Assembly (NCBI RefSeq): GCF_002003665.1 | Contig: NZ_JATM01000002.1 | Span: 124,001 to 188,000 of the forward strand | Length of the DNA: 64,000 nucleotides | Origin: Bombella intestini | GTDB taxonomy: Bacteria; Pseudomonadota; Alphaproteobacteria; Acetobacterales; Acetobacteraceae | Reading direction: 5' to 3' | Shown here: positions 1 through 64,000 of the stretch, piece by piece | Position numbering within the stretch: position 1 is the stretch's first letter | Layout: each line of letters begins with the position of its first letter | The notes under the pieces: model-generated | The model's database searches: none | What the model saw: the letters and a program-made list of their open reading frames with translations, nothing else | Told to the model about the DNA's origin: nothing | Program-made: the position numbers and the translations under genes

Positions 1-258
1 AACCGCAACAATGTCGCCGACTTTGTGATGGGTAACATCCGGCCCAACACTAATGACACGCCCTATGATCTCGTGCCCCGGGACGGCGGGGTAAATTGTT
101 TGTCCCCAGTCATTGCGTGCCCAATGCAGGTCGGAATGACAAACACCACAATAGAGGATCTCCATCACCACATCGTTGGGACGTGGAGAGCGGCGGTCGA
201 AATGGAAGGGGGTGAGAGCTTCTTCAGCAGAGTTACAGGCAAAACCAATGGTACGCAT
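1..258 (-). CDS. Zinc-dependent alcohol dehydrogenase, N-terminal part
   Basis: Partial gene running off the left edge; 86 codons are visible. The translation opens MRTIGFACNS and has the medium-chain dehydrogenase GroES-like pattern: the catalytic zinc ligand region CGVCHSD (Cys37/Cys40 region) and GHEIIG (His62-Glu63), then a GDIVAV turn. This matches the cinnamyl-alcohol/YahK-type aldehyde reductase family, which reduces aldehydes with NAD(P)H in the cytoplasm. The start is supported by an AAGGGA ribosome site just upstream. The rest of the enzyme, including the Rossmann domain, is outside the window. It follows the araC-type gene on the same strand, a common pairing of regulator and stress reductase. 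Confidence 0.85.
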   Translation of the reverse strand, partial: MRTIGFACNSAEEALTPFHFDRRSPRPNDVVMEILYCGVCHSDLHWARNDWGQTIYPAVPGHEIIGRVISVGPDVTHHKVGDIVAV

Positions 259-363
259 GGAACGATCCCTTCTCAGGAAAAGCAGCTATGAGACGGATCG
301 ACTGTGAGTCTGCGATGTGTCTATTTTGTGTTCAATCATGCAGGGGGATGTTTGGTGCGTATT

Positions 364-1320
364 TTAGAACCAAACATCTTCATGCTGCTTTTTGTAGGTT
401 TCCACACCTATGCGCCGGATATGGTTGAGGTCCGACTGTGGGGGACGGCCAAAGATTTTTTTGTAATCACGGCTGAATTGGGAGGGGCTATCATAGCCTA
501 CCTGAAACCCCGCACTGGCGGCCTTCATGCCCTCATGCACCATCAGGCGGCGTGCTTCTTGTAAGCGAATTTTGGTCCGGTATTGGACGGGCGTCATGCC
601 TGTTAGTTCGCCGAAGCGTTTATAGAAGTTGGATTGTCCCATTCCGGCTATCTTGACCAGTGTGCTGATTTCGAACCGTTTTTGAAAATGCAGACGCAGA
701 TGGCTGATAGCCCGGTTAATGCGGGAAAGGTCACTTGTTCCACGTGCCACCGACTGGAGGATATGGCCTTGCTGGCCATGCAGAAAAAGATAGAGCAGCT
801 CCTTTTTGTAGAGCTGGGCCAGAAATGTCTGGTCGCCGTCTTTAGCGAGTAACTCGACCAGTCGTAGCAGGGCATTTAGCAGGCTATCGGTTATCTGGCT
901 TACCCCCATAGCAGAGACAGGGGAGATGTTTTCTTCTGGCAGGGCTAGTGTCCGGGTTTGTTGAGGCACGGTAGCCCGACTCTCCCAAAGGAGTTGTTCC
1001 ATTTCTGTCGGAGAGAAGCTGACACATAGGGCTAGATAAGGAGTGTCTACCGAGGCATGAGTGATCTGGCCAGAGACGGGAAGGTCCAGTGTGGAGATCA
1101 GATACTGGCCTTCACCGTAAGATAGGGGGTGGTCATGGAGGTGGAGAATTTTCTCTCCCTGTACGACAATATAGATGCGGGGTTCATAAACGACCAGAAC
1201 AGGGTCCGTCACTGTTTCAGTGCGGTAGAGGGTCAGGAAGTCGAACGCTGTATGCGTGACCTTTTCCGGGCAATGACGGAGGACTGCCGCTTGAAGGGCA
1301 GAAAGCTGGGTGCAGGACAT
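364..1320 (-). CDS. AraC-family transcriptional regulator
   Basis: 318 aa. The first ~190 residues resemble the AraC-type N-terminal cupin domain (PF06719 type); the last ~100 hold two helix-turn-helix motifs, with the typical GYDSPSQFSRDYKKIFG signature in the second. Regulators of this subgroup usually control an adjacent alcohol dehydrogenase or aldo-keto reductase, and the dehydrogenase at the left edge lies directly downstream on the same strand. The inducer is unknown. The family is clear; the target assignment is from context. Confidence 0.9.
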   Translation of the reverse strand: MSCTQLSALQAAVLRHCPEKVTHTAFDFLTLYRTETVTDPVLVVYEPRIYIVVQGEKILHLHDHPLSYGEGQYLISTLDLPVSGQITHASVDTPYLALCVSFSPTEMEQLLWESRATVPQQTRTLALPEENISPVSAMGVSQITDSLLNALLRLVELLAKDGDQTFLAQLYKKELLYLFLHGQQGHILQSVARGTSDLSRINRAISHLRLHFQKRFEISTLVKIAGMGQSNFYKRFGELTGMTPVQYRTKIRLQEARRLMVHEGMKAASAGFQVGYDSPSQFSRDYKKIFGRPPQSDLNHIRRIGVETYKKQHEDVWF

Positions 1321-1359
1321 GGCTTTGCCTCCGGTGTCTGATCTTCCTGACCTGACAGT

Positions 1360-1947
1360 TTATGGGGTGATGATAACCTGTTCGATGTGGCGGCGGTAAG
1401 CGGCCTTTATAGCCTCCACATTCGGATTTTTCATTACGTCGGTTGCTAGAAAGGTGGGTAGCTTTTGCATGCCGAGAAAGGCATGTGCCCGATAAAAGGG
1501 AAACAGCACGGCGTCGATTCCACCGCCCCCGAAGAACTGGTCTTTATCCTCAAAGGCCTCGAGAGGGGCATTCCATGTGGTGGAGACCATGAAGCGTTTA
1601 CCCTGTAGCAGACCACCGTCCCCATAATGTTTTGAGGGATCGTGCCGGCTGCGGCCATCGTTGCTGTAAAATACGCCATGAGCCTGTGTGAAGACGTTAT
1701 CCATATATTTCTTTAGAGGCCACGGTGTGCCCATCCACCAGCCAGGGAATTGGTAGATGACGGTCTCTGCTTTCTGAAAGGCCTTAATTTCGTCCTCAAC
1801 ATCATAGCCCTCATCAATGACAGTCTGACTGACAGATAAGCCATGATCGTGCAGGCAGGTCGCAGCAAGGTTCTGGAGGGTTTGGTTCAGCTTTCCTGCG
1901 GAGTGGGCAAAAGCTTTTGCACCGTTGATGAGATGGATGTGGGCCAT
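1360..1947 (-). CDS. mdaB: MdaB-like NAD(P)H quinone reductase (flavodoxin fold)
   Basis: 195 aa from the ATG at 1947, chosen over an in-frame ATG at 1992 because an AAGGGGA ribosome site sits just upstream of 1947. The protein starts MAHIHLINGAK and carries the family motif QFPGWWMGTPWPLKKYMDNVF (about residues 65-85), followed by a GxL-GKRFM-STTWNAP region. These are features of the modulator-of-drug-activity B family: cytoplasmic FAD enzymes reducing quinones by two electrons. It is first in a minus-strand run with araC and the alcohol dehydrogenase, suggesting an electrophile or quinone stress response. It is divergent from the flagellar regulator. Confidence 0.85.
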   Translation of the reverse strand: MAHIHLINGAKAFAHSAGKLNQTLQNLAATCLHDHGLSVSQTVIDEGYDVEDEIKAFQKAETVIYQFPGWWMGTPWPLKKYMDNVFTQAHGVFYSNDGRSRHDPSKHYGDGGLLQGKRFMVSTTWNAPLEAFEDKDQFFGGGGIDAVLFPFYRAHAFLGMQKLPTFLATDVMKNPNVEAIKAAYRRHIEQVIITP

Positions 1948-2055
1948 GTGTGGTCCCCTTCCGTGACTGGGTTGTGGAGATGTCCAGTTCATTAACAGGG
2001 AGGGTTGACGTCAAGGGAAAAGTGAGAGCAGGACTTTTTAAAAAGGACATAAAAA

Positions 2056-2168
2056 GGCCTTGATGTGATAGGGTTTGTGGCAATTTTTCTCTTTGTTTAA
2101 AGGAATATTCTAATTGCATTTAAAATATGGAAGGATATTTTAATGTCACGTTAGCATTATGCCTTGAT
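2056..2168. promoter_or_regulatory. Two CCTTGAT motifs upstream of the CtrA/FtcR-like regulator
   Basis: The heptamer CCTTGAT occurs at 2058-2064 (inside AAGGCCTTGATG) and again at 2162-2168, just before the ribosome site of the regulator gene. The same heptamer recurs in several other flagellar intergenic regions, so these may be autoregulatory operator sites. The alternative reading, a -35-like TTGATG/TTGATA element, cannot be excluded. Confidence 0.4.
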
Positions 2169-2186
2169 AGTAGGAGACGTAGAACG

Positions 2187-3059
2187 ATGAAAAAAAGGAA
2201 AACTGCCATGAGATTGATTTGCGTTGGTGATAGTCCGAAGAACATGGACGGACGGCCCTGCTCCACTCTGTCTGAAGCTGTTTCCGAAGGAGGAATCTTT
2301 CTGCGTATTTCCGGACGGGAGGGTGTGCTGAGTGCCCTGCGTAATGATCAGTCCGATGTGGCTGTCATTCAGCAGACTAACCCAGACCCGTTGCTAATCC
2401 GCACGATTCGTAATAACCGCTTCAGCCTGCCAATTTTGGTCATTGCACGAAACCTTACAGCCCATAATGTGGCCGAGGCCCTCGCCGCTGGTGCAGATGA
2501 CTGCGTGCCTATTACAGTCGGGCCGGTGGAACTTCTTGCACGTCTAAAGGCCATTGTCCGGCGTGTTATGGATCATGGCGTGACCAGTCAGATCATCACG
2601 GTGGGTCGTTTGACGGTGAAGGAAGATACCCGTGAGGTGCTGGTGGATGATGAGCTTCTGCCGCTGACGCAGGGTGAATATGACATTATGTCCCTTATGG
2701 TACGCCGTCGGGGTAGCCTGCTGAACAAGGCGGCCATCCTATCTACCCTGTATGCTGGACGGGAAAAGCCTATCAGCAAGACCATTGATGTGATGGTTTG
2801 CCGTATTCGCCAGAAACTGCGCGCAAGAGGGATTCAGAAGCCTTTCATCACGAGTTGGGGCATGGGCTATCGGCTGAATGAAGAAGCCTTCCTGCCACTT
2901 GGTGCCCGTGCAGAGGATGAGGTTGCACCTGTCCAGCAGGCCATCCGAGAAGCCAGCATACCCGTTTCTGCCGGTCTGGGTGTAACAGCTATGGCTGGTG
3001 AGATGGAGGGACGCCGTCTTGTAGAAAATGTGGCCAGACAACCGGTCCATCAGGATTAA
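2187..3059 (+). CDS. CtrA/FtcR-like OmpR-family regulator with degenerate receiver
   Basis: 290 aa from the ATG at 2187, which has a TAGGAGACG ribosome site; an ATG at 2127 lacks one. Residues ~8-125 have a receiver-like fold and ~136-234 a winged-helix DNA-binding domain ending in WGMGYRLNE, close to the CtrA and FtcR/Rem pattern. The receiver appears inactive: the phospho-acceptor position after strand 3 reads VIQQT (no Asp), the strand-1 acidic pair is reduced to one Asp, and the strand-5 Lys is missing. About 50 extra residues follow the DNA-binding domain. It heads the fliL-fliM run, so a role as flagellar master regulator (as FtcR in Brucella, Rem in Sinorhizobium) is inferred. Confidence 0.75.
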   Translation: MKKRKTAMRLICVGDSPKNMDGRPCSTLSEAVSEGGIFLRISGREGVLSALRNDQSDVAVIQQTNPDPLLIRTIRNNRFSLPILVIARNLTAHNVAEALAAGADDCVPITVGPVELLARLKAIVRRVMDHGVTSQIITVGRLTVKEDTREVLVDDELLPLTQGEYDIMSLMVRRRGSLLNKAAILSTLYAGREKPISKTIDVMVCRIRQKLRARGIQKPFITSWGMGYRLNEEAFLPLGARAEDEVAPVQQAIREASIPVSAGLGVTAMAGEMEGRRLVENVARQPVHQD

Positions 3060-3076
3060 GAACGGAGCGGAATGGC

Positions 3077-3604
3077 ATGAGTGAAGAGGCAGACCCTTCG
3101 GCAGTTGGAGGCGATGAAACAGGCATCACGACTGACGGAAAGAAAGGCTTTTCCAAGAAGAAAATGGCCATTCTGGCCGCCGTGCCCCTGCTGTTGATTG
3201 GCGGGGGCGTGGGAGCTTGGCAAGCCCATCTTCCGCCGTTTGGTGGTGGCGGGAAGTCTGCGACCAAGGCTGCGGCAGCAGAGGGAAAGGAGGCGGCTTC
3301 ACACCGCCTTCTTCTGTCTGTTCCTTCCGCAACGGCAAATCTGGATAACGGTGCCGGACGGACGGTTTATGTCAAGATGACAGCCAGCGTAGAGGTGGAA
3401 GGCGCCGACACTTTGGCAGCTCTTCAGGGGCGTATTCCTGAGGTGCAGGATATTTTTCAGACATATCTGCATGAAAGTCGCCCGCAGGACCTGCACGGCA
3501 GTGGCTTTTATCGCCTGAGGGAAGCGTTGCTGAGACGCCTACGTGTGGCCTTTGCCCCGCTGAATGTCACAAACATTTATATTACGGAACTTCTAACCCA
3601 GTAA
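3077..3604 (+). CDS. fliL: Flagellar basal body-associated protein FliL
   Basis: 175 aa. A short cytoplasmic tail with basic residues (GKKGFSKKK) precedes one transmembrane helix at about residues 30-47. A Gly/Ala-rich linker and the periplasmic FliL domain follow, with the family-typical VYVKMTASVEVEG strand and a C-terminal LLRRLRVAFAPLNVTNIYITELLTQ segment. FliL surrounds the stator and supports torque under load. It lies 17 nt after the regulator and directly before fliM, a common alphaproteobacterial order. Confidence 0.92.
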   Translation: MSEEADPSAVGGDETGITTDGKKGFSKKKMAILAAVPLLLIGGGVGAWQAHLPPFGGGGKSATKAAAAEGKEAASHRLLLSVPSATANLDNGAGRTVYVKMTASVEVEGADTLAALQGRIPEVQDIFQTYLHESRPQDLHGSGFYRLREALLRRLRVAFAPLNVTNIYITELLTQ

Positions 3605-3620
3605 GGTGGATCTGGACTCA

Positions 3621-4853
3621 ATGGCGGATGAAGAGGAGCAGGCACAGGCTGATCAGTCTGGCTTGACAGAAGGGCAGGGAGTGGAGCAGCCCAGCCCGGA
3701 CACAGAAGACCATGCCGCATGGAATAATACCCCGGAAGAGGAAGATGTCTCCTCCTCCGGGGTCGCTGCGCATGAGGGGGATGATGGTGAAGAGGACGGC
3801 CATGCGTTGGACCAGTCCGCTATTGATGCCATGCTCGGTAATGCATTTTCCGGCTCTGCCATGCGAGAAGAAAGCGGGATGGAGCGCATCATTAAGGCTG
3901 GTTTTGTAGCCTATGAGCGCATGCCCATGCTGGAGAATGTGTTTGACCGGCTCGTGCGGTTTCTTTCTTCGACATTGCGTGGCTTTACCAATGATAATGT
4001 CGATATTACCATGGAGAACATGCGGTCCCTGCGTTTTGGGGATTACATGGGTGAAGTGCCGTCTTCCTCTTTGTTCTCGGTTTTCCGGGCGGAGCAGTGG
4101 CGAAACTACGGGCTGGTCGTTGTTGATTCGTCCTTGTCTTATTCCATTGTGGACATATTGATGGGCGGAGAACGGGGGGCTGGCCCGAAGATTATTGAGA
4201 ATCGCCCCCATACAGCTCTTGAAAGAGCCCTTATTGAAAAGCTGATCGTCATTACATTGGCGGATTTGTCCGAGGCCTTTGCCCCGGTCGGCAAGGTTGA
4301 TCTGACTTTTGAAAGGTTGGAGATTAGCTCCAGTCTGGCGGTGATTGCTCGCCCCTCCAATGCAGCTATTGCGGCTCGGTTCCATATTGATATGGGCGAC
4401 AGGAGCGGGGATATGGATATCGTCATCCCTTATGCCACGCTGGAGCCTGTAAGAGAGAAACTTTCCCAGCAGTTTATGGGGGAAAATTTCGGTAATGACT
4501 CCATATGGGAAAATCATCTCATTTCCGAAATCATGGAAACAAGCGTGACCGTTTCGACTGTGTTCGAGACGGCGTTTTTCCCGCTCTCCCAGATTCTGGC
4601 GTTGAAGAAAGGGAGTGTCCTCCACCTGCCAAACAAGGGAGAAACCCCACATTCTGTCAGGATGGAATGTGATGGAACACCAATTTTTGAAGGCACGCTG
4701 GGCCGGTTGCACCGGATGCAGGCTGTCCGGATAGATCAGCGTCTCATCCCGCTGGAAGAAGATCTGACGCCGGAGCTGCTGGCGTCTCTTGGTTCCATTT
4801 CGGTGGAGCAGCAGTCAGCAGAACAGAGGGGACATCATGCTTCTGAACAATAG
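3621..4853 (+). CDS. fliM: Flagellar motor switch protein FliM
   Basis: 410 aa from the ATG at 3621, preceded by AGGTGGA at a good distance; an in-frame GTG at 3606 is less likely. FliM is the middle C-ring protein that binds CheY-P and FliG. The CheY-binding motif, normally at the extreme N-terminus, is at residues 64-72 (DQSAIDAML), behind an unusual ~60-residue acidic leader rich in Glu, Asp and Ser. The CheC-like middle domain and the C-terminal SpoA domain follow. The protein is therefore longer than the usual ~330 aa. Its 3' end overlaps the next gene by 17 nt. Confidence 0.93.
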   Translation: MADEEEQAQADQSGLTEGQGVEQPSPDTEDHAAWNNTPEEEDVSSSGVAAHEGDDGEEDGHALDQSAIDAMLGNAFSGSAMREESGMERIIKAGFVAYERMPMLENVFDRLVRFLSSTLRGFTNDNVDITMENMRSLRFGDYMGEVPSSSLFSVFRAEQWRNYGLVVVDSSLSYSIVDILMGGERGAGPKIIENRPHTALERALIEKLIVITLADLSEAFAPVGKVDLTFERLEISSSLAVIARPSNAAIAARFHIDMGDRSGDMDIVIPYATLEPVREKLSQQFMGENFGNDSIWENHLISEIMETSVTVSTVFETAFFPLSQILALKKGSVLHLPNKGETPHSVRMECDGTPIFEGTLGRLHRMQAVRIDQRLIPLEEDLTPELLASLGSISVEQQSAEQRGHHASEQ

Positions 4854-5397
4854 TCAGCTCATCATCGAGATTCTTTTGATGGTTGTCCTGATAGCCGGGA
4901 TTATCAGCTCACGCCTTATCGTCCGGCGGCTGGGTGTTATTCGGGACTCCTACACAGCGTTGAATGAGATGGTTGCTACGCTTGATGCCTCGACAGAGCA
5001 GATGAATCATATGTTCGAGCGTGTCCGGCATGAGGTGACACAGGGAGACAGGCGTTTGTCTGTCTTGCTGGAGCGTGCCCGCAATGTAGAAGAAGATCTT
5101 ATCGACCAGCAGAAAATGACGAAAGAGACTGCCGAGTCTCTGTCTGGTGTTCTGGCACATTCGGAAAAGCAGGAATCTGATCTAAATGGTGTGGTGGAAG
5201 CAGCCAAGGCTATGCTGCACCAGCTAGAAGAGCAGTTGGAAAAACAGCAGAAAGCTCTTGAGCAAACCAAAGTGGTTGAATCTGCTCAACTAGAGGAAGA
5301 GTCTGCCCCTCATTTCTCTGATCAGATTGTTGTGCCTGTCCCGGGGCGGCTGCGCAGCCCAAGGCCTTATTTACGGAAAAATGAATCTGATGGCTAA
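4837..5397 (+). CDS. DUF6468-like membrane-anchored coiled-coil protein
   Basis: 186 aa from the ATG at 4837 (ribosome site AGAGGGGAC). One N-terminal transmembrane helix (~residues 6-25) is followed by a basic stop-transfer (RLIVRRLG), then a long charged coiled coil (~35-155) and a C-terminal VPVPGRLRSPRPYLRK tail. Genes of this type sit directly downstream of fliM in many alphaproteobacteria and are annotated DUF6468; the function is not established. The overlap with fliM suggests translational coupling and a role at the basal body. Confidence 0.7.
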   Translation: MLLNNSQLIIEILLMVVLIAGIISSRLIVRRLGVIRDSYTALNEMVATLDASTEQMNHMFERVRHEVTQGDRRLSVLLERARNVEEDLIDQQKMTKETAESLSGVLAHSEKQESDLNGVVEAAKAMLHQLEEQLEKQQKALEQTKVVESAQLEEESAPHFSDQIVVPVPGRLRSPRPYLRKNESDG

Positions 5398-5473
5398 AGA
5401 GCGGTATTTTTCTTTGCCCCGTTATTTTGAAATGTCCTTTGTAAGAAACATGTAAGGTTTCTGTGTTTCTATT

Positions 5474-5513
5474 CATCTGTCAACGACGAGATCGTTGTTT
5501 TGTAATACAGATG
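5474..5513 (+). promoter_or_regulatory. Two-part stem-loop in the flagellin 5' leader
   Basis: Outer arms CATCTGT (5474-5480) and ACAGATG (5507-5513) enclose an inner hairpin CAACGA (5481-5486), loop CGAGA, TCGTTG (5492-5497), leaving a 9-nt one-sided bulge (5498-5506). The structure ends 4-5 nt before the flagellin ribosome site AGGAG (5518-5522). It could control translation or mRNA stability, comparable in concept to the FlbT-controlled flagellin leader of Caulobacter; that parallel is inference. Confidence 0.5.
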
Positions 5514-5530
5514 TGCAAGGAGAAAAGACT

Positions 5531-6493
5531 GTGAGTCTTTCTATCAATACCAACCAGTCCTCAATGGTTGCTCTGGAAACACTGAACACCACGCAGAGCG
5601 ATCTGGCTAAGACAGAAAATGCCGTCTCCACCGGTAAGAAAGTTGCTAACGCTTCTGATAACCCGGCTGCTTTCGGTATTTCCTCCCAGATCGGGGGTGA
5701 TATTGCTGGTCAGAGCGCTGTTAATGATGGTCTGAGCTATGCTTCCCAGATTGTCAGCTCCACAAACTCTGCTGCTAACAGCATCATCAACATTCTGCAG
5801 AACGTCCAGAATGCTGTTACCACTGTTGGTAACAACATGGGCAACGAGTCCTCCTTGGGCCAGCTCGACAAGGAGCTGACAGGCTACATGAAGAGCATTG
5901 ATACCATTGCTCGCAACGCTACGACAAAGGGGATCAACCTGCTGTTCGGTGGTACAGCTGCTAGCACCAGCACAAGCCTGGGTATCACCGCCAACAGCCT
6001 GACCTTTGTTACAGGTCTCCAGGGTGATACACAGACACTGACAGGCTATGGCAGCCTGATTGCTTCTACGACTGGTGGGTCCGGCGCTACGCTGACAGAT
6101 GTTCTGGGTCTGACAACCAATGGTCAGGCTGAAGGTGACCCGACCTCCAATAACTTCCTGACAACAACATCCACTGGTGTTGCACTTGCCTACGCTGGTA
6201 AGGATCCGACCGAGGCTGTTGCTGCTATGGTCGGGCGTGTTCAGAAGGCCATTGTTGCCATGACGAACGTTACGTCTGATCTGGGTTCTAACCAGCAGAC
6301 CATCGACACTATGAGCTCCTATGGCCAGAAGTCTTCTGACTCCCTGACGGCTGCCTCTGGTGCCCTGACAGATGCTGATATGTCTGCTGAGTCCGCTAAG
6401 CTGACCTCCCTGCAGACCAAGCAGTCCCTTGGCATTAAGTCTCTCTCCATTGCCAATGGTCAGTCTCAGAACATTCTTTCCCTGTTCCAGTAA
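5531..6493 (+). CDS. fliC: Flagellin
   Basis: 320 aa from the GTG at 5531, chosen because AAGGAGAA lies 7 nt upstream and the protein then begins VSLSINTNQSSM, the normal flagellin start. The conserved N-terminal D0/D1 helices (~1-135, with ISSTGKK-like STGKKVANASDNPAAFGIS) and C-terminal D1/D0 (~235-320, ending SIANGQSQNILSLFQ) flank a short Gly/Ser/Thr-rich variable centre with many possible glycan acceptor residues. It is the only flagellin in the window. It has its own leader hairpin and a strong terminator, so it is probably transcribed as a single gene. Confidence 0.93.
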   Translation: MSLSINTNQSSMVALETLNTTQSDLAKTENAVSTGKKVANASDNPAAFGISSQIGGDIAGQSAVNDGLSYASQIVSSTNSAANSIINILQNVQNAVTTVGNNMGNESSLGQLDKELTGYMKSIDTIARNATTKGINLLFGGTAASTSTSLGITANSLTFVTGLQGDTQTLTGYGSLIASTTGGSGATLTDVLGLTTNGQAEGDPTSNNFLTTTSTGVALAYAGKDPTEAVAAMVGRVQKAIVAMTNVTSDLGSNQQTIDTMSSYGQKSSDSLTAASGALTDADMSAESAKLTSLQTKQSLGIKSLSIANGQSQNILSLFQ

Positions 6494-6550
6494 GGGGAAG
6501 GTGGCCGGCCCTTTCGGGGGCCGTGTCTCTCTGGACAAAGCTGCGGAAGA

Positions 6551-6580
6551 CGCCACCGTGTTTTCACGGTGGCGTTTTTT
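6551..6580 (+). terminator. Strong intrinsic terminator of flagellin
   Basis: Perfect 10-bp stem CGCCACCGTG (6551-6560) / CACGGTGGCG (6565-6574) with a TTTT loop, followed directly by six T (6575-6580). It lies 57 nt after the flagellin stop codon. Confidence 0.95.
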
Positions 6581-7526
6581 ATGGCAGCTGGAGTGTTTCT
6601 TCAGGGTTCAAATAAGCTTTTGTAGCCTGCCATGAGGGGCCATAGATAAAGCGGGCTGCCCGGTTGGAGACATCATTCATGGCGGTGCGGAGGGTTTGCT
6701 TGTAATTTTGGAGATACTGGGTGAGTGCTGGGCATCCGGCTACCGCTAGCAGCTGATAATGATATTTGTGCCACGGTTTGGATACATACAGGAAATGCTG
6801 CACCTGAATGTTCTTTCTACTTTCATCGACATCGTCCCGCACATCCGGCTGGAAGGGCATGGCCATCTCGGAGATGAACGTCATGGCGAAGTTCCAGCGG
6901 GTTGAGAAAAAATGCACGGACTCGTGGAACACTACATTGAGGATGCTTTCGGCATGTCCTGTCCAGTGTTCTTTGATGAACTGGAAGCAGCGGTTACTGT
7001 CCCACTGGGTTATGTTTTTCATGTTGAAGAGCATGAGGCCAGCATTGAAATAGCGGCGTGTATCAGTTAGTCCGGTCTCGCGTGTTTGCTGATGTAGCTC
7101 GGCTGGTGAGTCATCGGGGAGAATCGTGTTGCGGAAAAAACAGCGCACGGCCCCAATTTTTTTATCTTTTGGCATTTCGTGGATGAGCGAAAGAATGTCG
7201 CCAGTCACGATGAGATCGGCATCTAGAAAGAAGACGAATTCATAGTCTGTCATTATCCTCGGTATGAGCAGCGCATAGTACATTTCTTCTGTGGAGAGCT
7301 GGTAATCTACAAAATGCTGCTGGACATTTGTAAATGATATTGTCCCGCCAGCATCGTTTACCAAAGATGTCATGACCTTGATGGTGAAGGGGTCTAGCTC
7401 TTTGTGGAATATGATGAACGGTATGCGGCTTTTGTCAGACACCGAGTCGAGCACAGACCGTATCGTGGCAATGGCGGGGATGACATAGGCCTTGTCCAGA
7501 GACATGACAATGGGGACGGTCTTCAT
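6579..7526 (-). CDS. Family 8 glycosyltransferase
   Basis: 315 aa, GT-A fold. The donor and metal-binding DxD motif is intact in FFLDADLIV (Asp102-Ala-Asp104). The second family motif, YFNAGLMLFN (~159-168), and a HFLYVSKPWH motif near residue 245-255 also match GT8 LPS galactosyl/glucosyltransferases of the RfaJ/WaaJ type. The gene converges on flagellin and its stop abuts the flagellin terminator. A paralogue lies 54 nt upstream on the same strand. The substrate cannot be deduced: filament decoration or LPS are both possible. Confidence 0.85.
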   Translation of the reverse strand: MKTVPIVMSLDKAYVIPAIATIRSVLDSVSDKSRIPFIIFHKELDPFTIKVMTSLVNDAGGTISFTNVQQHFVDYQLSTEEMYYALLIPRIMTDYEFVFFLDADLIVTGDILSLIHEMPKDKKIGAVRCFFRNTILPDDSPAELHQQTRETGLTDTRRYFNAGLMLFNMKNITQWDSNRCFQFIKEHWTGHAESILNVVFHESVHFFSTRWNFAMTFISEMAMPFQPDVRDDVDESRKNIQVQHFLYVSKPWHKYHYQLLAVAGCPALTQYLQNYKQTLRTAMNDVSNRAARFIYGPSWQATKAYLNPEETLQLP

Positions 7527-7580
7527 GATGGGGTAACCTGAGAAAGCGCAATGAGATCGGGCAGGGCGTAAGACGGGGTG

Positions 7581-8489
7581 TTATGTGATCTTTTCAAGCG
7601 TTGTCCACATGGGGTCGAATAGGAGATGCGCCAGCTTGTTCTGAGTATCATGTATGACGGAGAGAGCTGTCTTCTTATATTCTTGGACAAGGTCATTGGT
7701 CTGTTTTAGAGCGGCATCCATGTCATCCGGGTTGAGAAAGCTAGAAAATTGGCCAAGCTTGATGGTGTGGCGGCTTTCGGCAATGGCTTGGCGGCAGGAG
7801 GGGGTAAAGGCCTTATCTGGTTCCGAGAAGAGGGGCATCTGGAAGTTCCACTCCTGTGGGAAGAGATGCAGGGAGTTATGGAAGAGGTAATTCAAAATAG
7901 CTTCATCTTTAGTATGCCATGTCTCGTCTAGTAGCTGGATACAGGCCTGACTTTCTTCTGTTGAGATGGCCTGCCTGTTGAAAAGAAGCACGTTGCGACT
8001 AAAGTAACGGTCTGTGTTCTCTATCTGGAGAACAGTCCGGGCCGTGTCGGTAAGTTTATGAAAGCGATTAAGGGCTGTATGGGCATGGTACATACAGCGG
8101 ACAGCCCCGATTTTTTTCTCGGTGGGGAATTGCTCCAGCAGCGATAGGACATCCCCCCGCACCAGCGAGCCTGCCCCGATGCTCAATATGAAATTGCGTG
8201 AGGTAAAATATTGGGGGATGAGGAGGGGGTAGAGCAAGTACTCGCAGATGATGTCCTTATAGGTAAAACCAGCAAGGATGCGAGGCATGTTGATGAGGGA
8301 AAAATCCACCTCGAAAGAGGATAGAAACATCTTCACCAGATTGGTGATCTGTTCATTGATGCCATCATGAAAGATGGCAAAAGCCAACGCTCGATTATTC
8401 CGGGTTGTTTCCAGTATTGATTTTATGGAGACTAGAGCGGGGATTAGATTGTCTTCCCTCACGCCTATGGCAATAGTCATCTGAGGCAT
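7581..8489 (-). CDS. GT8-like protein lacking the catalytic DxD (probable pseudoenzyme)
   Basis: 302 aa, co-linear with the neighbouring GT8 protein along its whole length (shared blocks GDxLSL, KKIGAVRC, RYF..LLFN, LF..WNF.M). However, the DxD position reads LSIGAGSLV (Gly105-Ala-Gly107), the NAG motif reads SRN, and the C-terminal HFLYVSKPWH motif is replaced by GQFSSFLNP. All three donor-site signatures are lost while the frame stays open, so it is not simply decaying. It may be an inactive partner or scaffold for the active paralogue, or have a new activity. Confidence 0.7.
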   Translation of the reverse strand: MPQMTIAIGVREDNLIPALVSIKSILETTRNNRALAFAIFHDGINEQITNLVKMFLSSFEVDFSLINMPRILAGFTYKDIICEYLLYPLLIPQYFTSRNFILSIGAGSLVRGDVLSLLEQFPTEKKIGAVRCMYHAHTALNRFHKLTDTARTVLQIENTDRYFSRNVLLFNRQAISTEESQACIQLLDETWHTKDEAILNYLFHNSLHLFPQEWNFQMPLFSEPDKAFTPSCRQAIAESRHTIKLGQFSSFLNPDDMDAALKQTNDLVQEYKKTALSVIHDTQNKLAHLLFDPMWTTLEKIT

Positions 8490-8590
8490 TGGAGGGTCCC
8501 TATCTGTGGCAACATGACCCTCCTTTTATTCGAACTATCCCTTCGGCAACAAGTCCGCGATAGCGTTCAGATTTTATTCTGAAGTATTTT

Positions 8591-9022
8591 TCAGGGTAGA
8601 TCGAATCCCAGACTCTTCAGGGCCTGTTCGGCCATGTTACTGTCTTGTTCGTGTGTCCCGCCTGAAACACCAAGGCCACCAATGACCTGACCATCTGCGA
8701 TGATAGGGTATCCACCTCCTACAGCGACCAGCCGTGCCCGGCCGGTTATGGGAGCCATGTGAGGGTCTTGAACCAGTTGATTCCAGACATGTGTTGGCTG
8801 CCCGAATGAGCAGGCTGTCCAGGCTTTATCTTGGGAGATATCGACTGTCAGAAAGGCAGCAAGATCACTTCTTCCAAAGGCTTGAAGATGTCCGCCTGCA
8901 TCCGTTACGGCAACGGAAAGATGAAGGCCTTGGGCCTTGCCTGTGTTCAAGACGTTTTGGATGAGGGCATTGGCAGCAGCCAGTGTGATCGTTGCCTGGT
9001 TTTTATAAGGGGAACTGGTCAT
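8591..9022 (-). CDS. GlcG/HbpS-family protein
   Basis: 143 aa, the length of the GlcG/HbpS family (PF03928), with typical ALTVAVTDAGGHL-, FGRSDLAA- and C-terminal GGYPII..GxxIGGLGVSGGT segments. Members bind haem or cobalamin-like ligands or act as small accessory proteins next to oxidoreductases; the exact role is usually unknown. No signal peptide is seen, so it is probably cytoplasmic. It lies 78 nt after the E1 beta gene on the same strand and may be the third gene of that operon. Confidence 0.8.
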   Translation of the reverse strand: MTSSPYKNQATITLAAANALIQNVLNTGKAQGLHLSVAVTDAGGHLQAFGRSDLAAFLTVDISQDKAWTACSFGQPTHVWNQLVQDPHMAPITGRARLVAVGGGYPIIADGQVIGGLGVSGGTHEQDSNMAEQALKSLGFDLP

Positions 9023-9100
9023 GAGTATTATTCCCTTGATGTGTGTTGGGAAAATGCCGTTTGCCCCATACCGGGCCGGTACGGGGCAGGAGATGGTCCC

Positions 9101-10114
9101 TTATGAAGGGGACGTCATCGTTTTGGTGACGGCTGTGATGATCTGTTCCACTCCGGGGATGTAGGCTTTTTCCAGAACCGGGGAGAAGGGAACGGGTGTA
9201 TGGGGTGCACTGACCATCTGCGGGGCGGTTTTCAGGGACGGGAAGCACTGTTCCGTTACCTGTGCGATGATGTCTGTTGCCATGTTGCAGCGGGGATGTG
9301 CTTCGTCAGCGGCAACGAGTCTCCCGGTTTTGCGGACCGAGTTTAGAACAGTGGTCAGGTCCAGCGGGGAGAGTGTGCGCAGGTCGATTACTTCCGCACT
9401 GACGCCCTGTTGTTCCAGTTGGCTAGCGGCTTCCAAAGCCCGCGGCACCATTGGCCCGTAGGTGACGATGGATACGTCTTCCCCTGCTTTTGCGACCCGA
9501 GCCTGCCCGAATGGGATGGTGTATGGTTCCGCAGGAACGGTGCCGGAGACATCGTAAAAGAACTTAGGCTCGCAGAAAATGACGGGGTCCTTGTCCCGAA
9601 TGGCTTCGATCATCAGGCCCTTGGCATCATGGGGGGTGCTAGGGCAGATGACTTTCAGTCCCGGAATATGGGTGAACATGGAGGTCAGCATCTGGGAGTG
9701 TTGGGCTGCCCCATTAATTCCGGCCCCGACCATGGTGCGGATGACGAGTGGTATTTCAGCCGTACCGCCAAACATGTAGCGTATTTTGGCAGCTTGGTTG
9801 AGAAGCTGGTCTAAGCAAACGCCCATGAAGTCGATAAAGGGTACCTCCGCTACCACGGGTACACCGGCAAGGGCGGCCCCAACGGCGGCACCGACATAGG
9901 CCATTTCTGTCGGGGGTGCATCAATCACCCGGTCCCCATATTTCGTATAAAGTCCTTTGGTGACACCCAATACACCGCCCCATGTATCGGCCACGCCACC
10001 GGCCTCAACGCCACCAGCAGTATCCTGACCAAAGATAAGGAGTTTCGGGTCTCTGGCCATTTCCTGATCCAGAGCCTCATTGATGGCTGATTTTAGGGTG
10101 ATATGTCTTGTCAT
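9101..10114 (-). CDS. Alpha-ketoacid/acetoin dehydrogenase E1 component, beta subunit
   Basis: 337 aa with the transketolase-like pyrimidine-binding domain (~4-180) and C-terminal transketolase domain (~200-325). Visible family segments are EMAYVGAAVGAALAG and DLRTLSPLD. With the alpha subunit upstream it forms the thiamine-diphosphate E1 heterotetramer that decarboxylates a 2-oxoacid or cleaves acetoin. The closest pattern is AcoB or PdhB. The ribosome site AAGGACC supports the start. No E2 or E3 gene is nearby, so the substrate is open. Confidence 0.88.
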   Translation of the reverse strand: MTRHITLKSAINEALDQEMARDPKLLIFGQDTAGGVEAGGVADTWGGVLGVTKGLYTKYGDRVIDAPPTEMAYVGAAVGAALAGVPVVAEVPFIDFMGVCLDQLLNQAAKIRYMFGGTAEIPLVIRTMVGAGINGAAQHSQMLTSMFTHIPGLKVICPSTPHDAKGLMIEAIRDKDPVIFCEPKFFYDVSGTVPAEPYTIPFGQARVAKAGEDVSIVTYGPMVPRALEAASQLEQQGVSAEVIDLRTLSPLDLTTVLNSVRKTGRLVAADEAHPRCNMATDIIAQVTEQCFPSLKTAPQMVSAPHTPVPFSPVLEKAYIPGVEQIITAVTKTMTSPS

Positions 10115-10141
10115 GATTGGTGGTCCTTCAAATGATTTTTG

Positions 10142-11143
10142 TTAGTAGGAGACGTACACGCCGTTATGGAGTTCACCGAGGGCCGGATAGGGAGCCTTGA
10201 GGGCTTCTTGCACGGCTCTGTCGATCAGCTCCGCCACTTCATGGTCCACCTGTTCCAGCTCTTTCGGGCTGATGCCTATTTTTGAGGCTGATTCTGCGAA
10301 CAGCTTCAGGCAATCATGGTTCTTCCGGGCGTTTTCCACTTCTCCAGTCGGGCGGTAGACTTGGCTGTCTCCCTCGAAATGGCCATAGAAACGGGTCGTC
10401 CGACATTCCAGCAGGACAGGGCCATGTCCGGCACGCATTTTCTGGATAAGCTCACCTGCGGTCTTGTACACGGCAAAGAAATCCAGCCCGTCTACCGTTG
10501 CGGATGCCATGCCGAAGCCTTTGGCTCGATCTTCGTAATTGCTGACAGATGTTGTCCTGTGCTGCGGCGTAGATTGAGCGTAGCCGTTATGTTCTACAAC
10601 AAACATCAGGGGAAGTTTCCAGACGCTGGCGAGGTTCATGCTCTCCAGCACGGCTCCTTCGTTCACGCCACCATCACCGCCGAAGACGATGGCAACATGC
10701 CCCTTGCCGGCCAGCTTGTCCGCTAGGGCAGCACCGCAGGCCAAGGGTGCGCCTGCTCCTAGAATACCATTGGCACCCAGCATACCTTTGTTCAGGTCTG
10801 CGATATGCATGGAGCCGCCTTTGCCATGGCAGATGCCGCCTTGCCGCCCGTAAATTTCCTTCATCATCGCCACGACATCCACACCTTTGGCAATGGAGTG
10901 ACCATGCCCGCGATGTGTACTGGCGATCTGGTCCTGATCTGTCAGGTGGCTACAGATTCCTACGGCTGTAGCTTCCTGCCCGGCATAAAGATGGGCAAAG
11001 CCCGGTACGGTACCTGTTTTGTAATCGTCATGCAGGCGGTCCTCAAAGGCACGGATCGTCTTTATCCGGCGGTAGGCAGAGAGCACCGTGTCATGTGGGA
11101 TGGATGTACTATGATTATGTTGCTCTTTTTTACTGTCGCTCAT
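10142..11143 (-). CDS. Alpha-ketoacid/acetoin dehydrogenase E1 component, alpha subunit
   Basis: 333 aa from the ATG at 11143 (GGAG six nt upstream; the ATG at 11155 has no ribosome site). The thiamine-diphosphate motif is present: GDG at 156-158 and the matching Asn at 186 (EHNGYAQ). The stretch GHGHSIAKG...GGKGGSMHI is typical of AcoA/PdhA. It is first in the operon with E1 beta and the GlcG-like gene, 27 nt before E1 beta. In acetic acid bacteria acetoin metabolism is plausible, but pyruvate or branched-chain oxoacids cannot be excluded. Confidence 0.88.
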   Translation of the reverse strand: MSDSKKEQHNHSTSIPHDTVLSAYRRIKTIRAFEDRLHDDYKTGTVPGFAHLYAGQEATAVGICSHLTDQDQIASTHRGHGHSIAKGVDVVAMMKEIYGRQGGICHGKGGSMHIADLNKGMLGANGILGAGAPLACGAALADKLAGKGHVAIVFGGDGGVNEGAVLESMNLASVWKLPLMFVVEHNGYAQSTPQHRTTSVSNYEDRAKGFGMASATVDGLDFFAVYKTAGELIQKMRAGHGPVLLECRTTRFYGHFEGDSQVYRPTGEVENARKNHDCLKLFAESASKIGISPKELEQVDHEVAELIDRAVQEALKAPYPALGELHNGVYVSY

Positions 11144-11167
11144 AACTGTCTCCATAATAATCTTATT

Positions 11168-11183
11168 ACGGATGAATATCCGT
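11168..11183. promoter_or_regulatory. Inverted repeat upstream of the E1 operon
   Basis: ACGGAT (11168-11173), GAAT spacer, ATCCGT (11178-11183), 25 nt upstream of the E1 alpha start. A candidate operator or leader hairpin. No regulator gene is adjacent. Confidence 0.3.
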
Positions 11184-11321
11184 GCTTCATGGATGGTCTC
11201 TGGAGCGGATCAGCAGTTTTGTGAGGTTTGCCTCGGCTCCAGACAGTTTTGTTTTAAGAGTTGTTCGGAGATGAGCGGTAGAAAGATTCTATCTAAAACT
11301 TGCCTTATTTTCCATAAATGC

Positions 11322-11366
11322 AAACGGGCCACTCACCTGCCCAAGCGGTGAATGGCCCGTTTTTTC
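11322..11366. terminator. Hairpin after flgL, T-tract on the plus side
   Basis: AAACGGGCCACTCACC (11322-11337) pairs with GGTGAATGGCCCGTTT (from 11347) with one mismatch. Six T follow on the plus strand; on the minus strand, where flgL is read, only TTTGCATTT follows. It probably ends flgL transcription and insulates the E1 operon. Confidence 0.7.
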
Positions 11367-11386
11367 ATACCCGTGGGGGATGGAGT

Positions 11387-12472
11387 TTAGAGATAGTCGG
11401 CTAGTGACATATTTTTGGTATCGGCGATGAGAGAGAAAGATGCTTTCAGCTGGAGGCTGAGATCGGAAGACCGAGAGGCCACTTCGGCAAGATTGACGTT
11501 GAGACCATTGGAAAGTTGTTCCTTCACCATTAGCTGAAGGCTGGAATAGATGCCCTGCTGTTTGGTCAGGGTGTTCTGTGTAACACCAACGCTGGTATTC
11601 ATGTCGATGAGCTGATTGGTTGTCTTGCCCAATGAATCATGTAGTTGGCGGACTAGGCTGGTAAAGCCGGGTGTGGTCGAGGCCATCCCTTTCATGGAGG
11701 TCATGATCATCATGTCCCGCATGAGGTCCCGTATGGGGGAGCCGGTGGAGGTGCTGCTGGCTTGCCCCCCTTCCGTGGCGACTGGCCCGGTCTGGACGCT
11801 GGAGCCATCCGGCCCAATGATGGCAGAGGATTGGAGGCGACTAGCCTGATCGGCAGGCTGGGAAAGAGCCTGAGAAAAAACGCTCATTCCAGTGCTGTTA
11901 TCTGCACTGGCGGTTGTAGCCTGACTGAAGACCTCATTGCTGTTGCTCTCATTGAGCCCAGAAACGAGGTGGGAAATTGTCTGCGCTAGCGAGCTGTTGC
12001 TGAGTGTTGAAGGCGATGTAACAGGGGCCGTGGATGTGTTCTGACCGGCAAAGATGAAGCCGTTTCCGTCAGACGTGTTGAGGATAGTTCCAAGGCTGCT
12101 TAGGCCCATCCGTGCACTGTCGGCTGCGGTGGATGTGGCGGTGCTGGTGCTGCCTTCCGAGGAGAGCATCCCCAGCAGCTGGGTATTGAGAGATTGTGCA
12201 AGGTCGGTAACCTGTTTGAAAGCCGTGGAGCTGAGGGATAGGCGGCTCTGGACGGATGAGAGATTGTCTTGATAGCCATTTAGTTCGGCTAGTTTCGGGC
12301 TGAGGGACAGGATGGTCTGTTGGTCGCTACCCAGTCCAGAAATGCTGGAGGATGTAGTCCCCTGTGAGGTCTGCCACGCAATGTCTGTCTGCTCGGATTC
12401 AATTTGCCTGATGCCCGCATTGAGAATCAGGTTTGCTCCGGCGGCACCATACTGGCTGACATTCATGCTCAT
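11387..12472 (-). CDS. flgL: Flagellar hook-filament junction protein FlgL (HAP3)
   Basis: 361 aa with a flagellin-like N-terminal coiled-coil domain (~15-140, with QSRLSLSSTAFKQVTDLAQSL) and a flagellin-like C-terminus (~270-361). The middle is Ser/Thr-rich. FlgL joins FlgK to the filament. It lies 71 nt downstream of flgK on the same strand and the two are probably co-transcribed. A GGAG site precedes the start. Confidence 0.88.
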   Translation of the reverse strand: MSMNVSQYGAAGANLILNAGIRQIESEQTDIAWQTSQGTTSSSISGLGSDQQTILSLSPKLAELNGYQDNLSSVQSRLSLSSTAFKQVTDLAQSLNTQLLGMLSSEGSTSTATSTAADSARMGLSSLGTILNTSDGNGFIFAGQNTSTAPVTSPSTLSNSSLAQTISHLVSGLNESNSNEVFSQATTASADNSTGMSVFSQALSQPADQASRLQSSAIIGPDGSSVQTGPVATEGGQASSTSTGSPIRDLMRDMMIMTSMKGMASTTPGFTSLVRQLHDSLGKTTNQLIDMNTSVGVTQNTLTKQQGIYSSLQLMVKEQLSNGLNVNLAEVASRSSDLSLQLKASFSLIADTKNMSLADYL

Positions 12473-12543
12473 GGGGCTGCACTCCTGTGTAGGTTGTGGG
12501 GTGGGAGGGAAAAACTACCCGGCTTTTGGGGCCGGGTAGGCTG

Positions 12544-14091
12544 TTAGTGGACGGCATCCAGCAATGTGCTGAACATGGACTGCACCATGGAGACGACCTT
12601 GGCATTGGCCGAGTAGGAGTTTTTTAGGGCCACAATGGCAGCCATCTGGCTGTTGACGTCTACACCGGAAACTGAGGAAACCTTGGTGGAAAGAGAGGTC
12701 TGTATGGATGTGGCTGTGGAGAGGGTGCTGCTGGTCTGGCTAATCACCCCTGCCTGACTGGTAGTGAGGGATGTGGCGAGCTGGACGAGGCTTTGCGTTC
12801 CATCATAGCCCGTGGCCTGTGTGCTATCCGGCCCGAGGGCGGAGGATGGCGCAGCCAGTGCCCCGGATGTGGCTTCTAGGCTTCCACTCATGGCTTTGCT
12901 GAGGACGGCATTGGCAAGTGTGCTGCTGTGACCGTCCGGTCCATCTGCTGTCAGCAGGGATGGGGTCTTCTGATAAGTGTCAGAGACGGAGAGTTGGGAG
13001 GAAAGCCCGACCAGTCCTGCTGGTGCCGTTTTCGTTGGATCACTGGAGAGAGGCTGCGTGCTGCCATTGGTGAAGAGGGACACCCCCGCAGTGTTGAAGC
13101 GGTTGATGAGTGTGTAGGAGAAGGCATCAAGCTGCGCCTGCATTTGTGGGTAGGTTGAGTCCCGCAGGGTAAGGTTTGCGCCTAATGTTCCATCTGTCAG
13201 ATGTGAGGTGATGTCTTTCCCGGCCAGCATGATGCCCGACACACCCTGATCGCTGCCATCTGTAGCATGGTACATGCTGGGGGTTAGGTTAGCTGTGGCT
13301 TTTGTGGAAAGGGGCCATGTTGTACTGGGGGCTAGGAACTGCCCATCAGAAAGGCCGAGCTGGTCCGGTCGTGTGGGTAAGCGTGTGCCGTCCTGCGTAG
13401 TGACCTGCATGTCCCCATTTGGTTTCTCGGTGAAGTTAACCCCCAGCTTATTGGAGAGGCTCTGCATGGCCTCTAGGCGTTTGTTGGCGAGGTCTGCCGT
13501 ATCAGCGTGAGAGCTGCGGGCTAGCATGATTTGTTGGGAAAGCTGCCCGATTGTGGTCAGGTCAGTATTGATGCCAGAGACTGTACTAGTCACGGCATCC
13601 TGTGCGCTTTGACGCTGGGCTTGGTAGACCGAGGACAGGGTATGGATGTTGCTGACAAGAGTCTGCGCAGCGGAAATTACACCCTGCTGTGATGCGCTGT
13701 TCTGCGGTGTGTTGGAGAGACTAACGAACGCCGTGCTGACATTCTGGAGATTGTTGGTCAGCGTGCCGATGGTGTTGGCCCCATCAGACCCCGTTGTTGT
13801 TCCTTGCACGGCAGAAACGGCAGCAAGGGAGTTGCTGGTGGCTGTTAGCCCGGAGACATGGGCATTCTGCTGATACAACGCATCCTGAAGGGGTTTGGAG
13901 ATGTTCAGCCGATTGGCTGTTGAGGTTGTGCCAACCCCCACACCGGAGACGACAGTAGAGGATGTGTTGGCGGTCTCCGACACATAACCCGGTGTGGATG
14001 CATTAGTGACATTGTTGGATGCTGTGGAAAGCTCGTTCTCAATCGTTTTGAGACCGGATGTGGCAATATTGAGGGACAGGCCAAGATCCAT
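12544..14091 (-). CDS. flgK: Flagellar hook-filament junction protein FlgK (HAP1)
   Basis: 515 aa. The N-terminus (LNIATSGLKTIENELSTASNNVTNASTPGYV, ~7-37) is the rod/hook/HAP signature, and the C-terminus (~470-515, VNSQMAAIVALKNSYSANAKVVSMVQSMFSTLLDAV) is the paired D0 helix. The central part is Ser/Thr/Gly-rich. FlgK is the first hook-associated protein. The ATG at 14091 has a GGGAGAA site upstream, and a CCTTGAT motif lies about 145 nt upstream. Confidence 0.92.
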   Translation of the reverse strand: MDLGLSLNIATSGLKTIENELSTASNNVTNASTPGYVSETANTSSTVVSGVGVGTTSTANRLNISKPLQDALYQQNAHVSGLTATSNSLAAVSAVQGTTTGSDGANTIGTLTNNLQNVSTAFVSLSNTPQNSASQQGVISAAQTLVSNIHTLSSVYQAQRQSAQDAVTSTVSGINTDLTTIGQLSQQIMLARSSHADTADLANKRLEAMQSLSNKLGVNFTEKPNGDMQVTTQDGTRLPTRPDQLGLSDGQFLAPSTTWPLSTKATANLTPSMYHATDGSDQGVSGIMLAGKDITSHLTDGTLGANLTLRDSTYPQMQAQLDAFSYTLINRFNTAGVSLFTNGSTQPLSSDPTKTAPAGLVGLSSQLSVSDTYQKTPSLLTADGPDGHSSTLANAVLSKAMSGSLEATSGALAAPSSALGPDSTQATGYDGTQSLVQLATSLTTSQAGVISQTSSTLSTATSIQTSLSTKVSSVSGVDVNSQMAAIVALKNSYSANAKVVSMVQSMFSTLLDAVH

Positions 14092-14205
14092 GGTTTCAGT
14101 CTTTCTCCCGGAGTGAGGGACTGGCCCTATGGCCAGATACGTCTGGATGATGGTCCAGTGACGTCATCCACATCTCACCCTAAGGCTCTGAGTTTAAGGG
14201 AAGTT

Positions 14206-14241
14206 AAATACAAAGCCTGTATTTGTTAAATAGGCCTTGAT
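14206..14241. promoter_or_regulatory. Inverted repeat and CCTTGAT motif upstream of flgK
   Basis: AAATACA (14206-14212) / TGTATTT (14218-14224) forms a perfect 7-bp inverted repeat, followed by CCTTGAT at 14235-14241. On the minus strand, read towards flgK, the order is ATCAAGG then the repeat. This is the only gap between flgF and flgK, so it is a likely flgK-flgL promoter region. Confidence 0.4.
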
Positions 14242-14255
14242 ATGGCTAAAATTAG

Positions 14256-15011
14256 CTACGCTGTTACCTCTGTTGCAATTTTGTCGATGGCGTTCAGCCT
14301 GCGGGTGAATTCCGTCTGAAGTAGCTGGAAGTTGAGGTCATATTCCCGTTGGGTTTTGATCATTGCTGTGGTCTCCTCCACGGCATTCACGTTGCTGGAT
14401 TCCAGCATACCTTGGCGAATCTCTTGAGCAGGCACAGCTTGCAGGTCATTTTCATTGGCTGGGCGGAGGAGATGATTCCCTTCAGCATGAAGCGTATTGG
14501 GGTTATCAACTGTCGCAAGTCCGAGGCGGGTTATGTCGCCTTTTTCTGTTGAGATGATGCCATCCGCCCCAATGCCAAGGGGAAGAACTTGGTCATCAGG
14601 TGTCAGGGTGATGGGCTGGCGTTGGTCATCCAGCAAGGCATTACCGAGGGAATCAACAAGGGTTCCATCATCACTACGGTGGAACTGCCCGTTGCGTGTC
14701 AGCCGGATTCCCTGCTGGGTGCGGACCATGAAATAGCCAGCCCCGTTGATGGCGAGGTCCAGTGGATTGCCTGTCTGGCGTAGTTCGCCCTGTAGCATAT
14801 CCATATAGGTGGATCTGTCCTGATTGTAGGTCAGGGTCTTTTCACCATTAATGAGCTGATCACCATGCTGGCGGGACAGATAGTCAGAAAAGAGAACCCG
14901 TTGTTCTTTAAAGCCATCCGTACTGCTGTTGGCCAGATTGTTGGTCGTAACCTCCAGCCCCCGTGTCAGCGCATCAATGCGCGAAAGGGCGAGATAACCG
15001 GTCACATCCAT
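14256..15011 (-). CDS. flgF: Flagellar basal-body rod protein FlgF
   Basis: 251 aa. The N-terminal rod signature (GLEVTTNNLANSSTDGFKEQRV, ~19-40) is present. The DLAINGAGYFMVRTQQGIRLTRNGQFHRS block (~84-112) and the C-terminal SNVNAVEETTAMIKTQREYDLNFQLLQ helix are typical of the FlgF/FlgG group. FlgF forms part of the proximal rod. It is divergent from flgG across a 262-nt promoter gap, unlike the flgF-flgG operon order of many bacteria. Confidence 0.9.
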   Translation of the reverse strand: MDVTGYLALSRIDALTRGLEVTTNNLANSSTDGFKEQRVLFSDYLSRQHGDQLINGEKTLTYNQDRSTYMDMLQGELRQTGNPLDLAINGAGYFMVRTQQGIRLTRNGQFHRSDDGTLVDSLGNALLDDQRQPITLTPDDQVLPLGIGADGIISTEKGDITRLGLATVDNPNTLHAEGNHLLRPANENDLQAVPAQEIRQGMLESSNVNAVEETTAMIKTQREYDLNFQLLQTEFTRRLNAIDKIATEVTA

Positions 15012-15273
15012 GGAGACTGTTCCTAAAGGCTATATCATGACAAGAATAGAGATATCATGCCATCTGAACATGTTTTATGGAAGAGTATATCATTACTTGA
15101 ACATTAATATATGGCTTAATTAATGATTTATTCTTACAATTAACCTTGATAATGGTTTTTATGTCGGTTTATGGGGAAGGTACGGTTAATGTGTTTTCTG
15201 TGCCTGCCATTGTCAGGGTGGCCTTGCGTTGCTGGAAACGTGGGTGATGGCAGAGTTGTGAGGATGTTCATTT
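15012..15273. promoter_or_regulatory. Divergent flgF/flgG promoter region with CCTTGAT motif
   Basis: A 262-nt AT-rich gap between two divergent rod genes. CCTTGAT is at 15144-15150, inside AATTAACCTTGATAATGG and almost equidistant (~130 nt) from both start codons, so one site could serve both directions. AATTAACCTTG matches one arm of the inverted repeat upstream of fliF. Confidence 0.5.
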
Positions 15274-16062
15274 ATGCTGAGATCACTTGATGTTGCATCA
15301 ACGGGTATGCAGGCCCAGTCCACCAATGTGGAAACCATATCTCACAACATCGCCAATATGACGACAACAGGTTACAAACGACGCCGGGCCGAGTTTCAGG
15401 ACTTGATTTATCAGGACCTGCGCCGGGTCGGGACGATGAGTTCCGATACTGGGTATCGGGTGCCTGCTGGGGCGCAGGTAGGTCTGGGTGTGCGCACGGC
15501 GGCGATCTACCGCATTAATGAGCAGGGCACATTGTCGCAAACTGGCAATGCGCTGGACCTTGCCGTAGAGGGGCGGGGGTATTTTCGTATTCTTCTGCCT
15601 AATGGGGAATATGCCTATACCCGTGACGGCACATTCTCCCTTTCTCAAGATGGCACGATCGTGACGGCGGACGGTTACCCGCTGACTCCGAATATTTCCA
15701 TTCCTAATAATGCCGAGAACATCACCATCGACCAGACCGGACAGGTGCAATACACGCTTTCCGGGCAGCCAAACTCTCAGGTCGCTGGACAGATTCAGTT
15801 AACGACTTTCCAGAATGAGAATGGTCTAGCTGCTATGGGGCAGAACTTGTTTACGGAAACGACCTCCTCGGGCGACCCCATTATCGGCAACCCGGAGACA
15901 ACAGGTTTTGGGACTATCCGTCAGGGTTTTGTTGAGGAATCGGCTGTTAATGCGGTGACAGAAATTACCGATCTCATCACGGCACAGCGTGCTTATGAGA
16001 TGAACAGTAAAAGCATCACGGCTTCTGATGAGATGCTCCAGACACTGACCAACCTGCGCTAA
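15274..16062 (+). CDS. flgG: Flagellar distal rod protein FlgG
   Basis: 262 aa, the standard FlgG length. It begins MLRSLDVASTGMQAQSTNVETISHNIANMTTTGYK, has the ALDLAVEGRGYFRILLPNGEYAYTRDGTF block (~91-119) and ends with the ESAVNAVTEITDLITAQRAYEMNSK helix, all near-invariant in FlgG. It forms the distal rod that crosses the P and L rings. It heads a flgG-flgA-flgH operon with GAGGA upstream of the start. Confidence 0.96.
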   Translation: MLRSLDVASTGMQAQSTNVETISHNIANMTTTGYKRRRAEFQDLIYQDLRRVGTMSSDTGYRVPAGAQVGLGVRTAAIYRINEQGTLSQTGNALDLAVEGRGYFRILLPNGEYAYTRDGTFSLSQDGTIVTADGYPLTPNISIPNNAENITIDQTGQVQYTLSGQPNSQVAGQIQLTTFQNENGLAAMGQNLFTETTSSGDPIIGNPETTGFGTIRQGFVEESAVNAVTEITDLITAQRAYEMNSKSITASDEMLQTLTNLR

Positions 16063-16075
16063 GGGTTGGAGCAGC

Positions 16076-17143
16076 ATGGCTTTTCTCGGCACTGGATATT
16101 GGAGAGGCGGACGGCGCTTTCTGCTGGCCTGTTCTCGGTTAGGTGTGGGGCTGGTTCTGGCTGGTGGGGTGGTGTCAGGCCCGCTCATGGCGGCCACTTT
16201 GCGACCTTCCGGTGTGGTGCATGGCTCTTCTGTCTATTTGTCCGATGTTTTCGAGGGGCTGGGTGTCGGGCAGGACCGACTGCTTGGCCCCGCCCCTGCA
16301 CCGGGTAAGAGCATCACTATCGGGGGCAGCCAACTCATCGCATTGGCAGATCAGTACGGTGTGGACTGGGACGACCAGTCATCATCCACCAGCCTGACAT
16401 TGACGAGAGCAGGGCATGTGCTGGGGAAGGAAGATTATGCTGCCCTCGTCCGCAAGGCGATCTTGCAAGATGAGGGCGGTGGCAGTGTCGTAGTGGATGT
16501 GACCAGCTTTACACCGCTCGTTGCTGGTGAGTCTGAATCAGACCCAGCCACACTTATGAATCTGAATTGGGACCATAAGACGGGGCTTTTCTCCGCAACC
16601 GTGCAGCCCTCTCATTCCGTGGGAGACATGGGGGCTGGCAGTTTCCCGTTGCGGGGTAGTATCCGCCCGGTACAGCCGGTGATGGTGTATGACCATGCGT
16701 TGCCATCTGGCCATATCATCCAGCCAGACGATATGCATATGGACCCCGCTTTTACAGGAACTGTGCCTCCCTTAGCTCGTTCTTTGCCAGAGCCGGAGAA
16801 GATGATCGGTATGGCACTCGTCCGCACGGTTGGGGCAGGACAGCCCGTGCAGGGGACGGACTTGCGGCGGGCCGTTTTGGTGCATCGGGGGGACCCGGTC
16901 CTGCTCAGCTATAATAGTACCGGTATTCGCCTGACCGCTACGGGTAGAGCCTTGGAGGATGGCGGGAGTGGTCAGTTTATCCATGCCCTGAATCTGGGAA
17001 GCCGGATGGTCCTCATCGGCAAGGTTATGGCCTCTGGCGAGGTGCGAGTTGATGCATCTTCCACAGCCATTCCTCCAGATTCGGAAGAAGTGAAACGTCT
17101 TGGCATCAATAACTTGATGCTGGGTGATGGGAGCCGGCCATGA
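16076..17143 (+). CDS. flgA: Flagellar P-ring assembly chaperone FlgA
   Basis: 355 aa with a signal peptide (basic start, hydrophobic core to about residue 38, cleavage near LMA-AT). The C-terminal half contains the SAF and ChapFlgA-type domain: PVMVYDHALPSGHIIQPDDMHM, MIGMALVRTVGAGQPV and the terminal HALNLGSRMVLIGKVMASGEVRV segment. FlgA guides FlgI assembly in the periplasm. It overlaps flgH by 4 nt (ATGA). Confidence 0.9.
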   Translation: MAFLGTGYWRGGRRFLLACSRLGVGLVLAGGVVSGPLMAATLRPSGVVHGSSVYLSDVFEGLGVGQDRLLGPAPAPGKSITIGGSQLIALADQYGVDWDDQSSSTSLTLTRAGHVLGKEDYAALVRKAILQDEGGGSVVVDVTSFTPLVAGESESDPATLMNLNWDHKTGLFSATVQPSHSVGDMGAGSFPLRGSIRPVQPVMVYDHALPSGHIIQPDDMHMDPAFTGTVPPLARSLPEPEKMIGMALVRTVGAGQPVQGTDLRRAVLVHRGDPVLLSYNSTGIRLTATGRALEDGGSGQFIHALNLGSRMVLIGKVMASGEVRVDASSTAIPPDSEEVKRLGINNLMLGDGSRP

Positions 17144-17886
17144 TCCATTCCTTTCGCAAGGGTTTTAGGATGGCGGGCCTTGCTACTACCCTGCTTGGGT
17201 TGACGGGCTGTATGGGCGCAGAGACGCTTAGTGAGTTGGGGCATCTCCCCCGGATGACACGGACAGCCGATCCCACTTTGGCGCCAGATTATCGGCCCGT
17301 AACTATGCCGACCCCGCCGCTTCAGGCCCCGCCGACTGAAGCCGGAAGCCTCTGGCGGCCGGGAAGCCGTGCCTTTTTTAAGGATCAACGGGCGGCACAG
17401 GCGGGAGACCTTCTGACTGTGAAAATACAGGTGGCTGATACGGCCAACGTGACCAACAATACAACGGCATCCGGCAGTGGTGCCGAAGCCTTCGGGATTC
17501 CGAGTTTCTTCGGCCTGAAGGGTGGGCTTATGTCTCATTTGACGAGTACCGATGCTCTCCAGACAAACAGCTCTAGCTCCAATAATGGGGCGGGGACGAT
17601 CCGGCGTATTGATACGGTCACGCTGACATTAGGAGGTGTCATCACGCAGGTTCTGCCTAATGGTAATTTTGTGGTCGTGGCCCGGCAGGAAGTCCGGGTA
17701 AATGGTGAGCTGAGGCAGATCATGGTCAGTGGCGTGGTGCGACCGCAGGATATTTCGGAAGATAATATCGTAACGCATGACCGTATTGCCGAGGCTCGTA
17801 TTTCTTACGGCGGGCGGGGGCAGCTTTCGCAGTATCAGCAGCCCCGGTACGGGCAGAAAGTGTTGGATAGCGTTCTTCCTTTCTGA
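17140..17886 (+). CDS. flgH: Flagellar L-ring lipoprotein FlgH
   Basis: 248 aa. A type II signal peptide ends in LTGC (lipidated Cys about residue 24). The mature part has LWRPGSRAFFKDQRAAQAGDLLTVKIQVADTANV, a family hallmark. The C-terminus reads GVVRPQDISEDNIVTHDRIAEARISYGGRGQLS, also typical. FlgH builds the outer-membrane L ring around the rod. It is translationally coupled to flgA. Confidence 0.95.
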   Translation: MIHSFRKGFRMAGLATTLLGLTGCMGAETLSELGHLPRMTRTADPTLAPDYRPVTMPTPPLQAPPTEAGSLWRPGSRAFFKDQRAAQAGDLLTVKIQVADTANVTNNTTASGSGAEAFGIPSFFGLKGGLMSHLTSTDALQTNSSSSNNGAGTIRRIDTVTLTLGGVITQVLPNGNFVVVARQEVRVNGELRQIMVSGVVRPQDISEDNIVTHDRIAEARISYGGRGQLSQYQQPRYGQKVLDSVLPF

Positions 17887-17905
17887 TGACATACTCATAA
17901 AAAGA

Positions 17906-17930
17906 CCTTGATGCGGTCATGATTTCAAGG
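17906..17930. promoter_or_regulatory. CCTTGA/TCAAGG inverted motif upstream of the bactofilin gene
   Basis: CCTTGAT at 17906-17912 and TCAAGG at 17925-17930 form an inverted pair. TTGATG and TTTATT with a 17-nt spacer could also act as -35 and -10. The site lies ~130 nt before the bactofilin start. Confidence 0.4.
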
Positions 17931-18039
17931 TTTATTAATTGACTGGCCTTAAGATGTGTTCTTAGTCTTTTCATTGAAAGGCTTTATGTAGCCTATCTAT
18001 CATGGCCATATTGATGGCGTAAAAATAAAGGGGTAGTGA

Positions 18040-18540
18040 ATGTCGGATTCAAAACAGCCGGAAGGCTTCATTCCCAGCGGTCTGGTTGTAGATAATCTTT
18101 GCGGGACCTTGGAAGGGAGCCTGACTATCGCCGGTGAAGTGGAGCATGTCGAGCTTCAGGCTGGCCAGCTCTGCGTCACAGAAACGGGCGTTATGAAGGA
18201 TGGTCAGGTAGAAGCGACATCCATCATCATTGATGGCAGCGTATCCGGTGTGACGTTCACAACGCCGCGTCTTTCTGCTGGGGCTGGTGCTCGTATTTCG
18301 GATTGCGTGATTGAGATGGGGAGCCCGACAGGCTGTGCCATCCATGAGGATGCCCATTTTGAGGGCGATGTGCGTATTTCTGTTTCTCGCAAGGGAGGAG
18401 CCAGAAAGGCTGACGCCAGCAAGGTAGAGCCGCAGGCTAGCATACCGGCTGGAGATGATGAGCCAGACCCGCATTGGCCTTCCCAGACGCCTGATATCAG
18501 CGAGGCGGATCAAGACGCTGATATTCCATTGGGGGGCTGA
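18040..18540 (+). CDS. Bactofilin-family protein
   Basis: 166 aa. Residues ~18-115 show the short beta-helix repeat pattern of the polymer-forming cytoskeletal family (PF04519): LCGTLEGSLTIAGEVEHVELQAGQLCVTETGVMKDGQVEATSIIIDGSVSG. A charged, disordered tail follows. Bactofilins self-polymerise and localise cell-wall or appendage factors. Its placement between flgH and a MotE-like gene, with TGATG coupling to the latter, suggests a scaffold for the flagellar base. Bactofilins are known near flagellar genes in a few other lineages, but the role here is inference. Confidence 0.75.
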   Translation: MSDSKQPEGFIPSGLVVDNLCGTLEGSLTIAGEVEHVELQAGQLCVTETGVMKDGQVEATSIIIDGSVSGVTFTTPRLSAGAGARISDCVIEMGSPTGCAIHEDAHFEGDVRISVSRKGGARKADASKVEPQASIPAGDDEPDPHWPSQTPDISEADQDADIPLGG

Positions 18541-19157
18541 TGCTCAGCAGGCGTTTCCATCACTATAAGGGCTGGCCCTTTTTCTGCATGATGCTGGCGT
18601 TGCTCGGCGGGATACCAACGGTGCGACCTGCCATAGCAGCGGGAGGTGATGCCTTGCCTGCCGATGGGGTGGAGCAGCAGATGCAAGAGCAGCAGCGCAT
18701 TTTGGGTTCAGCCCGCAAAGCACTGGAAATTCGTTTCCATCTGCTGAATCAGTCCATGGCTGATTTGTCTGACCATGTGGATAACCATAAGCTGGTCCCG
18801 CAGGAGGCAGCAGCCCGGCTGGTAGGCATCTACGAGGCAATGCGCCCGCGTGAAGCAGCGGCGGTTTTCAATGTGATGGACCCGCATGTGCTTATTGCCA
18901 TTGCAGCATCCATGAACATCCGCAAGCTCTCTGGCATCATGGCCCATATGACACCGGACAGGGTGAATCTGGTGTCGCAGTATTTGGGAGGTGTTCGGCA
19001 TTTTCATCATGCCGTTCTTTCTGTTCCCGTTGCCTTTGGTGATGGAGGAGTGAACCTGCCAGTCGGACAGGATGCTGTGTCATCGGATGGTACGGTAGAT
19101 CATATACAGTATGAGACCATGTCCCAGCATGGGCCTCTGTTGCCCTCACGGCAGTGA
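18540..19157 (+). CDS. MotE-like periplasmic protein (MgtE-N fold), copy 1
   Basis: 205 aa. A signal peptide or anchor covers ~1-33 (cleavage AIAA region), then a coiled coil and an MgtE N-terminal-like domain: ARLVGIYEAMRPREAAAVFNVMDPHVLIAIAASMNIRKLSGIMAHMTPDRVNLVSQYL (~82-145). MotE is a periplasmic chaperone for stator-associated MotC in Sinorhizobium. The same domain occurs again at 56651-57472. It overlaps the bactofilin stop codon by one base. Confidence 0.7.
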   Translation: MLSRRFHHYKGWPFFCMMLALLGGIPTVRPAIAAGGDALPADGVEQQMQEQQRILGSARKALEIRFHLLNQSMADLSDHVDNHKLVPQEAAARLVGIYEAMRPREAAAVFNVMDPHVLIAIAASMNIRKLSGIMAHMTPDRVNLVSQYLGGVRHFHHAVLSVPVAFGDGGVNLPVGQDAVSSDGTVDHIQYETMSQHGPLLPSRQ

Positions 19158-19167
19158 TGGGACTGTC

Positions 19168-19551
19168 ATGAAAGAGAAACGAATGATGAGGCGGCTTTGT
19201 TTCGTTCATGGTCTGTGGCAGCGTATGTTGGTCATGCTGCCTGTTGTTGCTGGCCTGACAGCCTGTGCGCCGGACTATCTCGCCAGTAAACTGACAGGGC
19301 GGGACTGTCAGGCCGGTTATTTGGCCGAGGGAGAAGATTGGTGCAACCCACCGGAACGTGTCCTACCCCCTCAGCCTTACTGCACACAGAGTTGGAATGG
19401 TGTTGATTGCTGGGCACGGCCAGAACTGACACCCAACATGGCTCATGAGGTTTACGAAGGGCCACGAGGATTGACGACACAGCAGAATGCAAACCGTCTC
19501 ATGATACCGGAAGGTAAGGCACCGCCTTCCAATCCGTATTACGCCCCTTAA
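19168..19551 (+). CDS. Small lipoprotein of unknown function
   Basis: 127 aa from the ATG at 19168; ATGs at 19183 and 19186 are alternatives and the ribosome site is weak for all. A lipobox LTAC follows a hydrophobic core (MLVMLPVVAG). The mature part is Cys- and Pro-rich (DCQAGYLAEGEDWCNPPERVLPPQPYC) and contains four further Cys residues that could form disulfides. It closes the bactofilin/MotE-like operon. I do not recognise a family. An outer-membrane role near the L ring is only a guess from context. Confidence 0.65.
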   Translation: MKEKRMMRRLCFVHGLWQRMLVMLPVVAGLTACAPDYLASKLTGRDCQAGYLAEGEDWCNPPERVLPPQPYCTQSWNGVDCWARPELTPNMAHEVYEGPRGLTTQQNANRLMIPEGKAPPSNPYYAP

Positions 19552-19574
19552 AGGTTTGTTTGCAAAAGTTGCTA

Positions 19575-19623
19575 CAATTAACCTTGCTATCTACTTTACA
19601 CGCCATCATAGCAAGGTTAATTG
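19575..19623. promoter_or_regulatory. Perfect 16-nt inverted repeat upstream of fliF
   Basis: CAATTAACCTTGCTAT (19575-19590) and its exact reverse complement (19608-19623) are separated by 17 nt. The arms contain the AACCTTG core seen in other flagellar intergenic regions. No T-tract follows, so it is more likely an operator for a dimeric regulator than a terminator. It lies 106 nt before the fliF start. Confidence 0.6.
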
Positions 19624-19728
19624 ATGGTGTGGTTAAGATGTCCTCTTCCGAGTAGGGCAGATTATGGTGAATACCGGAAACAGCATGTCTGGCGTCCGGG
19701 GTGAAAGCAGCAGGTAGATACCCGTCAT

Positions 19729-21360
19729 ATGCAGTTTGATAAGCTCCGTTTGCCGAAGATCATGGAAGGGCTGAAGAATCTGGGCCGTATGCGGCTTGCA
19801 GCCCTTGGGATTGTCGGCGTGCTTCTTCTGCTGTCTTTGGGGGTGATTGCTTTCCATAATCGATCAGAGCCTATGGCTCTGCTTTATGGTGACCTGGAGC
19901 TGAATGAAGCTGCCGAGATGGTGGATGATCTGGCCAAGGCTCATATTCCGACAACAACAGGGCCGGATGGTCGTAGTCTGTATGTTCCGGGTAATGATGT
20001 AGCACAGGCTCGTCTTCTGCTGGCAAAGGCTGGCCTACCCGGTGGTGGTGCCGTAGGGTATGAACTCTTTGATAAGAGTGGCACACTGACCAGTACCCAG
20101 TTTGAACAGGGCATTAATGAAACTAGAGCGTTGGAAGGGGAGCTGGAGCGGTCCATTCGTTTAATTCATGGCGTGCGGAATGTGCGGGTTCATCTTGTTC
20201 TGCCGCATCGTGATCTTTTCTCTACAGAAACGAATCCTTCTCAGGCGAGCGTCATTCTAGATGTCGGTCGGTCTGGTGCCGTGTCGGAAGATGCAATTGC
20301 AGCAATCCAAAATCTAGTGTCGGCCGCTGTGCCGGGGTTACGGACGCACGGCATTTCCATTGTAGATACACGGGGTGACGTTCTGGCTCGTCCGGGTGAT
20401 CCGGACAGTCTCGCCGGACAGGAATCTTCGCTTGAGAAGCAGCGTCATTCCGAGGAACAGCGTCTTGCGCAGGCGGTAGAAGATATCCTAACGCCCACGT
20501 TGGGTATGGGGCATGTTCGGGCCCGTGCCGCCGTAACCATGAATACGGACATCATTCATGAGACGGATGAATCTTACGACCCTAACCAGCAGGTTCTACG
20601 TTCTCAGAGTATGAGTACGGACAAGAGCGCCAATACCGAAGCTAACCAGAACACCAGTGTAGGTAATAACCTTCCGAACGCTAATGCAGGCAATAACCGT
20701 ACTGGCTCCAGCGAGGAGCGGACGGATGAGACCAACAATTATGAGATTGGCAAACGGACCCGTGTCATTAATCAAACTCGGCCCCGTGTGTCCCGTATCA
20801 GTCTTGCTGTTATGGTCGATGGAACGGTTACTACCGACAAGGCGGGCAAGCCATCGTGGAAGCCGTTGGATGAGGCAGAGGTCAAGCGGCTGACCCAGCT
20901 TGTGCAGACGGCTATCGGGTACGATAAGGCCCGTGGGGATGAGGTTAATGTGGTGTCTATGCCGTTCCGTGTGGATGGCGGGGCCGATCTGCCTCAGCAA
21001 GATACGCCATTCTTCACCCGGGAGATGATGATCTATTTGGCGGAATGGATTGTCCCCATTCTGCTTCTTCTGGGGGCCGCCGCTATGCTGCTCGGGCCCA
21101 TCCTGCGCCGTGCCCGTAAGGGAGTTGAAACAGATGGTACCGCCGCCGGTGGCTCTGCGGCCGGAGCTGCTGGAGGTTCTGCCGAGGGTGAGGCAGGACG
21201 TAGCGACCGCATTAGCGTGGAAGGGGTGGAAGGCGAGATGCGCCGTGAGGCTCTGGCCCGTGTGGTGCAGCGTGTTGAAGAGAATCCTGAAGACGCCATC
21301 GCTGTTGTTCGCAACTGGCTGGCTGAGCCGGAGCCCCCCAAACAGGCGGCAGAAAGCTGA
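19729..21360 (+). CDS. fliF: Flagellar MS-ring protein FliF
   Basis: 543 aa, the usual length. A first transmembrane helix at ~24-42 is followed by the YscJ/FliF secretin-like ring domains (LLYGDLELNEAAEMVDDLAKAHIPT; GYELFDKSGTLTSTQFEQGINETRALEGELERSI). A variable periplasmic loop, a second helix at ~437-458 and a C-terminal cytoplasmic tail (MRREALARVVQRVEENPEDAIAVVRNWL) that binds FliG complete it. It starts the fliF-fliG-fliH-fliN-fliO-fliP operon. The start has only a weak ribosome site; an ATG at 19759 is an alternative. Confidence 0.96.
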   Translation: MQFDKLRLPKIMEGLKNLGRMRLAALGIVGVLLLLSLGVIAFHNRSEPMALLYGDLELNEAAEMVDDLAKAHIPTTTGPDGRSLYVPGNDVAQARLLLAKAGLPGGGAVGYELFDKSGTLTSTQFEQGINETRALEGELERSIRLIHGVRNVRVHLVLPHRDLFSTETNPSQASVILDVGRSGAVSEDAIAAIQNLVSAAVPGLRTHGISIVDTRGDVLARPGDPDSLAGQESSLEKQRHSEEQRLAQAVEDILTPTLGMGHVRARAAVTMNTDIIHETDESYDPNQQVLRSQSMSTDKSANTEANQNTSVGNNLPNANAGNNRTGSSEERTDETNNYEIGKRTRVINQTRPRVSRISLAVMVDGTVTTDKAGKPSWKPLDEAEVKRLTQLVQTAIGYDKARGDEVNVVSMPFRVDGGADLPQQDTPFFTREMMIYLAEWIVPILLLLGAAAMLLGPILRRARKGVETDGTAAGGSAAGAAGGSAEGEAGRSDRISVEGVEGEMRREALARVVQRVEENPEDAIAVVRNWLAEPEPPKQAAES

Positions 21361-21372
21361 GGAGACGCAACC

Positions 21373-22458
21373 ATGGCAGAACAGGCACTCTCTGCGGAGA
21401 CAGGTAATGAAGTTTCATCATCCAGCGTGGCACCACCTAGCCTGACGGCAGGGATGAGCGGTAGCCGGAAGGCTGCGATCTTGATGTTGGCCATTGGGCA
21501 GGAACAGTCTGCCCGTATTTTCCGTTCCCTTCAGGAAGATGAGGTGCGGGATATTTCGCGGGCTATGTCGTCTCTGGGGCTGGTTAAGGCCTCAGTTGTG
21601 GAAGCTGTCTGTAGCGAATTTTCGCAGAAATTCGCAAGTTCGGATGGTTTTGTTGGTAGTTACGAAACGACAGAAGATTATCTGAAGCGTGCCCTCCCGG
21701 CTGAAATGGTCGAGAAGATCATGGAGGACATTAGAGGGCCTTCTGGGCGAAGTGTCTGGGCCAAGATGGGCAATATGCCCGAAACAGCTCTTGCCAATTA
21801 TCTGCGTAACGAACAGCCGCAGACGGTCGCTGTTATTCTGAGCTATATTTCACCGGCCCATGTGGCCCGTGTTCTTTCACTCTTCCCGGAAGATTTCGCT
21901 ACGGATGTTATCATGCGCATCTTGCATATGAGTCCGGTTAGCAAGGATGTGTTGGAGAGTTTGGAAACAACCCTGCGCAAGGAGCTTATTACTGCCTTTG
22001 GTCGGTCCACAAAGCGGGACAGCTACGCTTTTGTAGCGGAGGTATATAATAATTTCGATCGGAAGACCGAAGCCCTTCTGACAGAACAGCTTGGTCGCCG
22101 GAGCGAGGAAGATATGGAGAAGGTGAACAAGCTGAAATTCACCTTCGATGACATCAAGCGTCTGACACCGGATGATATGATGCGTGTTATGGCGGCCATC
22201 AATCGTGATGGTGAGGCCAAAAGCAGGCTGCCTCTGGCCCTCAAGGGTACGAATGAGAGTATTCGGCAACTCTTCTTCGGCTGTGTTTCCAAACGTGCTG
22301 CTGGCCTTCTGGAAGATGAGATCCGAGGGCTGGGGGCTGTCCGTATGAGGGATGCTGAAGCAGCCCAGATGGAGCTTATCACCCTTATCAAGACAATGGC
22401 CAACGATGGAGAAATTGATATTTCGCCATCCTCGTCTGATGATGAGATCATCGAGTGA
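21373..22458 (+). CDS. fliG: Flagellar motor switch protein FliG
   Basis: 361 aa. The FliG N-domain (~30-130) is followed by the middle EHPQ-like segment, here NEQPQTVAVILSYISPAHVARVLSLFPE (~140-167), and the C-terminal torque domain ending with LRGTNESIR-like LKGTNESIRQLFFGCVSKRAAGLLEDEI. FliG couples the stator to the rotor. AGGAGACG precedes the start, 12 nt after fliF. It ends overlapping or adjacent to fliH. Confidence 0.95.
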   Translation: MAEQALSAETGNEVSSSSVAPPSLTAGMSGSRKAAILMLAIGQEQSARIFRSLQEDEVRDISRAMSSLGLVKASVVEAVCSEFSQKFASSDGFVGSYETTEDYLKRALPAEMVEKIMEDIRGPSGRSVWAKMGNMPETALANYLRNEQPQTVAVILSYISPAHVARVLSLFPEDFATDVIMRILHMSPVSKDVLESLETTLRKELITAFGRSTKRDSYAFVAEVYNNFDRKTEALLTEQLGRRSEEDMEKVNKLKFTFDDIKRLTPDDMMRVMAAINRDGEAKSRLPLALKGTNESIRQLFFGCVSKRAAGLLEDEIRGLGAVRMRDAEAAQMELITLIKTMANDGEIDISPSSSDDEIIE

Positions 22459-22463
22459 CGCCA

Positions 22464-23228
22464 ATGGGACAGCAGCAGCAAACAGGCTTGGAGGCTACGT
22501 CTTTTGCCGGGAGCCGGGCCTTCAGTGATAGTTTGGAGGATTTTTCCGCTCACGAGCCTGCCATGCAGGCAGGTGTGGAGCAGAGGGATGATGCGGCTGA
22601 CCAGGAGGATGAAGCCCCCACTGAGGAACCGGTTGTCACGCTCCATCCCGATGAGTTGGAACAATTAAAACGGGATGCTTGGCAGCAGGGACATGATGCG
22701 GGCGAGCAGGCGGCTGGTCAGCAGCTTTCTGGCCAGATGGCGGAGGCCGTGCGGCAGGTTCTGGCCTTCATGGAGGAGGAAGAAAACCGCCGTCATGACA
22801 TTGCGACACAAATGGCTGATCTGTTTGTGCAGGGCGTATGCCAGACGGTGGAAGAGCTGGTCGCTGGTGATTTGTCCCGCACAAAACTGAGCCGCCATCT
22901 GGCGGAGGATGCCGCCGCACTTGTCCAGCGGTGTGAGGGGCCGGTTAGTCTGACCTGCTCGGTAGCGGATGAAGCCGCCTTACGGGCTGCATTGGCCGGG
23001 TTGAAGGGTGTGTCCCTGCATGTGGAAGCGGACCGCCAGATGGGACATCTCACGGTTGCGGCAGAAGAGACACAGATTGTTCTGGACCAGCAAAAATGGG
23101 CGGAGGGGGTTCGTCAGCGTGTGGATGATGCCATGCAGGCCCTGACCCGCCCACACGCTGCGGAGGCTCGCCCCATCGTCAACCCGTCCCCGGATGAAAA
23201 ACAGACAGCAGAGCATGAAGGAGAGTAA
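22464..23228 (+). CDS. fliH: Flagellar export regulator FliH
   Basis: 254 aa from the ATG at 22464; a GTG at 22455 overlapping the fliG stop is possible. An acidic disordered N-terminus leads to the FliH/HrpE-like region (KRDAWQQGHDAGEQAAGQQLSGQMAEAVRQVLAFMEEEENRR), a stalk rich in Ala/Gln, and a C-terminal domain with LHVEADRQMGHLTVAAEETQIVLDQQKWAEG. FliH dimers hold the FliI ATPase at the export gate. Position between fliG and fliN supports the call. Confidence 0.85.
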   Translation: MGQQQQTGLEATSFAGSRAFSDSLEDFSAHEPAMQAGVEQRDDAADQEDEAPTEEPVVTLHPDELEQLKRDAWQQGHDAGEQAAGQQLSGQMAEAVRQVLAFMEEEENRRHDIATQMADLFVQGVCQTVEELVAGDLSRTKLSRHLAEDAAALVQRCEGPVSLTCSVADEAALRAALAGLKGVSLHVEADRQMGHLTVAAEETQIVLDQQKWAEGVRQRVDDAMQALTRPHAAEARPIVNPSPDEKQTAEHEGE

Positions 23229-23230
23229 CG

Positions 23231-23617
23231 ATGGCAGAGGATAACAACACAGCGGAAACGGCGCAGGAGGCGCAGCAGACGCACGCACCAGAGGTCGATC
23301 TGGCTGATTTTGCCTCGGATGGACAAGAAGAGAGCAGACCCCTGCATGACACTCAACAAGAAAAAGAGCGGGAACGGGAGGCGATCCTTGATGTTCCAGT
23401 CAAGATTACGGCTGTTGTGGGTGATGTGAAAATGCCGGTTCGGGACCTTGTACGTCTTGGTCGTGGTGCTGTGGTGCCGTTGAACCGGAAACTTGGTTCT
23501 TCGATTGATATTTACGCTAATGACAGGCTAATCGCCCGTGGTGAAATCACCATCATTGAGGATGATAATATCGCCGTGACAATGACGGAGATCATGTCTT
23601 CATCCGCTAGCACATGA
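23231..23617 (+). CDS. fliN: Flagellar motor switch protein FliN
   Basis: 128 aa. A charged ~45-residue leader precedes the SpoA domain: DVPVKITAVVGDVKMPVRDLVRLGRGAVVPLNRKLGSSIDIYANDRLIARGEITIIEDDNIAVTMTEIM (~54-122), diagnostic for FliN. It forms the base of the C-ring with FliM. A GAAGGAGA site supports the start, and its stop overlaps the fliO start (ATGA). Confidence 0.96.
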   Translation: MAEDNNTAETAQEAQQTHAPEVDLADFASDGQEESRPLHDTQQEKEREREAILDVPVKITAVVGDVKMPVRDLVRLGRGAVVPLNRKLGSSIDIYANDRLIARGEITIIEDDNIAVTMTEIMSSSAST

Positions 23618-24012
23618 TGGTAGCCCCTGTTGGAGAGACGCACGGTTCTGATGCCATGATGCACGCTGTCATGGGATTTCACATGAACCCGCTTCTAGCT
23701 CTTCTGCTTGTTGTAGGGCTGATTTTTATCACGCCTTGGTGCGTGCGGCGGCTGAAGCACCGTATGCCTGCCCTGTTGAATGATGGCGGCATGAAGGAGC
23801 GTGCCCTGAAGGTACAAGAAGCTATCCCCCTAGGGGCGAAACGGACCTTGTTCTCCGTAGTGGTCCGGGATGCGGAGGGGCGGCGGGCGACAGCCATTAT
23901 TCTGACGGGCGGCCCGTCTGATTTGTGCGTTGGCTGGTTGGGGGCTGGTGCGGCGTCTACGGCAGAATCATGCCCTATGGAAAAAGCAGGACAGAGGCAG
24001 GAGACGACATGA
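23614..24012 (+). CDS. fliO: Flagellar biosynthesis protein FliO
   Basis: 132 aa. One transmembrane helix (~25-45, NPLLALLLVVGLIFITPWCVRRL) is followed by a small cytoplasmic domain with the FliO pattern ALKVQEAIPLGAKRTLFSVVVRDAEGRRA...ILTGGPSDLCVGWL. FliO assists FliP assembly into the export gate. It is coupled by ATGA overlaps to fliN upstream and fliP downstream. Confidence 0.85.
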   Translation: MMVAPVGETHGSDAMMHAVMGFHMNPLLALLLVVGLIFITPWCVRRLKHRMPALLNDGGMKERALKVQEAIPLGAKRTLFSVVVRDAEGRRATAIILTGGPSDLCVGWLGAGAASTAESCPMEKAGQRQETT

Positions 24013-24875
24013 TGGCGGACTGTGCGATGGAAGGCCGTCCTGCCTCTGAGAGCAGGGAAAAAATCGTAGCGACTTGGCGGCGTCTACGGCGGGCTGTGCT
24101 GTTGGGGGTGGTAGGGGTGTTTAGTCTTGTAGGGGCTATCACACTGCTGTGTTTTTTAGCTCATCCGGCTACAGCTCAGTCCGTTACGTTGGATATGGGA
24201 AAAGGTGGCGGAATTGGTGAGGCCGGGACGACAAGCCGCCTTATCCAGCTTACGGCCCTTGTGGCGTTTCTGTCTCTGGCACCCAGCCTGCTGGTGATGA
24301 TGACAGCCTTTACCCGTATCATCATTACGCTTTCCCTTCTGCGGAGTGCCATCGGTGCGCAGGGAACGCCGCCCAATATGGTGCTGGTGGCTTTGGCCCT
24401 GATCCTGACTTTGTTTGTCATGCAACCTACTTTGGAACGCTCATGGCAGCAGGGCATTGAACCTCTGATGGATGGCCGGGTAGAAGAGATGGCCGGACTT
24501 CAGGCAGCGGCGGAGCCGTTCCGTGATTTCATGATCCATAACGCCCGTCCGAATGATGTAGCTATTTTTTATCATCTTGCTGGTCTCAAGCCCCAGCCTG
24601 CACCAGCCAACGGGGTTGCACCACCTCCGCCGTGGCGGGTCATTGTTCCGGCCTTCATGGTTGGAGAGCTAAGCCGTGGGTTCGAGATGGGCTTTCTGCT
24701 TTATCTGCCTTTTCTGGTAATCGACCTTGTCACCTCTAGCGTGTTGATGAGCTTGGGCATGATGATGTTGCCCCCTCCGACTATTTCCCTACCTTTCAAG
24801 CTGATTTTCTTTGTGCTTGTGGATGGGTTTCAGATGGTATCGGGTGGGTTGGTGCGCAGCTTTGGCGGGGGATAG
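24009..24875 (+). CDS. fliP: Flagellar export gate protein FliP
   Basis: 288 aa from the ATG at 24009, which overlaps the fliO stop and has AGGAGACG upstream; a longer frame from 23925 is unlikely. A signal peptide or first helix (~32-56, ending ATAQ) is followed by FliP hallmarks: SLAPSLLVMMTAFTRIIITLSLLRSAIG, the periplasmic RPNDVAIF-like loop, and the VPAFMVGELSRGFEMGFLLYLPFLVIDLVTSSVLMSLGMMMLPP block. FliP pentamers form the core of the secretion channel with FliQ and FliR, which are encoded near 51-52 kb. Confidence 0.97.
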   Translation: MMADCAMEGRPASESREKIVATWRRLRRAVLLGVVGVFSLVGAITLLCFLAHPATAQSVTLDMGKGGGIGEAGTTSRLIQLTALVAFLSLAPSLLVMMTAFTRIIITLSLLRSAIGAQGTPPNMVLVALALILTLFVMQPTLERSWQQGIEPLMDGRVEEMAGLQAAAEPFRDFMIHNARPNDVAIFYHLAGLKPQPAPANGVAPPPPWRVIVPAFMVGELSRGFEMGFLLYLPFLVIDLVTSSVLMSLGMMMLPPPTISLPFKLIFFVLVDGFQMVSGGLVRSFGGG

Positions 24876-24883
24876 TCCCCGCC
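24864..24883. terminator. GC-rich hairpin between convergent fliP and flhF
   Basis: GGCGGGG (24864-24870), loop GATAGT, CCCCGCC (24877-24883). The stem includes the fliP stop region and ends 5 nt before the flhF stop. There is no clear T-tract, so terminator function is only likely. Confidence 0.45.
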
Positions 24884-24887
24884 TTGC

Positions 24888-25718
24888 TCACCCCGGCAGT
24901 ACTAGAAGCCGCCGGGCAAGAATGGCAGGTGTTAGTTGGGTAAAGCCTTCATTGATGCTGCCGGAATAGCTGCCATAGGTTAGGGAGAGGCCGCAGGCTG
25001 CCGCTGTGATGATGCTGCCAATGCGGCCGGATTGCTCCATACGGCTGGCAATCATCGATTTTGCACCATATTGCTGGAAGGCAGCGGCAATGTCCGTACT
25101 TTCTTCCGGGTCCATCCCCGCCGGGATGACGAGGGAGAGGTTGGCTTCCGTACGGGCTACGACATCTCTCATTTCTGTCATGGCCTTAGGGGAGTAGACG
25201 CAGAGCCCCGGCAAATCCACCAGAATGATGCGGTTATAGCTGTCGATAAAGCGGGGATTTATACCGCCATAGGCCTTCATGAGGTCGATGTCGCAGCCAC
25301 GCAAGATGGAGGCGAGTTTGATGTAACTACCCGGTGTGCTGTCGCATGCAAGGACGAGGGGCCGCCTTATTCTGCCACCGGACTGTCGGGCTTGTCGGGC
25401 ATAGCGGGCGGCTAGTTTGGCTAGAGTTAGGGACTTGCCGGAACCTGAAGCCCCTCCTAGTGCCATCGGCACCCCCAGTTTTAGGGGGAAGGGGGAAAAG
25501 TCGATCATACGTTCTAGCCCTGCGGCCAGACTGCTACCCGCCATGGCGTTGATCAGCTCCTGCGGTATGGAGTGCCACGCCAGAATGTCCGGGATGCTGA
25601 GGGCGTTGGCCGGAAGGGCTACGTCTCCATTAGTTCCTTGTGCGTCATTTAGCCGGGCCGGGCCAGCGGAACCGGGGGGAAGCTGGTGGGAGGTCTGATA
25701 GGGGGTAAAGCTGCTCAT
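24888..25718 (-). CDS. flhF: FlhF-like SRP GTPase with altered motifs
   Basis: 276 aa, shorter than typical FlhF (~350-450), mainly the NG domain. The P-loop is intact (GGASGSGKS, 88-96). The switch region where FlhF normally has DTYR reads CDSTPGSYIKLASIL, G3 reads ILVDLPGL (168-171 DLPG rather than DTAG), and the G4 TKxD position reads SRME (225-228). FlhF places polar flagella and needs GTP-dependent dimerisation; loss of TKxD would weaken guanine specificity. It follows flhA by 44 nt on the same strand, the standard flhA-flhF order. No flhG is seen. Confidence 0.75.
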   Translation of the reverse strand: MSSFTPYQTSHQLPPGSAGPARLNDAQGTNGDVALPANALSIPDILAWHSIPQELINAMAGSSLAAGLERMIDFSPFPLKLGVPMALGGASGSGKSLTLAKLAARYARQARQSGGRIRRPLVLACDSTPGSYIKLASILRGCDIDLMKAYGGINPRFIDSYNRIILVDLPGLCVYSPKAMTEMRDVVARTEANLSLVIPAGMDPEESTDIAAAFQQYGAKSMIASRMEQSGRIGSIITAAACGLSLTYGSYSGSINEGFTQLTPAILARRLLVLPG

Positions 25719-25762
25719 AGGTCAGGTCCGGTGTTGAAGGAGTTGTAATCTGTCGGGAGAAT

Positions 25763-27970
25763 TCAGTTCACTGTAGCGACGGTACGGATACGGGTGCGGG
25801 GATAGATTTCTGCCTGCGCCATGACAGCGACCGAGGGACGGATACGGTCTACGATCATCCGCACAGAATCCCGTGTGGCAGAGGTCGTGACGATAACGGG
25901 CATTTCCCCCAATGAGGCTGTTTGGTCGAAGGCACGACGCAGTGCCGTGACGAAACGGTCCAGCATGGCCGGGGGCATGGCCAATGTGCGGTCATCACCC
26001 TGTCCGACCGTGTTGTTGAGGATGTTGCTTTCCCAGTCGGGGGAGAGGGTAATCATGGAGATACAGCCGGAGGCACCCACATAACTATTGCAGATCTGTC
26101 GGGCGAGACGGATGCGGACATGGGCTGTCAGTGCCTTGATACCTTTGGCGGCGAGGGCGTGTCCTTCCTGTATGCTTTCCAGAATAGTGGGCAGGTCTCG
26201 GATGGAGATGCGTTCCTGCAATAGGGATTGGAGGACACGCTGCACCGTGCTTAGGGAAACTTGCGAGGGGATGAGGTCATTAACGAGCTTTTGCTCTTCG
26301 GAGGGCAGGTCATCCAGTAGGGATTGTGTAGCGGCATAGGTTAGTAGGTCACCCAGATTCTGGCTGATGGATTCCGTCAGATGAGTGATGATGACGGTGA
26401 CCGGCTCCACCACAGTATACCCCCAGTCTGTTGCCTGTTTCTTCAGGTCAGGATCAATCCATACGGCGGGTAGATTGAAGGAGGGCTCAGTCGTCTTCTC
26501 ACCGGGTAGGGTGTTCTGGTCGTTTTTGTGAGATGGGCAGATCGCCAGAAGATGATTGGGGCGAACCTCCCCGGAAGCAATGTCAATCTCCTTGAGTTTG
26601 ATGACATACCGGTCTGTCGCCAGCTGGATATTATCCTGAATCCGTACCGAAGGGGTAATGAAGCCCATATCCGCTGCCATTTTGCGGCGGAGTGCTTTGA
26701 TCTGTTTGGTGATCTGGGCATTGTCACCGCTGGCAAGCGGTAGCAGCCCGTAGCCGATTTCCAGCCGGAGGAGGTCAATTTTCAGAAGGTCAGAAATGGG
26801 CTGTGTCGTGGGGGCAGGCGGCTGGGTGAGGTCCTGCTCGCTTTCGTCCTTTTGTGGTGTTTTATAACGGATCCACGCCCCGACCCCGGCCACAGCGGCA
26901 ATCATAAGGAAGGGCAGGGCAGGCAAGCCGGGCATAACGGCAAACAGAGCCGATAGGGTGGCCGCAATGGCGAGCGGCTTGGCATTACCCCCTAGCTGAC
27001 GGAAAAGCGTGACGTCTGCCGAGCCATCCGTCCCGCCTTTTGTGACGACAATACCAGCTGCCAGCGAGACCAGAAGAGCGGGAATCTGGGAGACTAGACC
27101 GTCCCCGATGGTTAGGGTCGTGAAAGTCTTTGCTGCTTCACTGATGGGCATGTCATGCCGCAGCACACCAATGGTCAGCCCGCCAAGAATGTTGATAGCC
27201 GTGATAAGGATTCCCGCAATGGCGTCATTGCGGACAAATTTTGCCGCACCATCCATAGCACCATAGAAGGCACTTTCCTCTTCCAGCTCTTTACGTTTGG
27301 AACGAGCCATCCGTTCATTGATGGCCCCAGAGGCGAGGTCGGCATCAATGGCCATTTGCTTGCCGGGCATGGCATCCAGAAAGAAGCGGGCCGAGACTTC
27401 GGCAATACGGCCCGATCCCTTGGTGATGACCATGAAATTCACCACCAGTAGGATGCAGAAGACGATTCCACCGATCACCACATCATTCCCCATGAGGAAG
27501 CCCCCGAAGGAGGCCACGACATGCCCGGCTGCAAAGGCTCCTTCATTCCCGTGGCTGAGGATGAGCCTTGTTGTCGCAACCTCCAACGAGAGGCGGAACA
27601 TGGTCGTCAGTAGGAGCAATGTCGGGAAGGAAGTGAAGTCTAACGGACGCTCCAGAAACAGCGCCACCATGAGGATCAGCACCGAGGAGGTAATGGAAAG
27701 GGAGAGTCCGACATCTAGAATCAGAGTGGGGAGTGGTACGATGAGAATGGAGATCAGCAAGATCACGCCCAGAGCCAGCAGAATGTCTGTTCCGGGCAGG
27801 CGGGTGACAATCCCAGAAGCAGCACCATTCGGCCTGAAGAGTGCTGTGGGATTTCGTATCAAGCTACCTAGCCATCCCCCTAGGCCGCTTGCTTCTCCTG
27901 CACCAGTAGCCGCCTTAGGAGCAGGAGGGCCAGACTGCTGCGGGGAGGAAGAGGAAGCGGACATTGTCAT
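25763..27970 (-). CDS. flhA: Flagellar export gate protein FlhA
   Basis: 735 aa. After a ~45-residue leader come eight transmembrane helices and the conserved FHIPEP-type segment, here RFFLDAMPGKQMAIDADLASGAIN (~195-218). The cytoplasmic domain (~360-735) follows, with AVWIDPDLKKQATDWGYTVVEPVTVIITHLTE and a PVIVTTSATRDSVRMIVDRI end. FlhA is the nonameric platform for export substrates. The start may be the second ATG at 27964, which is better placed for a CAGG site. It begins an flhA-flhF operon divergent from the TPR glycosyltransferase. Confidence 0.97.
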   Translation of the reverse strand: MTMSASSSSPQQSGPPAPKAATGAGEASGLGGWLGSLIRNPTALFRPNGAASGIVTRLPGTDILLALGVILLISILIVPLPTLILDVGLSLSITSSVLILMVALFLERPLDFTSFPTLLLLTTMFRLSLEVATTRLILSHGNEGAFAAGHVVASFGGFLMGNDVVIGGIVFCILLVVNFMVITKGSGRIAEVSARFFLDAMPGKQMAIDADLASGAINERMARSKRKELEEESAFYGAMDGAAKFVRNDAIAGILITAINILGGLTIGVLRHDMPISEAAKTFTTLTIGDGLVSQIPALLVSLAAGIVVTKGGTDGSADVTLFRQLGGNAKPLAIAATLSALFAVMPGLPALPFLMIAAVAGVGAWIRYKTPQKDESEQDLTQPPAPTTQPISDLLKIDLLRLEIGYGLLPLASGDNAQITKQIKALRRKMAADMGFITPSVRIQDNIQLATDRYVIKLKEIDIASGEVRPNHLLAICPSHKNDQNTLPGEKTTEPSFNLPAVWIDPDLKKQATDWGYTVVEPVTVIITHLTESISQNLGDLLTYAATQSLLDDLPSEEQKLVNDLIPSQVSLSTVQRVLQSLLQERISIRDLPTILESIQEGHALAAKGIKALTAHVRIRLARQICNSYVGASGCISMITLSPDWESNILNNTVGQGDDRTLAMPPAMLDRFVTALRRAFDQTASLGEMPVIVTTSATRDSVRMIVDRIRPSVAVMAQAEIYPRTRIRTVATVN

Positions 27971-28073
27971 CCTGACTGATGCTGTGTTGTCAGGGCCTTC
28001 CAGTTGCGGGAAAGGCCTGTAACAGGGTTTATTAAGGCATGTTATCTATGGATTTTTAATTTAACCATTAAAA

Positions 28074-28088
28074 CCTTGCCCATCAAGG
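28074..28088. promoter_or_regulatory. CCTTG/CAAGG inverted repeat in the flhA-TPR gap
   Basis: CCTTG (28074-28078) and CAAGG (28084-28088, as part of ATCAAGG) are separated by five bases in a 166-nt divergent gap. This is the same core as at 2058, 15144, 17906 and 52485. Confidence 0.4.
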
Positions 28089-28136
28089 CTTATAAGGACA
28101 TGTTATTTTCATGAAGTATGGCCTTTAAGGTCATTT

Positions 28137-29783
28137 ATGAATGAAATTATGAAGAAGGGCAGCAGGATGGTGCAAGTGGAACGGGAGGAGCAAGTAGTCG
28201 GGACGGAGGATGAACGGATTGCGCTAACACCACAGGAGCTGACAGCTTACTGCCAGAAGCTGGTTGCTTGTGGTGAGTTAGAACACGCTGTGGGGTTAGC
28301 CATACAGGCGGCGCAGGGTACTCAGGATGTGTCCCTTATACTGGCTGCGGGACTTTTCCTGAATCGGTTTTGCTCTCGATATGAGGTAGTGATTGCCGTA
28401 TTCCGCAAGGCTCTGCTCCTGTTGCCGGGAACAGAACCAACGATGGCTTCCGTGCGGGGCGAGGTGAAGGTTTTTTTGGCGGATGCGCTCATGGCGGCGG
28501 GACAGAGAGAGGAAGCTATGGCCCTCTTTATGGAGGTTGCCCAGACCCTGCCGGAACATCGGTCACTTGTAGGGGCGCATCTCTCCATGGCACTTCTGGA
28601 AGCTGGCATGGCCGATCAGGCCGAGCAAATATTGGCCGTATGGTTGCGGGATGAACCGCCTTCCATCTCGCTCTATAACAATATGGGCTGCGCGCTGGAA
28701 CGGTTAAACCGTTCCCGGGAGGCACTAACCTACTACCGCCGGGGTATGGAATTATCTTCCCGGCATGAGACCGTATCCTTTGGCTATGCCATCGCCCTTC
28801 TAAAGGCTGGGGAATACGAGGAAGGCTTTGCCCGTTATGTAAAGCGTGTGCCCCGTGTGCCCAGTCTTGAATGTTGGTTTTATCAGGACCTGCCACGGTT
28901 GACGAAGGATGTCCCGCTCAAGGGAAAGAATATCCTATTTTATCAGGAGCAGGGGCTGGGCGATACGATCCAGTTCATCCGCTTTTTGCCACAGATCGCC
29001 CGTCAGGCAGGGCGGGTTACGCTGGCTGTTCCACCGGTGTTAGTAAGGCTGCTGCGGGAGAGCTACCCTATGGTAGAGGTCTGTTTGATCACGGAGATGG
29101 TGAATCATCCAGAATTGGCAGGCGAGTATGATTTTTCTTCCCCGATACCGGACCTTCCGTATTTTTGTGGTCTAAGAAGCCCTGCCGATGTGCCGGCCTT
29201 TAGTCCGTATTTGGAAGTTCTAGAACGGCGGCGGGATCATTTTGCCCATCTCGTGGAGCAGGCTGTGGCGCAGAATGGCCGCACAGATGGTCCGTCCCCT
29301 ACCGGGCGTCGCTTGCGTGTGGGTTTGGTATGGGCCGGGGATGCTCGAAGCAGTGCGGAAGATGTAGCGGCAGATCGGCGGAGATCCACCAGTTTTGCCG
29401 AAATGATGGAGGCGTTGGGTCCCGTGCAGGCTGATGTGTTTAGCCTGCAATATGGCTCCCGGCGTAAGGAGTTGGAACAAGTAGGCGGGCCGGTCGTGCA
29501 TGATTTGATGGGGAGCGTGCAGGATATGGCCGATACGGCAGCCCTGATGGAAAGTCTGGACCTTGTCATTTCCGTAGATACGGCACCGCTGCATTTGGCC
29601 GGAGCACTGGGGCGGGAGGTGTGGCTTGTCAGCCGGTGGGATGCTTGTTGGCGGTGGGGGGATCAGGGAGAGCGAACCCCGTGGTACCCCACTATGCGCA
29701 TCTTCCGAGCGCAGGAGCTGTCTTTGGCCCCTGTTTTGCGAGACGTAGGTCAGTGCCTGCGACAGCGGATTATGGAGGTTTGA
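28137..29783 (+). CDS. TPR-glycosyltransferase fusion
   Basis: 548 aa. Residues ~30-260 contain tetratricopeptide-like helices (e.g. SLYNNMGCALERLNRSREALTYYRRGMEL). The C-terminal ~280 residues resemble the GT9/GT41-like heptosyltransferase fold seen in TPR-linked glycosyltransferases: KNILFYQEQGLGDTIQFIRFLPQIA, RVGLVWAGDA and LVISVDTAPLHLAGALGREVWLVSRWDACWRWG. Proteins of this build often glycosylate surface or flagellar proteins. AAGG is 8 nt upstream of the chosen ATG; ATGs at 28149 and 28167 are alternatives. The next gene, 3 nt on, is also a glycosyltransferase. Confidence 0.85.
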   Translation: MNEIMKKGSRMVQVEREEQVVGTEDERIALTPQELTAYCQKLVACGELEHAVGLAIQAAQGTQDVSLILAAGLFLNRFCSRYEVVIAVFRKALLLLPGTEPTMASVRGEVKVFLADALMAAGQREEAMALFMEVAQTLPEHRSLVGAHLSMALLEAGMADQAEQILAVWLRDEPPSISLYNNMGCALERLNRSREALTYYRRGMELSSRHETVSFGYAIALLKAGEYEEGFARYVKRVPRVPSLECWFYQDLPRLTKDVPLKGKNILFYQEQGLGDTIQFIRFLPQIARQAGRVTLAVPPVLVRLLRESYPMVEVCLITEMVNHPELAGEYDFSSPIPDLPYFCGLRSPADVPAFSPYLEVLERRRDHFAHLVEQAVAQNGRTDGPSPTGRRLRVGLVWAGDARSSAEDVAADRRRSTSFAEMMEALGPVQADVFSLQYGSRRKELEQVGGPVVHDLMGSVQDMADTAALMESLDLVISVDTAPLHLAGALGREVWLVSRWDACWRWGDQGERTPWYPTMRIFRAQELSLAPVLRDVGQCLRQRIMEV

Positions 29784-29786
29784 GGC

Positions 29787-30704
29787 ATGTCATCCCATAA
29801 AGTGGCTGTTCTACTGCGAACGAAAAATCGTCCGCTCTTTTTACGCCGGGCTTTGGAGTGCTTGAAACGGCAGAGTTTTCAGGATTTCCGTATTCATATC
29901 ATCAATGATGGTGGGGATATGAACACCTTGCGTGATTGTGTGGCGGAGCAGAGTGCTACATGGGGGGAACGTCTCTCCTGTGTGGACCTGCCCCGGTCAG
30001 TCGGACGTAGTAAGGCGTTGGCCCTTGCGCTTGCTGTCTCCGATGAGCCTTACATTCTTATTCATGACGATGATGACACGTTGGAGCCTGCTTTTCTGGC
30101 AGAGACAGTTGCTTATCTCGAGAGAGACAAAGCAGGTTTTTTTGCGGGTGTTACAACCAGCAATTACGATGTGTACGAACATGTTGAAGATGGCCGTATC
30201 ATCACAGACAGAAAAACCGATCAATATGGCCTCAAGAGCGGCGATGTGGTGGATTATAGCCTGTATCTGTCTCATGCTTATGTTGTCATGCCTATTACGT
30301 TTCTTTTCCGGCGGTCTGCTTTGGCTGTGGCAGGGGATGTGGAAACTCGGCTTGATTATGTTGAGGATCATGACCTGTTCATACGCATCATGCTTGCCGG
30401 AGAAATCGGCATTATTGGGGACTTCCTCTGCTCCTATCATCATCGTTTAGCAGTTGGTGGAGCCAATGATACGAGCTGGCATGAAGTGCCGTATGATTAT
30501 TCCATAACCTATAAAAACAGCGTGATACGCAAAGCCATACAGGGTGGGGACCACCTGCGGCAGTTGCAGGCTACTTTCATCCAGAGCAACCATTTAGAGC
30601 GGCATTATATGATGCAGCTTCAGCAGCAGATGGCTCAGTTGCAGGAAGGTTTTGTGAGTCTCTCTAATATGATGATGGAGCTGCTGCCACATTTCAAACG
30701 CTGA
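29787..30704 (+). CDS. Family 2 glycosyltransferase
   Basis: 305 aa. The GT-A/GT2 pattern is clear: VAVLLRTKNRPLFLRRALECLKRQSFQDFRIHIINDGG (~6-43), the donor-binding HDDDD (94-97) after YILI, and VEDHDLFIRIM later as the acidic acceptor-side motif. The C-terminal Gln-rich helices are variable. It follows the TPR-glycosyltransferase in one operon. The acceptor is unknown; flagellin or surface polysaccharide are both possible. Confidence 0.85.
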   Translation: MSSHKVAVLLRTKNRPLFLRRALECLKRQSFQDFRIHIINDGGDMNTLRDCVAEQSATWGERLSCVDLPRSVGRSKALALALAVSDEPYILIHDDDDTLEPAFLAETVAYLERDKAGFFAGVTTSNYDVYEHVEDGRIITDRKTDQYGLKSGDVVDYSLYLSHAYVVMPITFLFRRSALAVAGDVETRLDYVEDHDLFIRIMLAGEIGIIGDFLCSYHHRLAVGGANDTSWHEVPYDYSITYKNSVIRKAIQGGDHLRQLQATFIQSNHLERHYMMQLQQQMAQLQEGFVSLSNMMMELLPHFKR

Positions 30705-30707
30705 GGT

Positions 30708-30731
30708 GGCTCTTAAAAAGAGTCTGTTTTC
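30708..30731 (+). terminator. Intrinsic terminator after the GT2 gene
   Basis: GGCTCTT (30708-30714), loop AAA, AAGAGTC (30718-30724), one G-T pair, then TGTTTTC. It lies directly after the GT2 stop codon. Confidence 0.65.
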
Positions 30732-30764
30732 TCCCTCAGTGAGTGGGGAAATGTGAACAGGTCT

Positions 30765-31859
30765 TTAATAGGCCGGAACATAAGGCATGGGGCTGACAGT
30801 ATGGACAGGCATGGCCCGATAGGTGGCGAGGCTGCGTCCATTCTGTGAGCTTTTCATCCTTTGATGTGGTGGTGGTGGCATGGCCGGTCGGAAATACCCC
30901 CGAAAGGGACGGAAAGAGCGGTGCCCTTGTGGGGTATTCTGACCCGGTGTGGTTGCGGCGGTAGGTTGGTTCGTGGGCGGCAAAGGCTGTGTCGTTTCCT
31001 GACGGCGCAGTGCGGCTAGAAAACTAGCTGGCCCGTTAGTGGCGTGGGTGATGCCCCCTCCAGAAGGGCTTGTTCCTGATGAAAGGGAGGAGGCTGATTG
31101 AATAACGAAAGGTCGGTAAGGCACTGTTGTGCGTGCAGGGGGAGGCTGGCTGATGCTGGAACGGTTGCCCGTTACTGGCATGGCTGTGGCCGGGTACGGC
31201 GGGGTAGGTAGTGGTATGTGTGGCTGGGGCGTGTCCAATGGTGTGGCCCATTGTTGGAGAACTTGTTGCAGATAGGGAGTTCCAAGCGTGCCTGTCTGCG
31301 AATGATAGGCGGCGGCGGCTCGTGGCCAGCTACCTGTCTGATCTTTCAGTTTTTGTAGGAATAGTCCCGCATAACGGGCGTTGCTGTAGGGATCGAAAGC
31401 CATGTCCAGAGAGGGGAAGGCTGCTGGATGGTGGAGAAGATTGACCTGAAGGCAGCCGACATCAATGGATTGTATCCCTTGTTGTTGAAAGCTCTTTACA
31501 GCCTCTACGGCCTCCTGTCGGGAGGCATAATAATGGCCTGTGCCAGCGGCATTTACGCTCCAGGGCCATGGGAGCAGGTTGCCATTTCTATCCGGTCGCC
31601 CCGTTTCCACCCGGCTGATGGCGGAGAGAAAACCATCTGGCAGGCGTAGGGCACGTTCTACTTGCTCCGTGGCGTTGCGGCAGAGATGCGATTGGGCAGG
31701 GTCCAAAGGGGGAAAGATATCCTGTGCCGTGGCGGGTGGACTGATGATTGCTCCCAACAGAAGGCCTGAAACATACTGTATGGCAAAGCGAGACAAGGGG
31801 CCGAGGCAAAGGCTGTGGTACCTGGAGAAGGCTATCATGTGTTTCACAAGGCTTTCCAT
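30765..31859 (-). CDS. Periplasmic lytic transglycosylase (SLT domain)
   Basis: 364 aa. A signal peptide spans ~1-46 (cleavage ATAQ-D). Residues ~65-205 form a lysozyme-like SLT domain with the catalytic Glu in SAISRVETGR, the GCLQVNL motif and the AAAYHSQTGT segment. A long Pro/Thr/Ser-rich tail follows. SLT enzymes open the peptidoglycan for the rod. The gene is divergent from flgI-flgJ, and FlgJ here has no muramidase domain, so this enzyme probably supplies that activity, as SltF does in Rhodobacter. No ribosome site is evident; an ATG at 31838 is an alternative start. Confidence 0.85.
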   Translation of the reverse strand: MESLVKHMIAFSRYHSLCLGPLSRFAIQYVSGLLLGAIISPPATAQDIFPPLDPAQSHLCRNATEQVERALRLPDGFLSAISRVETGRPDRNGNLLPWPWSVNAAGTGHYYASRQEAVEAVKSFQQQGIQSIDVGCLQVNLLHHPAAFPSLDMAFDPYSNARYAGLFLQKLKDQTGSWPRAAAAYHSQTGTLGTPYLQQVLQQWATPLDTPQPHIPLPTPPYPATAMPVTGNRSSISQPPPARTTVPYRPFVIQSASSLSSGTSPSGGGITHATNGPASFLAALRRQETTQPLPPTNQPTAATTPGQNTPQGHRSFRPFRGYFRPAMPPPPHQRMKSSQNGRSLATYRAMPVHTVSPMPYVPAY

Positions 31860-31877
31860 CAGAAAATATTCAGGCTA

Positions 31878-31920
31878 ACAAGGCTTAATCATAAATAATT
31901 CACCTTGTATATTCCATATA
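31878..31920. promoter_or_regulatory. ACAAGG/CCTTGT motif pair in the SLT-flgI gap
   Basis: ACAAGG (31878-31883) and CCTTGT (31903-31908) form an inverted pair in the 95-nt divergent gap, related to the CCTTGAT core found elsewhere in the cluster. Confidence 0.35.
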
Positions 31921-31954
31921 TAAGGTTAGATTGGAGCGTAGGAGACTATGCTTG

Positions 31955-33127
31955 ATGTTTTTAAAGAGCTGTTGCGCTTGGCTGTCCCGAGGTCTGAATG
32001 GGGCTCGGCCTGCCTGTCGCTATATGATGTTGGTGACTTTCGGGTGCGTGCTGTCTGGCATGTTTTTGGGTGGCTCGGCCCATGCCTCTGCGGTCCGCAT
32101 CAAGGATATTGTGGATTATGAAGGCATTCGGGATAACCAGCTGGTGGGATACGGGTTGGTTGTCGGCCTGAATGGCACCGGAGACCGGTTGACCAACACG
32201 CTTTTTACCCGTGAGACATTGGTCGGGATGCTCAATCGTCTTGGCGTTAATATACGCGACAAGGCCATCCAGCTACAGACGCATAACACCGCTGCCGTCA
32301 TGGTTACGGCCAGCTTGCCGCCTTTTTCGCATGGTGGCAGTCGCATTGACGTGACGGTTTCTGCTGTGGGTGATGCGCAGAGTCTGACCGGTGGTACGTT
32401 GATTGTCACACCCCTTCAGGCAGCTGATGGAGAGGTCTATGCCGTGGCGCAAGGCTCTCTTGTGACGAATGCTTTTACAGCCCGAGGGCCGGGGGCGGTC
32501 GCTACTCGGAATGTGCCGACCAGCGGCCACATCGCCAACGGTGCCGTGGTGGAACGGGAGGTGCCTGTTCTATTGGGTGCTGGTGGGATCATTCATCTCT
32601 CTCTTAAGAACTCGAATTATACAACAGCTGTCCGTATTGCCACGGTCATCAACCGGCATATGGGCCGGGGAACCGCCCGTGTGGATGATCCCAGAACAGT
32701 GGCGGTTAATCTGGCAGGGCGCAATGTGTCCGAAGCTCTGTATGAGATCGGGGACCTGACCGTCACACCGGATACGATGGCTAAGGTGATTGTAGATGAA
32801 GCCGCCGGTACCATTGTCATCGGGGATAATGTCCGCATCACCACGGTGGCCATTGCGCAGGGTAATTTGACCGTGCAGGTGACGAACAGCCCCGAAGTGT
32901 CCCAGCCTAATGCCTTTGGTGCAGGGCAGACAGCGGTTGTTCCCAGAACGCAGATCAACGTTACGACAGACCGTGAACATAAGATGGGTATTCTGTCGGA
33001 TGGTCCATCTCTGGCCAACCTCGTGACAGGTCTTAACGCTTTAGGGGTCGGTCCTAGAGACATGATTAGTATTCTTCAGGCTATCAAGGCGGATGGGGCG
33101 TTACAGGCCGAGCTAGAAGTGCGCTGA
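31955..33127 (+). CDS. flgI: Flagellar P-ring protein FlgI
   Basis: 390 aa from the ATG at 31955; a TTG at 31952 or 31931 is possible, with TAGGAGAC between them. A signal peptide (cleavage near SAHA-SA) is followed by the family start VRIKDIVDYEGIRDNQLVGYGLVVGLNGTGD and highly conserved blocks AVMVTASLPPF, RIDVTVSAVGDAQSLTGGTL, VVPRTQINVTTDREHKMGIL and GVGPRDMISILQAIKADGALQAELE. It forms the ring in the peptidoglycan layer. It heads flgI-flgJ-flgN. Confidence 0.97.
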   Translation: MFLKSCCAWLSRGLNGARPACRYMMLVTFGCVLSGMFLGGSAHASAVRIKDIVDYEGIRDNQLVGYGLVVGLNGTGDRLTNTLFTRETLVGMLNRLGVNIRDKAIQLQTHNTAAVMVTASLPPFSHGGSRIDVTVSAVGDAQSLTGGTLIVTPLQAADGEVYAVAQGSLVTNAFTARGPGAVATRNVPTSGHIANGAVVEREVPVLLGAGGIIHLSLKNSNYTTAVRIATVINRHMGRGTARVDDPRTVAVNLAGRNVSEALYEIGDLTVTPDTMAKVIVDEAAGTIVIGDNVRITTVAIAQGNLTVQVTNSPEVSQPNAFGAGQTAVVPRTQINVTTDREHKMGILSDGPSLANLVTGLNALGVGPRDMISILQAIKADGALQAELEVR

Positions 33128-33189
33128 CCACAAGAGCAGGGCAGTTCCGGTCTGGTCCTCTGTCTTTATATGGAAGGAAAAGCTGAATC

Positions 33190-33561
33190 ATGAGTGTTTC
33201 GTCAGTCTCGCATGTAGCGTCCATGCCTATGGCGACTCATGCTGCGGGAAAGCCGGCGGCCCGGAGCCAGCCCCTTTCACAGCAGGATGAAAGCAAGACG
33301 CGCAAAACCGCACAGGATTTTGAGGCCATGGCTCTGGGGGAAATGCTCCAGCCCATGTTTGATACGGTCGATAATTCCGCAGCACCCTTCGGGGGTGGCA
33401 ATGCCGAGAAACAGTTCCGTTCCATGCAGGTGCTGGAGTTGGGGAAAGAGGTTGCCCGTAGCGGTGGTGTGGGGATTGCTCATCAGGTTTATGGCCGGAT
33501 GAAAGACATGCAGGAGAAAGCAGCCCAGAGCGGGGGCAGAGTAAAAGGGAATAGACCATGA
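33190..33561 (+). CDS. flgJ: Rod-binding protein FlgJ (N-terminal domain only)
   Basis: 123 aa. It contains only the rod-cap domain (PF10135 type): TAQDFEAMALGEMLQPMFDTVDN (~40-62), FGGGNAEKQFRSMQVLELGKEVARSGGVGIAHQVYGRM (~67-104). The C-terminal muramidase of enterobacterial FlgJ is absent, as usual in alphaproteobacteria. It follows flgI by 62 nt with GGAAGGAAA upstream and overlaps the next gene by 4 nt. Confidence 0.9.
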   Translation: MSVSSVSHVASMPMATHAAGKPAARSQPLSQQDESKTRKTAQDFEAMALGEMLQPMFDTVDNSAAPFGGGNAEKQFRSMQVLELGKEVARSGGVGIAHQVYGRMKDMQEKAAQSGGRVKGNRP

Positions 33562-34043
33562 CGTTACGGAAGCTTGGTAAAACCGTGCGTCGGTTTGCCG
33601 GACATTTCTCCAAAGGGGGCAAGGATGGTCAGGGGCTGGATGGTTCCTTCCTGCCTCACCTTATGGGGGCTTTTACCAGAGCCGCTGATATCATGGTGCA
33701 GGAGAATCATTTCTTGCAGAATAATGATGTCTCGGCCGCGGCGGCACTTCTGCCGGAAAAAACATCTACTATGGAGGAGCTGGCCGCTCTGGTTGCTCAG
33801 GCACGCAAGAATGGCGTGCGGGCGGAAAATCTGTCTTCCAGCTTCCAGCAGGTGCAGCGGCGTTTCGTTGAGGTTTCTACCCAGAATAGTGAACTGTTGC
33901 AGGAAGCACTTGTGACGCAGGAAGCTGTAATGAAGCTGCTTATTGAGAGTGCGGTAGAAGCCAATCGGCATGGTTATAGCCGGACAGGAGAAGCAGGGTC
34001 GGATACATCCTGCGGGTCGCTTTCGCTGAATGACCGAGCTTGA
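33558..34043 (+). CDS. flgN: FlgN-like export chaperone
   Basis: 161 aa, mainly helical. After a basic N-terminus, ~35-140 show the FlgN layout: an ENHFLQNNDVSAAAALLPEKTSTMEELAALV helix pair, then NSELLQEALVTQEAVMKLLIESA and a GYS turn near the end. FlgN binds FlgK and FlgL before export. Sequence divergence is high, so the name rests on pattern plus position after flgJ, the usual alphaproteobacterial place. Confidence 0.65.
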   Translation: MTLRKLGKTVRRFAGHFSKGGKDGQGLDGSFLPHLMGAFTRAADIMVQENHFLQNNDVSAAAALLPEKTSTMEELAALVAQARKNGVRAENLSSSFQQVQRRFVEVSTQNSELLQEALVTQEAVMKLLIESAVEANRHGYSRTGEAGSDTSCGSLSLNDRA

Positions 34044-34044
34044 A

Positions 34045-34075
34045 CAACGGGCCTTTGGCCCGTTGCGTTTCTTTT
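34045..34075 (+). terminator. Terminator after flgI-flgJ-flgN
   Basis: Perfect 9-bp stem CAACGGGCC (34045-34053) / GGCCCGTTG (34057-34065) with loop TTT, followed by CGTTTCTTTT. The convergent lipoprotein gene ends inside the T-rich tail. Confidence 0.85.
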
Positions 34076-34562
34076 ACCAGTAACCACCGATCATGTGGCG
34101 GGGCTGGTTATTGTCCGGGTCGGCTGCCGGGCTCCAGACAGTCCAGTCCCATGGGGTCGTGTCCCGGTAATTTTCAGCAGTCATGGCGGGTAGAGGTGGG
34201 TCCTGCGGTGGATGATGAGCGTGTTTGCGGTGCATGATGGCCTGCATATGCGCCTGTAACGTGGTGTAAGCGGCCTCATCCCCCATATAGACACAGCCAC
34301 AAGCCAGTGGGTCGGCATAGAGATAGATGCGTTGTCCCTCCGGGCTCATGCGGTAGGTCAGGCTTCCAGGTGGTAGACTGTTCATGAGGGCAAAACGGGC
34401 TGTCGTATTAGCGGTATGAGCCACGAAACCGGCGTGGCTGAGCAGGCTGCCTTTCTCCAGATACGGGGCGGCTGGTCGTATGCATCCAGTCAGTGTCAGG
34501 CTTAGCAGAGCCGTGCAAGCAAGCGTTGAGAGAGCAGGCGGACAGGTAATTTTTATGGGCAT
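34074..34562 (-). CDS. Lipoprotein of unknown function
   Basis: 162 aa from the ATG at 34562, giving a clean type II signal peptide ending LTLTGC. The mature part contains YADPLACGCVYMGDEAAYTTLQAHMQAIMHRKHAHHPP (His-rich) and PWDWTVWSP. No family recognised. It begins 5 nt after the GT25 gene ends, on the same strand, so the two are an operon. A longer frame from 34631 would overlap the GT25 gene and bury the signal peptide. Confidence 0.7.
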   Translation of the reverse strand: MPIKITCPPALSTLACTALLSLTLTGCIRPAAPYLEKGSLLSHAGFVAHTANTTARFALMNSLPPGSLTYRMSPEGQRIYLYADPLACGCVYMGDEAAYTTLQAHMQAIMHRKHAHHPPQDPPLPAMTAENYRDTTPWDWTVWSPAADPDNNQPRHMIGGYW

Positions 34563-34567
34563 GGTGC

Positions 34568-35293
34568 TTAGTCCCGGTTCAGGCTTTGGGCTGTTAGGTT
34601 GTCCGTCAGGACAAGAGGCGGGACGCAACAATAGGCCTTCATGTCCTCATAATGGCGATTCATGAGGTGATCAATGCTGGTACTCAGCAGGGTTCGGTTG
34701 CCAAGTGAGGGATAATTGATGGGCAGTGTCGTCATGGGCAGGCAGCGTTTCATGAGAGAGTGCGCCCCACGGGGGGACACGGCATAACCACATATGCCAA
34801 AGGCCTGTTTTAGGCGGAAAGGCAGTGTCTCGACCGTCTGGTGGCGGAACTCCTCGATGCCACGGCGAACATCATTCTGATTAAAATGGGCGAAACAGTC
34901 TGTCTGCCCCGGTAGGACTTCATAATGCAGGGGCGCATCGGAGTTTTGGCCCCATAGGATGACCTCCCAGTCTTCTGGTAGCTGGCTGATGATCTGTTGG
35001 CTTTTTTGTTCAAAGTTCTGGCAGAGGAACGCATCATCTTCAAAGATGGTGGCGGGTTCTCCACTCTTGGCGATGGTACCCCATAAGGCAACATGAGTGA
35101 GACCCGATCCGACAGCCCCTGCTGTAAAACGGCACTCCTCGGTTAGGAGGTCAGCTTGGATGACGCCCTGCCTGTCCACTGTTTTTCCATCAATGCCGGG
35201 AGCGTGGATGATGTCGGGGCCATGCTGGTTGACCCGCCGAAACCTCTCCAGCCGGTCGGGTGTCCGGGTAAGGCTGATGACGTAATGTTTCAT
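34568..35293 (-). CDS. Family 25 glycosyltransferase
   Basis: 241 aa from the ATG at 35293 with AAGGATAG upstream. The GT25 (LPS/Lex2B-type) signature is present: VISLTRTPDRLERF (~5-18), GSGLTHVALW (62-71), ATIFEDDAFL (acidic EDD at 85-87) and GYAVSPRGAHSLM (~168-180). Members transfer galactose or glucose to LPS or to protein-linked glycans. It is first in an operon with the lipoprotein gene and sits between two flagellar operons. Confidence 0.85.
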   Translation of the reverse strand: MKHYVISLTRTPDRLERFRRVNQHGPDIIHAPGIDGKTVDRQGVIQADLLTEECRFTAGAVGSGLTHVALWGTIAKSGEPATIFEDDAFLCQNFEQKSQQIISQLPEDWEVILWGQNSDAPLHYEVLPGQTDCFAHFNQNDVRRGIEEFRHQTVETLPFRLKQAFGICGYAVSPRGAHSLMKRCLPMTTLPINYPSLGNRTLLSTSIDHLMNRHYEDMKAYCCVPPLVLTDNLTAQSLNRD

Positions 35294-35488
35294 GGCTATC
35301 CTTCTTATCGTACCGCTCTTATCACATGCTTTATAGTGGATATATGGCATGATTGCAGGGCACATCATATGATACTATGGTTAAAGTAAGTCCTTTTTAG
35401 CCTTATATTAATTATTAATGCTTTAATGTTGGGCGGAATGCTGGCAGAGGTCATGTCAGCGACATGCTTCTATGGAGGGAGGTGGCTT

Positions 35489-36322
35489 ATGGGACTTAGT
35501 GGCATTTCACCTGTGGCGCAGTTTCTGATGGCCCAAAAGAATGAGGTCAAAGCAGCAGCTGACAGCGTGAAGGGCGATAATACGGCTAAACGTATGGTGG
35601 CGGATTTTCAGGATAAGGCACCGTCCATCACCACGGCAGACCAGCTAATGCGGAATTATTCCGCTAATCAGGTAGTGTTGAAGGCGTATAACCTGAGCTC
35701 TCTCGGGTCGCAGCAGGCGATAGAAAAAGCCTTGTTGACGCAGGACCCCACCTCATCCTCCTCCCTCGCACGAACATCGCAGAACGCTAGCTGGTTGGCT
35801 TTTGCTGATGCATTTTCCAGCATGGGGGCGGGGCATGGCACGGCTTCTGCAACGCCTTTTACATCCGACATGATTGCCACGACCGTAAGCTCTTATGAGC
35901 AACGTCAGTATGAAACGAGCGATGCCCAGCAGAAGGATGGCGTGGGTGATGCGCTCTATTTCACCCGAAAGATGCAGTCCGGTACGGTGAAAACAGTGAA
36001 TGACCTTATGGCGGATCCTACCTTGTTGCGTGTGGCGGAGGTTGTCAGCGGGTATGACCCCGATCAGTTTGGGGCGCTGGACTTTGACCAACAGAAACGG
36101 ATCATTAGTAACAAAGTGGATATGAACAGCTTTTCCAAACCTGATGCTGTTCAGCGTTATGCAGAACGTTATCTGACACAGATACAGATGCATCCTAGCT
36201 ATAATAGTGATGATAAGCCCGCCAGTATGATTGATCTTTTTGGAGGGGATGATGGTGGGGACGGTATTCTCGCTCTGTTTGGTGGCAGTGGCGACGGGAC
36301 ATCGTCCTCTGGGCTTTTCTGA
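35489..36322 (+). CDS. DUF1217-family flagellar protein
   Basis: 277 aa from the ATG at 35489, with a strong GGAGGGAGG site just upstream. The start MGLSGISPVAQFLM resembles axial-protein N-termini. Repeated motifs such as DALYFTRKMQS.TVKTVNDLMADPTLLRVAEVVSGYDPDQFGALDFDQQKRIISNKVDMN fit the DUF1217 family, found only in flagellated alphaproteobacteria, often before fliI. The function is unknown; it may be an exported minor axial or rod component. Its stop overlaps the fliI start by one base (TGATG). Confidence 0.8.
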   Translation: MGLSGISPVAQFLMAQKNEVKAAADSVKGDNTAKRMVADFQDKAPSITTADQLMRNYSANQVVLKAYNLSSLGSQQAIEKALLTQDPTSSSSLARTSQNASWLAFADAFSSMGAGHGTASATPFTSDMIATTVSSYEQRQYETSDAQQKDGVGDALYFTRKMQSGTVKTVNDLMADPTLLRVAEVVSGYDPDQFGALDFDQQKRIISNKVDMNSFSKPDAVQRYAERYLTQIQMHPSYNSDDKPASMIDLFGGDDGGDGILALFGGSGDGTSSSGLF

Positions 36323-37809
36323 TGCTTGATCCGCTCTTTCTGCCAGATATCGAGGCTCAATGCCGGGATGTACAGGAACGGCATGTGATGTTGTCTGTCC
36401 AACTGTCTCGGCAGAGGGACATTATAACCGCTCTGACAAGTGTCATCCATCCCGCAATAGCGGATGCCCCGATAGGGGAATTGTTGGGGCGTGTTGTGGA
36501 TGTGTCGGGGCTATGCGTTACCGTAACTGGTATGACCCTGTTTACAGCCGTGGGAGACCAGATACGGATCAGAACGCTGGATGGCCGGGATATTCTAGCG
36601 GAGATTATTGCGTTCCGTCATGGGCAGGCTTTGGCCATGACGTACGAGTCCATTGAGGGAATTGGTGCTGGCTGCCCTGTTTTCCATGTTCTGCATGAGC
36701 ATGGGCAGCAGGGTACGTCGAGCAGTTTGGCGGTTAATGAGTCGTGGGTCGGCCGTGTGGTGGATCCGATGGGGCAGCCTTTGGATGGTAAAGGGCCTCT
36801 TCTGCCATCGGCCATCCGGCAGCAGCGACATGCCCCACCGCCAGAAGCAGCAAGCCGGGTCCGTCTCGGGCCACGGATTGATCTAGGTATCAAAGCGTTG
36901 AATCTGTTCACGACATGCCGTCAGGGGCAACGCCTTGGGCTTTTTGCGGGGTCCGGTGTAGGGAAATCCACACTTATGGGGATGTTGGCCAGAGAAACGG
37001 CCTGTGATGTCACGGTCATTTCCCTTGTAGGGGAGCGGGGCCGGGAAGTCCGGGAGTTCATGGAGGATGATCTAGGGCCGGAAGGGCTGGCAAAGTCTGT
37101 TCTGGTTGTCGCCACATCGGACAGTTCTGCGCTGATGCGCCGAGAAGCCGCCTATAGTGCCATGGCGGTGGCTGAATATTTTCGGGATCAAGGTAAATCC
37201 GTTTTGTTGCTGATGGATAGCGTCACGCGCTTTTGTCAGGCCTTACGGGAGATTGGTCTTTCTGCAGGCGAGGTGCCAGCTACTCGTGGTTACCCGCCTA
37301 GCGTGTTCGCTACGTTGCCCCGCCTGTTGGAGCGAGCCGGTCCGGGCACTCTGGATGAGGAAGGCCGGGCAGGTCAGATGACGGCTTTCTTCTCCGTTCT
37401 TGTGGAGGGTGATGACCAGAACGAACCGGTAACCGATACAGTCCGGGGGATTCTGGATGGTCATGTTGTGCTGGAGCGTTCTATTGCCGAATCTGGTCGA
37501 TATCCTGCCATCAATATTCTGCGGTCTCTTTCCCGTTCTGTCCCAGGCTGTAATAGCGAGGATGAAAATGACCTGACAGTTCGGGCACGGCGGCTTCTTT
37601 CCCAATGGGAGGAGGTGCGGGACCTTGTGCGGCTGGGGGCTTATAAGGCCGGTAATGACCCTGAAGCGGATCTCGCCGTGCAGCTTGGCCCGCAGCTGGA
37701 GGAATTTCTCACCCAGAAGAAGACGGAGTGTGTGTCACTTGAAGACGCCTTTGCTGGTCTGCGACAGATTTTGTCACAGGGTGAGGGGTCGAATGGGTAT
37801 GCGGCCTAG
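36322..37809 (+). CDS. fliI: Flagellar export ATPase FliI
   Basis: 495 aa, ~50 longer than usual, mostly in the N-terminal region. The P-loop is AGSGVGKST (209-217), followed by the VVATSDSSALMRREAAYSAMAVAEYFRDQGKSVLLLMDSVTRF block with Walker B (LLLMD, 295-299) and the export ATPase signature PATRGYPPSVFATLPRLLERAG (319-340). FliI powers and organises substrate entry with FliH and FliJ. It is coupled to the DUF1217 gene and to fliJ. Confidence 0.96.
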   Translation: MLDPLFLPDIEAQCRDVQERHVMLSVQLSRQRDIITALTSVIHPAIADAPIGELLGRVVDVSGLCVTVTGMTLFTAVGDQIRIRTLDGRDILAEIIAFRHGQALAMTYESIEGIGAGCPVFHVLHEHGQQGTSSSLAVNESWVGRVVDPMGQPLDGKGPLLPSAIRQQRHAPPPEAASRVRLGPRIDLGIKALNLFTTCRQGQRLGLFAGSGVGKSTLMGMLARETACDVTVISLVGERGREVREFMEDDLGPEGLAKSVLVVATSDSSALMRREAAYSAMAVAEYFRDQGKSVLLLMDSVTRFCQALREIGLSAGEVPATRGYPPSVFATLPRLLERAGPGTLDEEGRAGQMTAFFSVLVEGDDQNEPVTDTVRGILDGHVVLERSIAESGRYPAINILRSLSRSVPGCNSEDENDLTVRARRLLSQWEEVRDLVRLGAYKAGNDPEADLAVQLGPQLEEFLTQKKTECVSLEDAFAGLRQILSQGEGSNGYAA

Positions 37810-37821
37810 GGAGGAGAGATC

Positions 37822-38280
37822 ATGAAACCAGCACGCTTTAAGGCACTAACATCACTTGGCACGCTCCAGAAGCGGAACAGTAATCTGGCTCGGATAGAGC
37901 TGGCTCGTTGTCTGGCAGAGGAAAAACGGATTGAAAACAGCATCATAGAACTAAAGAGTCAGATGCAGGAGAACCGGATTCTTGTCAGTAAAGCCCGAGA
38001 AGAAGAAGCGCAGGACCTGACATTATGGAACGGATACCGTTACTGGTTGCCCATAGCACAAGAAGAGTTGGAACGGCTGGAGCTTGCGCTGGAAGACGCC
38101 CGACAGGTGAGCGCGGTAGCCCGGAACCGGGTGATGGGACTAGTGCGGGAGCAGGAAGTAACAGACGGTTTGTTACGTCATGAGAGGCTGGAACAGGCTC
38201 AGAGAATACAGCAGCAGGAGCAAATGAGCCTTGATGAGCGGGCGCAGCATCAAAAATCTCTGGAAAGGCTAGAAGTGTAA
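37822..38280 (+). CDS. fliJ: Flagellar export protein FliJ
   Basis: 152 aa, almost entirely charged coiled coil with no hydrophobic segment, the FliJ architecture. Recognisable parts are KALTSLGTLQKRNSNLARIELARCLAEEKRIENSI near the N-terminus and QEVTDGLLRHERLEQAQRIQQQEQMSLDERA at the end. FliJ is the stalk inside the FliI hexamer. Sequence conservation in this family is low; position 12 nt after fliI is the main support. Confidence 0.75.
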   Translation: MKPARFKALTSLGTLQKRNSNLARIELARCLAEEKRIENSIIELKSQMQENRILVSKAREEEAQDLTLWNGYRYWLPIAQEELERLELALEDARQVSAVARNRVMGLVREQEVTDGLLRHERLEQAQRIQQQEQMSLDERAQHQKSLERLEV

Positions 38281-38478
38281 ATAAAAGGTTTAGAATAGAT
38301 GACATAGAACCTTCTCTACGGTTTTGTTATTGTTAAATATCCTTTGTTTTGACGCTAATTTAATTTTATTCCTTATAAAAGCCTTGAGACTCAATAATTT
38401 GCTGCTGTATCCTCATGTCTAGATAAGTTTTGTCATGTCCTTTTTCTAAGGGCAGGCTTCATGGAGGAAATAGCAACG

Positions 38479-39243
38479 ATGCAGACAGGGACGACACCTT
38501 CAGGGAAGATTATGCTGGCAACACCCTGTTTCGGTGGGATGGTGACGACTGGTTACATGCTGTCCGTTATCGGCTATGCCTCCAGCGGTCAGAGTATTCC
38601 CATGACGGTCATGCATGTTGGTGATGATGCTCTGGTAACACGGGCACGCAATACGCTTCTTTCCAATTTCTATTTTCGGTCGGACTGCTCGCATCTTCTT
38701 TTTGTGGATGCTGATATCAGCTTCCCCGCTAATGCACCGACACGTCTTTTTGAATCTGGGAAAGACGTGATCGCCGGGCTGTATCCACTGCGGGACCGTT
38801 TCTGGGACGATGAGACAAAACATAACATTCTAGCTGGTGAACGCCAGCAGACAGCATCGCTGCGTTATGTTGGCGAGACGGCCGCTATGCATGAGACCTA
38901 CGAGCATGGCCCCTTGTTGAAGACAGCCTATGCCGGAACAGGTTTTATGATGATCAGCCGTCATGCGATCAGCCGTATGATTAAGGCTTATCCGGAGCTG
39001 GAATATAAGCGTATTGATGCGCCGGCAGGTGAAGATGGCCGCCGCTTTGCTCTGTTTGAGGGCAGTGTGGATGCTGAGAGCGGTACATACCTCAGCGAGG
39101 ATTACACCTTCTGCAAACGTTGGCGGGAAATCGGTGGTGAAGTCTGGTTGGATACATCCATCGAACTGACTCACACCGGCACGGCATCGTTCTCCGGCAT
39201 GCCGTCCGTGCGTGTGGGTATTGCCCATAACCGGGGCCGTTGA
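38479..39243 (+). CDS. GT-A-fold glycosyltransferase
   Basis: 254 aa from the ATG at 38479, served by GGAGGAA; an ATG at 38461 is possible. The DxD motif is in HLLFVDADISF (Asp77-Ala-Asp79). VIAGLYPLR, the acceptor-side YAGTGFMMISR segment and SEDYTFCKRWREIGGEVWLDTSIELTHTG complete a pattern common in phage and bacterial sugar transferases. The upstream region is AT-rich. It precedes motB on the same strand and may belong to the flagellar glycosylation set. Confidence 0.75.
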   Translation: MQTGTTPSGKIMLATPCFGGMVTTGYMLSVIGYASSGQSIPMTVMHVGDDALVTRARNTLLSNFYFRSDCSHLLFVDADISFPANAPTRLFESGKDVIAGLYPLRDRFWDDETKHNILAGERQQTASLRYVGETAAMHETYEHGPLLKTAYAGTGFMMISRHAISRMIKAYPELEYKRIDAPAGEDGRRFALFEGSVDAESGTYLSEDYTFCKRWREIGGEVWLDTSIELTHTGTASFSGMPSVRVGIAHNRGR

Positions 39244-39306
39244 TGATGGCTGGGGCTGTTGGCTGCCTGATGCTGATGGGTGAAGCAGGAGGAAGGTGCT
39301 GTCATC

Positions 39307-40476
39307 ATGGCTAACAGGAAGAATAGCCGCCCCATTATCATTAAGCGGGAAGAAGTGGTGGAGGCTGGTCATCACGGTGGTGCTTGGAAGGTGGCCTATG
39401 CTGACTTCATGACCGCCATGATGGCGTTCTTTCTGCTCATGTGGCTGTTGAATATCACCACAGATGAGCAGAAGCGTGGAATTGCCTTGTTCTTTAACCC
39501 AATGGCGGACAGAACCGGTAAAGCAACGTCAGATCAGGCTTTGCTAGAAACATCCCCCCTTTCGGCACCGTCTGCCCTGCGTACGGTCCATAATTCTGAC
39601 CATGAACCACCACCGAAGCCGGATTCTTCTGAAAATCATCCAGAGGATCAGGGGCAGAAGGGTGGTAAAGCTAATGAGGGAATTCTGACCAATAGCGGTG
39701 TCAGTATCCTGCCTTCTAGTATGGCAGATCGTCCGGATGAAATAGGTGTCGGCCGCCCAGAGATCATCCCGCTAGGTGGGCCTAAGAGCGGCGCAGCAGA
39801 GAATATCGGGCAGGTTGGTCAGGGTAATGAAGCGGTGGATGGCAGTGCTGGCACTTCGTCTACACAGTCTTCCAGTGCGTTGCATGGCTACGGTGCTACA
39901 GGCACTGGGGGGCGTCTGCATCAGGCGGTGCAGGAAGACGCCCATCTTCGGCAGACGATGGAAGGGCTGAAGGCCAGCATCGCTCATGAGGCCGGGTTGA
40001 GTAGCCTGAAGGATAATCTCGGCTTCCGAATGGGGAGTGATGAAATCCGCATCGAGGTGCAGGATACCGCCCATAAGCCCATGTTCGATAATGGTGAGAC
40101 CATGCCTAACAAGGAAGGCATGGCCTTGCTGGAGCAGATCGGGGCGTGGCTTGGTGGGCTGCCAGAAGATATCTCCATCGTTGGGGAAACGGACGGTGTT
40201 CCGTACCATCTGCGGAGGGTCAATCCGCATGGTCTGTCCAACTGGACGTTGTCGGAGATGAGAGCAGACCGTGTGCGGGAATTGCTAGTGCGGGCTGGAT
40301 ATCCGGATAGGCGGATTAGGAGCGTGGAAGGGCGCGCAGATCGTAGTCTGGCCGACCCTGCCCACCCTGAAGCACCAGAGAACCGGCGGATTGTCCTACT
40401 TATCCATCGTCTCCATGCGTTGCCTGCATCTTTTCAGGGGAACACAGCTGCGCCCTCACAGGGAAGTGCACAATGA
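39307..40476 (+). CDS. motB: Flagellar stator protein MotB
   Basis: 389 aa from the ATG at 39307 with AGGAGGAAGG upstream. HHGGAWKVAYADFMTAMMAFFLLMWLLN contains the proton-binding Asp at the start of the single transmembrane helix, nearly identical to enterobacterial MotB, so the motor is probably proton-driven. A long, probably disordered Pro/Ser/Gly linker separates it from the C-terminal OmpA-like peptidoglycan-binding domain (ISIVGETDGVPY...SNWTLSEMRADRVRELLVRAGYPDRRI). motB precedes motA here, the reverse of the common order. Confidence 0.95.
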   Translation: MANRKNSRPIIIKREEVVEAGHHGGAWKVAYADFMTAMMAFFLLMWLLNITTDEQKRGIALFFNPMADRTGKATSDQALLETSPLSAPSALRTVHNSDHEPPPKPDSSENHPEDQGQKGGKANEGILTNSGVSILPSSMADRPDEIGVGRPEIIPLGGPKSGAAENIGQVGQGNEAVDGSAGTSSTQSSSALHGYGATGTGGRLHQAVQEDAHLRQTMEGLKASIAHEAGLSSLKDNLGFRMGSDEIRIEVQDTAHKPMFDNGETMPNKEGMALLEQIGAWLGGLPEDISIVGETDGVPYHLRRVNPHGLSNWTLSEMRADRVRELLVRAGYPDRRIRSVEGRADRSLADPAHPEAPENRRIVLLIHRLHALPASFQGNTAAPSQGSAQ

Positions 40477-40536
40477 CAATACAGGATGGGAAGAAGAAAA
40501 GCGGTCCCAAAGCCGTTTTGAGAGAGGAACGATAGG

Positions 40537-41397
40537 ATGCTGTATATCGGTGGACTGATTTTTGCACTGCTTTGCGTGTTTGGTTCCTTTGCGGCCTCAG
40601 GCGGTGCGCTGGCCCCTTTGCTGGCATCTATGCCGTTTGAGCTGTTGACCATTCTCGGGGCCGCTGTGGGCGTGTTTGTGATGAGTAACAGCATGGCCGC
40701 ATTAAAGTCGGTCTTCGGGTATCTGATGCTGGTTGTGAAAGGGCCTCGCCACAGCCAGCAGAGTTACATGGACCTCCTGGCATTGATGTACCGCCTCCTA
40801 CGGCAAGCCAATATGAAGGGCATTGCCTCTTTGGAAAATGACTTTGAGGAGCCGCAGGAAAGCAGCATCTTTGCGACTTCACCGCGGATCAAGCAGGATG
40901 AAAAAACCCGTGACATGATCTGCGATTATTTGCGGCTCATCAGCATGAATTTGGATGAAAGCCACCAGCTGGATGAGATTATGGGGCGGGAGCTGAAGAA
41001 AAACCTGCATGAGGATTTGCACATCGCTGAATCATTCTCCGGTATTTCCGATGCGCTGCCTGCTCTAGGTATTGTGGCGGCGGTTCTAGGGGTGGTGAAG
41101 ACCATGGCTGCCATCAGTAAGCCGCCTGCCGTTCTGGGTGAAATGATCGCCGGGGCCCTTGTGGGGACCTTCCTTGGGGTGTTGCTGGCTTATGGTGTCG
41201 TGGGGCCTCTGGCTTCACGGATGGGGGCCATCGTGAAGATGGATAATCGTTATTACGAGACGATCCGAACCGTGTTGGTGGCGTATCTTCAGGGGCAACC
41301 TCCGCAGGTCTGCATCGAGATCGGCCGGAAGGAGATTCCCGAGGAATTTATGCCCGATTTTGCTGCAGTCGACAGCATGTTGAGTGAACTGACCTAA
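40537..41397 (+). CDS. motA: Flagellar stator protein MotA
   Basis: 286 aa, the usual length. Four transmembrane helices (~3-22, ~30-50, ~170-190, ~200-222) surround a large cytoplasmic loop. The loop carries the basic and acidic residues that touch FliG. The ALPALGIVAAVLGVVKTMAAISKPPAVLGEMIAGALVGTFLGVLLAYGVVGPLA block is diagnostic for the proton-driven MotA family. AGAGGAACG precedes the start. It lies 60 nt after motB. Confidence 0.96.
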   Translation: MLYIGGLIFALLCVFGSFAASGGALAPLLASMPFELLTILGAAVGVFVMSNSMAALKSVFGYLMLVVKGPRHSQQSYMDLLALMYRLLRQANMKGIASLENDFEEPQESSIFATSPRIKQDEKTRDMICDYLRLISMNLDESHQLDEIMGRELKKNLHEDLHIAESFSGISDALPALGIVAAVLGVVKTMAAISKPPAVLGEMIAGALVGTFLGVLLAYGVVGPLASRMGAIVKMDNRYYETIRTVLVAYLQGQPPQVCIEIGRKEIPEEFMPDFAAVDSMLSELT

Positions 41398-41433
41398 CAG
41401 ACATGATGCTGCCCGAATGAATGTGAGAACGCC

Positions 41434-43383
41434 ATGGTAATGCCCCGTCCTTCACTCTCAACTCTCCCTTTGCCCACCGCTAGCACGGGCCGTTCTTCAA
41501 CGACCATGCCTGCTGGTAGAGGGAGTGTGCGTTCTTCATCCGGGAAGAACTTTGCCGGCGTTCTGGCGGATCAGGCCCCGTCCGATCATAGTGAAGCAAA
41601 TATATCCTCACCAGCCGAAAGCGGGCGGGATACAGTGCCGGAGAAAAAAGGGACTGATGAGCCGGCAAAGAGCACAGGGCGGCCAGATGATGCGTTACAT
41701 TCTGCTGTAGAAGCACAGGATAAGGCGGCTGGTTTATCCTCCGTCGGAGTGAGCCGGGCAGAGGAAGAAAAAACGGAGGATGAAAAGGCGGGTGCTGATC
41801 CTCATGCTGCCGAGCAGCAGGAACAGGGCAGCCCTCAAGGTCATGATGAAGTGACCACTGCATCCCTGAACATGCAGGCTCTGTCTCTAGCGGCTCTCAT
41901 GGCATCACCGCAGCCGGTTCAGGTTTCATCGTCTGGTGCGCTGCAGTCTGCTCAGACAGGCGGAACGGGGATGGCGATGGCGTTTTCTAATGCGGGGTCG
42001 ATAGAGGCCCTGAGCCATAATGATCAGTCTTCTCGTGCAGGTCTGGGCATGGCCCTGACGGGGAATGCTTTAGCGGGAAACTTGACGCAGGCAACCGCTA
42101 GTGCCACGGCTATGTCGGCATCGTCCACTACAAGCCATTTGTCCCAAGCTTTGTTGTCTATGGGCACGGTGGGAAGTGCTGCAACAGCTCCAACATCCGC
42201 AATGACGTCGTTTATCGCTGGCGCAATGGAGGGGGCCTCCTCTCATAGTCAGCAGCAGCCCATAGGTTATGGCAATGTGTCATCTGGTCATGCCACCGGT
42301 GAGAGGCAGACCGAAACGACTCTGATGGCGTCGCAACAGGCCGCTCAGGCTTCTGCTACAGCGATGTCGGCTACACAGGCCATGAAGGACCGGACATTCC
42401 CTACCGTGCAGACGATGAGTTTTCAGCCCAGCACGGCAGGCATTCTGCCTGTTTCGGCATCTATGGTGAATGGTGCATCTGCCACATCTCGTCAGGATGA
42501 TACCCGTAACGGGTCTACAGGGCAGCCAGATAGCCTTTTTAGCCTCATGGTGAAGGCGTCTCCCAAAGAGTCTGAACTCTCTTTCGCAGGAGGTGGGGAG
42601 CAAGGGAGTGCTGGTAGTGAGCAGGGTATGGCCGGGCATGGCGGTACTGTGAGCACGGACGTTTCTGCTGGAGATAGCGGGCAGGAAATGCCGGGTAATC
42701 TCTCATCATTTGCTGGCCTTGTAACAACGTCTGAAGGTCGCCTCATACAGCCGGAAGCACATAGCGGGACGGCTGGTGTCGTAACGTCTGAGGCGCGGCA
42801 GATGACTTCGGAAACGGGCCTGTTCGCCCTTCAGGGGAGTTCCGCTGCAGGGGTGCTGACTGGGCGTGCGGTGGCAGGACAGGCCGGAACACTGACCATG
42901 ACGGTCACGACAGCGGATTCAACCTCAGTTCATGTTCAGCTGGACCGTTCGGCGGCGGGTATGTCTGCCCTGTCCCTGCAGGGGCAGGATGATGGCACGA
43001 CTGAGGCACTTCAGAAGACACATCATGTTCTGGCCAGACAGTTGGATGAAGCCGGTCTGCATGCTGGTCTTATGAAGATTGATGTCCTTCCTGCCGATGC
43101 AGGCCACATGGCCGGGGGGCAGGACCGGAACACATCGCAGCATCAGGGGCAGGGGGGCTATCAGGCATCGGGGCAGCATACCGGTCAGTCTTCCTTCCAG
43201 CAGGAGGGAGGCTTCTTTGCTGGTGGGGAGAGTGGCAGGCAGCAGGATCAGCGTTCCCAGCAGGGGCGTGATCTCTCTGCCCCGTTACAGCAGGAGCCGT
43301 TTTTCCGGGCGGAGGGGGACGATGTCGCCGCCCCGGCTACAACTCGGTCCGTCCGCACGGGCTATCTCAATATTTCAGTCTGA
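41434..43383 (+). CDS. fliK: Flagellar hook-length control protein FliK
   Basis: 649 aa. The first ~480 residues are low-complexity Ser/Ala/Gly/Thr/Gln-rich, expected for the molecular-ruler part. The globular FliK C-domain (Flg_hook type) is seen at ~485-560: LTMTVTTADSTSVHVQLDRSAAGMSALSLQ...ALQKTHHVLARQLDEAGLHAGLMKIDVLPA. FliK switches export from hook to filament subunits. A Gln/Gly-rich tail ends the protein. It lies between motA and flgD, which fits its role in hook assembly. Confidence 0.82.
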   Translation: MVMPRPSLSTLPLPTASTGRSSTTMPAGRGSVRSSSGKNFAGVLADQAPSDHSEANISSPAESGRDTVPEKKGTDEPAKSTGRPDDALHSAVEAQDKAAGLSSVGVSRAEEEKTEDEKAGADPHAAEQQEQGSPQGHDEVTTASLNMQALSLAALMASPQPVQVSSSGALQSAQTGGTGMAMAFSNAGSIEALSHNDQSSRAGLGMALTGNALAGNLTQATASATAMSASSTTSHLSQALLSMGTVGSAATAPTSAMTSFIAGAMEGASSHSQQQPIGYGNVSSGHATGERQTETTLMASQQAAQASATAMSATQAMKDRTFPTVQTMSFQPSTAGILPVSASMVNGASATSRQDDTRNGSTGQPDSLFSLMVKASPKESELSFAGGGEQGSAGSEQGMAGHGGTVSTDVSAGDSGQEMPGNLSSFAGLVTTSEGRLIQPEAHSGTAGVVTSEARQMTSETGLFALQGSSAAGVLTGRAVAGQAGTLTMTVTTADSTSVHVQLDRSAAGMSALSLQGQDDGTTEALQKTHHVLARQLDEAGLHAGLMKIDVLPADAGHMAGGQDRNTSQHQGQGGYQASGQHTGQSSFQQEGGFFAGGESGRQQDQRSQQGRDLSAPLQQEPFFRAEGDDVAAPATTRSVRTGYLNISV

Positions 43384-43408
43384 CGCACGATCTCGGAGGG
43401 AGAGTCTC

Positions 43409-44134
43409 ATGGTCAATTCACTGTCTTCTAGCAATCTTCTGGCCTTGCAGCAGGCAACGGATAGTGCCGCTCGTAGCGGGGCATCTGCTCTCTCCAGTGC
43501 GGGGCAAAGTAGCTCGGCTGCGGGGAGTACAGAAGGTGCTTTTGCCTCCATGGCAAAGAATGAAAACAACTTTCTGACTTTGCTTACGGCCCAGCTAAAG
43601 CATCAGGACCCCAGTAGCCCGATGAATACGGAAAACATGGCGGCACAGCTGGCTCAGTTCTCCAGTGTGGAACAGCAGGTGCAGACTAATAGTAACCTCA
43701 ATACGCTTATTTCTCTGAATGAAACTGCCCAGCTAACGCAGGATAAAGGGCTGGTGGGGCGTCAGGTCAGTGTGTCTGGCTCTACATTGCCATTGCAGTC
43801 TGGGTCTGCGGGTCTGTCCTTCCAGACTGGGGCTGGGCAGATGGTTGGTATCTCCGTGGCGAACAGTGCTGGGCAGGTGGTCTATCACGATGTGGTACGG
43901 GCGAATAACGGTCAGACCTCTTGGAGCTGGGATGGCAAGGATGACAACGGCACATCTCTTAGTGATGGCGCTTACAGTGTTGCCGTGAAGAGCGTGGATG
44001 GCCGTGGCAATACGGCGGATGTTCCCTTTACGGTTCGGGGTACGGTTACGGGCATGAAGAAGGGCAGTGCCGGGATGAATGTGATGATGGGTGATGCGGA
44101 GATTCCGCTGTCCAACGTGCAGTCCACCAGCTGA
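43409..44134 (+). CDS. flgD: Hook-capping protein FlgD
   Basis: 241 aa from the ATG at 43409 with GGAGGGAGAG upstream; a longer frame into fliK is rejected. The N-terminal export and scaffold segment NNFLTLLTAQLKHQDPSSPMNTENMAAQLAQFSSVEQQ (~52-90) is a FlgD hallmark. The C-terminal part (~120-225) has the FlgD tudor/FnIII-like fold with SWSWDGKDDNGTSLSDGAYSVAVKSVDGRGN. FlgD caps the growing hook and is lost on completion. Confidence 0.95.
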   Translation: MVNSLSSSNLLALQQATDSAARSGASALSSAGQSSSAAGSTEGAFASMAKNENNFLTLLTAQLKHQDPSSPMNTENMAAQLAQFSSVEQQVQTNSNLNTLISLNETAQLTQDKGLVGRQVSVSGSTLPLQSGSAGLSFQTGAGQMVGISVANSAGQVVYHDVVRANNGQTSWSWDGKDDNGTSLSDGAYSVAVKSVDGRGNTADVPFTVRGTVTGMKKGSAGMNVMMGDAEIPLSNVQSTS

Positions 44135-44225
44135 CAATTATCTGACACGACATGGTGGTTCACAACAGGCAGTCGTGACGTAATGGCTGCCTGTACGATG
44201 GATAGGGAGGTTGCGAGGGGGAAAT

Positions 44226-44597
44226 ATGTATCAGAATAATGCCATGAACGCTTACCGCATGGCGGCTAGTTCGTCCCTGTCGGACAGGGAGGCGGATGCC
44301 GAATGTTTCCGGCGGTTGATTGCCACATTGGAAAGTGCGGCGCATGAGACGGATGTCATCCAGCGGAATCAGGCTCTTGCCAAAAACCAGCGTCTCTGGT
44401 CGCTGATCCAGCGGGCTAATGCTGTGGAGGCTGGCATGGTTGAGACAGAAGATAGACTGCTGTTTGCTCGGATGGCTGATCAGGCGCAGAGGTACGGCAT
44501 AAGGGCAATACTGGACCCCACCCTCAGCCTTGCGCCATTGATAGATACAGCCCGTAACGTGCTAGAAGGGCTGGAAATGGCCATTAGCGAAGGCTGA
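44226..44597 (+). CDS. flaF: Flagellar biosynthesis regulator FlaF
   Basis: 123 aa from the ATG at 44226 (GAGGGGGAAAT upstream). It begins MYQNNAMNAY and has the alphaproteobacterial FlaF layout: READAECFRRLIATLESA, NQALAKNQRLWSLIQRANAVEA and RLLFARMADQAQRYGIRAIL. FlaF promotes flagellin secretion and translation and works against FlbT, which represses flagellin mRNA. No flbT lies beside it, which is unusual. It ends the motB-motA-fliK-flgD run. Confidence 0.82.
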   Translation: MYQNNAMNAYRMAASSSLSDREADAECFRRLIATLESAAHETDVIQRNQALAKNQRLWSLIQRANAVEAGMVETEDRLLFARMADQAQRYGIRAILDPTLSLAPLIDTARNVLEGLEMAISEG

Positions 44598-44603
44598 CTG
44601 CCG

Positions 44604-44635
44604 TTCACCGATGAGCCTCAATGCGGGTCGGTGAA
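44604..44635. terminator. Inverted repeat between convergent flaF and glf
   Basis: TTCACCGA (44604-44611) and TCGGTGAA (44628-44635) are exact inverted copies with a 16-nt loop. The right arm lies inside the 3' end of glf. There is no T-tract, so this is a possible bidirectional transcript end at most. Confidence 0.35.
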
Positions 44636-45772
44636 GAAGACGGGGAGTGGTTTGCCCAAGGCGAGGTGCTGGTCCATGATGGTGCAAGCCTCCAATGCCT
44701 CGCCGATGGTGACATCCATGTCCAGATAACGATAAGTGCCTAGTCGGCCGAGGAAAGAGATGTTTCTGGTGGCCATGGCTGTGCGGACATAGCGGTCTAG
44801 CATGGTTGTTTCCCGGGCCAAGCGGATGGGATAATAGGGTGTGTCCTTCGGCCCGGCTAGGCGGCTATATTCACGGAAACAGACTGTTTTGCTGAAGAGG
44901 GACGCTTCCCAAGGGGCGAAGTGCTTATGCTCGCTGATGCGGGTATAGGGGGTGGTGGCATCACAGTAGTTGATAACGGCTGTTCCCTGATAATCTCCTT
45001 CCGCATCAATGCGTTCAAAATCCAGCGTGCGATAGCCGAGGCGGCCATGACAGAATCGGAAGTAGCGATCCAGCGGGCCGGTATAGATTATGTGGTCTGA
45101 ATTATTCTGATTCCGGAATGTCTCGAAGGCCGTGTTTAGTCTCACGGTGATGTGGGGATGGGTAAGGATGGATTCTATAAGGGCGGTGTAGCCTTCTATT
45201 GGGATGCCCTGATAAGGATGGCTGAAATAGTTGTCATCGTAGTTGAACCGCACGGGTAGCCGTTTCAGGATGGCCGCAGGTAGGTCGGTTGGTGGAAGAC
45301 CCCATTGTTTGGTTGTGTATCCCTTAAAGAAGGCCTCATAGAGGGCAGGGCCGATCATATGGAGGGCCTGCTCCTCAAAATTGCGGGGGGACGTAATGTC
45401 TTGTACGGCCTGTTGGTGAATGAATTCCCGTGCTTCTGCGGGGTGCATGGTCCGGCCGAAAAACTGATTGATGGTCAGTAAGGTGATGGGCAGGGTATAG
45501 ACCCGGCCCTGACTGATGGCCTTTACCCGGTTGATGTAGGGCGCAAATTTCCCGAAACGCTGCACATACTGCCAGACGTTTTCCTGCGCTGTGTGGAATA
45601 TGTGAGGCCCATAGTGATGGAGCATGATGCCCGTCTGCGGGTCCCGTGCTGTGTGGCAGTTACCCCCGCAATGCGCGCGTTCATCAATGACGGTGATGCG
45701 ATGGCCTCGTTCAGCCAGATGGCGGGCCGTAACGGCTCCGCTGAAGCCGGCTCCGACAATACAGAAATGCAT
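44618..45772 (-). CDS. glf: UDP-galactopyranose mutase
   Basis: 384 aa, the standard length. The FAD-binding start FCIVGAGFSGAVTARHLAERGHRITVIDERAHCGGNC, the HHYGPHIFHT motif, YTLPITLLTINQFFG and the C-terminal RLGTYRYLDMDVTIGEAL are diagnostic. The flavoenzyme converts UDP-galactopyranose to UDP-galactofuranose in the cytoplasm. Its presence among glycosyltransferases inside the flagellar locus suggests that galactofuranose is part of a surface or flagellar glycan made by this strain. Confidence 0.95.
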   Translation of the reverse strand: MHFCIVGAGFSGAVTARHLAERGHRITVIDERAHCGGNCHTARDPQTGIMLHHYGPHIFHTAQENVWQYVQRFGKFAPYINRVKAISQGRVYTLPITLLTINQFFGRTMHPAEAREFIHQQAVQDITSPRNFEEQALHMIGPALYEAFFKGYTTKQWGLPPTDLPAAILKRLPVRFNYDDNYFSHPYQGIPIEGYTALIESILTHPHITVRLNTAFETFRNQNNSDHIIYTGPLDRYFRFCHGRLGYRTLDFERIDAEGDYQGTAVINYCDATTPYTRISEHKHFAPWEASLFSKTVCFREYSRLAGPKDTPYYPIRLARETTMLDRYVRTAMATRNISFLGRLGTYRYLDMDVTIGEALEACTIMDQHLALGKPLPVFFTDPH

Positions 45773-45784
45773 GGCAGGATGAGC

Positions 45785-46207
45785 TCAGGGGCCAGTGCAG
45801 TTCTGATCGACACAGCTCCGGCTTGGTGGTGCTGGAGGGTAGGTCATACCAGGATAGGGGGCTTGTGTCTGGATATAGGTGTTCCACGGAACGAAAGCGG
45901 GTTCATCCCAGCCATTCTGACTGGAAAAGCGTGGGTCCTGATAGTTTCCCCAGAGTGGGGCTGCCCATGGGGCTGGCTTGTCATTTTGGCGGTATCGGTC
46001 CTGCTGCCATGTACTTGTGAAGGATGGCGGCGGCGGTGGTGGCGGTGGAAGATGGGTGAACTCTCTCATGGGTGGTGGCGGCGGTGGCGGTGGGCTGAGC
46101 AGATATTCACTGCCACCATAAAAGCCATGTGCCTTGGCTGATAGAGACATGCCACAGGTTATAGCAAGAAGACTAATGGTGATGGCCGAGCGTTTGAAAC
46201 AGTTCAT
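45785..46207 (-). CDS. Exported polyproline-rich small protein
   Basis: 140 aa. A signal peptide covers residues 1-26 (cleavage AKA-HG). The mature protein has two runs of eight prolines separated by MREFTHL, then a Trp/Tyr/Pro-rich C-terminus with a CVDQNC pair that could form a disulfide. The AGGAAATATAAC site supports the start. No family recognised. Proline runs this long normally need elongation factor P for translation. It lies 12 nt upstream of glf on the same strand, so the two may be co-transcribed. Confidence 0.7.
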   Translation of the reverse strand: MNCFKRSAITISLLAITCGMSLSAKAHGFYGGSEYLLSPPPPPPPPMREFTHLPPPPPPPPSFTSTWQQDRYRQNDKPAPWAAPLWGNYQDPRFSSQNGWDEPAFVPWNTYIQTQAPYPGMTYPPAPPSRSCVDQNCTGP

Positions 46208-46489
46208 GTTATATTTCCTGCATCGCGTGAACAGGTTGGCAGTTAGGTTATGATCTTGCCATGTTATGATATGTAGAAAGTATTAAATGCTAGAAAACCG
46301 AGATGTTGTTTTTGTTATAGCCTTTAATAGCCATAAAAGTTTCCCACTGGCGGTGGGTATTTAAGATATATTTAAGGATGTTATGCTATATGGGGGCCAT
46401 CAGAACGCTTTATGTGGAAAGCTTTCTGATTGCTTTCTACGCACTTTACGACATGATTGGCTTGTATACCGGGTTCGTGAGGACGTGAT
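46208..46489. other. AT-rich gap between the polyproline gene and the 102-aa frame
   Basis: 282 nt without a convincing gene. It contains AT-rich promoter-like sequence on both sides and the hairpin-like CCCACTGGCGGTGGG near 46347-46361. No named element recognised. Confidence 0.4.
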
Positions 46490-46798
46490 ATGAGGGCAGA
46501 TGTCTACCATGACAAAATTTTAGAGAAGGATTGCCTAATGCATCGTATAGCTGGTTCTTTCTGTCCTACGGAAACGGAAGGACGCATGAAGGATTTCCTT
46601 TCCGATATACGTGCGCTCGCTGAAGGTAGCATGGTAGATTCTGCTTATAGGCAAGGCAGAATGATGAGGCGTTGCGGCCCCCCCACGCTTTGCCCTACAG
46701 GGTGTGGACAGGACAGAAGTCTTTACGAACTCGCCCTAAATATCGGTTTAGGTATGGCTGGTATGGTGGCATTCAGCGGGGATAGCATGTTGGAATGA
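46490..46798 (+). CDS. Hypothetical small protein
   Basis: 102 aa from an ATG with GAGGA upstream; an internal ATG at 46538 has GAAGGA and would give an 86-aa protein. Cys residues cluster in RRCGPPTLCPTGCGQ (~60-74) and the C-terminus is weakly hydrophobic (LNIGLGMAGMVAF). No family recognised. It lies alone in an AT-rich stretch between glf and mucR and is followed by a terminator, so it may be a real transcript. Weak call. Confidence 0.4.
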   Translation: MRADVYHDKILEKDCLMHRIAGSFCPTETEGRMKDFLSDIRALAEGSMVDSAYRQGRMMRRCGPPTLCPTGCGQDRSLYELALNIGLGMAGMVAFSGDSMLE

Positions 46799-46885
46799 CC
46801 TTGCTTTTGCCTTTATAAGGGTAGTCAGGCGACTATGCTGTTGGATAGTTATGACAATCCCGTCTTTTTAGGATGTTAGAAGTAG

Positions 46886-46923
46886 GCCCGCCGAGAGTGT
46901 TTCCGGTGGGCTTTATTTTTTTT
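46886..46923 (+). terminator. Intrinsic terminator
   Basis: GCCCGCCG (46886-46893) pairs with CGGTGGGC (46904-46911), with one G-T pair and a 10-nt loop, followed by TTTATTTTTTTT. It ends the 102-aa gene or a small RNA. Confidence 0.85.
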
Positions 46924-46939
46924 GAAGGCTATTTTCAAG

Positions 46940-46964
46940 AAATGGTCATGTTGGCCATTTTTTT
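46940..46964 (+). terminator. Second tandem terminator-like hairpin
   Basis: AAATGG (46940-46945) / CCATTT (46955-46960), 9-nt loop, with seven T across 46958-46964. It is weaker than the preceding one. Confidence 0.5.
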
Positions 46965-47133
46965 GGCTTTTTCCTGCAGTATGGTCATGCTTATCAGATT
47001 GATGGGCTTTGTCTGTTTGAACTGGGATCAGCTTGCTTTTATTAGAGCAATGGCCTTGAAAAAGGTCTTATAGGCAAGGGCGCAACAATCATTTAATGTA
47101 GCGCAAGGCGTAGGCCGGAGAAGGGAGTGGGAT

Positions 47134-47844
47134 ATGACATTACAATCAGCAAGTACGTTCATTGAGAAAGGGATCGGGCGTCTTCTCTCACGGTTCCAGC
47201 AAGAATTTTCGTCATCCCAGACATTGAGTGATATTGTCGGTCAGGCGGATCGTCTGCGTGTAATGACAGAAACTCTTTTGGCACTATCCCAGCATTACCC
47301 CGAACGGGCTGGTGCGATATTGAATGTCCTGTCTGGTCTTGCAGATGTTGGTATCATTCATGATATGGCCAGTGCAGCCGATGAGATCGCTGCTCTTGCT
47401 CGCAAGATGGAAGCTGGTCTGGTTTCCGAGAAGGAAGGTAGCAACCAGTCGTTCACTGGGCTTCCGGCTCGCTTGCCGCAGCAGGAAAGCTATGGCATGA
47501 GCGGGCTTGGTAGCCACTTCGTGCAGGGTATGTCCCCGGAAGTGAAAGAAAAGCCCGGCCAGTGGATTGCAGACCGGAGCGAGCCTTATTGTGCACCGGA
47601 AGATTCCGTTTTTAGTGATGAGATCATCTGTCTGCATTGCGGCGGGTCCTTCAGCATGCTGAAGCGTCATATTGAACGGCAGCATCGGCAGAGCCCTGAT
47701 GGTTACCGTGTTTATTGGGGGCTATCACCAGACTATCCCATGGCTTGTGAGAGCTATTCTACGATGAAGAAGCTGGAGGCCTCCAGAACCGGGCTAGGTC
47801 ATTATGACCGTGGGAAGAAAGGCCGCTCTCGCATCAAGGCTTGA
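47134..47844 (+). CDS. mucR: MucR-family zinc-finger regulator with N-terminal extension
   Basis: 236 aa. The C-terminal ~80 residues are the MucR/Ros domain: a C2H2 finger with Cys166, Cys169, His179 and His184 (CLHCGGSFSMLKRHIERQH), then YWGLSPDYPMACESY and the basic end GLGHYDRGKKGRSR. MucR proteins bind AT-rich DNA and control motility, exopolysaccharide and the cell cycle in alphaproteobacteria. The first ~145 residues are helical and unlike the usual short MucR N-terminus. The isolated position between flagellar operons suggests a local regulatory role. Confidence 0.85.
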   Translation: MTLQSASTFIEKGIGRLLSRFQQEFSSSQTLSDIVGQADRLRVMTETLLALSQHYPERAGAILNVLSGLADVGIIHDMASAADEIAALARKMEAGLVSEKEGSNQSFTGLPARLPQQESYGMSGLGSHFVQGMSPEVKEKPGQWIADRSEPYCAPEDSVFSDEIICLHCGGSFSMLKRHIERQHRQSPDGYRVYWGLSPDYPMACESYSTMKKLEASRTGLGHYDRGKKGRSRIKA

Positions 47845-47847
47845 TGC
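47831..47847. repeat. 17-nt palindrome over the mucR stop codon
   Basis: GCATCAAG-G-CTTGATGC is a perfect palindrome covering the last codons and stop of mucR. It contains ATCAAGG, the complement of the CCTTGAT intergenic motif. Confidence 0.5.
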
Positions 47848-47887
47848 TGCCTAACTGGCATACGAGGTGTGTGAGACTATAAAAGTC

Positions 47888-47930
47888 AAAGGGCGCAGAG
47901 GGTGTTATACCCCTGCGCCCTTTAAGTTTA
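47888..47930. terminator. Bidirectional terminator between mucR and flgE
   Basis: AAAGGGCGCAG (47888-47898) and CTGCGCCCTTT (47913-47923) form a perfect 11-bp stem between the convergent ends of mucR and flgE, with modest T/A tracts on both sides. Confidence 0.8.
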
Positions 47931-47948
47931 TGGGATATTTTTAGGAAG

Positions 47949-49706
47949 TTATTGCTTCATGGCAATGGTCTGTTGAAGCAGATTATCCGCTGTTGTCACG
48001 GTTTTTGTATTAGCACTGTAGGCTTCCTGCGCCACGATAAGGGCTGAGAGATCGCCTGTCAGATTTGTTGTAGAGGATTCTACATATCCAACGGCGAGAG
48101 ACCCGGTTCCATTCTCCCCAACAAGACCAGTCTTGGGTGTGCCGGACCGTGCTGTAGCAAGATAAGCCTGGCCATCCACGGCCTGAAGACCGTTCACATT
48201 GTTGAAGTTCGTCAGGGCTACTTTGCCAATGAGCTGGCTGTATCCGTTGTCAAACTGTGCCATGACAGAGCCATCGCTTTCGATCTCTGCGCCTTTGTAG
48301 GTGCCGGAGGTAATGCTGTCATTGGTCAGGGCACTTGTATCGGCCCCTGTGGATGTGCCAGTTGTCAGGGACGCATTAGAGAGGTCCAGGCTGTAATTGT
48401 TGCCATTGATGGTCAGATTTGCCGTGACAGGATTGCCCTTGGTAACGGCTTGGCCGTCAAAGCTCTGCATGCTGCCATCCTTGTTGAAGACGACAGAATG
48501 AACTTTGTCAGCTTGGACCGCAGATGTGGCGGAGCTGTCATAGGGGTTAACAGCCTGTACGGACCATGTAGGCGGGGAGGCGGCTGTCTGGGTCCATTTT
48601 ACGGAAACAGGCGTGTTGGTGGTTGTTCCGTTTTTGTCCTTACTGCTGATGGTCAGCGGGGAACTCATATAGCTTTGCTGACTGTCCGTGGAGGTTCCGA
48701 GAGTGGTCGGGCTCATGGTCAGTTTTGTACCAGACAGGGTAAGGGGATTAGCCTGATTGGGAGCTGCAGAATTGTTGGAGGTTACCATAGTGGTGCCGCT
48801 GGTACCGCCAATCGTACCGAGGGAGAGCGTCATGGTCTGCTCTTCATTATTCGCATAATGGGCGGTGATGGGGATTTCCGCAGCGGAGCCAGAGGTGGAG
48901 GATCCAACAGTCTTACCCGTTTGTAGGTCGGTGATGGAAGATAAAGCACCAGAGTGGTCGAAAGCTACCTGATAGCTGTTCGGTGCAACAGTGCCGTTGC
49001 CATCAGCATCATAGGCAGAGACATTCCAGATAAGCGGGTTGGTATCGCTCTCCCGCCATTGCACGGCAATTTTATGCGGGTTGGAGCTAGAGTCGTATGT
49101 CGTGGTGGGGGCTGTCGTATAGCTCTGTGGTGTGTAATTTGTGGAGTCCGCAGGTAGCTTTCCGACAGCCGCATTCAGGGTCATGGTTGTGGTGGCTGTC
49201 GGTTTGAACCCGATGTTGCTGACATTAATGGGGGTGAGAATATTGCTCAGCGTTCCTGTTGAGTCTGCCATATAGCCATCCAGATAATATCCAGATGTGT
49301 TGACGAGATAGCCCTTTTTATCCTGCTGGAAATCACCATTCCGCGTGTAGAATTTCTGCTCGGAGAAGTTGGTTACGCCTGCATTGGCTGAACCGGCACC
49401 TGTCGGCTTGGAGGTAACGAACATGCCACTGCCGGAAATATCCATGGCCAGACCATTGCTGCTGCTGGTGGCTGTCCCAGAATTGTCGACATGCTGGACA
49501 GTAATGGCCTGAACCGTGTTGGACTCCGCCTGCGAGGCCGAATTGCCTGTGATGTTGCCAGCCACGAAGTCGGCAAAGGATGTCGTGTTGGCTTTGTAAC
49601 CGACTGTCTGGCTGTTGGCGATATTGTTACTCAGGTTGGTAAAGGCGTCTGACTGGGCATTGATACCGCTGACAGCCGTCGTAAGTGCATTGAACACACC
49701 TGCCAT
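47949..49706 (-). CDS. flgE: Flagellar hook protein FlgE
   Basis: 585 aa, long as in several alphaproteobacteria. The start MAGVFNALTTAVSGINAQSDAFTNLSNNIANSQTVGYK is the hook signature; the NGLAMDISGSGMFVTSKP and FYTRNGDFQQDKKGYLVNTSGYYLDGY blocks follow. The C-terminus NLTGDLSALIVAQEAYSANTKTVTTADNLLQQTIAMKQ is the paired D0 helix. The Thr/Ser-rich centre is variable. AAGGATAG precedes the start. It is a single-gene unit between mucR and flhB. Confidence 0.96.
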   Translation of the reverse strand: MAGVFNALTTAVSGINAQSDAFTNLSNNIANSQTVGYKANTTSFADFVAGNITGNSASQAESNTVQAITVQHVDNSGTATSSSNGLAMDISGSGMFVTSKPTGAGSANAGVTNFSEQKFYTRNGDFQQDKKGYLVNTSGYYLDGYMADSTGTLSNILTPINVSNIGFKPTATTTMTLNAAVGKLPADSTNYTPQSYTTAPTTTYDSSSNPHKIAVQWRESDTNPLIWNVSAYDADGNGTVAPNSYQVAFDHSGALSSITDLQTGKTVGSSTSGSAAEIPITAHYANNEEQTMTLSLGTIGGTSGTTMVTSNNSAAPNQANPLTLSGTKLTMSPTTLGTSTDSQQSYMSSPLTISSKDKNGTTTNTPVSVKWTQTAASPPTWSVQAVNPYDSSATSAVQADKVHSVVFNKDGSMQSFDGQAVTKGNPVTANLTINGNNYSLDLSNASLTTGTSTGADTSALTNDSITSGTYKGAEIESDGSVMAQFDNGYSQLIGKVALTNFNNVNGLQAVDGQAYLATARSGTPKTGLVGENGTGSLAVGYVESSTTNLTGDLSALIVAQEAYSANTKTVTTADNLLQQTIAMKQ

Positions 49707-49813
49707 GATTCTATCCTTGTCTGTGACCTGGTGATGAAGGCTATTTAGGAGAAAACCCTATGAAATGGCTTTGAATAAATCAAACATAACATGCTCATTT
49801 CCTGAACAGGGTG

Positions 49814-50926
49814 TTAAAGCTTTGGTGGTTCTGCCTCTGGTGAGCGCATTGTACGGGAGCCGGGTGTTCTGAGTCTGACGACATAGGCAATGATGGTCGC
49901 TACTGGTTTCCAGAATTCTTCAGGGATTTCACTGTCCAGCGGCAAGGCATGTAGGGCGCGTGCCAGAGGTGGGTTAGACATGATGGGAATCTTCTCCTCC
50001 CGGGCAACCTCGCGGATGCGGAAGGCCAGTTCATCTGTCCCTTTGGCTACGATCTGCGGTGCTGTGCCACTATTCTGGTCATAGCGGATAGCAACGGCGT
50101 AATGGGTCGGATTGACCACAATAACCGTAGCGTCTTGGACAGCCTTCTTCATATGGCGGCGAGAACGGCTGAGTCGGAGTTGTCGAAGGCGGTTTTTTAC
50201 CTGAGGATCACCTTCGCTTTGCTTCATTTCATCTTTGATGTCCTGAAAGCTCATACGCAGTTTGGAAAAACGGTGATAACGGGACCAGACCTCATCCAGC
50301 CCGGTAATGACGCATTGTATGGCCAGAACCATAAAGCCCGCATAAATGAACCAGGATTTCATGGCATCGATAAGCTGATAGGTTGTCCATCGCTCTGTCT
50401 GTGGTGCTAAGGCGATGGTCTGGAGGGCCACTTTATAGAGGATCAGGCCAAACACGGTGATTTTGGCAATGGTTTTGAGCAGCTCAATGAGATTATTGAG
50501 GCTAACAATTCTTTTAATGCCCTTCAGGGGAGAGAGACGGGTGATGTCTGGCTTTAACGCTTCGGGTCGGAAGAGGAACCCAGTCTGAAGAAGGCCGCCC
50601 ATCAATATGGCACAGGCCCCTGTCCCTACCAGTGGGCCTATGAGATGTAGCCCTGTCATGATGGCTTGGAGAGTGAACCCGTACAAGGCTGCAGGATCGT
50701 TGGGAACACGACCAAAATTGAGAAAGAGACTGCTCATTTCCCGCATGAACCGGCGTGCCGAGGCGGGGATGCTCAATGCAAAGACAAGAAGAAAGGTACC
50801 CAGTGCTACAAGGATTAGAAGCTCCTTAGACTGGGCAATATTCCCTTCTTCTCGGGCTTTTTGGAGGCGTTTCTCTGTTGGGGCTTGTGACTTTTCACCG
50901 CCCCCGCTGCCATTCTCTTCTGCCAT
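49814..50926 (-). CDS. flhB: Flagellar export switch protein FlhB
   Basis: 370 aa. It starts MAEENGSGGGEKSQAPTEKRLQKAREEGNIAQSKEL, has four transmembrane helices (~32-55, ~88-115, ~150-175, ~188-210) and a cytoplasmic domain with the autocleavage motif NPTH at 272-275 (VIVVNPTHYAVAIRY). Cleavage there switches export specificity together with FliK. It is last in fliE-fliQ-fliR-flhB, 6 nt after fliR. Confidence 0.97.
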   Translation of the reverse strand: MAEENGSGGGEKSQAPTEKRLQKAREEGNIAQSKELLILVALGTFLLVFALSIPASARRFMREMSSLFLNFGRVPNDPAALYGFTLQAIMTGLHLIGPLVGTGACAILMGGLLQTGFLFRPEALKPDITRLSPLKGIKRIVSLNNLIELLKTIAKITVFGLILYKVALQTIALAPQTERWTTYQLIDAMKSWFIYAGFMVLAIQCVITGLDEVWSRYHRFSKLRMSFQDIKDEMKQSEGDPQVKNRLRQLRLSRSRRHMKKAVQDATVIVVNPTHYAVAIRYDQNSGTAPQIVAKGTDELAFRIREVAREEKIPIMSNPPLARALHALPLDSEIPEEFWKPVATIIAYVVRLRTPGSRTMRSPEAEPPKL

Positions 50927-50932
50927 GCGGGG

Positions 50933-51766
50933 TTAAGCGGGGGCCATGAGGCCGGGGAGTGTGGAAAGGTAAAGCTGCATTTTTTCTGTCCATGTGCCTG
51001 TCAGAATCTGGATCAGAAGGGCCATGAGTAGGATTCCCCCCAGAATCTGGGCCGGAATAGCGAGAGAATAAACCTGTATGGAGGGCATGAGGCGGTTCAG
51101 CACACCCAACATAGCCGGCCAGAGTGTCCCGAGTAGCAAATAGGGGGCGGCTAATTGCATGGCGATGAGAAAACTGGTGCTGACAGCCCGGGTAATATCT
51201 ATGGCCATATCCCCGATGATCATGGCTGTTACATGCCCCGCTGGGAAGAGTGTATAAGACCCAGAAAGAGCCAGAAGCGGAAAAGCATAGAGGCCAGTGG
51301 AAAAGAGAATGATGGGTACCAGAGCACTTGTCATGTGGCTAACTGCTGTGCTGGAGGCCCCAAGCTGGTTATCGGTCTGGATGACACTGGCCATGCCAGT
51401 AAAAACGGCAATGATCTGCCCTGCAATGGCGAGAGACATGGTGAGTAGCCGGGCCAGAGCCCCGAGGAAGAAGCCGCAGAGCAGCTCTCCTGCAATCAGT
51501 TTGAGGGCCATGGCCGGCATCCGCAATGCCTCCCCGGATACAGCCGTCAGGCGGCTTTGGAGTACGGGTAACAGTGCCAGAGTGATCATTAAGCAGAGGC
51601 CAGCCCGCACCCGTGCCGGGGCACCACTCTCTCCTAATCCCGGTGCCAGCATAACAACGGCACTGACCCGGCAGAGAATGATGGCAAACATACCTGTCAG
51701 CACAGGTAATGAGCCATGCGGCGCCGTTAGATCAGGCGAACCGAAGAAGTCGGAGAGGGATAACAT
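50933..51766 (-). CDS. fliR: Flagellar export gate protein FliR
   Basis: 277 aa, highly hydrophobic with about six helices. Family features are RVSAVVMLAPGLGESGAPARVRAGLCLMITLALLP (~33-67) and LPVILFSTGLYAFPLLALSGSY. FliR seals the FliP-FliQ export channel. It abuts fliQ with no gap, indicating translational coupling. Confidence 0.93.
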   Translation of the reverse strand: MLSLSDFFGSPDLTAPHGSLPVLTGMFAIILCRVSAVVMLAPGLGESGAPARVRAGLCLMITLALLPVLQSRLTAVSGEALRMPAMALKLIAGELLCGFFLGALARLLTMSLAIAGQIIAVFTGMASVIQTDNQLGASSTAVSHMTSALVPIILFSTGLYAFPLLALSGSYTLFPAGHVTAMIIGDMAIDITRAVSTSFLIAMQLAAPYLLLGTLWPAMLGVLNRLMPSIQVYSLAIPAQILGGILLMALLIQILTGTWTEKMQLYLSTLPGLMAPA

Positions 51767-52042
51767 TCAGACGCCCCCAGCCTTGATGAGCTGGTCAAAG
51801 ATCATTTCGGCATAAGCATGAATAGTGGCATGCATGAAGGAGGCTGTCAGGATTAATGTGGCTGTGGCGGCAATGAATTTCGGCACGAAGGACAGCGTAG
51901 CTTCACTGATCTGTGTCATGGCTTGGAAGAGGGATACACAAAGCCCCGCCAGCAAGGAGGCCAGTAGAGAAGGGGCCCCCAGCTTGACGGCAACAAGAAG
52001 CGTCTGACGTAGGACTTCCTGAACATCAACAGCGTGTCCCAT
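51767..52042 (-). CDS. fliQ: Flagellar export gate protein FliQ
   Basis: 91 aa, the typical length, with two transmembrane helices (~15-40 and ~52-75) joined by a short loop: LLVAVKLGAPSLLASLLAGLCVSLFQAMTQISEATLSFVPKFIAA. GGAGG lies upstream of the start. It forms the middle turns of the export channel. It sits between fliE and fliR. Confidence 0.95.
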   Translation of the reverse strand: MGHAVDVQEVLRQTLLVAVKLGAPSLLASLLAGLCVSLFQAMTQISEATLSFVPKFIAATATLILTASFMHATIHAYAEMIFDQLIKAGGV

Positions 52043-52071
52043 GAACTGTCCTCCTGTTTTTGTTGTATCGG

Positions 52072-52428
52072 TCAGACCGACATCCGCATGACATCCTGAT
52101 AAGCACTGACGAACCGGTCCCGCAGGGTCGTGACGGTCTGGAGGGTCAGTTTGGCTTCCTCCACAGAGGCTACGACGTCGGACATGTTGCCTTTGCCAGA
52201 AAGGGCTTGAGCTGTCTGGCTTTCAGCAACCTTACCTGTGTTGATGGCCCCCTGGATGGCATTGTTGAGAACAGAGCTAAAGCTGGAGACCGCATCGCTA
52301 TTGTCGCCCTCGCCTGCGAGTGCGTTACTGGCGGAACTGCTGGATTGGCTGAGTTGCTGCGCACGCCCATAGGCTTGTCCGGCATCAAAATTATGCGCTG
52401 CGGAACTGGTAATGCTGGAGAGAGACAT
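52072..52428 (-). CDS. fliE: Hook-basal body junction protein FliE
   Basis: 118 aa from the ATG at 52428 (GGAGG upstream); an ATG at 52455 is less likely. The C-terminal two thirds fit FliE: SSFSSVLNNAIQGAINTGKVAESQTAQALSGKGNMSDVVASVEEAKLTLQTVTTLRDRFVSAYQDVMRM. FliE connects the MS ring and rod and is the first exported axial protein. It heads fliE-fliQ-fliR-flhB on the minus strand. Confidence 0.94.
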   Translation of the reverse strand: MSLSSITSSAAHNFDAGQAYGRAQQLSQSSSSASNALAGEGDNSDAVSSFSSVLNNAIQGAINTGKVAESQTAQALSGKGNMSDVVASVEEAKLTLQTVTTLRDRFVSAYQDVMRMSV

Positions 52429-52484
52429 GGCTGATTCTAACCTCCTTTCCTTCATGGGTTAATGGCATGTTTGTAATATCTACA

Positions 52485-52491
52485 CCTTGAT
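52485..52491. promoter_or_regulatory. CCTTGAT motif in the fliE/80-aa gene divergent gap
   Basis: CCTTGAT at 52485-52491 (ACACCTTGATAACG) in the ~210-nt gap, followed by two AAGGTTTATG/AAGGTTATTT repeats (52517-52540). It is a likely shared control region for fliE-fliQ-fliR-flhB and the flgB side. Confidence 0.4.
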
Positions 52492-52637
52492 AACGCCATG
52501 TTTTTTATCTTAACATAAGGTTTATGTAAGGTTATTTTCATATCTATGCACGTAAATGGCTTTGTTTTTCCTTTTGTATTCGGTATCAGGAGGGGCGGTT
52601 AGAGCGATACAGAATGCACTATCAGGGAGGATAGATC

Positions 52638-52880
52638 ATGTCGGACACATCAGTAGCTTCCGAGATCGGTACAGCCATGCGACTTAAAACAGTTCAGCAG
52701 GCGAATGAGATGCGCAAGGCGGCCATGTCGGAGAAAGCCGCCCGTGTGCAGCTTTCGTCCCATCGCAGCAATGGGGCTGAGGCCTCCATGCAGTTTGATG
52801 CGACCGGTCAGGTCGTTCCTAGTGCCAAAGGAGTCCGCAAAAACTCCGCCACAGCTAGCTTTGTTAATTTGCTGGCCTAA
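52638..52880 (+). CDS. Small protein of the flgB operon, unknown function
   Basis: 80 aa with GGGAGG upstream. Helical N-terminal half (VASEIGTAMRLKTVQQANEMRKAAMSEKA), polar C-terminus. No signal peptide or membrane segment, and no family recognised. It lies 89 nt before the 929-aa protein and the flgB-flgC genes on the same strand. It could be a chaperone or rod accessory, but nothing in the sequence says so. Confidence 0.55.
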   Translation: MSDTSVASEIGTAMRLKTVQQANEMRKAAMSEKAARVQLSSHRSNGAEASMQFDATGQVVPSAKGVRKNSATASFVNLLA

Positions 52881-52969
52881 TGGCCGGTTGCGTCATGCGG
52901 AGCCTCTGTCACTTCGTATGACGTAGGGGATGCGGAAACGGATCAAGCACCACGGGGGAATGTGGCACC

Positions 52970-55759
52970 ATGCTATGCGCTGTTCATAAGGCTGTCTCTA
53001 GAGCCATGGCGGGAGATGGAATCTGGCGCAGGGCTGGCTATGGTGTTGCCAGTCTGATCATGCTTAGCGGCGGGTCTGTAGCTGGTGGTTCGTCATGGTT
53101 GCTATGTGGCACGGCTTTGGCAGAGCAGACCACGTCCGGAGCATCCCCTTTTATGGATGCAGCCGCGGTTAATCATCCACCTCCGAAGCCTGTAGCAGAC
53201 CATAAGCGGGCTCCTGTGAGTGCCCACCATAATCGCCCGCATGTGATGCAGAAGCAGGCGCAACCAAATAAGCCAGATTCATCGTCTCTACATGTGCAGG
53301 ATCACGTAAAACCGGGTGATCCCCTTCTTCAGGGGGTTCCTTCGGGGTGGGGAGCGCATGTTCTAGGCGTTGGAGCTGCACAGGGAGGGGCCGTTGCGAA
53401 GAAGCAGGACCCAGCCGCTCCAGCAGACCACAAGGATCAGTCCCTTAATCAGTTTCTGGAAGAAGCGGGTCGGGAGCAGGCCAGCGCAGCCGGGCCTCGT
53501 GGCACAGAATCCAGTCACGTCTCTCAGACGGTAAGTAACGAGCCGGCTGCTTCCGTGTCGTCCCGCAATAGGGTTTTACTTCCTGTTCCCGAGCAGATGG
53601 GTATTGCGGCTTATCAGAGTGGGGATCGTTTCATCATTTTGGTGGATGCCCGCCAGCCCATGGATGTCTCAGCCCTGCATGGGGATGGTATATTTTCCCG
53701 GTTGGGTGTGACAACGCTGCCGGACCTAACAATGATCAGCCTACCCGTGCCAGATACACGCCAGCTTTATCTTTCTCAGCAGAGTGATGGATGGGTGTTG
53801 GGCGATCAGCCGCCACCTGGCATGGATTATACAGATAGACCAGAAATTACTCCTCAACCACGGGGGAATGGGTTGCTTTTCCCCATGCGGCGTCCAGGGC
53901 GTGTCTTTTCTATTAAGGACCCGGCATCAGGAACACCTCTGGTCGTGGGGACGACCGCTCTGGATGATGGTGGTCTGCTTTCTTTGCGTAAAGGCAAGGA
54001 TTATGACGTATGGCCATCTCTGGAAGGTGTCGTGATTGCCCAACATGAACCGCCGCAGGTAGTCATGCGGGCTATCATGCAGGGAGACTTACTCCAACGG
54101 GCTGATGACCGCCCGTTGGCGGATATGGACAGAGCCGTCTATGCCAGTGATGTGGACTTGAACTGGCTTGGTCTGAAACATCTGACAGCATCGCAAGCGC
54201 AGGAGCGTTACCGTCAGGCTCTTGTGGCTGCAGCAGATTCATCCCCAAAAGATCGTTTTAGGAAACGGCTAGAAGCGGCGCAGGCTGCCTTGGGTGTCGG
54301 TGCTTTTCCGGATGCGCGGGCCATCATGGATGTAGCCTTGGAGGATGACCCAGAAGAGGCGTTTCGTCCGGATATACGGTTCTTCCTGGCAGCGACTGAC
54401 CTGCTGACGGGCCAGATGAACGCTGCGGCTCAGTTGGTACAGGAATGGCCGGAGCAGGCCATGCGGGCTACGAAACTGTGGCAGGGCTTGTATGAGGCTC
54501 TTTCTGGCGAGAAAGCCAGTGATGCTACTCGTTTGCTGGCCCGGGATATGCCCCGCTTGTTGAATTATCCCGAACCATTGCGGTCGTCCTTGTTGCCTGT
54601 GGCGGCAGAACTTATCGCGCGCCGTGGAACGCCAGAAGAGCGTGAAGCCCTGAACCATCTGCCGGAAGACAGCAAGTTCCGTTTCATTCAGGCGGTGCGG
54701 GCGTTGCGTGATGGTGACGAGAAAAAGGCCACTAGTCTTCTGGAAGCGCTTTCGGTGGATCATGATCCCGTCATTGCCGAGAAAGCTATGGAAGAGGGTG
54801 TGGCTCTGAGCTTCCGGGATGGTCATCTGTCTGCCGAGAAGGCTGCCCGGCAATATGCTTCCCTGTTGCCGGATGCTCGTTTGTCTGGCCGGGACGGTAT
54901 TGTGAATATGTTGCGGGCCGGGGCCGATATACGGGCGCATCAGTGGGAGCCAGCAATTCAGGCGTTGGATCAGGCTCGACAGGCCCCCCCACCACACGAT
55001 GAAGCCCGTATGCAAGCCCTGCTGTCCGCTGCACTTTCCGGTGTTGTGCAGGGACTATCTGAGCCGGCAGGTGCAGGGCATAAGGTTACACCGCAAGATG
55101 AAGCTACCTTGCTGCATGAGGCTGCTCTTCTTAGGGCGCATATGCCAGACTTGCCCGCTAGTGCGAAGAAAGGGGACTTGCTGTTGGCTTACGGTAAGCT
55201 GCTAGGCAGGTTGGGGCTGGATGAACAGGCCGGAGACGCCATGAGTACGGCCATCCCCATGATGAAAAACCCACAGGACAAAGCTGCAGCCGGGGATGCT
55301 TTGGCCGAAAATGAAATCAGGCGAGGCCTGTTTGATAAGGCTTCTGACATACTGGCAAGCACAGGCAATACGTCTCTGCCTGCACAGGAAACTGCCAGAC
55401 GGACCCGCCTGATGGCCAGTATGGCGGCGGCCTCGGGCAAGCCGGAAGTGGCCCTGTATCTGCTGGGGGCGGATCAGGACCCGCAAGCGGCGGATATGCG
55501 GGTGCATATTCATGAGAACCGGGAAGAATGGTCCCCTGCCATTACAGACCTGCGCAGCATGGCGGAGCAGCTTTTGCCGCCACAGGGAGAGTTGACGGTG
55601 GACCAGCAGCTTCTTGCCCTCCGTTTTGCCTCGGATGCCTCCCGTGCTGGGGATGCGGGAGCATTGGAATGGATACGCAACCGTGTAGGAGATCGGCCTT
55701 TTGAGGGTGATGCCGGGCGGATGTTCCGTCTTCTTGTGTCTGTACAGCAGGCCCCGTGA
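52970..55759 (+). CDS. Large periplasmic helical-repeat protein of the flagellar locus
   Basis: 929 aa. A signal peptide or anchor lies at ~25-50 (cleavage near ALA-EQ). A Pro/His/Gln-rich stretch (~55-200) follows, then a beta-rich domain (~205-400: YQSGDRFIILVDARQPMD..., GRVFSIKDPASGTPLVVGTT) and ~500 residues of TPR-like helical hairpins (AQERYRQALVAAADSS; LEALSVDHDPVIAEKAMEEG). No enzyme motif seen. Architecture is reminiscent of periplasmic TPR motor scaffolds such as PflA of Campylobacter, but I do not claim homology. An ATG at 53006 is an alternative start. It is directly upstream of flgB. Confidence 0.7.
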   Translation: MLCAVHKAVSRAMAGDGIWRRAGYGVASLIMLSGGSVAGGSSWLLCGTALAEQTTSGASPFMDAAAVNHPPPKPVADHKRAPVSAHHNRPHVMQKQAQPNKPDSSSLHVQDHVKPGDPLLQGVPSGWGAHVLGVGAAQGGAVAKKQDPAAPADHKDQSLNQFLEEAGREQASAAGPRGTESSHVSQTVSNEPAASVSSRNRVLLPVPEQMGIAAYQSGDRFIILVDARQPMDVSALHGDGIFSRLGVTTLPDLTMISLPVPDTRQLYLSQQSDGWVLGDQPPPGMDYTDRPEITPQPRGNGLLFPMRRPGRVFSIKDPASGTPLVVGTTALDDGGLLSLRKGKDYDVWPSLEGVVIAQHEPPQVVMRAIMQGDLLQRADDRPLADMDRAVYASDVDLNWLGLKHLTASQAQERYRQALVAAADSSPKDRFRKRLEAAQAALGVGAFPDARAIMDVALEDDPEEAFRPDIRFFLAATDLLTGQMNAAAQLVQEWPEQAMRATKLWQGLYEALSGEKASDATRLLARDMPRLLNYPEPLRSSLLPVAAELIARRGTPEEREALNHLPEDSKFRFIQAVRALRDGDEKKATSLLEALSVDHDPVIAEKAMEEGVALSFRDGHLSAEKAARQYASLLPDARLSGRDGIVNMLRAGADIRAHQWEPAIQALDQARQAPPPHDEARMQALLSAALSGVVQGLSEPAGAGHKVTPQDEATLLHEAALLRAHMPDLPASAKKGDLLLAYGKLLGRLGLDEQAGDAMSTAIPMMKNPQDKAAAGDALAENEIRRGLFDKASDILASTGNTSLPAQETARRTRLMASMAAASGKPEVALYLLGADQDPQAADMRVHIHENREEWSPAITDLRSMAEQLLPPQGELTVDQQLLALRFASDASRAGDAGALEWIRNRVGDRPFEGDAGRMFRLLVSVQQAP

Positions 55760-55784
55760 ACCCACGAAGCAGGAGTGAAGTGAG

Positions 55785-56186
55785 ATGAGCATGACGCATA
55801 CAGGCGGAACGGACCTTCTAAATCTGGCGGAACGGCGGATGAGCTGGCTTCAGAACCGTGAATCCGTGCTGGCGGGTAATGTGGCCAATGCCAATACGCC
55901 CCATTACAGCCCTAAGGATGTATCGCCGTTTCAAGGTGTTTTGGAGAATGCCCATACCGTAGCACTGAAGCGCACGCAGCCGGGGCATATGTTGGGGCCT
56001 GCGGGGGAGACGCATGCCCGCAAGCAGGGCGGGCGGGCCTCTCTAGATGGCAACCGTGTGGTGCTGGAGGATGAGCTGGGAAAGATTGCCCAGACGAGTG
56101 ATCAGCAGCGTTTCGCCACTACTGTTTATGGCCGGTACATGGGGCTTTACGGCATGGCTCTTGGTGCAGGTGGCGGCGGACAGTAA
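55785..56186 (+). CDS. flgB: Flagellar proximal rod protein FlgB
   Basis: 133 aa. The FlgB pattern is clear: LAERRMSWLQNRESVLAGNVANANTPHYSPKDVSPFQGVLENA (~14-56), then LEDELGKIAQTSDQQRFATTVYGRYMGLYGMALG at the end. AGGAGTGA precedes the start. It forms the first rod segment with FlgC, whose gene follows by 41 nt. Confidence 0.93.
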   Translation: MSMTHTGGTDLLNLAERRMSWLQNRESVLAGNVANANTPHYSPKDVSPFQGVLENAHTVALKRTQPGHMLGPAGETHARKQGGRASLDGNRVVLEDELGKIAQTSDQQRFATTVYGRYMGLYGMALGAGGGGQ

Positions 56187-56227
56187 GGCCCGGGCGGGCA
56201 AAGCGGGACAGGAGAGAGGAGGATAGA

Positions 56228-56638
56228 ATGGATTTTTCCGATACAATTGGTGTTTCAGCCGCCGGGATGCGAGCACAGACAGCCCGCTTGCGTGTTGCTG
56301 CCGAAAATCTTGCCAATGCGGAGACAACAGGGTCTTCCCCCGGTGCTGACCCATATCGCCGCAAAACGGTGACCTTCCGGGAAGCGTTGGACCGTGCCAG
56401 TGGTGTTTCCAGTGTGGCGGTGCGGTCTGTCGGGGAGGATCAGTCTGATTTTCAGATGCGGTATGATCCTGCCCATCCGGCCGCCAATGAGCAGGGTTAT
56501 GTGAAGATGCCTAATGTCAGCTCCATTGTGGAGATCATGGACAGTCACGATGCCCAACATTCTTACGAGGCCAATCTTAATACCATGCAGGTTACCCGCT
56601 CCATGCTGGCACGGGCTATCAATCTGATGAAGGATTGA
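56228..56638 (+). CDS. flgC: Flagellar proximal rod protein FlgC
   Basis: 136 aa, the usual length. It starts MDFSDTIGVSAAGMRAQTARLRVAAENLANAETTG and ends with the VKMPNVSSIVEIMDSHDAQHSYEANLNTMQVTRSMLARAINLMK helix, near-invariant in FlgC. GGAGAGAGGAGGATAG precedes the start. It is followed by a MotE-like gene 12 nt downstream. Confidence 0.96.
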   Translation: MDFSDTIGVSAAGMRAQTARLRVAAENLANAETTGSSPGADPYRRKTVTFREALDRASGVSSVAVRSVGEDQSDFQMRYDPAHPAANEQGYVKMPNVSSIVEIMDSHDAQHSYEANLNTMQVTRSMLARAINLMKD

Positions 56639-56650
56639 GGGGGAAACGTC

Positions 56651-57472
56651 ATGAGAGGGACTGTCAGACCCATGAGAAAACCCGGATTTTCGCTGAGCAA
56701 GATCACCAATCTCGCCTCTTGCCTGATGACAGTGCTGCTGGCGTTGAACCTCCATTCTCTTGCGGCACAGATCAGTACTCCCTCTGCTCAGAGTGAGGAG
56801 CCTTCTAGTAAATCGAGGGGGGCTTCCCCTCATGGTACGGGTGCAAAGGCTGCGCCTGTAACGCCTGCCCCTGCCGGTGTGAAGGCACCTGAGAGCTTGC
56901 GGCCTAGTAAGCAGCGTCTTTTCATGAATCATCTTCAGGGATGGACGCCCGCCAATGGTCTGGCAGATGATGACCCCGCTACGGGTCAAGTTGACGAGGA
57001 GCAGCCGGACTCCCGTGTTCGTTTGGCTGAACAGGGGCTAAGTGGAGAATTGGCTACTCATCGGCGGGCCGTACAGGGGCAGGAAGAGAGTTTCCAACAG
57101 CAGCAGAAGGCTCTTGAGCAGCAACAGAAAGAATTGGATGAGAAGTTGCAGGCGTTGGGTCGGAATGCGTCTGAACTTTCAGCCCAGCAGGAGCAGCGCC
57201 GGCAGGATGTAGAGCAGAGCATTGCCCGGTTGGCTCATATTTATGAGCAGATGCCACCTCGTGATGCTGCTGCCATGTTCAATATTCTGGACATGAGGGT
57301 GCTTGTTCCCGTGGCACAGCATATGATTCCTCGTCGGATTTCGGATGTCATTGGCAACATGCAGCCTGACCGTGCGAATATTCTATCTCAGTATCTGGCT
57401 GGCATCCGCAAGCTCAGTTCCGATACGATTAACCGTATGAATAGTCCGGTTGATTCTAATATTGCTCCGTGA
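56651..57472 (+). CDS. MotE-like periplasmic protein (MgtE-N fold), copy 2
   Basis: 273 aa. A transmembrane/signal helix at ~20-40 and a Pro/Ala linker are followed by a Gln-rich coiled coil (~130-190) and an MgtE-N-like domain: ARLAHIYEQMPPRDAAAMFNILDMRVLVPVAQHMIPRRISDVIGNMQPDRANILSQYLAG (~197-256). The domain closely parallels copy 1 at 18540-19157. A GAGGGGGAA site precedes the start. Membership in the flgB-flgC operon supports a motor or stator role. Confidence 0.75.
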   Translation: MRGTVRPMRKPGFSLSKITNLASCLMTVLLALNLHSLAAQISTPSAQSEEPSSKSRGASPHGTGAKAAPVTPAPAGVKAPESLRPSKQRLFMNHLQGWTPANGLADDDPATGQVDEEQPDSRVRLAEQGLSGELATHRRAVQGQEESFQQQQKALEQQQKELDEKLQALGRNASELSAQQEQRRQDVEQSIARLAHIYEQMPPRDAAAMFNILDMRVLVPVAQHMIPRRISDVIGNMQPDRANILSQYLAGIRKLSSDTINRMNSPVDSNIAP

Positions 57473-57480
57473 GGTTGCTG

Positions 57481-57507
57481 CCCCCCTCCGTAGTTATGGG
57501 AGGGGGG
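57481..57507. terminator. GC hairpin between the MotE-like gene and the accessory block
   Basis: CCCCCCTCC (57481-57489) pairs perfectly with GGAGGGGGG (57499-57507). It marks the boundary between the convergent flagellar and accessory genes. No T-tract is present. Confidence 0.5.
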
Positions 57508-57514
57508 GATGATC

Positions 57515-58165
57515 TCACTGGCCTTGCATGCAGCCATCGGGTGCGACCCCGGGGGGGAGGGGCTGGTTGAGGAATGTGCTGAGGGCCACGGTGCTATTGC
57601 AGTAGCCGCCCATGGGAAGGGTGGCGATTTCTTCAAAGTAGTTATTCTCTGGCATGGCGACATCCGATGCCTGCGGAGCTAGTTTGAACAGGCTGATATG
57701 GGCTGTTGTCTCTGTTTTCGCATAGGTTGAATCACCAAGCGGCCGTTCCATGCGGATCATGAAGAGATTCCAACGGCCTTGGCTGCTCTCTACTCTGTAA
57801 AACCCGATGGTGGTTAGCGCATCTTCTTCGTTATGAAGGGCATCTTTCAGGGTGTACTCTTTCCCTTGTGTATCTTGGAAAGGCACAGCACAGCGAAGGG
57901 TCGCATTGCGGGGGCAGGGTTCAAAGGCGAGATATTCGTTCCATGACCATGCATTAGCGTTGTCGTGATAGAGCTTGAGGAGTTGAAGGACCTCACCTTT
58001 TTTGATGGGTACTTGCGCTTCTGCATCTAGTTTGACGGGAATGGCTTGGACTGTATCACGGACATCCCGAATTGTAGACGCCGCATAGCTTGCGCTGGAT
58101 AGGCACGTTTGCATAAGTGCAATAGCAACTTTGAAAGTTATGGAGTGTTTTTTTTGTTTTGTCAT
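57515..58165 (-). CDS. Exported protein of unknown function
   Basis: 216 aa. A signal peptide covers ~1-28 (SSASYA-AST). The mature part has two Cys close together (FEPCPRNATLRCAVPF) and a third and fourth near the end (GGYCNS, DGCMQ), suggesting disulfides, plus a beta-rich middle (GFYRVESSQGRWNLFMIRMERP). No strong ribosome site is visible. No family recognised. It follows the GTPase pair on the same strand but a strong hairpin (58240-58278) separates them, so it may be transcribed on its own. Confidence 0.65.
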   Translation of the reverse strand: MTKQKKHSITFKVAIALMQTCLSSASYAASTIRDVRDTVQAIPVKLDAEAQVPIKKGEVLQLLKLYHDNANAWSWNEYLAFEPCPRNATLRCAVPFQDTQGKEYTLKDALHNEEDALTTIGFYRVESSQGRWNLFMIRMERPLGDSTYAKTETTAHISLFKLAPQASDVAMPENNYFEEIATLPMGGYCNSTVALSTFLNQPLPPGVAPDGCMQGQ

Positions 58166-58239
58166 GATGATGCGGAAAAGGTGGTTTCACTGAAGATATA
58201 TACTGGTGCCCTAGTGGGCTTTGTATATTGTAGTCTACT

Positions 58240-58278
58240 AAAGCGTTAGTGATAAGTAAGTCATCACTAACGCTTTTT
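58240..58278. terminator. Strong hairpin after the GTPase/membrane gene pair
   Basis: Perfect 14-bp stem AAAGCGTTAGTGAT (58240-58253) / ATCACTAACGCTTT (58263-58276) with a 9-nt loop. The T-tract is stronger on the plus strand (TTTTT, 58274-58278) than on the minus strand, where the upstream genes are read. Confidence 0.75.
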
Positions 58279-58288
58279 ATCTTAATGT

Positions 58289-59158
58289 TTAGAGAGAGTT
58301 ATCCTCTTTTAGGGGAGGCGTATCAGTCGTCGTTTCCACTGTTGCCACGGATGAGGTGCTCGCCTCGTTCTGTGCAACTGTTTCGAGAGACGGTTGTGCT
58401 ATTGGGGCGTCGTTTTTGGACTGCCGAGTATTGTGAGGGGGATGGGGGGTGTTGTCTTGTGGACTGGAGCACTGCCGGACCAGAATAATGAAGCAAATCA
58501 GCAACACTATCGCAGAAACGAGATACTTGGCTTTCCCAGCCCCTTCGGCTAAAGGGCTACCCTGCCCTCCAGCGCCACCAAAGCAGGCAAATTCACTATC
58601 CGGTGGGTAGGCAGATGCCCCTTGGAAAGAGACGCTTGTGAAATATTGATACTGCCTTTTGGTCTGGAAATTATTCCACATTTTTTGCAAAGCCGCCTGA
58701 CTGGCAGCATCACCACGGCTGTTCAGGGTGCTAATGGCCTTTTTCAAAGCGGGGAATTGATCATCCGGCACAAGGGCTTTCAGGTCATTTTCCAGAGATG
58801 AAAGGATATTTTCAGGGATATGTAAGGTAGGTTCTTCGCTATTGAGCGATGACGTGGGGCCTGTACTCACCAGTGTTAGAAAAACGGTGCGTCCAGTGTT
58901 ATCTTGCCCCGCATGGCAGGCAAGAAAAACAACGGGGATATTGCGACGGATTATACGGCCTAGGACAAAACCGTCACGATTATTTTGGCCGACTATAGAG
59001 TTCGGTATACCACGGCTTGCTCCTTTAGGAAGATCAGAAGGTATTTCGCTTCTGTAATCTGATATCTTCCATGATTCATTAGGATTTTCCTGTACAAGAA
59101 CAGGAATTTCCGGGTTTTTATTATAGTTTGGCAGGATTAATATTTTTTTCTGCGACAT
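58289..59158 (-). CDS. Single-pass membrane protein coupled to the GTPase gene
   Basis: 289 aa. The N-terminal ~205 residues are soluble and mixed alpha/beta (MSQKKILILPNYNKN; IPVVFLACHAGQDNTGRTVFLTLVSTGP), ending in a Gly-rich linker. One transmembrane helix lies at ~211-228 (YLVSAIVLLICFIILV), followed by a Ser/Thr/Pro/Asn-rich tail. With no signal peptide, the soluble domain is probably cytoplasmic and the tail periplasmic. The start codon is 3 nt after the GTPase stop with AAGG overlapping it, so the two are tightly coupled. No family recognised. Confidence 0.7.
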   Translation of the reverse strand: MSQKKILILPNYNKNPEIPVLVQENPNESWKISDYRSEIPSDLPKGASRGIPNSIVGQNNRDGFVLGRIIRRNIPVVFLACHAGQDNTGRTVFLTLVSTGPTSSLNSEEPTLHIPENILSSLENDLKALVPDDQFPALKKAISTLNSRGDAASQAALQKMWNNFQTKRQYQYFTSVSFQGASAYPPDSEFACFGGAGGQGSPLAEGAGKAKYLVSAIVLLICFIILVRQCSSPQDNTPHPPHNTRQSKNDAPIAQPSLETVAQNEASTSSVATVETTTDTPPLKEDNSL

Positions 59159-59161
59159 GAC

Positions 59162-59935
59162 TCAGGCCTTTGCAATATTGCGTAGGATGACAGGGAATAG
59201 CTGGGCAAACATTTCTGAATCCTTGCAGCTTAGGGGAAAGACGCCAGCAAGAATATTCCTATGGACTCCGAGACCGCTCTCAGCAATTTTCGTTACGGCA
59301 TTTTTAAGTTCCTGCAAGTCTTGTGAGTAATGTTGCATTTTTTCGTCTATTGTATCGCCCTCTGCATGCATCAAAGGAAGATCAATTTTATTAAGGATAA
59401 TGGCTAGTCTTGCTGATTGCTTCTTATTTGCCACTAAGAAGCGCATATCGTGCGAAACGCGCTTAAGAGACGGAGAGGCCTTACGTAGCTCTCTTTCGTC
59501 CATTGAATTTAATTTTGTTGGAATATGGTTTATTTCGTCAAGGAATCTTCCAGTATCGACTAGATAAAAGATGACATCAGCATCTTGGGCAACATCAGCC
59601 CAATAGTCATCAACGTCATCGTCTTCGCCACCAACATTCATGCCTTCCGTGACATTGAAGCAAATGGTGTCGCCTAAGCCATCACTATATTCAATTTGAA
59701 AGGAAGACCTGCGCTCTGGGTCTGTCGTGTTCATGTGGACGGTTGGTATCTCATGGCCTTGTAGGCGCGCGAGAAGGGAATCTTTCCCACAACCTGTGAT
59801 CCCTAAGATGGCAACACTTTTGCGGTCCCAATAGGCCTTGATGTTTTTCCAGATCGTAGGGCCGTAGCTTCGTGCCAGTTCCCAGCCGATTTCAAGGAGT
59901 ATAGCCCAGATGCCACCTTTTATTTTTGTCTTCAT
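59162..59935 (-). CDS. Arf-like small GTPase with unusual G1 and G3 motifs
   Basis: 257 aa from the ATG at 59935 (GAGGG at good distance; ATGs at 59950 and 60043 are alternatives). An amphipathic or membrane-contacting N-terminal helix (~6-30) precedes the G domain. G1 is GITGCGKDS (45-53), with Asp52 where the Mg-binding Ser/Thr is usual. The Arf-type DVGGQ position reads NVGGE (100-104), followed by an Arf-like Trp and VIFYLVDTGR. G4 is intact (NKID, 182-185) and G5 reads SCKD (236-239). It is first in an operon with the membrane protein and lies behind a WYL regulator gene. Confidence 0.75.
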   Translation of the reverse strand: MKTKIKGGIWAILLEIGWELARSYGPTIWKNIKAYWDRKSVAILGITGCGKDSLLARLQGHEIPTVHMNTTDPERRSSFQIEYSDGLGDTICFNVTEGMNVGGEDDDVDDYWADVAQDADVIFYLVDTGRFLDEINHIPTKLNSMDERELRKASPSLKRVSHDMRFLVANKKQSARLAIILNKIDLPLMHAEGDTIDEKMQHYSQDLQELKNAVTKIAESGLGVHRNILAGVFPLSCKDSEMFAQLFPVILRNIAKA

Positions 59936-60106
59936 GCTATCAGCCCTCATGAGATTCGTGTTTTTATGACAAAATGGTAAGCAGCTTGATTCTATCAAAG
60001 TCAAGTAAGAAATGTGTGCACTTATGACTAAATAGAGCTGCATGCCATTTATATGTGGTGTGTCTATATGTTATTGATACGGCAATAACGGTCGTATCTA
60101 TGTAGA

Positions 60107-61087
60107 TTATTTCTGATAACACTGTATCACATTCTGACACATCTCCAGTAGGATTGTCCTAAGCTCAGTAGGGGCAAGGATGGTGACTTCCTTGCCCCAT
60201 GTGAAGAGGTGATAGGCCATTTCGTGCAGTCCGCTTGCCGTGAAGGTGACGTGTAGGCTACCGTCTTTTTCATCCGTTACGGTTTGGCTAGGGTGGAAGA
60301 GAAAACGGCGGGCGTCGGCAGCGGCAGTGGGTGAGAAGCGGAGAGCAACGTCATATTGCTTGTTCTGCCATACTCCAAAGGAACGGTTGGCAAAGTCTTG
60401 CAAGGACCAGTCTTCTGGGGGGAGGGTAGCTGGTCCTGCCTCTGTCACATCTTGGAGGCGGTCTAGCCTCCAGAGGACCGGCGTCTCCACGCCCTGCATG
60501 GGGCCGACCAGATAATAGGCCTTGCCGTACAGAAGTCCCCAAGGTGAAACAGTGCGTTTTTTTGCATTTTTGGTGGCTTGATAGGTGAAATGTAGAGCAT
60601 GCCCTGCTTTTAGGGCATGGCGAATTGTGTGTAGAAGGGTCGCATCAGCCGTGGGGCGGGGGCCAGCCTGCATAGCATCGCCTTCTGCCAGAACAAGCGC
60701 ATTGATGTCTGGTGCAAGACGGGTACGGGCTGGTGGGCGAAGCATGCTCTCAATTTTTTTGTAAAGTTCGGAGAGGAGAAGGGCCCGCCCTGTGGCATTC
60801 TGTCTCTCAAGTGATGTCGCTGCATTTTGAAGGGCGGCCATCTCATCGGCAGTTGGTGTGTTCATGAAACGGTCCATGATACCGGCAGGCAAGCGGAAGC
60901 GGTGTTTCGGTCCATCTGTTAGGACATCCATACCGGGAAATGCTTCTTGAAGAACATCACGGATGCGCTCGGCGGTGCGGCGACTGACCTGCATATAGCT
61001 GGCTATTTCATCTAGGGTCATGCCCTCAGCGGAGACAGAGAGGCGGCGGGCAAGTTTTATAATGTCGGCCAGTTTTTCTTTTCTCAT
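60107..61087 (-). CDS. WYL-domain transcriptional regulator
   Basis: 326 aa. An N-terminal winged HTH (~5-60: GMTLDEIASYMQVSRRTAERIRDVLQEAFPG) is followed by the WYL domain (~150-235, HFTYQATKNAKKRTVSPWGLLYGKAYYLVGPMQ...LWRLDRLQDV) and the C-terminal WCX extension (~245-326). WYL proteins sense ligands or nucleic acids and often control defence and stress loci such as BREX, CBASS and CRISPR systems. It stands upstream of the GTPase operon on the same strand, separated by a 171-nt AT-rich gap. AAGGAAA precedes the start. Confidence 0.9.
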   Translation of the reverse strand: MRKEKLADIIKLARRLSVSAEGMTLDEIASYMQVSRRTAERIRDVLQEAFPGMDVLTDGPKHRFRLPAGIMDRFMNTPTADEMAALQNAATSLERQNATGRALLLSELYKKIESMLRPPARTRLAPDINALVLAEGDAMQAGPRPTADATLLHTIRHALKAGHALHFTYQATKNAKKRTVSPWGLLYGKAYYLVGPMQGVETPVLWRLDRLQDVTEAGPATLPPEDWSLQDFANRSFGVWQNKQYDVALRFSPTAAADARRFLFHPSQTVTDEKDGSLHVTFTASGLHEMAYHLFTWGKEVTILAPTELRTILLEMCQNVIQCYQK

Positions 61088-61482
61088 AATGTGCTTTCCT
61101 TAGTGTATAGCTGTTGTGTCTATGTAACGGTTAGTGCTTCTACATAAGCTTTAACATATTGTTTTTTCAAGCTTCTTGGCTGTGCATAGTGGCGTTCAGC
61201 ACGAAGATTGCTCGTGAGGTGATTAATAAGGCTGCATGAAGTGCAGCCATAGTAATAGCTTCTTATCTGTTGGTATGGGGTATGAAAGGAATAGTGATGA
61301 GATTTAGCTCGTTGTTACGTCAGAAATGGTCATAGGGGGCAGGAACAGCCCCGTTTTAGGGTAGAGATTTTGGGATAGAGAGGCGTATAGTCATCCACGG
61401 TAATGGAAGGGAGATTTCTTGGGTGATGGATTTCCTAGTGTCGTACGAAAAGATTCTTATATTTAGAGATGAGGAATGAGTG
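61088..61482. other. 395-nt noncoding gap upstream of the WYL gene
   Basis: AT-rich, with a perfect 7-bp hairpin GGCTGCA-TGAAG-TGCAGCC at 61230-61248. It contains the divergent promoters of the WYL gene and the small 73-aa gene. No RNA gene recognised. Confidence 0.45.
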
Positions 61483-61704
61483 ATGCCACGCAAATCTATT
61501 GCAGAAATCATGACGTTGGCTCAGCGGGGCGCAGGAATAAAGGTTTCGGCCTCTGTTTATAATGCCTCGGAGATTACAACATTGGCCCAATATGTTAAGC
61601 CGGGCTGTTATCTTATCATTACAGACGCATCTGGAGCATCAACGGCGGCACTTAGTAGCATTCTGTCTCAAGCGAAGTGCCAGATTATTTTTGATTATAC
61701 CTGA
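61483..61704 (+). CDS. Small protein of unknown function next to the HEPN gene
   Basis: 73 aa from the ATG at 61483 (AGGA upstream; a GTG at 61480 is possible). Two similar alpha/beta halves are suggested: IMTLAQRGAGIKVSASVY.ASEITTLAQYVKPGCYLIITDAS then STAALSSILSQAKCQIIFDY. Short proteins of this pattern are widespread and uncharacterised. It converges on the HEPN gene with 26 nt between the stops. It could be an antitoxin-like partner, but the converging layout argues against an operon. Confidence 0.5.
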   Translation: MPRKSIAEIMTLAQRGAGIKVSASVYNASEITTLAQYVKPGCYLIITDASGASTAALSSILSQAKCQIIFDYT

Positions 61705-61730
61705 CTACCTTCGCCAGATGGTTTGAGCCG

Positions 61731-62399
61731 TTAATCCACGACCGGATAGAAGGGGCGCCCCCAGTTTTCATGAGGGTTAGCCATCATGATTTGCACGAAG
61801 AGGGGCATGAGAAAGGCGAGGATGGCGGCTCCATCACGTACTTGGTGACGGTTGATGCGGCTGTTCCATGTTGCTCCACCATGTACCAGCTGGTTGCGTA
61901 GGACATAGAGGCGATCGAAGACAAAACGGAGAACTTTGGAGACATTGCCATCCTGAAAGGCTTGTTGGAATGACCGCGTGGATGTCTGGAATGTCTCTTC
62001 CCAGTTTTCAAAGCCTTCCATACCATTCTGATGCTGCCAAAACTGATGGAATATATAGTGGTTGTTCATGAGGGTGCGGATAGGGCCGGAGAAGCGATGC
62101 CATAGGGCGGTGTAGATGGTTTTTTCTTTCATGTCATGCTGGGCCAACTTATTGAAGAAATTGATGAAGGTAGCCCGTTCGCTGATGGTAGTTCCCTGAA
62201 AATCGGTTTCATCAGCGTAAGCGGCATTGAAAGAAATCCAGAGGAAAATGAAGCGGGCATCTTCATCATTTCCGCACTGTTCGGCCCGGCCAATCCAGCT
62301 GATAGCACGGTGGACTCGCAACCCCATGGTTTCGGGGAAATCATGCCGAAGGTTACGTTGTCTTTCTTTCAGGGCTTCATAGTGTAATGCGGTGGTCAT
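61731..62399 (-). CDS. HEPN-domain protein (Apea-like)
   Basis: 222 aa, all-helical. The HEPN active-site motif R-x4-H is present as RNQLVH (168-173) in the typical context RLYVLRNQLVHGGATWNS, with a NPHENWGRPFYPV C-terminus. HEPN proteins of this group are often ribonucleases in toxin or defence systems, including the Apea-like family. An N-terminal helical part (~1-130) has RFIFLWISFNAAYA. AGAGAGGC precedes the start. It lies just beyond the WYL-GTPase module and is plausibly part of the same accessory island. Confidence 0.8.
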   Translation of the reverse strand: MTTALHYEALKERQRNLRHDFPETMGLRVHRAISWIGRAEQCGNDEDARFIFLWISFNAAYADETDFQGTTISERATFINFFNKLAQHDMKEKTIYTALWHRFSGPIRTLMNNHYIFHQFWQHQNGMEGFENWEETFQTSTRSFQQAFQDGNVSKVLRFVFDRLYVLRNQLVHGGATWNSRINRHQVRDGAAILAFLMPLFVQIMMANPHENWGRPFYPVVD

Positions 62400-62445
62400 A
62401 AAGCCTCTCTCTGAGTGTATTTTCTATATAGCCTAGGGTGATATT

Positions 62446-62763
62446 ATGCTGAAAAACAATGCTTCACATAGGGTATTTGTCATCTCATTGATTTTTTTAA
62501 TGCTTGCGGGAGGGATATTTCCGGAGCCTGCAATGGCGGGGCGTCTATCTTTTCCAGTCAGGGGCGTTTTTAGGTTGTTCGGCAAGGTGCATCCGCCGAG
62601 ATTTCACCTGAAGGGACGGGAGACCGTGCCTGCCCGTCCTTCCTCTGAAAAGCAGGCATCTACGATGCAGTTTTTCCGCTTTGTGGGAGCGGGTAGTGCT
62701 ATTGCCCGCATGACGGACTGTCAGAAGGATGCCAAACAAGGGCAGGCCTGCAAGGCGAGGTGA
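62446..62763 (+). CDS. Small exported protein of unknown function
   Basis: 105 aa. A signal peptide spans ~1-31 (cleavage AMA-GR). The mature part is short and basic (RGVFRLFGKVHPPRFHLKGRETVPAR) with two Cys at the end (DCQKDAKQGQACKAR). AGGGTGAT lies upstream of the start. No family recognised. It is divergent from the HEPN gene and separated from the chemoreceptor by 348 nt. Confidence 0.55.
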   Translation: MLKNNASHRVFVISLIFLMLAGGIFPEPAMAGRLSFPVRGVFRLFGKVHPPRFHLKGRETVPARPSSEKQASTMQFFRFVGAGSAIARMTDCQKDAKQGQACKAR

Positions 62764-63111
62764 GCGTTGGACCGTATAGAGGTTGAAGACTCGTAGGAGG
62801 GAAGGAACCCCGCCATAGAATGCCGTCCAAGTTTATATGAAGGACTGCATAGCTATTAACAAATAGCCAACTGTAAATAAGGCATAACCTAAATATTAAC
62901 GTAAACCTTAATTTAAGGAATATTGTTCATCTATTTTGAAAAATGTCTTTTCTTTCGTTAAAAATTTCATCATGTTTTTGGCATAAGCAAGTCTAATCCA
63001 TGCATTTTGTATGGTTTTTTTGAGAAATTATGTCTTGAGACTCTGTCATCAGCCAAGCCTTTGGTCATGCTGGCGGAAGGAATGAAATTTCTGGAGGGAT
63101 GGGACATTTTC
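62764..63111. promoter_or_regulatory. 348-nt gap upstream of the chemoreceptor, with two palindromes
   Basis: AT-rich and gene-free. It contains GCTATT-AACA-AATAGC (62852-62867) and the perfect 13-nt palindrome CCTTAATTTAAGG (62906-62918), the latter resembling the CCTTGAT/ATCAAGG core of the flagellar intergenic regions. It probably carries the chemoreceptor promoter. Confidence 0.45.
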
Positions 63112-64000
63112 ATGTTCAACTGGTTGTATAAGTCAGCTCCGTTCCGTGTGCAGGTACGGGTAGCAATGCTGGCCATCGAGCTTTATCTCGCTGTACAGCT
63201 CTTTGTAGAGACTGTCGGCTATATCCAGAGTGGTATATTCAGCCGTGTTTCCATCATTAATATGGCAACGCTCCTTTTTGGTATGGCCCTTACGTGGGCT
63301 ATCTGGCTGTTCCTGACCAAAGCTCTGACTGAACCGATTGAGAAACTGACAGATATGGGCATGGCTCTGGGGCGTGGGGAAACGCCCGACCTCGGCCCGT
63401 ATGAGAATAGGACAAACTGTGTCGGGCGGGTTGGCAAGATGCTGGCCTCGTTTGCCTTGAGCCTTCAGGAGCAGAAGGCAGCAGAAAAAGCGCATAGTGA
63501 GGCAGTCAATAAAGCTCTGGACACTACGGAGAAACTCAAAGAGCGTGAGGCTCGTACTCATGCCGTTGTGGAAGAGCTTAACCGTGTGATGCAGATGCTG
63601 GCGCAGGGTAATTTGTCCATTCGCATTACGAGTGCCCTGTTTGACGGTGAGTTTGGCCCTGTGCGGGAGGCCTTTAATGAGTCTCTGACCGGGCTGGGTG
63701 GTGCCCTGTCTGTTGTGGCAGAAAGCTCCAACATGATCGCCAATGGGGCCAGCGAGATTTCTACAGCATCGGACGATCTGGCAAAACGCACGGAGCGTCA
63801 GGCGGCAAGTCTCGGGCAGGTGACAGCGTCTGTTAAATCCATTGCTTCTGGCTTCAAAGTTACGGCCAGCAACTGTTCGCACGCCAGTAGCGAGACCAAG
63901 GCAACGCTGGAGAAGGTCAAAACGGCCTCCAACGGGATGGAACAGACCAGCGTAGCGATGAACTCCATCAAGACCTCCTCTGACGATATCGTACAGATCA
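63112..64000 (+). CDS. Methyl-accepting chemotaxis protein, N-terminal part
   Basis: Partial; runs off the right edge with ~296 codons visible. Two transmembrane helices (~17-37 and ~50-72) flank only about ten periplasmic residues (QSGIFSRVS), so a large ligand-binding domain is absent. A HAMP-like linker and the start of the helical signalling domain follow (MIANGASEISTASDDLAKRTERQAASLGQVTASVKSI). The start at 63112 follows GGAGGGATGGGA; in-frame ATGs at 63082 and 63067 are alternatives. It belongs to the motility system and may sense an intracellular or membrane signal. Confidence 0.88.
   Translation, partial: MFNWLYKSAPFRVQVRVAMLAIELYLAVQLFVETVGYIQSGIFSRVSIINMATLLFGMALTWAIWLFLTKALTEPIEKLTDMGMALGRGETPDLGPYENRTNCVGRVGKMLASFALSLQEQKAAEKAHSEAVNKALDTTEKLKEREARTHAVVEELNRVMQMLAQGNLSIRITSALFDGEFGPVREAFNESLTGLGGALSVVAESSNMIANGASEISTASDDLAKRTERQAASLGQVTASVKSIASGFKVTASNCSHASSETKATLEKVKTASNGMEQTSVAMNSIKTSSDDIVQI

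Follow-up and report, generated by a model that had tools for sequence, protein, structure and literature searches.

In Bombella intestini, an acetic acid bacterium whose genus is associated with bees, the gene fliF occupies positions 19729..21360 (+ strand) of the 64-kb stretch of DNA analysed here, referred to throughout as the window. Its product matches Pfam YscJ_FliF and YscJ_FliF_C, the closest named matches are from Bombella (99% with B. favorum), and it is presumably the first gene of the operon that is controlled from the DNA upstream. Between the reading frame that ends at 19551 and the start of fliF lies a perfect inverted repeat, the sole inverted pair returned by a repeat search of 19300-19900, whose left arm, CAATTAACCTTGCTAT (19575..19590, +), and right arm (19608..19623, -) are 100% complementary over 16 nt, are separated by 17 nt and are without a T-tract, just as the earlier note had described. 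CTTTACA, a possible -35 element, stands between the arms (19594..19600, +), its first six letters being intact in nine of ten Bombella genomes. A different element, AGCAGGTAGATA, is found immediately 5' of fliF at 19709-19720; it is invariant in all ten of these genomes and exceeds a plain ribosome-binding site in length.

The view that such a repeat would hardly arise by chance is borne out by the analytic expectation of 5.9e-4 per window for an arm of at least 16 nt, and no other perfect inverted repeat in the window with a loop of 3-60 nt has arms as long (a perfect 14-nt repeat with a 9-nt loop is also present, at 58240-58276). Sixteen control stretches of the same genome (20 kb each, coding and intergenic) yielded 17 repeats with arms of at least 13 nt, 16-nt arms being seen in two. 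None of these 17 carries the fliF arm sequence; their loops are of 4-11 nt in all but one (25 nt), and nine have at least four consecutive A or T at the outer end of an arm or close to it, as would a terminator. When the whole 2.02-Mb genome was searched for the 16-mer, as had been suggested, exact matches were found only at the two fliF arms, while the partial copy said to lie in the flgF/flgG gap is indeed there (AATTAACCTTG, at 15138).

Lack of conservation in close relatives was one of the findings that the earlier note would have taken as refuting it, and a half-site pair is found upstream of fliF in all ten flagellated Bombella genomes (fliF being present in 10 of the 11 genomes of the genus and absent from G007), although as members of one genus these are not independent of one another. 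The symmetry itself is kept much less evenly: arm-to-arm matches out of 16 are 16 in the window's own genome (G000), 14 in G001, 15 in G004, 11 in G003, 9 in G002, 10 in G008, 12 in G009, 9 in G005, 9 in G010 and 11 in G006, so that arm identity falls to 9-12/16 in seven of the ten. For each genome 7-11 of these matches fall in the outer 11 arm positions and only 1-5 in the inner five. The CCTT core is intact in 19 of the 20 fliF half-sites and TTAA in 14; ATTAACCTT is exact in the left arm in seven genomes and AAGGTTA in the right arm in eight; and the spacing between the arms is N17 in seven, N18 in two and N20 in one. That the outer arms are largely kept while the inner part drifts is what one would expect of a protein site rather than of a hairpin. 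Beyond the genus, inspection by eye revealed no facing pair upstream of fliF in two Saccharibacter, Acetobacteraceae bacterium ESL0709, Ameyamaea or Acetobacter pomorum. A further, diverged cluster of flagellar genes is present in G006 (G006:C1:1-20000, L075), the fliF of which is 68% identical to the query; its fliF upstream region is not alignable, and no half-site scoring at least 11 is present in those 20 kb.

A matrix built only from fliF half-sites (16 of them, from eight genomes, G001 and G010 being omitted as near duplicates) was used to scan 20 other gaps, hand-chosen from the window gaps in and around flagellar genes and each taken with 90 nt of flank. At a threshold of at least 9 there were eight sites in these 5147 nt against two in 38436 nt of control DNA (binomial 1.4e-6), a density some 30 times that of the control, and at a threshold of at least 10 there were four against none (1.9e-4), the top control site scoring 9.5. 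The highest score, 22.4, belongs to CAATTAACCTTGATAA in the flgF/flgG gap (15137..15152, +). A half-site at 17922..17937 (-), upstream of the gene at 18040, scores 14.9 and has a facing partner 21 bp off in two of eight genomes, while flgI is preceded by a facing pair, 31896..31911 (+; 14.9) and 31917..31932 (-; 8.7), with 19 bp core to core in seven of eight genomes. Others lie in the gap between 35368 and 35426 (35394..35409, +; 9.3) and in that between fliE and 52638 (52523..52538, -; 11.1, with a second copy 11 bp off).

Refinement of the matrix on the gaps gave the consensus AAATTAACCTTGATAA, which is most informative at CCTT, its CC forming the strongest columns. With this matrix the left fliF arm scores 16.3, and the facing half-site in the right arm lies 31 bp away core to core. 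In the gap between flhA and 28137, AATTTAACCATTAAAA (28058..28073, +) has a facing partner at 28080..28095 (-; refined-matrix score 9.3), 20 bp core to core, a spacing found in four of eight genomes. At a threshold of at least 11 the window contains 15 intergenic and five coding sites, as against none in 20243 nt of control intergenic DNA; among neighbouring and ctrA-bearing stretches, L119 has one, L118 (in which chemotaxis-like genes were recognised by eye) none, L120 one plus one coding, and L121 one, and no site at this threshold is present upstream of ctrA. In the same genome nothing above 6.3 was found in the fliC gap or in the gap before flgL. The fliC gap (5397-5540) has a conserved block of its own, TGTAAGAA followed by TGTAA and TTCTGTG, in nine of ten Bombella (not G006), which may possibly represent a different class of flagellar promoter.

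Since the flagellar gaps are AT-richer than the control (GC 0.38 against 0.48), the same gaps were also used as their own control after Markov shuffling. Held-out matrices (retrained without the gap being tested, although the starting matrix had seen all gaps) found 24 sites scoring at least 9 in ten gaps of G000, against a mean of 1.7 in the shuffles, none of 200 of which reached as many; in an earlier held-out version, 1610 nt had contained 21 sites, whereas the 20243 nt of control DNA had yielded 7.9 on average. TTAACC occurs eight times in the 5139 nt of intergenic DNA in the window (three of these in the fliF gap) and five times in 21096 nt of control. Shorter strings were less useful. 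The 9-mer ATTAACCTT fails as a genome-wide tag, occurring in 16 places against four for the reversed control, with only three in flagellar gaps and eight of the remaining 13 inside reading frames, while WARCCTTGNTA occurs in 11 places, exactly as often as its control, so that the degenerate core is unspecific when taken alone. A further pattern, AAGG[CT]T[TA]A, was picked post hoc, and the list of gaps used with it passed over some genes, so that it included about 4.8 kb of largely coding DNA (21360-24888 and 56186-57515).

Half-site spacings probably favour whole helical turns, this being firm with the fitted matrix and less so with held-out ones. With the fitted matrix, pairs of all three orientations (same, facing and outward) cluster at spacings of 10-11, 20-22, 31-33, 41-44 and 51-55 bp; the phasing statistic R is 0.77-0.79, a value reached in none of 5000 shifted and none of 1000 column-permuted controls, although it must be remembered that this statistic treats pairs as independent. 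The version in which sites are jittered within each genome is fairer, and here all eight genomes are significant with the fitted matrix (p 0.0065 or less). At fliF the core spacing is 31 or 32 bp in seven of eight genomes, and 22 and 34 in G006. For the other gaps of G000 the fliF-only matrix gave R 0.58 at threshold 4 (20 pairs, Rayleigh p 0.0013, the pairs again not being independent), 0.63 at threshold 5 (13 pairs, p 0.006) and 0.74 at threshold 6 (seven pairs, p 0.022), only two pairs being left at threshold 7. With held-out matrices at threshold 8, jittering was significant in six of eight genomes, the exceptions being the window's own G000 (p 0.15) and G004 (p 0.39); at threshold 9, R is 0.56 over all genomes and 0.55 in G000 alone (Rayleigh p 0.026). 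Control gaps have too few pairs for comparison (R 0.49 with six pairs at threshold 5, 0.62 with two at threshold 6).

Three rival explanations have to be weighed against these data. The arms could form an RNA or DNA hairpin, acting either as the flgG operon's terminator or as an attenuator within the leader of fliF, and it is true that the repeat begins 23 nt beyond the stop of the upstream reading frame, that RNA of the window's own sequence folds to -23 kcal/mol (z -4.0) and that the outer stem still folds in G009 (-19.8 kcal/mol, z -2.3). However, in the other two of the three relatives tested the fold barely beats shuffled sequences (G004, z -1.5, for a stretch that began inside the left arm; G002, z -0.5), two inner pairs are unpaired in six of nine distinct alignment rows, and arm identity is low in most of the genus. 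The right arm is not followed by a run of T, no terminator-like site is present at 19540-19740 in a scan confined to loops of 3-8 nt, and no Rfam family matches at its gathering score; an intrinsic terminator, with its G+C-rich stem and T-tract, was not recognised here. The finding that comes nearest to a stem is that across the aligned genomes the outer stem outperforms slid versions of itself, with a covariation score above that of 492 of 500 shuffles, but this is expected in any case from two copies of one protein site. The hairpin is probably to be disfavoured, and indeed seems very unlikely. A core promoter on its own (TTTACA, 16 nt, then TTAATT or similar), the symmetry with the upstream site being coincidental, would account for the joint retention in nine of ten genomes of CTTTAC and the right-hand AAGG with 13-14 nt between them, and to the eye the gaps before flgG and flgI allow a similar reading; it sits badly with the absence of any sigma-70-like match at 19540-19740, with the occurrence of the half-site in both orientations in other gaps, and with a perfect 16-nt symmetry that coincidence would very rarely produce, and must be thought unlikely as a complete account. 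As for chance similarity of the arms, the inner five bases are perfectly matched only in the window's own genome, yet given the expectation quoted above and the conservation of the outer arms across the genus this explanation can practically be dismissed.

Because the half-site is repeated in front of other flagellar genes, the element most likely serves as a place where a flagellar regulator docks, and is less likely to be a hairpin or accidental; judged from comparison across the genus the flagellar operator appears to be real. The best reading, to which we would assign a probability of roughly 0.6, is that it is a flagellar operator at which a member of the CtrA family, either CtrA itself or the paralogue encoded at 2187-3059, binds cooperatively. 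The earlier proposal of an operator for a dimeric master regulator of the fliF operon would thus survive as far as the flagellar operator goes (it is found at fliF in 10 of 10 genomes, and at other operons), but not in its implication of a single rigid dimer palindrome. A palindrome of fixed spacing is unsupported, because the spacing varies between N17, N18 and N20, the inner five bases drift, and facing, direct and outward pairs at various spacings occur elsewhere. Instead, the repeat would comprise two facing half-sites of about 16 bp, as one member of a set serving the flagellar operons of Bombella, to which an OmpR/PhoB-type protein of the CtrA family would bind cooperatively along a single helical face, so setting transcription of the fliF operon. 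The sign of regulation may be activation through the upstream half-site, possibly combined with autorepression through the downstream one, near the presumed -10: if TTTACA (19595-19600) is the -35 and TTAATT (19617-19622) the -10, the left site would be placed for activation from upstream, and its partner on the right would overlie the -10.

With regard to what might bind, the regulator nominated by the earlier note (2187..3059, +) remains a candidate of OmpR type and CtrA-like character, but not the only one, since both CtrA and a MucR-like protein also stand. Its product matches the Trans_reg_C domain at 51.5 bits (cut-off 26.2) but not the Pfam receiver domain, and although the curated CtrA model NF045991 is the best of 42 families for it, the score of 113.8 bits is below the cut-off of 350 for a CtrA orthologue. 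The genome's CtrA, which is encoded outside the window (G000:C7:221272-221943, L049), scores 290.7 bits with the same model (best of 92 families), also below the cut-off, and the two proteins are 36% identical over 169 residues. All ten flagellated Bombella have the 2187-3059 regulator, whereas flagella-less G007 has no orthologue, only weaker paralogues; in G007 ctrA is frameshifted, its N- and C-terminal parts lying in separate frames (G007:C12:342829-343505, L100). What we take to be the recognition helix of the paralogue, SKTIDVMVCRIRQKL, differs by one residue in Saccharibacter, and yet the motif is scarce there, which counts against the paralogue as binder: in about 13 kb around fliF the refined matrix at a threshold of at least 11 finds one site in each Saccharibacter (matched by 9/200 and 15/200 shuffles), two in A. 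pomorum (3/200) and none in ESL0709 or Ameyamaea.

Co-occurrence with flagella cannot choose between these candidates, because the MucR-like zinc-finger protein of the same cluster (47134..47844, +; Pfam ROS_MUCR) shows the same pattern: the 236-residue protein is present in all ten flagellated Bombella and missing at full length from G007, where matches extend over only 74-78 residues, to shorter paralogues. If this protein were an oligomeric silencer of AT-rich promoters and the half-sites its nucleation sites, binding as an oligomer would fit sites of any orientation on one face, and the AT-richness of the flagellar gaps would also agree; however, the strongest half-site columns are the CC of CCTT and shuffled AT-rich gaps fail to yield sites, while the Ros/MucR targets described in the excerpt of PMC9779718 are A/T sequences of low consensus that contain T-A steps, AAATA being the core in the case of the Ml proteins. 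This makes the MucR-like protein an improbable binder, if a conceivable one.

Returning to the CtrA family, the 2187-3059 protein has Gln where BasR has its phospho-acceptor Asp, with QQ at this place in all 14 orthologues read. The aligned residue 51 of CtrA is Glu in seven and Ala in three of the ten flagellated Bombella (L049, L159-L167), and in 28 other Acetobacteraceae loci (best matches from 60 genomes searched; L130-L158 without L134) it is Glu in seven and Asp in 21. Glu at this position is reportedly the phosphomimetic D51E change used in Caulobacter work. It is tempting, though distinctly speculative, to suggest that a CtrA lacking its phospho-acceptor and a second, unphosphorylatable CtrA-like protein may together form a motility-dedicated, phosphorylation-independent switch that reads one-face-phased arrays of inverted and direct half-sites, the fliF repeat being the clearest of these.

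The class of half-site is already known from CtrA and OmpR-type regulators, while for acetic acid bacteria the literature searched appears to contain neither the paired architecture and its consensus nor any account of CtrA controlling flagella (this covered the CtrA and flagellar literature, that on Gluconobacter and Bombella being only skimmed). What is offered is a concrete, testable flagellar operator for this group and, if the binder should prove to be CtrA or its paralogue, a CtrA-type regulon without canonical phosphorylation that has been lost together with the flagellum.

Comparisons can be drawn with three known systems. Brucella FtcR, the type of regulator named in the earlier note, is likewise an OmpR-type flagellar master regulator, and in an FtcR mutant the activity of the fliF promoter drops; but its ChIP motif as reported in an excerpt of PMC9456535, TGTGGGCA, differs in its letters from the Bombella half-site and was set aside on that account. 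The sites bound by CtrA in Caulobacter and in other alphaproteobacteria share with those of Bombella their flagellar targets and TTAACC, which in the excerpt of PMC3692519 is the core of the CtrA half-site. Of the eight letters of the half-site TTAACCAT, as given in excerpts of PMC3692519 and PMC6180460, seven are present in the refined consensus and seven at fliF (TTAACCTT), while perfect copies occur at 28061 (+), within the 28058 half-site, and at 35384 (-), with none in 21096 nt of control. The 11-bp direct or tandem step in some Bombella gaps also recalls TTAA-N7-TTAA, but that full site is not present in the fliF gap, its sole match in the window being at 46361; Bombella has CCTT rather than CCAT and facing pairs at 19-44 bp, and at fliF its arms, unlike the classic site, keep CCTT better than TTAA. 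According to the part of PMC8116508 consulted, every order studied has its flagellar genes under CtrA control, and in Caulobacter, as excerpted from PMC4287350, half-sites near the -35 activate and those over the -10 repress. A further parallel is the fla2 system of Rhodobacter sphaeroides, where, in the excerpt of PMC6180460, flagellar operons including fliF2 are under CtrA and non-canonical spacing is tolerated; there, however, fliL2 and fliF2 share one site and flgB2 and fliI2 have two independent ones, whereas Bombella has facing half-sites at whole-turn distances.
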